Part shown: positions 1 to 24,109 of the stretch, one piece after another
Position numbering within the stretch: the stretch's first letter is position 1
Layout of the letters: each line of letters starts with the position of its first letter
Source: a virus
DNA length: 24,109 bases
Direction: 5' to 3' (one strand)
Virus record (IMG/VR): IMGVR_UViG_3300042380_000299
Coordinates: 1 to 24,109 of that record
The notes under the pieces: generated by a model
What the model was told of the DNA's origin: nothing
Seen by the model: only the letters and a program-made list of their open reading frames with translations
The model's database searches: none
Position numbers and translations under genes: made by a program

Positions 1-905
1 TTGCGACCTGTGCCTTCTACTATTACAACCCTCAGAGCCTAACAGAGAACAACCTCTACAATCGATACTGGAGGAGGACCATGGGGCAGATAAACAACGG
101 TAAGATGTTGACTGCTATGTTCAATCTAACTGAGAGCGACATCCAAAAGATGAAGCTCAATGATAAGATACGCATTGACAATTCATGGTGGAACATCAAC
201 AAGGTAATTGATTATGATGCCAATGCCAATGCATTGACTAAGGTAGAGCTCATCAGCATAGATACAGAGATTGACTTCATGCCATTCGTACCTGGATTTA
301 ACGAGCCTGGTATTGGACTGCCCAACGTTGGACCTATACAACAGGTAGGTAACAACACTGTCATCAAGCAGAAGAGTGCCTATGCTAACGTAACAGGTGA
401 GGGAGGTATGCAAGGTGATATCATTGGCAAGGGCAACGTAGTGCCTCCAGGCTTTAAGACCATGATAGTAGGCAACTGCTATGAGCAGACAACTAATGCA
501 CCATTCCTACCTACATCTGATGGTATTGTGGTGGACAACCTTGTGGTGCGTAACAGCTACAACGGTGTGCCTGTTGACAACACACCACTGAGATACACAG
601 CCAACCTAACACAGGCAGGTATAGCTGACCCTACCGCATACATCATGGAGGGTAGCTTCGGAAGTATCACATGGGTGAGGATAGCACAGGGGCAGTACTG
701 GGGATACCTTGACCAGTATGATCCACTGACTCCACTCACTGAGCTATCTGTTATGATTAGCAGTAACATCTTTGATGGGTTGATAACTGCACAATACCTA
801 CCTGCCAACCAGGTGATAGAGGTATTCACAACACAGATAGGTGTTGGTTTGGTAGACGGCTACCTCAATAGTACAACAATAATGATTTATTACTTCCCAC
901 AATAA
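1..905 (+). CDS. Distal/minor tail protein, 3' part (5' end outside window)
   Basis: The reading frame is open from the first complete codon at base 3, through an internal ATG at 81, to the TAA at 903-905. The visible part is therefore the C-terminal end of a longer gene and the ATG at 81 is probably not the real start. Residues around that ATG (NNLYNRYWRR, then LTESDIQKMKLNDKIRIDN and WWNINKVIDY) resemble the C-terminal part of long minor tail proteins in Bacteroidota phages, where a short beta-rich module follows a large baseplate-like region. The remainder is rich in Gly, Asn, Thr and Val with no membrane segment, as expected of a virion protein. It sits directly upstream of the tape measure gene and shares one base with it (TAATG). 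The tail assignment comes from context and family resemblance; the exact role is unknown. Confidence 0.6.
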   Translation, partial: ATCAFYYYNPQSLTENNLYNRYWRRTMGQINNGKMLTAMFNLTESDIQKMKLNDKIRIDNSWWNINKVIDYDANANALTKVELISIDTEIDFMPFVPGFNEPGIGLPNVGPIQQVGNNTVIKQKSAYANVTGEGGMQGDIIGKGNVVPPGFKTMIVGNCYEQTTNAPFLPTSDGIVVDNLVVRNSYNGVPVDNTPLRYTANLTQAGIADPTAYIMEGSFGSITWVRIAQGQYWGYLDQYDPLTPLTELSVMISSNIFDGLITAQYLPANQVIEVFTTQIGVGLVDGYLNSTTIMIYYFPQ

Positions 906-3163
906 TGAACACAGTAGAGATACCATTAAAAATCTCAGGACTCGCTGAGATTAAAGCAGAATTAAGAGCATTGAAGGGTGAGTTAGCTAATGCTACTGAT
1001 CCAAAAGAGATGGCTGAGTTAGCTCAAAGAGCAGGTGAGCTGAAGGATCAGATAGCTGATGCGAATGAGGCAGCCAATACTTTTGCTACTGGTTCTAAAT
1101 TTGAGCAGGTATCGAATGGATTAGGAGGGATTAAGGATAGTTTAATGAGCCTTGACTTTGCAGAGGCTAATCAAAAGGCCAAGGTATTCAGTGCAGCCCT
1201 TGGAAAAATAAACCCTGCTGAGATTAGTCAAGGGTTTAAATCTTTTACCGGAATGATTACCACCTTGGGCGGTGCTTTCATTAAGTTAGGTGCAACCATT
1301 CTCATGAACCCTATCTTTTTAATCGTGGCATTGATCACTGCCATTGTGGTAGGGATAGGACTGTTGTTAAAAAAGTTTGGCATTTTGGATGCTGTATTCA
1401 AGGCAATTATGGCACCTATCAATGCAATCATTCAAGCACTCAAAGATTTGGGTGACTGGTTAGGATTGACCAGCTTCGCTGAGGATGAGGCACATGAGGA
1501 GGAGATGGCAAGAGTTGAAGCTCAGAAAGAAGCACGTGCAGAGTTAGCTGCTGCAAGAGAAGCACAATTTAACGCAAGTCAAAAACAGTACGATAGGCAG
1601 ATAGCCTTAATGGATGCAGAGGGCAAAGATACCAAAGCATTGACTAAATTGAAAATTGAAGAGTCCATTCGATACATGACTCAAAAGAGAGAAGAACTTG
1701 CATTGGAAATTCAGGCTCAGGAGCAAATGGTAGAGAGGATAAAGTGGATGGGTAGCGTAAAAAAATCGGAACAATATAAACAACTACAAGAACAAAAAAA
1801 GCAACAGGTTGAATTAACCGAAGGGATATTAGATGCAGAAAACCAACTTAAATTAAATGAGATAAACAACGCTAAAAAAGCCTCGGATGCAGCAAAAGAG
1901 AACGCCAAGAAAGCCTCGGATGCAGCCAAGAAACGTGCAGAGGATGCAGCTAAGCGAGCAAAAGAGGAGCTTGAAAACCGTAGAAAGCTAAGAGACTTTG
2001 AGCTCTCTCAAATCAAAGACGATGCACAGCGTGAGGAGGCAATCACTCGTGAGAAATATGCACGGATGTTAACTGATTTGAAGGCTGATAAGACTAAGAG
2101 CAATGCTGAAAAATTACAATTTGAAAAGCTGTACGAACAACAGCTCAATGTTGAACTCAATAACCAGGCTGAAGCCAGGAGAAAAAAGGAGGAGGAGAAC
2201 ACGAAGAAAGCTAATGAGACTATCCTACAGCTACGCCTGGCATTGATGCCTGAAGGTGAGGCTAAGGAAAAAGCAATGCAAGATGATAAGTACCGTAAAC
2301 TGCGAGAGGCTGCCATTGCTGACACCACACTCACTGAGGAGAAGCGAAATGAGATCCTTGCATTATACGATGAGCAGAGAGCTCAGGAGGATAAGGCTAA
2401 AGAATTAGAGAAGCAGAAAGCCAAAGATGAATTTGCTAAGAAGTTTGCCTTAGAACAGATGACTCAAACAGACCAGGAGCTTGAGGCATTGAGGGTGAAG
2501 TATGAAGAGGAGCGTAAACTTGCAGAAGGTAACGCTGCTCTATTGCTTGAGCTTGAAAATAAATACACAGCCGACAGAAAAAAGATACTGGATGCTCAGG
2601 CATTGGCAGCCATTGAAGAGAAGACAAAGGAACGTGATGCCATCATTGGATTGACCAATGATATATTTGGCGGTGTGAGTAACATAGCCGGTATGATGAT
2701 CAAGGACCAGAAGAAACTTGAGAAGTTCAACAAGGCATCAGCGTTGATACAGATAGGTATTGATACAGCTAAGGCAATCAGTGCCCTGGTTGCAGCCTCT
2801 CAGGCTAACCCATTCAATGCAGCCACAGCAGGTACGGCAGGTGTTGCTCAGTTTGCGAGTGGTATCATTCAGATTGCTACCAACATAGCCAAGGCTAAGC
2901 AGATACTAACATCAGGAGGCACACCTTCAGCAGGTGGTGGAGGCGGTGCTTCAGGTGGTGGAGGTGGTGCTTCAGCATCCACTGCACAGGTAGTACCTCA
3001 AGCTGCTCAGCTATTCGGTCAAGGTAACACTGGCAATGTCTTCTCAGCAGGTGGCACATCCACTGAAAGCTCAGAGATCACATTGACAGCGGTGGTGAGT
3101 GAGACAGCCATGACATCCACACAGAATAAGATAAACAGAATTAACAAGAATGCAGAATTATGA
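905..3163 (+). CDS. Tail tape measure protein
   Basis: This 752-residue protein is the scaffold that sets tail length and is probably ejected with the DNA. Residues about 1-60 are helical. Residues about 115-180 form a long hydrophobic stretch (MNPIFLIVALITAIVVGIGL), as is usual in tape measures. Residues about 195-610 are an Ala/Lys/Glu-rich coiled coil with local KASDAAKE-type repeats near 325-345. A Gly/Ser-rich linker (GGGGGASGGGGGAS) follows near 680, and the C-terminus is short and polar. At the usual 0.15 nm per residue it would specify a tail of roughly 110 nm, suggesting a siphovirus-like particle. The ATG overlaps the previous stop by one base and the TGA overlaps the next ATG (ATGA), so translation is coupled. 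Confidence 0.85.
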   Translation: MNTVEIPLKISGLAEIKAELRALKGELANATDPKEMAELAQRAGELKDQIADANEAANTFATGSKFEQVSNGLGGIKDSLMSLDFAEANQKAKVFSAALGKINPAEISQGFKSFTGMITTLGGAFIKLGATILMNPIFLIVALITAIVVGIGLLLKKFGILDAVFKAIMAPINAIIQALKDLGDWLGLTSFAEDEAHEEEMARVEAQKEARAELAAAREAQFNASQKQYDRQIALMDAEGKDTKALTKLKIEESIRYMTQKREELALEIQAQEQMVERIKWMGSVKKSEQYKQLQEQKKQQVELTEGILDAENQLKLNEINNAKKASDAAKENAKKASDAAKKRAEDAAKRAKEELENRRKLRDFELSQIKDDAQREEAITREKYARMLTDLKADKTKSNAEKLQFEKLYEQQLNVELNNQAEARRKKEEENTKKANETILQLRLALMPEGEAKEKAMQDDKYRKLREAAIADTTLTEEKRNEILALYDEQRAQEDKAKELEKQKAKDEFAKKFALEQMTQTDQELEALRVKYEEERKLAEGNAALLLELENKYTADRKKILDAQALAAIEEKTKERDAIIGLTNDIFGGVSNIAGMMIKDQKKLEKFNKASALIQIGIDTAKAISALVAASQANPFNAATAGTAGVAQFASGIIQIATNIAKAKQILTSGGTPSAGGGGGASGGGGGASASTAQVVPQAAQLFGQGNTGNVFSAGGTSTESSEITLTAVVSETAMTSTQNKINRINKNAEL

Positions 3164-3597
3164 TAAGCCTACAATCCACCATCAATAAGATAATAGCCTT
3201 CTACAACTCTCACCTTCAGGTCAAGAAGGTGGGGTCTGACTTCAAGGAACAGATGACTAACTTCGCTACTAAGGATGAGAAGTATCCTATCGTTTTCATT
3301 GTGCCGGTATCAGTTAGCAATACTGAGAATACTAACATCTTCACCCTTGACATCTATTGCTTTGACATCATTCAAAAGGATAGGGCTAACATCATAACCA
3401 TCCTGAGTGATACGCATCAGATACTAATGGACCTGTACAATTATTTCACCTTCAGCAATGACCTCAGCATGGATGTATCAGGGATACCTTCATTCACTGC
3501 TCTGAACAATGATTTACTTGACTATGCGGCAGGGTACGTCATGACCATTACCTTGGAGGTAGATAACTGGACTGACTGCGACGTGCCACTACAATAA
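3160..3597 (+). CDS. Putative tail completion/terminator-like protein
   Basis: This 145-residue soluble alpha/beta protein starts in an ATGA overlap with the tape measure gene. It opens with an amphipathic helix (INKIIAFYNSHLQVKKVG), followed by a segment with KYPIVFIVPVS and beta strands (FTLDIYCFDII), then a helix (TILSDTHQILMDLYNYF), and ends DNWTDCDVPLQ. This pattern of a helix, a strand describing a value range, a D+ILSDTHQIL helix and a closing W-C-P recurs in small tail-completion proteins of Bacteroidota phages. I base the assignment on that recollection and on position. The head-tail joining role is inferred; the protein could be another small tail component. Confidence 0.45.
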   Translation: MISLQSTINKIIAFYNSHLQVKKVGSDFKEQMTNFATKDEKYPIVFIVPVSVSNTENTNIFTLDIYCFDIIQKDRANIITILSDTHQILMDLYNYFTFSNDLSMDVSGIPSFTALNNDLLDYAAGYVMTITLEVDNWTDCDVPLQ

Positions 3598-3614
3598 ACA
3601 TTTAGCTACGTTTC

Positions 3615-3626
3615 GACAATATAAGT
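3615..3626 (+). promoter_or_regulatory. Repeated ACAATATAAG motif before start (copy 1)
   Basis: GACAATATAAGT ends directly at the ATG at 3627. The same core occurs directly before the starts at 6077 and 23411, and as GACAATATA before 8592. The 5' flank ACATTTAGCTACG also resembles ACATTCTACG upstream of 8592. It may be a phage late promoter element or a translation-initiation enhancer. It does not match the host TAnnTTTG box. Confidence 0.35.
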
Positions 3627-4259
3627 ATGAGCATACCTAACTGGTGGGGTGATTGGAGGCAGGGGTTGACCCCTCACACTGGAGACCTACAGAGCACTGA
3701 CCTTATTGAATGTACACAGATAGTAGCAGGGCAACCTGTCAACACAGCTATCACGGGTCAGCAGATAATCAATGCAGCTTCAGGAGGTAGCAGTGATCCA
3801 AAAACTATTGGCAGTGCATATGGTACAGGTGTTACAGGACTTACTAATGCTGTAAGTGCAACTGTATTGATACCTGCCAACACTATTGTTACAACGAATA
3901 CAATATATATCAAGGCATTCATTGACAGAACTTTGGTAAGTGGTGCAGGTTCAACAGCATTTAGATTTTACACCAATACCACCAACAGCTTAACAGGTGC
4001 TACACTTCTTGGGTCAGGTGGTTCAATGGCTACTACCGTAAGGTTCCAACGATTTGAAAGGAACATATATGTGGATATTAATAACATGAACTGCTTTGCT
4101 ACAGGTACAAGTGCATCTAATGACTACACTATCAGTGCCATTAGCTTAATACCATTCAACAAGACCGTAGATAATTACCTCATCTTTACCGTTCAGCATT
4201 CATCCTCAGCCACTGATATAGCAGCATGGAAAAGAGTAATAGTACAAAAGTATGCATAG
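3627..4259 (+). CDS. Virion surface/fibre-like beta-rich protein
   Basis: This 210-residue protein is rich in Thr, Ser, Ala, Gly and Asn, with a Trp-rich N-terminus (IPNWWGDWRQG). It has short repeated beta-strand patterns and no signal peptide or coiled coil. An N-terminal piece with LQSTDLIECTQIVAGQPV followed by ITGQQIINAA resembles attachment segments of head or tail fibre proteins in Bacteroidota phages. The C-terminal half (IYVDINNMNCF, YLIFTVQHSSSATDIAAWKRVIV) looks like a jelly-roll or decoration fold. A decoration, fibre or adhesin role is inferred from composition and from its place among tail genes. It is preceded by a 29-base gap carrying the ACAATATAAG motif, so it may start its own transcript. 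Confidence 0.45.
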   Translation: MSIPNWWGDWRQGLTPHTGDLQSTDLIECTQIVAGQPVNTAITGQQIINAASGGSSDPKTIGSAYGTGVTGLTNAVSATVLIPANTIVTTNTIYIKAFIDRTLVSGAGSTAFRFYTNTTNSLTGATLLGSGGSMATTVRFQRFERNIYVDINNMNCFATGTSASNDYTISAISLIPFNKTVDNYLIFTVQHSSSATDIAAWKRVIVQKYA

Positions 4260-4389
4260 CGTAACAGTCAACGATATTACCTACACCTTCACCGAATGGG
4301 AGGAGGTTGATGAGATATACATTCATATATTCACCACTGAGGGTACCACCGTATGTATCCCAAAAGACTTGTTAGATGGCACGATATAA
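4252..4389 (+). CDS. Small acidic hypothetical protein (45 aa)
   Basis: The short frame runs from ATG 4252, inside the end of the preceding gene (8-base overlap), to TAA at 4387-4389, inside the start of the next (14-base overlap). The product is acidic and beta-prone, with TEWEEVDEIYIHIF and VCIPKDLLDG. Tight overlaps at both ends and the absence of any other coding explanation for this stretch support a real gene. I do not recognise the family; position suggests a small virion or assembly component. Confidence 0.6.
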   Translation: MHSVTVNDITYTFTEWEEVDEIYIHIFTTEGTTVCIPKDLLDGTI

Positions 4390-4828
4390 AAAGGATGGCA
4401 ATTTCTACGTCAAGTATCCTACCAGGAGAAAGATGGCAGCAATACTCAAGCGAATAATCATGAGCAAAGGGCTCTACCAGGAGGGCACATTGGTTGACTC
4501 TGTGCGTATCAATGCAAGAGTAACAGGCTTCGCTAAGCTTGAGATAGATATCATTGCCATGTATTACTTTATATTCCTAAACAATGGAGCCTATCTGTGG
4601 AATGGTGGGGTGATACCTCCATATGATATTGTGAGTGCATTCCAGGATGAGATGGTTAACCAGGGAATAACCACAGAGATATATTCTCAGTACACTGAAT
4701 GGATAACTCAAAACTACCCAATGGTGGAAGCTATTGAGGTCTTAGAAAAGGATCAGAAAATAGTATACAACTTCATACCGGTTGATCCTCCTGCAGGCTT
4801 CACTGTTGGTAGCCCATTAGATGTCTAA
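4376..4828 (+). CDS. Putative HK97 gp10-like neck/tail-joining protein
   Basis: This 150-residue protein has a basic N-terminus (MARYKKDGNFYVKYPTRRK), then a helix with KRIIMSKGLYQEGTLVDSVR. The beta segment ARVTGFAKLEIDIIAMYYFI continues into FLNNGAYLWNGG. The order helix, GLY-x-TGxLxDSI-like turn, beta strands and a YYxFLNNGA motif is reminiscent of the HK97 gp10/neck family that joins head and tail. Similarity is weak and the call is tentative. Its 3' end overlaps the convergent minus-strand gene by 12 bases. Confidence 0.35.
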   Translation: MARYKKDGNFYVKYPTRRKMAAILKRIIMSKGLYQEGTLVDSVRINARVTGFAKLEIDIIAMYYFIFLNNGAYLWNGGVIPPYDIVSAFQDEMVNQGITTEIYSQYTEWITQNYPMVEAIEVLEKDQKIVYNFIPVDPPAGFTVGSPLDV

Positions 4829-5551
4829 CTCTTTTTTCATTCCGAGCATATTGAAAACATAGTAAAGGGGTAGCCCTCCTATGGCATCGGACTTGGATAG
4901 GTCACCATTGCACAGGTTATATATCAACAGCTCCCATGACCACTTGGATGTATCCTTCTCAGGCTCAGTATCAGGGTCATCATCATCATCATCATAGCCT
5001 TCAGCAGGTTCAGGTGGTAGTGGGTCCTCGAATAGGTTGGTATATGTGCTAAGAAACTGCTCTCTAAATTTCAGAAATTCTTTGATCACACCATACACAT
5101 CTGTGACAGGTACATCCATTAGCCTCTCAGCTCTGAGCTTGCAGTCATATTCATAGGGCTCCCATACTACCTCACCCCATTCATTCTCTTTGGTTTGCCG
5201 GTACAGGATAGCACATATGTAGGGTAGGTTAATTAGGTAGTTATCGTTAAAGAAATAGTTAAGGTCAATGTATTCGTAAAGGGTGAGCTTATTGAGAGGC
5301 TTGAATATCATGCCCTCAACCTCACGCCTCCATTGACTGGATGGTTCAGCAGTGGCCCACTTGCATTGATTAATCATTTCACTGAGCTCTTCAATGTCAA
5401 GCTCATCAACATCCACATCAGTTAAGATGTAAAGGATCTCACTATTGTAGTGAATAGATCCCTGCTCTTTATCAATTTTCGCTATCTCCGTCCACTGCTC
5501 CAGTGTTACCTCCCTCCAGCTTTGGGGTAGCTTGTGCTCTGATTTTTTCAC
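4817..5551 (-). CDS. Tail assembly chaperone-like protein, downstream paralogue
   Basis: This 244-residue protein reads on the minus strand from GTG 5551. Its N-terminal segment (WREVTLEQWTEIAKI), the acidic DVDVDELDIEELSEMI block and the KLTLYEYIDL/INLPYICAILYRQ block mirror the upstream minus-strand protein (LTVEQFEKLTDF; NDVDVENFIDII; YISNILAVFFKRQ), so the two are probable paralogues. Such soluble proteins next to tape measure genes usually serve as tail assembly chaperones, which coat the tape measure before tube polymerisation. A run of six Asp and further acidic residues lies near 190-205. The GTG lies 80 bases inside the upstream gene, in the +1 (equivalently -2) frame, with no Shine-Dalgarno. 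It could be made by coupled initiation, by frameshifting at the A6 tract, or both. Confidence 0.5.
   Translation of the reverse strand: MKKSEHKLPQSWREVTLEQWTEIAKIDKEQGSIHYNSEILYILTDVDVDELDIEELSEMINQCKWATAEPSSQWRREVEGMIFKPLNKLTLYEYIDLNYFFNDNYLINLPYICAILYRQTKENEWGEVVWEPYEYDCKLRAERLMDVPVTDVYGVIKEFLKFREQFLSTYTNLFEDPLPPEPAEGYDDDDDDPDTEPEKDTSKWSWELLIYNLCNGDLSKSDAIGGLPLYYVFNMLGMKKELDI
4977..4995. repeat. (TCA)6 microsatellite encoding poly-Asp
   Basis: Six TCA repeats plus one T. On the minus strand they encode a run of six Asp residues in the downstream chaperone-like gene. Such a tract can expand or contract by whole codons without breaking the frame. Confidence 0.9.
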
Positions 5552-6035
5552 TTATAAAAGATATGTAAGGAATGCATATAGATGCAGGTAATTTTGCTAA
5601 GAATTTACTCTTGTGTTTAATATGAGCATCGGTATAGTGCTCAACAGGTCCAAGATCCTGACGTTTAAAGAACACTGCCAGGATATTACTGATATATCCC
5701 TTTTCTTTTCCGATGCTGTACTTCTCAATGAGCTTACTATCACGCACTGTCATCTTCATCTCAGCCTTATAGGTGTATCCTTCATGCTCTAAGGTATCAA
5801 CGGTGGGGTAGGTCATGTTGGGGTGCTCATTGAATTGACGAATAATATCAATAAAGTTTTCAACATCCACATCATTGAACTCATTTTCAGGTATCCCAAG
5901 GTATTCAAATATCTTCAGGTGCCTTTCAATCGGGTCAAGTGTTGTATCACTGTTAAAATCAGTTAGCTTTTCAAATTGCTCAACTGTGAGCTCAGTAATT
6001 AGGTTGGGAATTTCCCTGTCAAGTATTTTAATCAT
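5472..6035 (-). CDS. Tail assembly chaperone-like protein, upstream paralogue
   Basis: This minus-strand gene codes for 187 residues from ATG 6035 (MIKILDREIPNLITELTVEQ). The frame stays open upstream to 6092, but that extension would overlap the divergent gene at 6077 and the TATATTTG box, so 6035 is preferred. The order of motifs matches the following paralogue: LTVEQFEKL helix, FEYLGIPENEFNDVDVENFI, a GYTYKAEMKM strand, YISNILAVFF, and a C-terminal helix with acidic tail. Gene size, lack of membrane segments and position between tape measure and head genes fit a tail assembly chaperone. Only this pair in the structural block is on the minus strand, which is odd because it must be transcribed against its neighbours. 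Confidence 0.5.
   Translation of the reverse strand: MIKILDREIPNLITELTVEQFEKLTDFNSDTTLDPIERHLKIFEYLGIPENEFNDVDVENFIDIIRQFNEHPNMTYPTVDTLEHEGYTYKAEMKMTVRDSKLIEKYSIGKEKGYISNILAVFFKRQDLGPVEHYTDAHIKHKSKFLAKLPASICIPYISFISEKIRAQATPKLEGGNTGAVDGDSEN
5543..5548 (-). promoter_or_regulatory. A6 tract, candidate +1/-2 frameshift site
   Basis: On the minus strand the upstream gene reads AGT GAA AAA ATC. A tRNA-Lys on AAA can re-pair with AAA after slipping +1 or -2, which would enter the frame of the downstream gene exactly where its GTG AAA AAA TCA begins. The predicted fusion would be about 405 residues. Tail chaperone genes in many phages use programmed frameshifts; here the slip is inferred only from sequence. 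Confidence 0.3.
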
Positions 6036-6049
6036 ATGCAAATTTTGAA

Positions 6050-6057
6050 CAAATATA
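6050..6057 (-). promoter_or_regulatory. Minus-strand promoter, TATATTTG -7 box
   Basis: The 41-base gap between the divergent starts at 6035 (-) and 6077 (+) contains a perfect Bacteroidota -7 box, TATATTTG, on the minus strand, 14 bases before the minus-strand ATG. A good -33 TTTG at 19-21 bases is not visible, because a T-run occupies part of the spacer. It would drive the two chaperone-like genes. Confidence 0.45.
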
Positions 6058-6065
6058 GAAAAAAA

Positions 6066-6076
6066 ACAATATAAGC
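6066..6076 (+). promoter_or_regulatory. ACAATATAAG motif before start (copy 2)
   Basis: ACAATATAAGC directly precedes the GTG at 6077, in the same placement as before ATG 3627 and ATG 23411. Confidence 0.35.
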
Positions 6077-7027
6077 GTGACCGAGTTACCAATTTACACC
6101 ATTACCATTGATCCCGAGTATGCAGAGGGTGGTGAGGACTTAGGCATTGAGGCTATTGCCTTCACATCTAAGCCTGCCATTAAAGTAAAAGGGATGGCCT
6201 TCAATCAACAGACTAAAGCATTGGCTTTCAAAGATGGATTGAAGTACCGTATCACTGCACCTGCCATGATACCTATGGAGATTTATCGAAGGGATGACGA
6301 AACAGATGAGGAGTACATGGTTAAATTCACGGTTGAGGAGATAGATGCCATGCATTCTAAGTTCATGCAGCAGTTAGTTAACTCTGCTAAGTTCAACCTT
6401 GAGCACAACGAAGAGAAAAAAGTACCTGCCTACATTCTGGAGGCATGGTTAGTAGATAAGCCCGAGCTTGACAAAGCATATACTACCTATGGCATTGAGG
6501 TGCCTGCAGGTACGTTGATGCTAACAGCTCAGATAACTGATATTGAATACTACAATAAACTGGTTGAAGAGGACCAGGTTGGTTTCTCTATTGAGGGCTT
6601 CATGGGAATGAAACTAAAATCGAAATATAATATGCAATCACCTGATGGAGAGCACCTCATTGAGGGCAAAATCTACGTGGTCAAGGATGGCCAAGTAGTC
6701 GAAATTAAAGAAGAGGAAAAAGTCGAAGAGACAATGCCGGAGGAAGAAGTAGCAATGGCTGAGACAGTAGTTGAGGAGGAGGAAGTGGTTGAGGAAGAAA
6801 CTATGGCTGTTGATCCTGCTATGGATGCTGAGGCTGTCCTTGCAATTGTTCAGCCTATGATTGCTGAGCAAATCAATTCAGTGTTAGCTATAGTAGCTGA
6901 GCTCAAAAGTCAATTAGAGGAGGCTCTTGGAGCTGAGACTGAAGTGGAAGAGGAGACTGTTGCCATTGATGCTAAGACTATGCTTGCTGAAAATCTAAGA
7001 AAGTTTAACCAATTTAATTCTAAATAA
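6077..7027 (+). CDS. XkdF-like prohead protease with acidic scaffold-like tail
   Basis: This 316-residue protein reads from GTG 6077. Residues about 1-180 resemble the XkdF-type putative phage serine protease: SKPAIKVKGMAF near 31-42, a FNLEHN segment with His110, AWLVDKPE, YGIEVPAGTLMLTAQI, and QVGFSIEGF with Ser171. His110 and Ser171 are candidate catalytic residues. Residues about 205-245 are an extremely Glu/Val-rich stretch, and residues 250-315 are helical (AVLAIVQPMIAEQINSVLAIVAELKSQLEEAL), as in scaffolding domains. A protease fused to its scaffold directly upstream of the major capsid gene (1-base gap) is a common capsid-assembly arrangement. The start is inferred from the family-like PIYTITIDP opening and the lack of an in-frame ATG before the conserved region. 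Confidence 0.7.
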   Translation: MTELPIYTITIDPEYAEGGEDLGIEAIAFTSKPAIKVKGMAFNQQTKALAFKDGLKYRITAPAMIPMEIYRRDDETDEEYMVKFTVEEIDAMHSKFMQQLVNSAKFNLEHNEEKKVPAYILEAWLVDKPELDKAYTTYGIEVPAGTLMLTAQITDIEYYNKLVEEDQVGFSIEGFMGMKLKSKYNMQSPDGEHLIEGKIYVVKDGQVVEIKEEEKVEETMPEEEVAMAETVVEEEEVVEEETMAVDPAMDAEAVLAIVQPMIAEQINSVLAIVAELKSQLEEALGAETEVEEETVAIDAKTMLAENLRKFNQFNSK

Positions 7028-7028
7028 A

Positions 7029-7961
7029 ATGCGTAAATTAAAATTCGACCTACAAGTCGACCCAACAGCTTTATTGGCTGCAAACCCTGAGGCATTCTAC
7101 TCCGCTGCCTACTTAACGTCGGATGTACCTAACAACTTCCGTACTTTGCCTGGTGTTAAATACCAGACTAAACTTGGAACTGTAGTATTCGGTAACGTTT
7201 TACAAAGCTCCACTTGTGCATGGCCAACTCCAGGCTCAACTGATGACTTGAGTGCAGTGTTGATTGACGTTTGTGCTGTATCTGCTATGGCTCAAATCTG
7301 TCAATTTGATTTGGAGCAGTCATTCGTATCCTTGCAAATGACTAAAGGATCTAACAGCGATTTCTCTGTTGCATCTTTCATGAATTTTTACTGGGAAACT
7401 ATGGCTAAGACTGTAGCTCAAGACATCGAAAGCATCCGTTGGCAAGGTGATACAACTTCATTGAACCCTACACTTGCATTGTGTGATGGTTATGAGAAAA
7501 AGTTGACTGCTGCTGTAGGACCTGGTGGGGTTATCAACGGTGGTACTGGTACTATCAGTAACTTCACTGCTCTTGAGACTGCTATCTCTACTGCATTCGC
7601 TGCATTGCCTGCATCTGTAGCTTCCAAGACTGAGGACCTACGCATCTACCTTCCTACTCAATTGGTAAACATATACCGATTAGGAGTAGCTTCAGGTAAC
7701 ACCAATGCATACATCACTCAAGATTTGTCTTTGACTTACTTAGGTATCAAAATCGTTCAGTGCCAAGGGATGTCTAATAACACCTTTGTTATCACGTTGA
7801 AAGATAACCTTATCTATGCATTCGATGCTGAAGGAGATAGCTCTGATTTGCGTGCGGTTAACCTACGTGACACTGTTGCTGAGCCTTACATCCGTACTCG
7901 TGCGGACATGAAGATTGGCTTCCACTTTGTGAACCCTACTGAAATCGTTTTCTATTCTTAA
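7029..7961 (+). CDS. Major capsid protein
   Basis: This 310-residue protein lies immediately after the protease/scaffold gene and is followed by a strong terminator hairpin. It has features of HK97-fold capsid proteins: an N-terminal arm, a segment with ICQFDLEQSFVSLQMTKGSNSDF, a long helix with SFMNFYWETMAKTVAQDIESI (spine-like), LRIYLPTQLVNIYRL, and a C-terminal strand pair (DMKIGFHFVNPTEIVFY). Its codons shift toward a few preferred forms (GCT, ACT, TCT, GTT) compared with neighbours, consistent with very high expression. The assignment rests on position, size and codon bias more than on residue-level homology. Confidence 0.75.
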   Translation: MRKLKFDLQVDPTALLAANPEAFYSAAYLTSDVPNNFRTLPGVKYQTKLGTVVFGNVLQSSTCAWPTPGSTDDLSAVLIDVCAVSAMAQICQFDLEQSFVSLQMTKGSNSDFSVASFMNFYWETMAKTVAQDIESIRWQGDTTSLNPTLALCDGYEKKLTAAVGPGGVINGGTGTISNFTALETAISTAFAALPASVASKTEDLRIYLPTQLVNIYRLGVASGNTNAYITQDLSLTYLGIKIVQCQGMSNNTFVITLKDNLIYAFDAEGDSSDLRAVNLRDTVAEPYIRTRADMKIGFHFVNPTEIVFYS

Positions 7962-7971
7962 TAATAATCTT

Positions 7972-7996
7972 GAGCCCTCTGCAAAGGGGGCTCTTT
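7972..7996 (+). terminator. Rho-independent terminator after the capsid gene
   Basis: An 8-bp stem (GAGCCCTC / GGGGGCTC, one G-U pair) closes a TGCAAA loop and is followed by TTT. It lies 10 bases after the capsid stop. It may attenuate transcription so that capsid mRNA exceeds the downstream genes. Confidence 0.75.
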
Positions 7997-8010
7997 AATA
8001 CTCTTTAATC

Positions 8011-8553
8011 ATGCCAAATGTTTGTCAAGCATTAGAAGCGGTTGCCAAGAGCTGTGAGAATAACTCAGGCGGCTTGCATGGGATAGCCTTAATCCCACAG
8101 GATGATGTAACGGGTGTAACAGTTAACACCACTAACCCTGGTGATTGGGAGGTGACAGGTTTTACCTTGACTCCACTTATTACTTTTACTGACTATTACA
8201 TCCGTAGAAATACATCCAACTACACTGAGGAATTAGCTGCTGACCTTGTAAATGGTAGCTCATTCGTTACTCAGACTATTAACTTAATGTTCCACCGTCG
8301 TGAGATGGCTACTTCAAGAGCTATCAAAATCTTAGGTTCAGGACAGCAGTATCTATCTGCCATCGTAAAAGATGCCAACGGTAAGTATTGGTACTTCCCT
8401 TACTTGCAGTTATCTGCTTCAGGTGAAGGTTCCGGCCAGGCCCGTGCAGATGGTAGTAAGTACAGCGTTACACTGATTGCGGAGAATGAGTTCTTAGCTT
8501 ATGAGGTAGTAATGACACCTACTGCTCTTCAAAATATCGGGGTGAACTTCTAA
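8011..8553 (+). CDS. Putative major tail (tube) protein
   Basis: This 180-residue protein follows the capsid terminator. It begins with a Cys-containing PNVCQALEAVAKSCENNSGGL and continues as beta strands. The patterns GDWEVTGFTLTPLITFTDYYI, GSSFVTQTINLMFHRREM, AIVKDANGKYWYFPYL, and SGQARADGSKYSVTLIAENEF resemble tail tube/major tail proteins of Bacteroidota phages, including the NG-S-F-x-Q strand and a KDxNGKYWY loop. In capsid-first gene orders the tube gene usually comes later, so the position next to the capsid is unusual. A head decoration role cannot be excluded. Confidence 0.45.
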   Translation: MPNVCQALEAVAKSCENNSGGLHGIALIPQDDVTGVTVNTTNPGDWEVTGFTLTPLITFTDYYIRRNTSNYTEELAADLVNGSSFVTQTINLMFHRREMATSRAIKILGSGQQYLSAIVKDANGKYWYFPYLQLSASGEGSGQARADGSKYSVTLIAENEFLAYEVVMTPTALQNIGVNF

Positions 8554-8577
8554 TTTTGAACATTCTACGATAGGTCT

Positions 8578-8591
8578 GACAATATACTTAG
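8578..8591 (+). promoter_or_regulatory. GACAATATA motif before start (variant copy)
   Basis: GACAATATACTTAG precedes ATG 8592. Upstream, ACATTCTACG matches the ACATTTAGCTACG found before the first copy at 3615, giving a two-part similarity with variable spacing. Confidence 0.3.
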
Positions 8592-8945
8592 ATGATCTAC
8601 GTAGCTCAAAATTCAAGTAACAAAATAGTTCTCACACTTACAGAGGTAACAACGGTGACAAACCCGAGTTACCTCTTTGTGTTTACAAACGAATTTGATA
8701 CGAACACAGGCACGCAGATACTATTCACTGCTGCCGATACCTCATCCTATCCTGAGCGGTACAATTTATTTAATTTAGTAGAGCCCACTGACCTCAGCCT
8801 TGTAGTTGGTCAATACACCTATGAGATATATGAGAAGAGTGGACCATTCACCCTGCCGTTAAGCATTGCACAGACCACAGGTGTAGTCATTGAGGAGGGT
8901 AGGATGGTAGTTAGTGGACCTGCACCTTCATCAGTTTATACCTAA
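8592..8945 (+). CDS. Small beta-rich virion-associated protein
   Basis: This 117-residue protein starts IYVAQNSSNKIVLTLTEV, continues with alternating beta strands (YLFVFTNEFDTNTGTQILF, GQYTYEIYEKSG), and ends MVVSGPAPSSVYT. It is all-beta and Ig-like in composition, and resembles small hypothetical structural proteins between capsid and portal in Bacteroidota phages. It has no signal peptide or membrane span. Only 3 bases separate it from the portal start. A virion role is inferred from context; the specific function is unknown. Confidence 0.4.
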   Translation: MIYVAQNSSNKIVLTLTEVTTVTNPSYLFVFTNEFDTNTGTQILFTAADTSSYPERYNLFNLVEPTDLSLVVGQYTYEIYEKSGPFTLPLSIAQTTGVVIEEGRMVVSGPAPSSVYT

Positions 8946-8948
8946 CAC

Positions 8949-10244
8949 ATGGCTTGGTACGATATATTTAGTAGAAAACAAGAGCAGGGACCTACCGTCG
9001 TGGAAGGATACCAGGCTTTTAGCACCCCATTCCTACCTGTTGGTAGAGGTAACTTGACACTACCCTACGTCAATGGTAGATGGACTGCAGGTAACTGGGT
9101 TGACTTTGGAGAGGGCAACCTTTATCCGGAGGTGCTCAATCAAATGTACTTCAGTTCACCACTGCACGGTGCTATTGTTGACTTCAAAACCAATGCAGTT
9201 ATCGGTGGTGGCTATGCCTTAGATGCTGAGAAACTAACAGCACAGGAGAAGGTGGACCTTTACACATGGGAGCGTAAGATAAAACTCAAGCATACCGTTG
9301 AGGCGGTTACTCAGCAGTTGATATTGCATAATAGGATCTATTTTAAGCTGGTATTTAATGAGAAAGGTAAGCTCGTTAAGGTGTACAATGTAAGCCCTGA
9401 GAAAGTAAGGGTATCACGATGCAAAAAAAAGTACTATCTAAGCAATGACTGGAGCCAACGGTTGGATGTTGTAGAGATAAAACCCTACCACATGACCTGC
9501 AAAGATGAAGTTCAGCTCTATTGCTATGAGGTGCATTCTGTTGGGCAGGACTACTATCCGCTACCTCAGTATACATCGGCTTTGAATTTTGCATATCTCT
9601 CGGGTGAGCTGTCATACTTCGCTAAGAGTAACATTCAAAACAGCATTTTTCCTTCCTTTGCTATGATGTTCCCTAAGCGACCACAATCGGAGGAGGAGAA
9701 GCACATGATTAAGGAGACTATTGACAGGTTGAAAGGTGCACAGAACGCAGGTAAAGCGGTTGCATTCTTTGCCAATAGCCAAGATCAGTTACCAAAAATA
9801 GAAGCCCTACCAACCAACGCAAATGATAAGTTATTTCACGAGGCATCTGCCCTCAATACTGAGCAGATTTGCTTTGCTCACACTATCGACCCTATTCTTA
9901 TGGGTGTTAGAACCACAGGCTCCTTGGGTAGTGGCTCGGATATTAAGCAGGCTTATGTGATATTTGAGAAAAACGTAGTCAAAAAGATACGTGCACAGGT
10001 AGAGACCATCTTCAATGAGCTCCTTGGCATTGCTAAGCTGCCTGCTGAATTTACTATCAATAACTACCAAATCATTGGTGATACCATTGTTGAGGTAGAT
10101 GATGATACTACCCGGGTAAAAGAGGCATTGAACACCTTGAGTGAGCCATTACTTAACAAGGTGCTTGAAAAAATGACTACCAATGAGATACGAGCATTGG
10201 CTCAACTCCCTCCTATTGACGAACCAACTAACACAGCTCAGTAA
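8949..10244 (+). CDS. Portal protein
   Basis: This 431-residue protein would form the dodecameric DNA gate at the capsid vertex. Portal-like blocks are in order: LYPEVLNQMYFSSPLHGAIVDFKTNAVIGGGY (about 56-88), a helical wing, VYNVSPEKVRV, a clip/stem region with SNIQNSIFPSFAMMF, and DIKQAYVIFEKNVVKKIRAQVETIFNELL, which matches the long stem helix and helix alpha-5. The C-terminus has EALNTLSEPLLNKVLEKMTTNEIRALAQLPP, a typical portal tail. Length is on the short side for portals. It is encoded downstream of the capsid gene instead of upstream, which is atypical. TAATG coupling joins it to the next gene. Confidence 0.8.
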   Translation: MAWYDIFSRKQEQGPTVVEGYQAFSTPFLPVGRGNLTLPYVNGRWTAGNWVDFGEGNLYPEVLNQMYFSSPLHGAIVDFKTNAVIGGGYALDAEKLTAQEKVDLYTWERKIKLKHTVEAVTQQLILHNRIYFKLVFNEKGKLVKVYNVSPEKVRVSRCKKKYYLSNDWSQRLDVVEIKPYHMTCKDEVQLYCYEVHSVGQDYYPLPQYTSALNFAYLSGELSYFAKSNIQNSIFPSFAMMFPKRPQSEEEKHMIKETIDRLKGAQNAGKAVAFFANSQDQLPKIEALPTNANDKLFHEASALNTEQICFAHTIDPILMGVRTTGSLGSGSDIKQAYVIFEKNVVKKIRAQVETIFNELLGIAKLPAEFTINNYQIIGDTIVEVDDDTTRVKEALNTLSEPLLNKVLEKMTTNEIRALAQLPPIDEPTNTAQ

Positions 10245-10810
10245 TGCTTTACTTCATAACTGAAAACTACCTCAAGACCAACACACCCATCACAGCCAAC
10301 GTGGATGTAACGGATGTGACCCCATACATCGCTACGCAGTCAGCTCTCAGGATTCAGCCTATCCTTGGCACTACATTCTACAACCATCTACTGGCTGCAT
10401 ACAATGCACAGACCTTGACCAATGATGAGATAAACCTGGTTGAGTTTATTCAGCCGGTCATTGCATGGAGGTCAGCAGAGGATGCTGTATTTGGATTGAG
10501 CTATCAGCTTAAGAACAAAGGACTTCAGACTCAGAATGGTGACTACTCAGCAAGCGTATCACGAGGTGAGGTAGCCTTTGGAATGGAGCACTATGCTCAG
10601 AAGGCATCATTCTTTGAGCAGAGGCTAATACGTTGGCTATTGGCTAACAAAAATCTATTTCCTATATTCATATCAGCACTCAATACAGATACTGACCTAC
10701 GTCCTATGTTCGCAACGTGCCAGTGCATCACTCCTTGGCAGTTGACTTGCACAGGAATGTGTGGTAACTTCCGTGAAAATGGGTACAATAACAGCATATT
10801 GATCCTGTGA
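10244..10810 (+). CDS. Head-tail connector-like protein (DUF6712-like)
   Basis: This 188-residue protein starts MLYFITENYLKTNTPITANVDVTDVTPYIATQSALRI, followed by LGTTFYNHLLAAYNAQTLTNDEINLVEFIQPVIAW. This is the helical pattern of DUF6712-like/gp6-type connector adaptors that bind under the portal. The C-terminus is unusual: four Cys residues within about 15 residues (CQCITPWQLTC, then C), then a short polar tail. It is coupled to the portal (TAATG) and to the holin (GTGA). Assignment rests on motif pattern plus adjacency to the portal. Confidence 0.55.
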   Translation: MLYFITENYLKTNTPITANVDVTDVTPYIATQSALRIQPILGTTFYNHLLAAYNAQTLTNDEINLVEFIQPVIAWRSAEDAVFGLSYQLKNKGLQTQNGDYSASVSRGEVAFGMEHYAQKASFFEQRLIRWLLANKNLFPIFISALNTDTDLRPMFATCQCITPWQLTCTGMCGNFRENGYNNSILIL

Positions 10811-11298
10811 AAACACAGCTATCCATATTGCTTGCATCATTTCAATCTAAATGGCCCATATATATTAGCATGGTTAGTGCATTTTTTACACCCATTTGGG
10901 GGTTGATGTTTTTGATAGGGTTCGCTATCAGTATGGATACGGTGACAGGCATATGGAAAGCACGTAAAAAAAAGGAAAAAATCAGTTCTCGTAGGTTATC
11001 GGCTGTGATATCTAAGATGTTACTCTATGAGGTAACCGTGATTTTATTCTATCTGATTGACTACTTTATCCTTAATGATATAGTGTTGACATTTTTTTCT
11101 GTACCTTTAATGCTGACAAAGATATTATCATTGATACTGGTATCCATTGAAGTGGTATCAATCAATGAAAATTACAAGGCAGTAAAGGGCCTCGACCTAT
11201 GGCAGGCAATGAAGAACCTATTCGCAAGAGCTAAGGAAATCAAAAAGGACACGGATGAAATTAGACACAACCAAGATATTACAGGCACGCCTATCTGA
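10807..11298 (+). CDS. Holin (toxin secretion/phage lysis holin family)
   Basis: This 163-residue protein reads from GTG 10807 in a GTGA overlap. Hydrophobic segments near 16-42, 70-90 and 92-118 predict three membrane spans. The signature DTVTGIWKARKKKEKISSRR at 44-63 and later SKMLLY match the Phage_holin_4 family, where a D-x-x-T-G-x-x-K/A motif precedes a basic loop. The C-terminal 40 residues are charged and cytoplasmic. It lies directly upstream of the endolysin gene, with a 44-base overlap. Its job would be to permeabilise the inner membrane at the time of lysis. Confidence 0.8.
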   Translation: MKTQLSILLASFQSKWPIYISMVSAFFTPIWGLMFLIGFAISMDTVTGIWKARKKKEKISSRRLSAVISKMLLYEVTVILFYLIDYFILNDIVLTFFSVPLMLTKILSLILVSIEVVSINENYKAVKGLDLWQAMKNLFARAKEIKKDTDEIRHNQDITGTPI

Positions 11299-11902
11299 CA
11301 ATCAATACTTTCCTGAGGAGTCTAAGAAAACACAGATCTATCTGCACCATACGGCAGGCAATGGTGATGCTGTAGCCGTATCACGATGGTGGCAGAGTAA
11401 TGCAGAAAGGATAGCTACTGCCTTCGTTATTGGCAACAAGGGTACAATAGTGCAATGCTTCAGCTCGAAGCACTGGGCCTACCACCTCGGAATAGATAAT
11501 CAAGACTTCGCACCTCATGGGGTGAGATATCAGAACCTTAACAAGCTATCTGTGGGCATTGAGGTGTGTAATTGGGGCCCATTGAAGCAGGTCAATGGTA
11601 AGTACATCAACTATGTGAAGAGCGTGATAGATCCTTCGGAGGTTACGGTCCTGGATAAGCCCTTCAAAGGTCATGTGCTGTGGCATAAATATACCGATGC
11701 ACAGATTGAAAGCACCAGGCAGTTATTGGTGTACCTGTGCGAAACCTACAACATACCCAAGGAATACAGAAAAGAGATATTCTCCATTGATACTGAGGCC
11801 TTCAAAGGCACTCCAGGGATCTATACCCACAACAGTGTACGAAAAGATAAGAGTGATATCTACCCATGCCCTCGAATGATAGCAATGTTACAAGCATTAT
11901 GA
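11255..11902 (+). CDS. Endolysin, N-acetylmuramoyl-L-alanine amidase (Amidase_2)
   Basis: This 215-residue zinc amidase cuts the bond between muramic acid and L-Ala in peptidoglycan. The motif IYLHHTAGNG places a zinc ligand at His31. SVGIEVCNWG carries the conserved Glu103 region, and GIYTHNSVRKDKSDIYPCPRM at 189-207 supplies His192 and a distal ligand (Asp201 or Cys205). No signal peptide is visible, so release depends on the holin. Its start lies inside the holin gene and its stop overlaps the spanin start (ATGA). The frame at 11673-11879 is only a shadow. Confidence 0.85.
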   Translation: MKLDTTKILQARLSDNQYFPEESKKTQIYLHHTAGNGDAVAVSRWWQSNAERIATAFVIGNKGTIVQCFSSKHWAYHLGIDNQDFAPHGVRYQNLNKLSVGIEVCNWGPLKQVNGKYINYVKSVIDPSEVTVLDKPFKGHVLWHKYTDAQIESTRQLLVYLCETYNIPKEYRKEIFSIDTEAFKGTPGIYTHNSVRKDKSDIYPCPRMIAMLQAL

Positions 11903-12333
11903 GATATATCCTACCATTATTGATACTGATCGTATCCTGTTCAGCTCCTAAGCGAGCTCAATGGCACTACAAGAGAGCTCTTGCTAATGGGCTTAAGGTA
12001 GAGCAGGATAGTGATACCATCCGGATTGCTACCATTGACAGCATCCCTGTTATTAAGAATGATACCATAGTATGGGAGAAAATTATTGCGTATCGTGATA
12101 CGGTTATACAGCATGATATAGTGACGATCCCTAAAACGAGGTGGCAGACCAGGGTAGAGATGCGAGAGAGAATAAAGATAGAGAAAATCAAAGGCGATAC
12201 CATTGTACAGAAAGCCAAGGCAGAGCAGAAAGTCACCTACATTACCAGGTGGTGGCCGTTTTGGTTAGGCTTAGCCATACCCTTTGTGCTTCGATTGGCA
12301 TGGTCAGCACTACTCAGTAAACTCAACAGATGA
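11899..12333 (+). CDS. Unimolecular spanin (u-spanin)
   Basis: Starting at ATG 11899 (ATGA overlap with the amidase stop), the protein has 144 residues. MRYILPLLILIVSC is a lipoprotein signal with lipobox I-V-S-C and lipidation at Cys14. The middle is a polar, charged segment rich in D-T-I and R/E/K. A single hydrophobic span, WWPFWLGLAIPFVLRLAWSA, lies near the C-terminus and ends in a basic tail. An outer-membrane lipid anchor plus a C-terminal inner-membrane span in one chain is the hallmark of u-spanins, which fuse inner and outer membranes in the last step of lysis. Holin-endolysin-spanin order supports it. A longer in-frame start at 11866 would bury the signal and is less likely. Confidence 0.7.
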   Translation: MRYILPLLILIVSCSAPKRAQWHYKRALANGLKVEQDSDTIRIATIDSIPVIKNDTIVWEKIIAYRDTVIQHDIVTIPKTRWQTRVEMRERIKIEKIKGDTIVQKAKAEQKVTYITRWWPFWLGLAIPFVLRLAWSALLSKLNR

Positions 12334-13136
12334 GGAAACGTTTATTCTATGACATTGAGACCTCCTTTAATGTCGGTATATTCTGGAGGACAGGATATAA
12401 CCTAACCATCAACCCGGGTGATATCATCCATGAGAGGGCTATTATTTGCATCTGCTATAAATGGGAAGGTGAGGATGAAATACATAGCTTAACATGGTCC
12501 AAGAGCCAATGCGACAAGGCCATGCTCAAGGAGTTCATTAAAGTAATGGCTCAAGCCGATGAGATAGTGGCCCACAATGGTGATAAGTTTGACCTCAAAT
12601 GGGTGCGAACAAGAGCCTTATTCCATGGCATTGATGTAATGCCAACCGTTAAGACCATAGACACGCTTAAATGGGCTAAAAAATACTTTAATTTTAACAG
12701 CAACAAGCTCGATTACATTGCCAAATTGCTCAAGGTAGGGGCTAAGATGGATACAGGAGGGCTTGATTTGTGGAAGGATATAGTATTTAGGAAGGACCAG
12801 GAGGCCCTAAATAAGATGGTAGCCTATTGCAAGATGGATGTTGAGGTCCTTGAGGCGGTATTCAATAAGCTCAACAGCTATGCAACCCCACAACATAACT
12901 ATGCAGTGCAATATGGAGGGGAAAAATATGAATGTCCTGAATGTGGTAGCATCAATTACGCATACAATAAAAAGGTAGTCACAGCAGCAGGCACCGTGCA
13001 TCATTGGCTAAAGTGCAAAGAGTGTAAAAAACACAATAAAATAAATCATCAGGTATTCACTAAGTACCAGGAGTACATCTACAAGCGTAAGAAAAATATC
13101 GTTTTGCAAGTAAGCGATGGTGCTTACGATAAATAA
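12330..13136 (+). CDS. DEDD 3'-5' exonuclease with C-terminal zinc ribbon
   Basis: This 268-residue protein has an RNase H-like exonuclease fold. Motif I is FYDIETS with Asp8 and Glu10. Motif II is VAHNGDKFDLKW with Asn83 and Asp88. Motif III is YCKMDVEVLE with Tyr166 and Asp170. It therefore resembles YprB-type or proofreading DEDDy nucleases without a polymerase domain. A C-terminal zinc ribbon has CPECG at 202-206 and CKEC at 229-232. The last 11 residues (VLQVSDGAYDK) are encoded by cassette A: removing that insertion would end the protein at NIS followed by TAG, next to a terminator. It lies after the lysis cassette in an ATGA overlap and may act in replication or host DNA degradation. 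Confidence 0.7.
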   Translation: MRKRLFYDIETSFNVGIFWRTGYNLTINPGDIIHERAIICICYKWEGEDEIHSLTWSKSQCDKAMLKEFIKVMAQADEIVAHNGDKFDLKWVRTRALFHGIDVMPTVKTIDTLKWAKKYFNFNSNKLDYIAKLLKVGAKMDTGGLDLWKDIVFRKDQEALNKMVAYCKMDVEVLEAVFNKLNSYATPQHNYAVQYGGEKYECPECGSINYAYNKKVVTAAGTVHHWLKCKECKKHNKINHQVFTKYQEYIYKRKKNIVLQVSDGAYDK

Positions 13137-13184
13137 ATTATTAACCGAGAATGTTTCTGCACTATTGCTTACTTGCTGTTAGGT
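13106..13184 (+). repeat. attC-like quasi-palindromic site A
   Basis: GCAAGTAAGC (13106-13115) and GCTTACTTGC (13167-13176) are perfect 10-base inverse copies. The left arm is preceded by GTTTT; the right arm is followed by T and then GTTAGGT, which fits GTTRRRY. The opposite core (ACCTAAC) is not at the left end, where phage sequence AAATATC is found, as expected if the outer core half was exchanged during insertion. Inside the arms, GTAAGC/GCTTAC (13110-13127) can form an alternative hairpin. Confidence 0.55.
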
Positions 13185-13210
13185 GCAGTGCTTCTCACAA
13201 ATTTTTAAAG

Positions 13211-13411
13211 ATGATTGAAATTATTAAAGAACAAGTTAAAATGCCAAGTCTAAGCACCGAAAGAAGATTTCAAAAGATTTGTGTAAACAACAAATGGGAA
13301 GTTATAGATACGCATAATGAAAATAAAACACGGTATAAAGGTGCTTATGAAGATGTAATGATTGCTTGTCATAATTTGAATAAGAAATTTTATCGTGATG
13401 GTGTCATTTAG
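13211..13411 (+). CDS. Cassette A cargo, hypothetical protein (66 aa)
   Basis: The frame is open from 13151, but the first part runs through the attC-like site. ATG 13211, 20 bases after the inverse repeat, gives MIEIIKEQVKMPSLSTERRF and is the sensible start. The product is basic, with WEVIDTHNENKTRYKGAYEDV and IACHNLNKKFYRDG, soluble, and without membrane segments. Its A+T content is clearly higher than that of the flanking phage genes, consistent with a foreign origin. The stop codon's G is the first base of the closing inverse repeat. No family recognised. Confidence 0.55.
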   Translation: MIEIIKEQVKMPSLSTERRFQKICVNNKWEVIDTHNENKTRYKGAYEDVMIACHNLNKKFYRDGVI

Positions 13412-13429
13412 CATTGCACCTAACTCTTA

Positions 13430-13451
13430 GGTTAATAATTTAACCGTTTTT
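13430..13451 (+). terminator. Terminator after the exonuclease/cassette A
   Basis: Stem GGTTAA / TTAACC with loop TAAT, followed by GTTTTT. An alternative hairpin, ACCTAA-CTC-TTAGGT (13418-13432), created at the cassette junction, competes for the same bases and might weaken it. Confidence 0.55.
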
Positions 13452-13477
13452 CACCACCTTTAAGTTAATTTCCTTAT

Positions 13478-13492
13478 TTAGAATCATTCTAA
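13478..13492. repeat. Palindrome TTAGAA-TCA-TTCTAA (possible operator)
   Basis: A perfect 6-base inverse repeat around TCA, 13 bases upstream of the -33 box of the promoter at 13506. Its position fits an operator for a dimeric regulator. No regulator is identified. Confidence 0.35.
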
Positions 13493-13505
13493 ATTTCGTT
13501 GATAA

Positions 13506-13536
13506 TTTGTCAACATTGAAACTTTTTGTATATTTG
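13506..13536 (+). promoter_or_regulatory. Host-type promoter TTTG-N19-TATATTTG
   Basis: The -33 TTTG (13506-13509), a 19-base spacer and the -7 TATATTTG (13529-13536) are an excellent match to the Bacteroidota sigma-A consensus. The sequence ATTTGTCAA occurs twice within it, at both boxes. It would drive the small-gene operon starting at 13565, with a leader of about 25 bases. Confidence 0.75.
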
Positions 13537-13564
13537 TCAAGTATTAACATTTAAACATTTAGTT

Positions 13565-13726
13565 ATGACAGAAATTATCCTTGAAATGGAGCAGGAGCTC
13601 CGAGATGAAATGCAAGAAATGATTGATGCCTTCGGTCCAAGTGATCCAGGCACCGTATATGCAGCCACAAAGTGGGCTGTGATGGCAGATTTATTAACCC
13701 GATTAAAACTTGAGCCCAATGATTAG
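13565..13726 (+). CDS. Small acidic hypothetical protein (53 aa)
   Basis: ATG 13565 is the first start after the promoter. The product (MTEIILEMEQELRDEMQEMI, then GPSDPGTVYAATKWAVMADLL) is acidic and helical, reminiscent of small phage early proteins. The frame extends upstream to 13526, but that part lies in the promoter. It begins a chain of overlapping small genes. Function unknown. Confidence 0.6.
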   Translation: MTEIILEMEQELRDEMQEMIDAFGPSDPGTVYAATKWAVMADLLTRLKLEPND

Positions 13727-13805
13727 AGAATTTTTACTGAGTAGCGTGTTGCTGATTGCTTCCCCATTCGTATTGTATTACCTTTTAAAACTTGTATTAT
13801 GTTAG
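13719..13805 (+). CDS. 28-aa single-span membrane peptide
   Basis: ATG 13719 overlaps the previous stop by 8 bases and the TAG overlaps the next start by 7. The product is nearly all hydrophobic (FLLSSVLLIASPFVLYYLL), with an Arg near the N-terminus and a Lys near the end. Overlapping architecture on both sides suggests a real gene. Tiny phage membrane peptides often modulate host envelope functions or lysis, but no function can be assigned here. Confidence 0.4.
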   Translation: MIREFLLSSVLLIASPFVLYYLLKLVLC

Positions 13806-14122
13806 GAAATTTGAAAGAAGGAATTTTTTATGTTTTTGAGAACGGCAAAGAGGCCGTAGGTGATCATGTCATTACATCCGTTGAAATATGTAACGGTGAT
13901 ATCTGTGATGTGTACATTGACCTTGACATCAATGGCTATTTAGATGGCACCCGGTGTGAATTAACAGATTGAGAAATTGAAGAGGTGCGTGATGCTGTAC
14001 GTGATGAGCTACTGGCTAATAGCTATGAGTATGATTTACATCTGCATTTCTCTGAGGAGCAGGATAGGATGCTGAAATATGAGCAGGATTTAGATTATTA
14101 TTTTTATACACGAGAGCTATGA
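13799..14122 (+). pseudogene. Small early-type gene interrupted by an in-frame TGA
   Basis: From ATG 13799 the frame codes for 57 residues (NLKEGIFYVFENGKEAVGDH, VYIDLDINGYLDGTRCELTD), meets TGA at 13970-13972, then stays open in the same frame for 49 residues (EIEEVRDAVRDELLANSYEY, LHLHFSEEQDRML) to a TGA at 14120-14122. That second stop overlaps the next ATG (ATGA), the coupling style used throughout. The text on both sides reads as one acidic protein of 106-107 residues. The internal stop is one base from TGG, CGA, GGA or TCA. Other genes use TGA as stop, so this is not a changed genetic code. It is a point nonsense mutation, a sequence error, or readthrough. Confidence 0.55.
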
Positions 14123-14403
14123 CATTAGGAGACCAAGTATACTGGTGGTTTCACGGAGGTGGATCCATTGCAAAAAGCGGACACTTTAACTGGAAGCATT
14201 ACTGCAAAGTGATGCAAGCTAAAAACGAAATTTACAAACAATGTACAGATTACGATACTACATCCACACCCAACTCATCCGAGAATGGGTGTTCACAAGC
14301 AGAGGACTCTGCAATTGGAAAAAGCGAGAGCTCCTCATGTCAGGAGATTGTCGAATGGGACACTTTAAAATTGAACGAAGATGACACAAGAGCAATTGAT
14401 TAG
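14119..14403 (+). CDS. Hypothetical protein (94 aa)
   Basis: ATG 14119 is in an ATGA overlap. The N-terminal part (LGDQVYWWFHGGGSIAKSGH, WKHYCKVMQAKNEIYKQ) is aromatic and basic. The second half is Ser/Glu-rich and apparently disordered, with three Cys. The 5' half is richer in A+T and reads unlike its neighbours. No family recognised. It overlaps the next small gene by 23 bases. Confidence 0.5.
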   Translation: MTLGDQVYWWFHGGGSIAKSGHFNWKHYCKVMQAKNEIYKQCTDYDTTSTPNSSENGCSQAEDSAIGKSESSSCQEIVEWDTLKLNEDDTRAID

Positions 14404-14488
14404 AGTGCTGTATCCTACGGTGCCAGGTCCTGCACTTGCTGGCTACGTGTATGAGCAGTTGCGGACTTTAACCACAAAACTTAATTAG
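14381..14488 (+). CDS. Small hypothetical protein (35 aa)
   Basis: ATG 14381 to TAG 14488. MTQEQLIRVLYPTVPGPALA continues with GYVYEQLRTLTTKLN. It starts inside the previous gene and ends 8 bases before the Mom-like gene. Size and overlap fit the surrounding small-gene operon. Function unknown. Confidence 0.4.
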   Translation: MTQEQLIRVLYPTVPGPALAGYVYEQLRTLTTKLN

Positions 14489-14496
14489 AAGTAGAA

Positions 14497-15225
14497 ATGA
14501 TGAATATACAAGAAACTTTATTTGAAACACCAAACCAGCAATTGCTTATACACGATGTTATGTGTAGTTGCAGTTTTACAGACGAAAGCCCAAAAGTTCT
14601 TTTTTTTGTGCGTGAGGTTGATTATAAAACAGCTACTAAAATAGTAGTTGAAAACCATTACCTGCATAGACAAGCACCATGCTCAAAAGCATATGGACTG
14701 TTTTGTAAGCAATGTAATAATATTATCGGTGTTGTAATGTATGGTGTAAGTTGCAGTAGCACATTGCTAAAAGGAATTTGTGGCAAAGAAGAACAAAGCA
14801 ACGTTTATGAATTGACAAGGCTTTGGATAAAAGACGGAACGCCAAAGAACACTGAAAGTTTTTTAATTGGCAATACATTAAAGTTGTTGGATAAAGAGAT
14901 AATAGTTTCTTTTGCAGAGATACGGCAAGGACATAACGGAACAGTTTACCAAGCCACAAATTTCCTTTATTGTGGGCTGAGTGTTAAATTTAAAGACCCT
15001 AAAGTAAAAGGATTGGAACACCAACACCACGCAACTTACGCCAATAGAATGACAATGCAGGAGGTAAGGGATAAATATGGAGATGAAAACGTTTACTATG
15101 TTGAAAGACCGAGAAAACACCGATATATTTATTTTAATGCGAAGGGAAAAAGAAAAAAAGAACTTTTGGGAAAATTGAAATACGAAATTTTACCTTACCC
15201 AAAAACTTCATTAGTAGCAGAATGA
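14497..15225 (+). CDS. Mom-like adenine modification protein (GNAT-type)
   Basis: This 242-residue protein resembles the phage Mu Mom family, which modifies adenines in phage DNA and so blocks many host restriction enzymes. Matching blocks: NHYLHR at 53-58, YGLFCKQCNNIIGVVMYG at 66-83, ELTRLWIKDGTPKNTESFLI at 105-124, VSFAEIRQGHNGTVYQATNF at 137-156 with LY at 157-158, and KHRYIYF at 207-213. These correspond to the conserved arginine/tryptophan loop, the QG-H-GTxYQAxxxxY cofactor region and the C-terminal basic motif of the family. The gene is richer in A+T than neighbouring replication genes, suggesting separate acquisition. No Com-like regulator is visible. The start could be the second ATG (14500). 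Confidence 0.7.
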   Translation: MMNIQETLFETPNQQLLIHDVMCSCSFTDESPKVLFFVREVDYKTATKIVVENHYLHRQAPCSKAYGLFCKQCNNIIGVVMYGVSCSSTLLKGICGKEEQSNVYELTRLWIKDGTPKNTESFLIGNTLKLLDKEIIVSFAEIRQGHNGTVYQATNFLYCGLSVKFKDPKVKGLEHQHHATYANRMTMQEVRDKYGDENVYYVERPRKHRYIYFNAKGKRKKELLGKLKYEILPYPKTSLVAE

Positions 15226-15392
15226 TAGCAATTACACATAATGAGTATATTGGCGTTACTCGCAACCAACTGTCTTATATGGTGCATCAGATGGGAGTCA
15301 AGAAAAACCCCAGGATAAAAAAGTTAATGAACCAACAGAGACTAAAACAAGCACATGAAAAACTTAAAGAAAAAAAATATGCTACTAATTGA
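15222..15392 (+). CDS. Small basic hypothetical protein (56 aa)
   Basis: ATG 15222 is in an ATGA overlap with the Mom-like stop; the TGA ends at 15392, inside the next gene. MIAITHNEYIGVTRNQLSYM then KKNPRIKKLMNQQRLKQ and a Lys-rich end give a strongly basic, helical protein. The VTRNQLSYMVHQMGVKKNP stretch could be a helix-turn-helix, so DNA binding near the origin is possible but unproven. Confidence 0.5.
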   Translation: MIAITHNEYIGVTRNQLSYMVHQMGVKKNPRIKKLMNQQRLKQAHEKLKEKKYATN

Positions 15393-15843
15393 CGAACTAT
15401 ACCACCTTTCAAAGGTGCAGAATGATGACATTGTGAAGATCATTGATGATTTTAACCTTCGCAGGAGGTGCAGGAAGCAGGAGTATGTATACAAGAGGTA
15501 TTTCTTGGCGCAGTACATGGTCCGCAGGAGGCACATGACTACAATGCTTGCAGCTTATTACCTGGGTATTGACCATAGTACGGTAGTTTATGGAATCCAA
15601 CAGCATGACTTTTGGTGGAAGCACAACGATCACAGGTACATGGCAGCCATCCATCCGGTGCCACAGCTCCTTAGCGTGACAACCCATGACAACCCTGTGA
15701 CAACTTACGAGGTAAAATATAACGAGGTTGTCACGGAAAAAACAGAGGTAACTATCACAGGTAACTTCCCTCCAAAGTTATTAACAAATTTTGAAAAACC
15801 CTTGACTGGTAAGCAATTAAGCGACATCTTTGCCATGTCATAA
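15355..15843 (+). CDS. DnaA domain IV-like DNA-binding protein, candidate origin-binding initiator
   Basis: This 162-residue protein (a start at 15379 is equally possible) carries the DnaA C-terminal DNA-binding signature. RRRHMTTMLAAYYLGIDHST at 57-76, with HSTVVYGIQ following, matches the domain IV pattern in which D-H-S/A-T-V contacts the DnaA box. The AAA+ ATPase part of DnaA is absent, so it binds DNA but cannot itself melt it. N-terminal residues 1-45 are basic and helical. The C-terminal region is Thr/Val-rich, and its codons contain four of the GTTGTCAC repeats. Position beside the repeat cluster and just upstream of the primase-helicase suggests it marks the phage origin. A plain transcription regulator is the alternative. 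Confidence 0.65.
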   Translation: MKNLKKKNMLLIDELYHLSKVQNDDIVKIIDDFNLRRRCRKQEYVYKRYFLAQYMVRRRHMTTMLAAYYLGIDHSTVVYGIQQHDFWWKHNDHRYMAAIHPVPQLLSVTTHDNPVTTYEVKYNEVVTEKTEVTITGNFPPKLLTNFEKPLTGKQLSDIFAMS

Positions 15844-16088
15844 TATAAGGGTTAATACGTCAGGGGGCTTCGGCTCCCTTTCTTTTTGCCCCTGCGTGAC
15901 GACGTGACAACCCATTTGCATATGAGCCATATATTTAATACGAGTATATTCACCCCCCAAAAAGTTGGTTTTGAGTTGTCACGTTGTCACGGAAATAAAA
16001 GAAACCCAATACTGGCGTGGCTTATAGGCGTGACAACTACCCCATTTGAGTTGTCACGGAGTTGTCACGGTTGTCACGGAGTTGTCAC
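15676..16088. repeat. GTTGTCAC iteron cluster, candidate replication origin
   Basis: Eleven exact copies of GTTGTCAC lie in 413 bases. Plus-strand copies start at 15727, 15975, 15983, 16050, 16061, 16070 and 16081; minus-strand copies (GTGACAAC) start at 15676, 15697, 15904 and 16030. Near copies are at 15686 and 15896. The last four plus-strand copies are spaced 11, 9 and 11 bases, about one helix turn each, and are followed by a strongly AT-rich stretch (16089-16112). Iterons plus AT-rich DNA between a DnaA-like gene and a primase-helicase gene is the classic origin layout. The 15897-16049 interval otherwise contains no convincing gene. Confidence 0.65.
15862..15887 (+). terminator. Strong Rho-independent terminator with TTCG loop
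   Basis: Stem AGGGGGC / GCTCCCT (one G-U pair) with a TTCG tetraloop, followed by TTCTTTTT. It lies 18 bases after the DnaA-like gene and separates that operon from the origin and primase operon. Confidence 0.9.
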
Positions 16089-16113
16089 GAATTAGAATTA
16101 TTTAATATATTTG
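16082..16113 (+). promoter_or_regulatory. Promoter TTG-N21-TATATTTG overlapping the last iteron
   Basis: The -33 TTG (16082-16084) lies inside the last GTTGTCAC copy, and the -7 TATATTTG is at 16106-16113. The primase ATG follows only 5 bases later (16119), so the transcript may be leaderless or nearly so. Binding of the iteron protein would cover the -33 box, which suggests autoregulation of primase-helicase expression. Confidence 0.65.
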
Positions 16114-16118
16114 TAACC

Positions 16119-18443
16119 ATGTATAACCCTTACATTTCAATTTTCAAAAGTCTCTACAATTCTAAAGAGACTCCCTTCTCTATTAAGGCAATAGAGGTAC
16201 ATAACAGGATACAGGTAGGCACACCTGAATTAATTAGTAAGATAAAGGCCATACGGAAGGGCAACAATGAGCTCAAGAATACACTCATGGCAATCATGTT
16301 CAATGGAACATTCAGTGAACGGAAGGATGATGGACTTGTTGAGCACTCAGGGCTGTGCATCCTGGACTTTGATAAGTACCCCGATGCTGATACCATGGCA
16401 GCAGAACGCAAAAGGCTGATTGAGGACAAGTATACCTATATGCTTTTCACCTCACCAAGTGGTAAGGGCCTAAAGGTAGTGATTAGGATACCTCAATGCG
16501 ATAAGGTAGAACACCGGAGGAGGTTCAGCCACTATGAACAGTACATCAATAGTGAGTATTTTGATACCTCCAACAAGAATATCAGCAGGGTGTGCTTTGA
16601 AAGCTATGACCCCGAGGCATACCTGAATGAGTTTGCAGCCATCTACACTGGCATTGTGGAGGATACAGGCTACCACCGAAGTGAATACACCCCCAAGGTC
16701 ATTGTAACCAATGAGAACCGCATCATTGAGAAGGTGCTCAAGTTCAACCATGGTGATTTCAAGGAGGGCAACCGGGCAAATTACATCTACAAGGTAGCCT
16801 GTTGCCTATGCGAGTACTCTATTCCCCTCACCACTGCGGAGAATACACTACTACAATTCACGCAGGAAGGATTTGGAGCTACCGAGATAACTAATACCGT
16901 GCGAAATGCATATAAGCAGGCTCAATTTGGGCTCAAGGTATTTGAGGATGTGGAGGCCATCCAAGGGATTAAAAATAAACTCAAGCAAGGAATAGCTCCT
17001 GAAGACATTAGCAAGCAACTCAGCGTATCTAAGGATGATATTAAGGCTATTCAAAAGGAGGAGGATATATTTTGGGAGGTAAAAAAAAACACCGTTAACA
17101 TCATTCCTAACAAGTATGCTGCATGGCTTCATAAGCAAGGCTTCGCTAAGTACTATCCGGAACGTTCTAATAACCCCATCTTTGTCTACATAACAGAGAA
17201 CAAGGTCCAGGAAAGCTCGGTGGAAAAGATAAAAGATCATGTACTGACCTATCTAATGGAGCGTGAACTGATGGATGTGTACAACCATTGTGCTAAGAGC
17301 TCGCAACTATTCACACCTGGGCACCTTAATATGCTTGACAGCATTGATATGCGTATCCTTCAGGACTCCAAGAATGAATGTTACCTACCATTTACCAATG
17401 GGGTGGCAGTGATCACTAAGAATAAGGTCAAGCTACTGAGCTACATTGATATTGATGGTTACATTTGGAGAGACCAAATAATCCCGAGAGAGTTCAAAGT
17501 GGAGGATACCTATGAGAATAACTTTCAGGATTTCGTTAACAAAATATCGGCACAGGACCCCAACCGCATCAAGTCTATGAGAACCACCATAGGGTACCTG
17601 TTGCACACCTACAAGGATAAGGCAGACCAAAAGGCAGTTATCTTCAATGATGAGGAGATTGATGACAATCCAAACGGAGGTAGTGGTAAGAGTCTCATGC
17701 TCACAGCCCTTGGCCACATCCGTAAGATTGTCAAAATTGATGGTAAGCTCTTCAATCCAGGTAAGAATGATTTTGCCTATTCAAGGGTTAACCCTGATAC
17801 TCAAGTCTTGGCCTTCGATGATGTCAAAAAGCACTTTAACTTTGAGCAGTTATTCTCACTGATCACTGAGGGTATTCCTGTCAACCGCAAGAACAAGGAT
17901 GAGTACTACATCCCATATGAGCGAAGCCCTAAAATAGTGATAACGACCAACTATGTGATAGCAGGAGCAGGGGGAAGTCATGACCGCAGGAGGCATGAGG
18001 TTGAGTTCAACCAATACTTCAATGCTAACCATAGCCCCATTGATGAGTATGGGTGCAAGCTATTCGACCAATGGACACAGGAGGAGTGGAGCTACTTCGA
18101 TAACTACATGATTGATAATATCAAGTACTACCTTGAGCATGGGCTGTACCAAACCACAGGAATCAACAGCGACATTAAGAAATTCATCCAAAACACCTGC
18201 AAGGAGTTCTATGACTTCGTGGAGGATACACCCCTCACTGCGGATGGTTCCCACTTGCACCGGTACAAAGGACTCATGCAACAATTCCAGGAAGAGACCA
18301 ATGGCTTCAAGGATTTGAAACCTCAAGTCTTTGCTCGATGGATTGATTGCTATGCAACTCACATGAAATATAAATTAACTAAACACCGTAACCATGAAGG
18401 CCGCCATTTCTACCTTACTCCTACTCATCCTGTTAAGCTGTAA
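16119..18443 (+). CDS. Primase-helicase (VirE_N/BT4734-like AEP primase + SF3/D5-like helicase)
   Basis: This 774-residue protein starts at ATG 16119, behind the promoter; the frame is open from 16062, but that part is iteron DNA. Residues about 15-180 resemble the VirE_N/BT4734-like domain, an archaeo-eukaryotic primase relative, with CILDFDK at 80-86, SPSGKGLKVV at 112-121 and RVCFESYDPE at 157-166. A primase C-terminal helical segment follows near 200-260 (GNRANYIYKVACCLCEYSIP). The helicase part has Walker A GGSGKS at 520-525, Walker B LAFDD at 564-568 and sensor-type TTN at 609-611, as in DUF5906/D5-like SF3 helicases. It would make primers and unwind phage DNA at the adjacent origin. 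Confidence 0.85.
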   Translation: MYNPYISIFKSLYNSKETPFSIKAIEVHNRIQVGTPELISKIKAIRKGNNELKNTLMAIMFNGTFSERKDDGLVEHSGLCILDFDKYPDADTMAAERKRLIEDKYTYMLFTSPSGKGLKVVIRIPQCDKVEHRRRFSHYEQYINSEYFDTSNKNISRVCFESYDPEAYLNEFAAIYTGIVEDTGYHRSEYTPKVIVTNENRIIEKVLKFNHGDFKEGNRANYIYKVACCLCEYSIPLTTAENTLLQFTQEGFGATEITNTVRNAYKQAQFGLKVFEDVEAIQGIKNKLKQGIAPEDISKQLSVSKDDIKAIQKEEDIFWEVKKNTVNIIPNKYAAWLHKQGFAKYYPERSNNPIFVYITENKVQESSVEKIKDHVLTYLMERELMDVYNHCAKSSQLFTPGHLNMLDSIDMRILQDSKNECYLPFTNGVAVITKNKVKLLSYIDIDGYIWRDQIIPREFKVEDTYENNFQDFVNKISAQDPNRIKSMRTTIGYLLHTYKDKADQKAVIFNDEEIDDNPNGGSGKSLMLTALGHIRKIVKIDGKLFNPGKNDFAYSRVNPDTQVLAFDDVKKHFNFEQLFSLITEGIPVNRKNKDEYYIPYERSPKIVITTNYVIAGAGGSHDRRRHEVEFNQYFNANHSPIDEYGCKLFDQWTQEEWSYFDNYMIDNIKYYLEHGLYQTTGINSDIKKFIQNTCKEFYDFVEDTPLTADGSHLHRYKGLMQQFQEETNGFKDLKPQVFARWIDCYATHMKYKLTKHRNHEGRHFYLTPTHPVKL

Positions 18444-18627
18444 GAGCTCAGCAAAATGTGATGCATATAGCATCCGAGGATATGATTACATCCAAGTGAT
18501 TGGATATACAGATACAGTACCTACCCTTGGAGAGGAGGAGCTACACCTACCACCTGGTGAGTACATCATTAAGGCATGGAAAGGAGAGGAGATAACATAT
18601 ATACGCTATGAAAAAAGAACACAGTAA
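18394..18627 (+). CDS. Small phage-encoded lipoprotein (77 aa)
   Basis: The gene starts inside the end of the primase-helicase gene in another frame (50-base overlap) and overlaps the next gene by 20 bases. MKAAISTLLLLILLSC is a lipoprotein signal with lipobox L-L-S-C (Cys16). The mature part, about 61 residues, has beta-like text (SIRGYDYIQVIGYTDTVPTL, GEYIIKAWKGEEITYIRYEK). As an early gene set among replication genes it is probably not a spanin. Small phage lipoproteins made early often block superinfection, which is a reasonable hypothesis here. No specific family recognised. Confidence 0.6.
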   Translation: MKAAISTLLLLILLSCKSSAKCDAYSIRGYDYIQVIGYTDTVPTLGEEELHLPPGEYIIKAWKGEEITYIRYEKRTQ

Positions 18628-19060
18628 AACACTACACGATCTCAAAGTGTGTAAGATGCTAAGTAAGTGCCCTACATATCCTGTTAACTATATACCTAAA
18701 ACTATGTACAAAGACTCAACGGCCAACGGCCTAACCAAAGCTATCTGTGACTGGATTAACCTGCATGGATACCAGGCTGAACGTATCAATACCATGGGTG
18801 TGGCACGTACTAAGTACCGAACTGATGGCTCAGTGGCAGGCATTCAATGGACTAAAGGCACCTCTACTGCAGGGAGTGCTGATATATCTGCTACCATCAA
18901 GGGCAGAAGTGTTAAGATAGAGGTCAAAATAGGCAAGGATAGGCAATCAGAGGCACAGAAGAGATACCAGGAGATGATTGAGAGGGCAGGGGGTGTGTAT
19001 ATTATCGCAAAAAATTTTGATGAATTTGTTGAATGGTACAATAATTTTGTATCTTTGTAA
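18608..19060 (+). CDS. VRR-NUC-like nuclease (PD-(D/E)xK fold)
   Basis: This 150-residue protein, from ATG 18608, has helix LTKAICDWINLHGYQAERI at 42-60, then GTSTAGSADISATIKGRSVK with Asp92 and IEVKIGKDRQSEAQKRYQEM with Glu105, Lys107 and Gln117. The order G-S-x-D, then E-x-K, then Q-x-x-x-Q is that of VRR-NUC/Holliday-junction-resolvase-type PD-(D/E)xK nucleases found in phage replication modules. The C-terminal GGVYIIAKNFDEFVEWYN completes the fold. The last codons contain the promoter of the ERF gene. It probably resolves branched DNA or flaps during recombination-dependent replication. Confidence 0.7.
   Translation: MKKEHSKTLHDLKVCKMLSKCPTYPVNYIPKTMYKDSTANGLTKAICDWINLHGYQAERINTMGVARTKYRTDGSVAGIQWTKGTSTAGSADISATIKGRSVKIEVKIGKDRQSEAQKRYQEMIERAGGVYIIAKNFDEFVEWYNNFVSL
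19025..19057 (+). promoter_or_regulatory. Promoter TTTG-N21-TATCTTTG for the recombination genes
   Basis: The -33 TTTG (19025-19028) and -7 TATCTTTG (19050-19057) match the TAnnTTTG consensus, inside the end of the nuclease gene. The ERF start (19079) follows 21 bases later. An alternative -33 TTG gives an 18-base spacer. Confidence 0.65.
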
Positions 19061-19078
19061 AAATTAAACCCTTTTAAT

Positions 19079-19615
19079 ATGACAACAAGAGTAAAAAAAG
19101 AGGAGGTAGTACCTCAGGCAGCAAGCCTAAACATCTACCAAAAGCTACACCTGGCTAAGCAGTCAATGGGTAAGGTAATTAAGAATGCCACCAACCCCCA
19201 TTTGAAGCGTAACTATGCCGACATTAACAGCATTATTGATACGGTTGAGCCTATTCTCCTGGATCATGGTCTGCTGTTGATACAGCCTATCATTGATGAT
19301 AAGGTATATACTATTATTGTGGATATCGAAACAGGTGATAAGTTAGAGAGTTACCTTACATTGCCTCCAATTACAGATGCCCAAAAGCTCGGAGGAGCCT
19401 GCACGTACTTTCGCAGGTATACATTGGTTAACCTGTGTTGTTTGCAAGCCATTGATGATGATGGCCATGAGGCTTCAAGAGCACCCAAGGCTAAGCCTAC
19501 CCTAACACCTGACAGGTTCAATAGTGCACTTCAAGCTATCCAAGATGGCAGATACACCGTTGAGGACCTTAGAGCTACCTATTCACTAACCAAAGAGCAG
19601 GAGGCACAGCTATGA
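19079..19615 (+). CDS. ERF-family single-strand annealing protein
   Basis: This 178-residue protein starts at ATG 19079, after an 18-base AT-rich gap. Family blocks: KRNYADINSIIDTVEPILLD at 43-62, GLLLIQP at 64-70, ETGDKLESYLTL at 84-95, and GGACTYFRRYTLVNLCCLQA at 105-124 followed by IDDDGHEA. These match the ERF recombinase family, which binds and anneals single-stranded DNA. The C-terminal part (TPDRFNSALQAIQDGRYTVE) is a helical tail. The ATGA overlap with the exonuclease indicates that annealing protein and exonuclease act as a pair. Confidence 0.85.
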   Translation: MTTRVKKEEVVPQAASLNIYQKLHLAKQSMGKVIKNATNPHLKRNYADINSIIDTVEPILLDHGLLLIQPIIDDKVYTIIVDIETGDKLESYLTLPPITDAQKLGGACTYFRRYTLVNLCCLQAIDDDGHEASRAPKAKPTLTPDRFNSALQAIQDGRYTVEDLRATYSLTKEQEAQL

Positions 19616-20235
19616 AGTTCAGAGCATCACAATTAGGTAAGCTAATGACCTCCTCCAGGACTAAGGGGGAGGTATTAGGTCAGACTGCCAAGAGCTACAT
19701 CATTGAGCAGGCTAAGCAGGACTTCTATGGGTACCGTACTCAGCTCATGAATAAGTACGTTCTCAAGGGCATAGAGCAGGAACAGGACTCTATTGACCTT
19801 CTCAATGGGGTAAGGTTCCAAAACTACGTTAAAAACGAGCAGAGGGAAGAAAATGAGTATTTGACAGGATGCTGTGATATTATCACGGAGGATAGCATCA
19901 TTGATATCAAGAGCTCATGGTCACTTGAGACCTTCCCTGCTACCACATTTGAGCTGAAGGATCTTAACGACTATGAGTGGCAGGGTAGAGCATATATGTA
20001 CCTGTACGATAAGCCTACCTTTGAACTGTGTTATGTGATGGTATCAACCCATCCCGAGCTCCTTAGTCAATTTGACCCCATTGATATCCATGAGGTAGAT
20101 CACATTGATCCTGCGAAAAGAATTACATCCATCACCTTTGAAAGAGATAAGGAGATAGAGATACAGATGGCTGAGAGATTAATCCTAGCTACTGAATTCT
20201 ATAACGAAGTATTAACCCAATTAAAAAATAAATAA
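19612..20235 (+). CDS. YqaJ-like recombination exonuclease (PD-(D/E)xK)
   Basis: This 207-residue protein opens with FRASQLGKLMTSSRTKGEVL, the typical YqaJ/lambda-exonuclease N-terminal helix. Catalytic text: KGIEQEQDSI near 52-61 (Glu), LTGCCDIITEDSIIDIKSSW at 84-103 with Asp89, Asp98 and Lys100, then YEWQGRAYMYLY at 121-132 with Gln124. This order is that of 5'-3' exonucleases that resect double-stranded ends for annealing by an ERF or Bet partner, encoded immediately upstream. It is coupled to the ERF gene (ATGA) and to the next gene (TAATG). Confidence 0.85.
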   Translation: MKFRASQLGKLMTSSRTKGEVLGQTAKSYIIEQAKQDFYGYRTQLMNKYVLKGIEQEQDSIDLLNGVRFQNYVKNEQREENEYLTGCCDIITEDSIIDIKSSWSLETFPATTFELKDLNDYEWQGRAYMYLYDKPTFELCYVMVSTHPELLSQFDPIDIHEVDHIDPAKRITSITFERDKEIEIQMAERLILATEFYNEVLTQLKNK

Positions 20236-20444
20236 TGAAAACAAGAGAAGAATTTTTTGAGGCAGCAGTGATAGCTGCCATGGAGGGCCTACTGGCTGGA
20301 TCAGGACATTACCGGGATGAGTTCATAAAAAACCCATTCGAGTATGTTGCTACATCTGCTAGAGAATATGCTGCAGAGTTAACTGATTTAATATATGGTC
20401 CTCCTATTGATTTTCCTAATGAACATATATTCGGTAAGCAGTAA
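20235..20444 (+). CDS. Small hypothetical phage protein (69 aa)
   Basis: ATG 20235 overlaps the exonuclease stop (TAATG). The acidic helical product has MKTREEFFEAAVIAAMEGLL and ATSAREYAAELTDLIYGPP, a pattern seen in small phage early proteins of unknown function. Its stop TAA (20442-20444) shares an A with an ATG at 20444 that was the original start of the next gene, now cut by cassette B. Confidence 0.6.
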   Translation: MKTREEFFEAAVIAAMEGLLAGSGHYRDEFIKNPFEYVATSAREYAAELTDLIYGPPIDFPNEHIFGKQ

Positions 20445-20454
20445 TGAACATAAC
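20444..20454 (+). pseudogene. 5' remnant of the MazG-like gene, cut by cassette B
   Basis: ATG AAC ATA AC in a TAATG overlap with the preceding gene. The current frame runs on into the cassette for about 17 more codons and stops at 20506. Joining 20454 to 20739 gives ATG AAC ATA ACA CAT GAC AAC, in frame with the gene body at 20728-20949. The native gene therefore coded for about 72 residues starting MNITHDNG. Confidence 0.7.
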
Positions 20455-20581
20455 GTTTTCGGGCTTTGTGACCCGTTGGCGATTTAAACCGCAAATGTTA
20501 AATTGAAAAACAAAACTTGATATGAGTACAAATGATGAATTGAAAAACAAAACCGCCAATGGCACAAAACCCGTGTTATGT
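20448..20581 (+). repeat. attC-like quasi-palindromic site B
   Basis: ACATAAC (20448-20454) and GTTATGT (20575-20581) are exact inverse copies. Inside them are a GTTTT spacer and arm CGGGCTTTGTG (20460-20470), mirrored by CACAAAACCCG (20563-20573) plus a single T; the arms match at 10 of 11 bases. A further inner pair TTGGCG / CGCCAA extends the structure around a loop of about 70 bases. Core, spacer, arm and loop follow the attC plan (R'', L'', loop, L', R'), with the same GTTTT and T spacers as site A. The start of the cassette gene lies in the loop. Confidence 0.6.
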
Positions 20582-20738
20582 GAAGGGCTTAATGACCAAA
20601 CAACTACTGAAATAGAAAGATTGATATGGGATATACTTGACAAGTATCAGGTCAATCCGATGCAACAACCAAACTTAACGATAGAAATTTTGAAAACTTG
20701 TGAAGCTTATTTGCAACGTCAACAGCCTTGCACATAAC
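20455..20738 (+). mobile_element. Cassette B: integron-like gene cassette inserted in a phage gene
   Basis: This 284-base insertion is bounded by a direct repeat ACATAAC (20448-20454 and 20732-20738). Precise removal restores the split gene in frame with an ATG in a TAATG overlap. GTGTTATGTG (20573-20582) and CACATAACAC (20731-20740) are perfect 10-base inverse copies around the cassette body. It contains one attC-like site and one gene. On the minus strand it reads G, TTATGT, cargo, ACATAAC, arms, AAAAC, G, TTATGT, the structure of an integrated cassette. Breakpoints can slide within the 7-base repeat. Confidence 0.7.
20522..20737 (+). CDS. Cassette B cargo, hypothetical protein (71 aa)
   Basis: ATG 20522 lies in the loop of attC-like site B, so about the first 20 residues (MSTNDELKNKTANGTKPVLC) are encoded by the recombination site itself, and the unique part follows (LNDQTTTEIERLIWDILDKY, TIEILKTCEAYLQRQQPCT). 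The unique part is a small acidic helical protein. I associate the ANGTKPVL-type N-terminus with other small Bacteroidota proteins whose genes begin in similar sites, but this is from memory. The stop is inside the closing core. Function unknown. Confidence 0.55.
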   Translation: MSTNDELKNKTANGTKPVLCEGLNDQTTTEIERLIWDILDKYQVNPMQQPNLTIEILKTCEAYLQRQQPCT

Positions 20739-20949
20739 ACATGACAACGGTACCATACAGCAGGAGGACACTATCCTCCTTGCTGTCATGGCTAAGTACT
20801 ATGAGCGTTCAAAGAGAGGGCAGGCTAAGTACGGTACCAACCTGGACAGGACAGACGTTGATTTATTAGGATGGCTTGACCATCTCCAGGAGGAGCTGAT
20901 GGATGCGACTCTGTATATTGAGAAACTAAAAAAGGACTTAGCAGAATAA
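20728..20949 (+). CDS. MazG-like/phage early protein, 5' end displaced by cassette B
   Basis: The body reads HITHDNGTIQQEDTILLAVM, AKYYERSKRGQAKYGTNLDR and a helical end with LGWLDHLQEELMDATLYIEK. The R-x-x-x-YG-x-xLDR...LxWLxHLxEELxDAxxY pattern resembles small MazG-like phage proteins related to nucleotide pyrophosphohydrolases, with acidic metal-binding residues in the EELMD helix. Because cassette B separates the native ATG (20444) from the body, the only start near the 5' end is TTG 20728 inside the cassette edge. It may thus still be made from TTG, or may be silenced. Classification as MazG-like is moderately supported. Confidence 0.55.
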   Translation: MHITHDNGTIQQEDTILLAVMAKYYERSKRGQAKYGTNLDRTDVDLLGWLDHLQEELMDATLYIEKLKKDLAE

Positions 20950-21050
20950 ATGAAGTGCTTTAAGATGCACTATTTAATTCAATTACACAAGAAAAACAAA
21001 GAATTGTAAAATATAGTGCGATTTACTGCACGAAATAATAAATCAATAAT

Positions 21051-21272
21051 ATGAAACAGACAGCAGTAGAGTGGTTATATGAACATATACTTTTAACACC
21101 ATTGGATATACGTTCAATTAACAAATGTTTAGAACAAGCCAAAGAAATGGAGAAAGAGCAGATAATTGAAAGCTATTGTCAAGGTTGTGCTGATATAATA
21201 AAAGACGAAGATATATTTCCAAGAGAAACATCCGAACAATACTACAAAGAAACCTATGAAAAAAATAACTAA
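21051..21272 (+). CDS. QTAVEWL-type small protein, copy 1 (73 aa)
   Basis: MKQTAVEWLYEHILLTPLDI continues with CLEQAKEMEKEQIIESYCQG and SEQYYKETYEK. This is a small family common in Flavobacterium-type phages and prophages, defined by Q-T-A-V-E-W-L, a QAKEMEK helix and an EQYYxET end; function unknown. A second copy lies at 21471. The gene is AT-rich compared with neighbours. It follows a 100-base gap with two short inverse repeats. It overlaps the next gene by 17 bases. Confidence 0.6.
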   Translation: MKQTAVEWLYEHILLTPLDIRSINKCLEQAKEMEKEQIIESYCQGCADIIKDEDIFPRETSEQYYKETYEKNN

Positions 21273-21474
21273 ATCAGTAATTATGCTGTCTGAAATTCCA
21301 GAACATTTACAGCAGAATGAAGTACTACAGGGACACAAGTTGCATACATATGCTGAGTTCCATATAGATAACTCAGAACAAGATGATTTAACTTTGTGGT
21401 TATTGAGTAAGTATCCTACATTAAAAAGGAAGATAAGTTTTTTAATACACATTGATAAAAAACAAGAACAATGA
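21256..21474 (+). CDS. Hypothetical protein between the paralogues (72 aa)
   Basis: ATG 21256 begins in the end of copy 1; TGA 21472-21474 overlaps the start of copy 2 (ATGA). MKKITKSVIMLSEIPEHLQQ, HKLHTYAEFHIDNSEQDDLT and LKRKISFLIHIDKKQEQ give a soluble, mixed alpha/beta protein. No family recognised. It is part of the AT-rich small-gene block. Confidence 0.5.
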   Translation: MKKITKSVIMLSEIPEHLQQNEVLQGHKLHTYAEFHIDNSEQDDLTLWLLSKYPTLKRKISFLIHIDKKQEQ

Positions 21475-21692
21475 AAGCAGAAAAACAACAAACAGCAGTA
21501 GAGTGGTTGGAAAAAAGAATAAGGGTAGAATTAATATATGAGCAAGATGTATTATTTGAAGAACTATTTAACCAAGCCAAACAGATGGAGAAGGAGCGGA
21601 TTGTAAATGCTTATAATGATTGTGAATGGACTGGGGACTATGAAGATGGAGAACAATACTTTAACGAAACCTTTAAACAACAAGAACTATGA
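21471..21692 (+). CDS. QTAVEWL-type small protein, copy 2 (73 aa)
   Basis: MKAEKQQTAVEWLEKRIRVE, then FNQAKQMEKERIVNAYNDCE and EQYFNETFKQQEL match copy 1 block by block. At DNA level the two share ACAGCAGTAGAGTGGTT exactly, and large parts of the QAK-MEKE and EQY segments, so they come from a fairly recent duplication. Coupled to both neighbours by ATGA. Function unknown. Confidence 0.6.
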   Translation: MKAEKQQTAVEWLEKRIRVELIYEQDVLFEELFNQAKQMEKERIVNAYNDCEWTGDYEDGEQYFNETFKQQEL

Positions 21693-21913
21693 AAGCAAAA
21701 CTAAGCTTTAACCTACCCGAGGACAAGTACGAATGGGAGAACGCCATCCGGGCTGATGCTATGTTCTGCGCTCTGTGGGATCTATCTCAAGAGCTCCGTA
21801 CTATGTGGAAATATCAACAGTACCAAACAGAAGAGGAGTATGCCATTGTGGAGTCCATACGTGATAAGTTCTATGAGATACTACAAGAGCACAACATAAA
21901 CCTGGATAAATGA
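21689..21913 (+). CDS. Conserved small phage protein (74 aa)
   Basis: MKAKLSFNLPEDKYEWENAI, FCALWDLSQELRTMWKY and ESIRDKFYEILQEHNINLDK follow the pattern of a widespread phage family (KAxLxFNLPED..., LWDLxxxLR, RDxxYEILxExxI), found next to SSB or recombination genes. It is entirely helical after the first strand. The biochemical role is not known. ATGA coupling on both sides. Confidence 0.6.
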   Translation: MKAKLSFNLPEDKYEWENAIRADAMFCALWDLSQELRTMWKYQQYQTEEEYAIVESIRDKFYEILQEHNINLDK

Positions 21914-22005
21914 TACCTGCATTAATAATATTGCTGGCCCCTGGCATTATATGGGGATGGATTTGGACCTTAACATTAATAATTAATTTAATCAAAAATG
22001 AGTGA
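21910..22005 (+). CDS. 31-aa single-span membrane peptide
   Basis: ATG 21910 (ATGA overlap) to TGA 22005, inside the next gene. MIPALIILLAPGIIWGWIWT continues with LTLIINLIKNE: a hydrophobic helix with a Pro-Gly hinge. Coupling at both ends suggests it is translated. No function can be assigned. Confidence 0.4.
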   Translation: MIPALIILLAPGIIWGWIWTLTLIINLIKNE

Positions 22006-22333
22006 TTTCAAAGGAGAGGTGGTATTCATTACCCCAACAACAACAGTGAGCGACAAGTTCAAAAAGAGAGATATAACCCTCAAGTCAGATGGTGACTATC
22101 CTCAGTACGTTACCTTCCAATTAACCCAGGACAAGTGTGACCTGGCTAATCATGTGAAGCCAGGTGATGTGGTGGAGGTGAAGTATAACCTTCGAGGCCG
22201 TAGATGGGAGGCACAGGATGGCACCATCAAGTATTTCAATACCATCGAAGCATGGACAATGAGCCTCAGCTCTGCACCTATTGTTGAAAATAAGTTGAAA
22301 AAAAATGAAGAGTCTAACGATCTACCTTTCTGA
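21998..22333 (+). CDS. DUF3127-like, probable single-strand DNA-binding protein
   Basis: This 111-residue protein has FKGEVVFITPTTTVSDKFKK, YPQYVTFQLTQDKCDLANHV, KPGDVVEVKYNLRGRRWE and IKYFNTIEAWTM, matching the DUF3127 pattern (an OB-fold family from Bacteroidota). It ends ESNDLPF, like the acidic D-x-P-F tip through which SSB proteins bind partners. Together with ERF, YqaJ and the primase this supports single-strand DNA binding. That activity is inferred from fold and tail. Confidence 0.7.
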   Translation: MSDFKGEVVFITPTTTVSDKFKKRDITLKSDGDYPQYVTFQLTQDKCDLANHVKPGDVVEVKYNLRGRRWEAQDGTIKYFNTIEAWTMSLSSAPIVENKLKKNEESNDLPF

Positions 22334-22565
22334 GGGGGAAACCTTCAGCCAATGGGCTGTCAAAACCGCTAATAATATGCTCAGTGACAGGTATCGGCTT
22401 GTTCACTTGGCACTTGACATGAAGGCTCCATACCATACCGTGAGGAGGTTCGTCGCAGGGGAGAACGTTGCCCTTGAGATTGTGGATAAGTTTATTAAGT
22501 TATATTTGTCTCATGTATACGCTACTCACCCTCATCCCCATAGCATGGTGGCTAACAGAATTTGA
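22305..22565 (+). CDS. Putative small helix-turn-helix protein (86 aa)
   Basis: ATG 22305 overlaps the previous gene by 29 bases. MKSLTIYLSEGETFSQWAVK is followed by LALDMKAPYHTVRRFVAGEN and VALEIVDKFIKLYL. The segment PYHTVRRFVAGENVALEIVD resembles the recognition helix and following turn of XRE-type regulators (Y-x-T-x-x-x-F-x-x-G-x-N). The C-terminus is unstructured (ATHPHPHSM). A DNA-binding role is plausible but the match is short. Confidence 0.45.
   Translation: MKSLTIYLSEGETFSQWAVKTANNMLSDRYRLVHLALDMKAPYHTVRRFVAGENVALEIVDKFIKLYLSHVYATHPHPHSMVANRI
22480..22508 (+). promoter_or_regulatory. Candidate promoter TTG-N18-TATATTTG
   Basis: TTG (22480-22482), 18 bases, TATATTTG (22501-22508), with ATG 22513 only 4 bases downstream, similar to the near-leaderless primase promoter. 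It lies inside a coding sequence, so chance is possible. Confidence 0.4.
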
Positions 22566-22740
22566 GCCTCTCCAAGCAACTATTGACCGCATCCCTATGT
22601 CATCATGGCTAAGGGATGCCTTCAGTTGTTTGAAGTGTGTCTCGTTTTGGCTTACTCTTATTGTTTCATTTGATTTCATCTTATCATGTCAGGCAGCTCT
22701 ATTGGCTTACCTATTGAACAGAGTGATTGCAAGGTTGTAG
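22513..22740 (+). CDS. Small membrane protein with CxxC (75 aa)
   Basis: From ATG 22513: MYTLLTLIPIAWWLTEFEPL, SWLRDAFSCLKCVSFWLTLI and FILSCQAALLAYLLNRVIA. It has two to three hydrophobic spans and a SCLKCVSFW motif, which resembles the C-x-x-C-x-S-F-W signature of DUF1360-like inner membrane proteins often present in phages. An upstream in-frame start at 22468 is less likely. Function unknown. Confidence 0.5.
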   Translation: MYTLLTLIPIAWWLTEFEPLQATIDRIPMSSWLRDAFSCLKCVSFWLTLIVSFDFILSCQAALLAYLLNRVIARL

Positions 22741-22937
22741 ATAGAGTGCTATCTCTGCCTGAGTCACTGAGATACTCTAAGCATTCGCTCATTGAGCTTC
22801 TGAAGGTGCGTATCAAATATCAGGGCAAGCAACCTCAGGAGTGCTTCTGTGCTTCTGTACGGCGGAAGGTATGGTTTAAAGAGTTCACTATTTGGTATGA
22901 AGAGTATCTTAGACAGGTTGGTTACGCAGCAGTATGA
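22686..22937 (+). CDS. Hypothetical protein (83 aa)
   Basis: ATG 22686 overlaps the membrane protein gene by 55 bases. The SLRYSKHSLIELLKVRIKYQ helix is followed by ECFCASVRRKVWFKEFTIWY. The ECFCxxVRRKxWxKEFxxWYE pattern occurs in small proteins near sigma-like genes of Flavobacterium-type phages, as I recall. It overlaps the next gene's start by 41 bases. No function known. Confidence 0.5.
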   Translation: MSGSSIGLPIEQSDCKVVDRVLSLPESLRYSKHSLIELLKVRIKYQGKQPQECFCASVRRKVWFKEFTIWYEEYLRQVGYAAV

Positions 22938-23421
22938 GGAGCTTGAAGCTTACACGAATTACCTACTCTCACGGATGGGCAGTCAGTTAGACCCATCAAC
23001 AGTGATTTCCAACAGCTATCTGCACTGTGTTAAGATAGAATGTAGTGACCAGGATACCATGAAAAGCTATATGCTCAACACGATCAAGAAGCAAATCATG
23101 TGGTCAGGCTCTCAGAGTAATAGAGAGGAGTCAGTTAATAGCTCTGATGAGGTAGTCAATGAGATAGATGATACTACTGACCTGGATAGCAAGATTGAAC
23201 AGGAGAAGGTATACAACCGGAATAAAGCCTACATCGAGATTTATCGGTCCAGGTGTGAGGATAGGGTATCACAGATAGTGCTGAGTGCCTACGTTGATAA
23301 GGGATACAACACAGCGAGGGCCATGGCTAAGTATTTTGATATCCCTGTTACCTCAGCTCACTACATGATAGCTGATATTAAACAAAAACTCCGTGAAATA
23401 CAATATAAGTATGACAATTAG
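22897..23421 (+). CDS. Sigma-70-like transcription factor (region 4-type HTH)
   Basis: From ATG 22897 the protein has 174 residues (an in-frame start at 22849 would overlap the previous gene further). Residues 1-70 are helical, with AYTNYLLSRMGSQLDPSTVI and SYMLNTIKKQIMW. Residues 75-105 are a polar, acidic linker. Residues 124-166 (VSQIVLSAYVDKGYNTARAM then AKYFDIPVTSAHYMIADIKQ) have the layout of sigma region 4: a helix, then a helix-turn-helix reading conserved promoter DNA. Phages of this group often carry such compact sigma-like proteins, thought to direct late transcription. Its true promoter is unknown. Confidence 0.55.
   Translation: MKSILDRLVTQQYEELEAYTNYLLSRMGSQLDPSTVISNSYLHCVKIECSDQDTMKSYMLNTIKKQIMWSGSQSNREESVNSSDEVVNEIDDTTDLDSKIEQEKVYNRNKAYIEIYRSRCEDRVSQIVLSAYVDKGYNTARAMAKYFDIPVTSAHYMIADIKQKLREIQYKYDN
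23400..23410 (+). promoter_or_regulatory. ACAATATAAG motif before start (copy 3)
   Basis: ACAATATAAGT directly precedes ATG 23411, inside the last codons of the sigma-like gene. It is identical to copy 1 over 11 bases. Confidence 0.25.
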
Positions 23422-23590
23422 CCAATTCATTGCCTCATGCTGTAGCCTGTTAGGCATCTTTACAGGCATTTCACTGCTATTTCACAACTATGATATAGCA
23501 TCTTATACTGCAGGAGGGTGGATAATTGGATACTATACGTTTTTTATCACATCTGAATATGAGCAAAAAGAAGATAACACCGAAAATTAA
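23411..23590 (+). CDS. Small two-span membrane protein (59 aa)
   Basis: ATG 23411 (MTISQFIASCCSLLGIFTGI) overlaps the sigma-like stop by 11 bases; GTG 23393 in the same frame is a poorer start. Two hydrophobic spans (FIASCCSLLGIFTGISLLF; YTAGGWIIGYYTFFI) are followed by an acidic tail (EYEQKEDNTEN). It has a holin-like layout but lies far from the lysis cassette. No family recognised. Confidence 0.45.
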   Translation: MTISQFIASCCSLLGIFTGISLLFHNYDIASYTAGGWIIGYYTFFITSEYEQKEDNTEN

Positions 23591-23747
23591 CCCTGAATAT
23601 TTGGGTAAAACCATTGAAATAACAGGACCTAACAGCACCACAAAGCTTGAAGTGACTGAGGAGCTTGCCAAAGAGCACGCATTCTACACTGCAATTGGTT
23701 TGGGTCATTTATTCATCATTGAAGATGCCAAGGCCGAGGATCAATGA
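23559..23747 (+). CDS. Hypothetical protein (62 aa)
   Basis: ATG 23559 (MSKKKITPKINPEYLGKTIE) is the sensible start; the frame is open from 23526. It continues ITGPNSTTKLEVTEELAKEH and FYTAIGLGHLFIIEDAKAED. Small and soluble, it resembles short proteins with a K-L-T-x-E-L-x-K...GLGHLF pattern seen beside packaging or head genes in Bacteroidota phages. Its 3' end overlaps the next gene by 23 bases. Confidence 0.5.
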   Translation: MSKKKITPKINPEYLGKTIEITGPNSTTKLEVTEELAKEHAFYTAIGLGHLFIIEDAKAEDQ

Positions 23748-24109
23748 AACGGCGGAGCAGTACATCTCACGATGTATGGCTGACCCTGAGACCCAAGAGA
23801 AGTATCCTGATCAGGCACAACGCTATGCTGTGTGTGGCTCCATGTATGACACGCCCCTTGGGAACTACAAGAACGTCTTTGCTCAGTCCTATGATGACTA
23901 TCCCAAGGCAGCCTCAGAGAATGCTAAGATAGCACTCAAGTGGGCTGAAGAGAATGGATGGGGATCGTGTGGCACGGCCGTGGGCAAAGCCAGAGCTAAT
24001 CAGTTAGCAAAAGGTGAACCATTAACTGAAAGTACTATAGCACGCATGGCAGGGTTTGCACGTCACCGGCAGAACTCACAGCGAGAGCTCGGTGATGGAT
24101 GTGGTAGGC
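23725..24109 (+). CDS. Capsid-region phage protein, 5' part (runs off the window)
   Basis: ATG 23725 gives 128 residues and stays open to the window end. It begins MPRPRINETAEQYISRCMAD and continues EKYPDQAQRYAVCGSMYD, a short module (E-x-x-x-x-F/Y-I-x-R-C-M ... YPDQxQRYAVC) found in many phage proteins near packaging and head genes. A second module follows: ALKWAEENGWGSCGTAVGK, then RANQLAKGEPLTESTIARMA and GFARHRQNS, known from capsid-associated proteins and prohead protease fusions. The following gene or domain (terminase, portal-associated or protease) lies outside the window. This reading frame, not the overlapping one from 23744, is the real gene. Confidence 0.65.
   Translation, partial: MPRPRINETAEQYISRCMADPETQEKYPDQAQRYAVCGSMYDTPLGNYKNVFAQSYDDYPKAASENAKIALKWAEENGWGSCGTAVGKARANQLAKGEPLTESTIARMAGFARHRQNSQRELGDGCGR

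Follow-up and report, generated by a model that had tools for sequence, protein, structure and literature searches.

Two overlapping genes, P1 and P2, on the minus strand of a virus record of 24,109 bases (the window, by which we mean the entire stretch) most probably encode the short G-type and the long GT-type tail assembly chaperones of the phage as two separate products (Table 1). The first-pass annotation had described the two open reading frames, their 80-nt overlap and the codons at which the frames diverge, and all of this is correct on re-reading of the sequence. P2 is in the +1 (equivalently -2) frame relative to P1, with GTG AAA AAA TCA where P1 has AGT GAA AAA ATC, and its frame can be said to open at the GTG because a TAA is found immediately 5´ of this codon.

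Table 1. Position of the P1 and P2 genes, their sequence elements and their neighbors in the window
Feature	Position	Strand	Remarks
P1, putative short G-type tail assembly chaperone paralog	5472..6035	-	187 aa, ATG start
P2, putative long GT-type tail assembly chaperone, single reading frame	4817..5551	-	244 aa, GTG start
P1/P2 overlap, 80 nt	5472..5551	-	contains A6 (5543-5548), coding E-K-I of P1
EFLKFR, P2 residues 158-163	5063..5080	-	counterpart in the alignment of FFLSFR, the -1 slip site of relatives; the window lacks a slippery heptamer at this place
P2 predicted T-type C-terminal domain, residues 203-244 (KWSWE...LGMKKELDI)	4820..4945	-	after an acidic low-confidence linker
Convergent neighbor	4376..4828	+	150 aa
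Divergent neighbor, head maturation protease-like (Peptidase_S78_2)	6077..7027	+	PF14550 E 1.3e-6
TATATTTG, Bacteroidota -7 promoter box (TAnnTTTG)	6050..6057	-	22 nt upstream of P1 ATG

Relatives were drawn from three IMG/VR lists (the best 80 of 99 from the first, all 11 from the second and the best 80 of at least 577 from the third), together with two genome records, and several of the relative loci share one contig. Removal of identical protein pairs reduced 83 P1-P2 pairs to 61 distinct ones, and removal of identical DNA left 93 distinct junctions in addition to 4 loci with P1 only. The paralogy of the two proteins, claimed in the first-pass annotation, escapes a direct BLASTP comparison of P1 with P2 (best E 0.23) and is borne out by comparison of profiles from 61-row alignments (probability 92.3, E 5.5e-7). 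Gap-trimmed profiles scored 46.4 against each other, a value that shuffled controls failed to reach (100 column-shuffles, at most 25.7), and 13 other gene families from the same loci scored no higher than 18.8 against either profile. The predicted structures are in line with paralogy in that they match mostly the same viral models in BFVD: at E <= 1e-3, Foldseek recovered 30 models with P2, 25 of which are also among the 34 matched by P1. The P1 model is good except for the last 17 residues (pLDDT 87.7) and that of P2 is moderate (pLDDT 77.7), with the acidic linker at residues 177-201 falling below 50. Outside the overlap, dN/dS indicates purifying selection on both genes (0.05-0.16 for P1 and 0.08-0.21 for P2; six pairwise comparisons, dS saturated in some). 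Sites are few within the overlap, where constraint is weak on the P1 frame (dN/dS 0.28-1.54) and stronger on the P2 frame (0.08-0.70). Compared with its upstream part, the P1 frame has a reduced dS in the overlap in 6/6 comparisons.

Direct searches of protein families and folds say little about the pair. Nothing exceeded the curated Pfam cut-offs for P1 and P2 of the window and 61 relatives of P2, and searches of PHROGs with 61 members of each protein gave a best E of 3.8e-4, at which level only families of unknown function are found. A sequence search of the PDB with both profiles returned nothing below E 0.5, and tblastn of both proteins against the phage collection gave no match. Among PDB folds, the top three rows for the P1 model include 3klu (YqbN; Z 3.4), which we take to be TAC-like, and 2ob9 (HK97 TAC; Z 2.9), matches that are weak and closely followed by unrelated rows; no row reached Z 2 with the P2 model. 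Among the 50 BFVD rows listed for P1, four carry the name tail assembly chaperone, with E values (0.07-0.33) too weak for use. R9VW65 of Flavobacterium phage 6H, another BFVD match, was set aside because the similarity is too weak (TM-scores 0.34); a 191-aa gene of this phage (10352-10927, identified by length) is located upstream of its tape measure gene.

A more informative relative is found in Nonlabens (Persicivirga) phage P12024S. The models of P1 and P2 both match its protein I6R9M9, which we assign by length (175 aa) to gene 38 of JQ823122, and gene 38 is the best ORF of JQ823122 for the P2 profile (E 0.019). From 63 related IMG/VR loci we obtained 47 distinct proteins longer than 140 aa which, with P12024S_38, make up the P38 set; by a crude measure it consists of 11 full-length clusters below ~80% identity and one fragment (L225). 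The P38 family scored 86.4 against P2 (probability 97.7; maximum of 60 shuffles 21.8) and 43.4 against P1 (probability 85.9; maximum of 60 shuffles 22.6), and this homology of the G domain supports the tail-chaperone-like nature that both proteins had been given in the first-pass annotation.

The P38 family appears to use programmed frameshifting. T_TTT_TTT is present in the -1 register in 48/48 distinct P38-type sequences, and thus in every cluster and in the fragment, where the chance of finding it is about 0.07 per sequence, given Phe-Phe. The heptamer lies in the codons of FFYHLGNDL, which is invariant across 11 aligned representatives, and the -1 frame downstream of it codes for a KWGWY-type domain that in P12024S is annotated separately as gene 39. 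RNA folding downstream of the T7 gave no signal in 11 sequences of these relatives (mononucleotide z -1.1 to +1.2). The slip site and the T frame at -1 together point to the layout of a G/GT tail assembly chaperone, encoded in P12024S-type relatives by a single gene co-oriented with its neighbors. Frameshifting is thereby relevant in the wider family, as the first-pass annotation had held. P12024S genes 38 and 39 (JQ823122 23136-23830; L161), annotated as two hypothetical proteins, have T_TTT_TTT at 23579-23585; their sequence suggests one -1 frameshifted G/GT gene, and we propose that they be re-annotated as such.

The sequence of P2 corresponds to the frameshifted product of this family. A conceptual GT profile was made by joining at the heptamer the 44 P38-type sequences whose T tail was 70 residues or longer. 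It aligns with P2 from end to end (224 columns, probability 99.5, E 3.1e-23), and the alignment of the unshifted G profile with P2 comprises 149 columns and stops at column 155, about the slip site. The T tail by itself matches the C-terminal part of P2 (probability 97.7, score 67.7; 100 shuffles <=18.5) and gave no match to that of P1 (probability 6.5). When the tail of 11 representatives was read in three frames, the -1 frame matched the C-terminal part of P2 with a probability of 97.9, against 0.5 for each of the others. At the junction, P2 has the motif [ED]FL[KQ]FR, a pattern found in 42/61 listed P2 sequences, where GT has FFLSFR. P2 thus matches shifted GT end to end, T domain included, and is therefore GT-like; by sequence comparison it corresponds to the long form.

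P1, by the same comparisons, has a G domain and no detectable T domain. It scores almost equally against the G and GT profiles (43.3 and 43.8, with 153 and 80 aligned columns, respectively) and was not matched by the unshifted G tail of 11 representatives, so its designation as the short form rests on the G domain and the absent T. We regard this working assignment as the weaker half of our claim. A short and a long form with the T domain in the long one only are accordingly found in P1 and P2, as known here from the genes. It is unlikely that P1 is instead a paralog of different function, e.g. a regulator, leaving P2 as the only chaperone with both G and GT activity. Such a division would agree with the much closer relation of P2 than of P1 to the G/GT family (scores 86 vs 43) and with the dissimilarity between P1 and the unshifted G tail. 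However, wherever the contig of a fetched locus extends over both genes, P1 and P2 are found together, in order and with an overlap; the 4 P1-only loci end within or just past P1, and 32 columns of P1 are invariant across 61 listed sequences.

Further chaperone copies were sought in 19 near-full-length relatives (27.8-31 kb, completeness not certified) and in the record behind L088. The P2 profile found one site in each of the 20 records, the G profile matched the P2 gene alone in 7/19 relatives, and a search for the slip motif that tolerated as many as 2 mismatches detected it in P12024S and in 0/19 relatives. The P2-profile search missed P1 itself in the 20 records; a further diverged copy is thus conceivable, and the P1/P2 family may have an additional chaperone gene of this kind.

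The position of the pair is unusual. A G/GT gene is usually part of the structural operon, on the same strand and upstream of the tape measure gene, although this placement is not strictly defining. P1 and P2 depart from it in being inverted within the structural operon, as an island flanked by the gene at 4376-4828 and that of the protease. Among 156 listed loci, some of them on the same contig, the convergent neighbor precedes P2 in 149, with no window gene beyond P2 in the other 7, and the protease gene follows P1 in 154, with no window gene beyond P1 in the other 2. The order of genes on the plus strand (905-4828 and 6077-10810) also looks unusual, with the tape measure-like gene (905-3163) and neck-like genes ahead of those for the protease, a capsid-like protein, a putative tail tube protein (8011-8553) and the portal (some names given by inspection); from protease to portal the order resembles that of P12024S. 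The opposite strand is one observation that would suit a duplicated tail-related protein with some other role, for instance as a baseplate or neck assembly factor, in spite of the G/GT homology, and the weak PDB fold matches, the acidic linker of P2 and the divergence of P1 would suit it as well. We consider such a role improbable, since P2 matches the conceptual GT over its full length, T domain included, and no other G/GT-like gene was detected in the 19 near-full-length relatives, within the limited sensitivity of that search.

The inverted pair has a promoter box of its own. TAnnTTTG is found at -20 to -25 from the P1 ATG in 70/70 distinct listed upstream regions (2 loci were skipped), compared to 6.6% of mononucleotide shuffles. 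Over the entire window, the motif shows no enrichment (27 occurrences vs 21.8 expected). For Bacteroidetes, TTTG/TAnnTTTG has been deduced as the consensus of promoters (PMC6847099). Inspection by eye of the region upstream of P1 (6036-6076 in the window) and its equivalents revealed, in many of the relatives printed, a further block resembling TATATT(A/G) slightly upstream of the TATATTTG box, and this block may be part of the promoter. From P12024S, the promoter box and the Pfam matches to DUF3127 and BT4734-like, we infer that the host is a species of Bacteroidota. Elsewhere in the window, a Mom-like protein is encoded at 14497-15225 on the plus strand (Pfam Mom E 2.3e-43), which suggests DNA base modification in the phage.

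At the junction of the two genes, the data fit an overlapping gene with a start codon of its own. An in-frame P2 start codon within the overlap, picked by script near the expected place, is present in 92/93 distinct junctions listed (73 ATG, 14 GTG and 5 TTG), and the length of the overlap ranges from 23 to 80 nt. In L006, L021, L022 and L023, the in-frame stop is farther upstream and the GTG (ATG in L023) is retained. In the remaining junction (L142), a stop in the P2 frame shortly precedes the conserved start of the protein and no start codon is found in the scanned range, possibly due to a sequencing error or a broken gene. In 93/93 distinct junctions, the frame of P2 is +1 to that of P1; this constancy is predicted by descent because the P1 stop falls inside P2 codons, and taken alone it leaves room for an occasional shift. 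The A6 run is present in 17/61 distinct listed pairs (14/18 of the closest and 3/43 others) and absent from the close relatives L009 (GAA AAG ATT) and L021, L022 and L023 (A5). Most pairs thus keep both proteins yet lack the run, which is an outcome that the first-pass annotation had itself named as refuting its frameshift. The Lys at the A6 site is invariant (61/61 listed pairs) and encoded by AAG in 31/61. As such, A6 is unremarkable in the window, with 60 matches vs 24.9 expected from shuffles. At other places in P1 and P2, canonical heptamers occur in register sporadically; P1 of the window has CCCAAAG at codon 169, and P2 of the window has none. A slip at the P1 stop of relatives (e.g. 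GAG_TGA, GCT_TGA) was considered and rejected, as no cognate re-pairing was seen by eye on the printed junctions.

A +1 or -2 shift of ribosomes at the A6 near the end of P1, producing the duplicated-domain P1-P2 fusion of ~405 residues that the first-pass annotation had envisaged, is highly improbable and we reject it: re-pairing would be possible on the A6 of the window, most of the closest pairs share the run and P2 is always in the +1 frame, but the run is lost in close relatives and from most pairs, the in-frame starts and variable overlap point elsewhere, A6 is common throughout the window, the next codon (ATC) is by inspection not a stop and not one at which stalling would be obvious, and P2 alone already matches the GT product with its G and T domains.

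Several known systems are comparable to separate G and GT genes. In lambda, the ratio of G to GT is crucial for tail assembly, and the frameshift that generates it is widely conserved among long-tailed phages (PMC5009743). P1 and P2 resemble the lambda-type system in having a short G form and a long G-plus-T form, and the homologous single-gene family has a T frame at -1 with an X_XXY_YYZ-type heptamer. Unlike the lambda type, the window family has two genes with their own starts, no conserved slippery site and a location on the opposite strand. Its long form does not come from a programmed frameshift as far as the genes tell, and probably no frameshifting takes place in vivo. Some T4-like phages are described as encoding a short TAC and a long fusion form in separate genes, without frameshift (PMC10885494, PRFect, citing Vladimirov, Gautam and Davidson 2022, Virology). 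We liken these to P1 and P2 by gene layout alone; they belong to another phage group, and P1 and P2 differ in that their genes overlap and are inverted behind a promoter box of their own, and in that a family homologous to them still has a frameshift site. In Microbacterium phages of Cluster EA, there are subclusters with two TAC ORFs that are apparently expressed separately and, as in P1/P2, have no evident frameshift between them (PMC7302621). A G domain in their downstream ORF is not mentioned, whereas P2 has one.

The closest comparison is with P12024S itself. Genes 38/39 share homologous G and T domains with the P1/P2 family, and the phage shares part of its backbone with the window (portal similarity; phrog_11320 and phrog_19091, capsid and 180-aa gene). 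In contrast to the window, P12024S has a single G gene, which contains T_TTT_TTT, has its T in the -1 frame and runs in the same direction as the terminase and structural genes. Given the T4-like and Cluster EA precedents, the two-gene strategy is therefore known in kind. In the literature searched, we noticed no published account of such a two-gene chaperone beyond the T4-like precedent, which is no proof of absence. As far as our searches show, what is new is the lineage, the overlapping and inverted layout with its own promoter box, and the existence of a homologous lineage that keeps the slip site.

The following course of events would account for these observations. A single gene of the homologous family appears to give rise to both forms via a -1 frameshift on T_TTT_TTT, and the wide conservation of the frameshift among phages suggests that a frameshifted gene is the ancestral state. 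In the window family, the gene would have been duplicated, with P1 retaining the G domain alone and P2 carrying the shifted G-to-T junction hard-wired in one frame. A single mRNA, transcribed from the TATATTTG promoter on the opposite strand to that of the structural operon, would carry both genes; ribosomes would initiate separately on P1 and on P2, for the latter at a start codon inside the P1 gene, and the P1:P2 ratio would presumably be set at the overlap. The chaperone function of both proteins is likely from homology. If the two proteins act as their lambda counterparts do, their G domains would cover the tape measure protein, with the T domain of P2 bringing in subunits of the tail tube.

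In conclusion, we lean toward the view that, in a widespread lineage of long-tailed phages, the frameshift was replaced by duplication, the pair moved to an inverted unit of its own and the G:GT ratio came to be set by initiation in the overlap. A function is hereby proposed for genes that have no convincing Pfam or PHROG family of known function. If the proposal is true, homologous lineages show this T domain in the frameshifted as well as in the hard-wired state. A two-gene lineage beside one with a slip site would make it testable whether the frameshift itself is needed, or the ratio alone.
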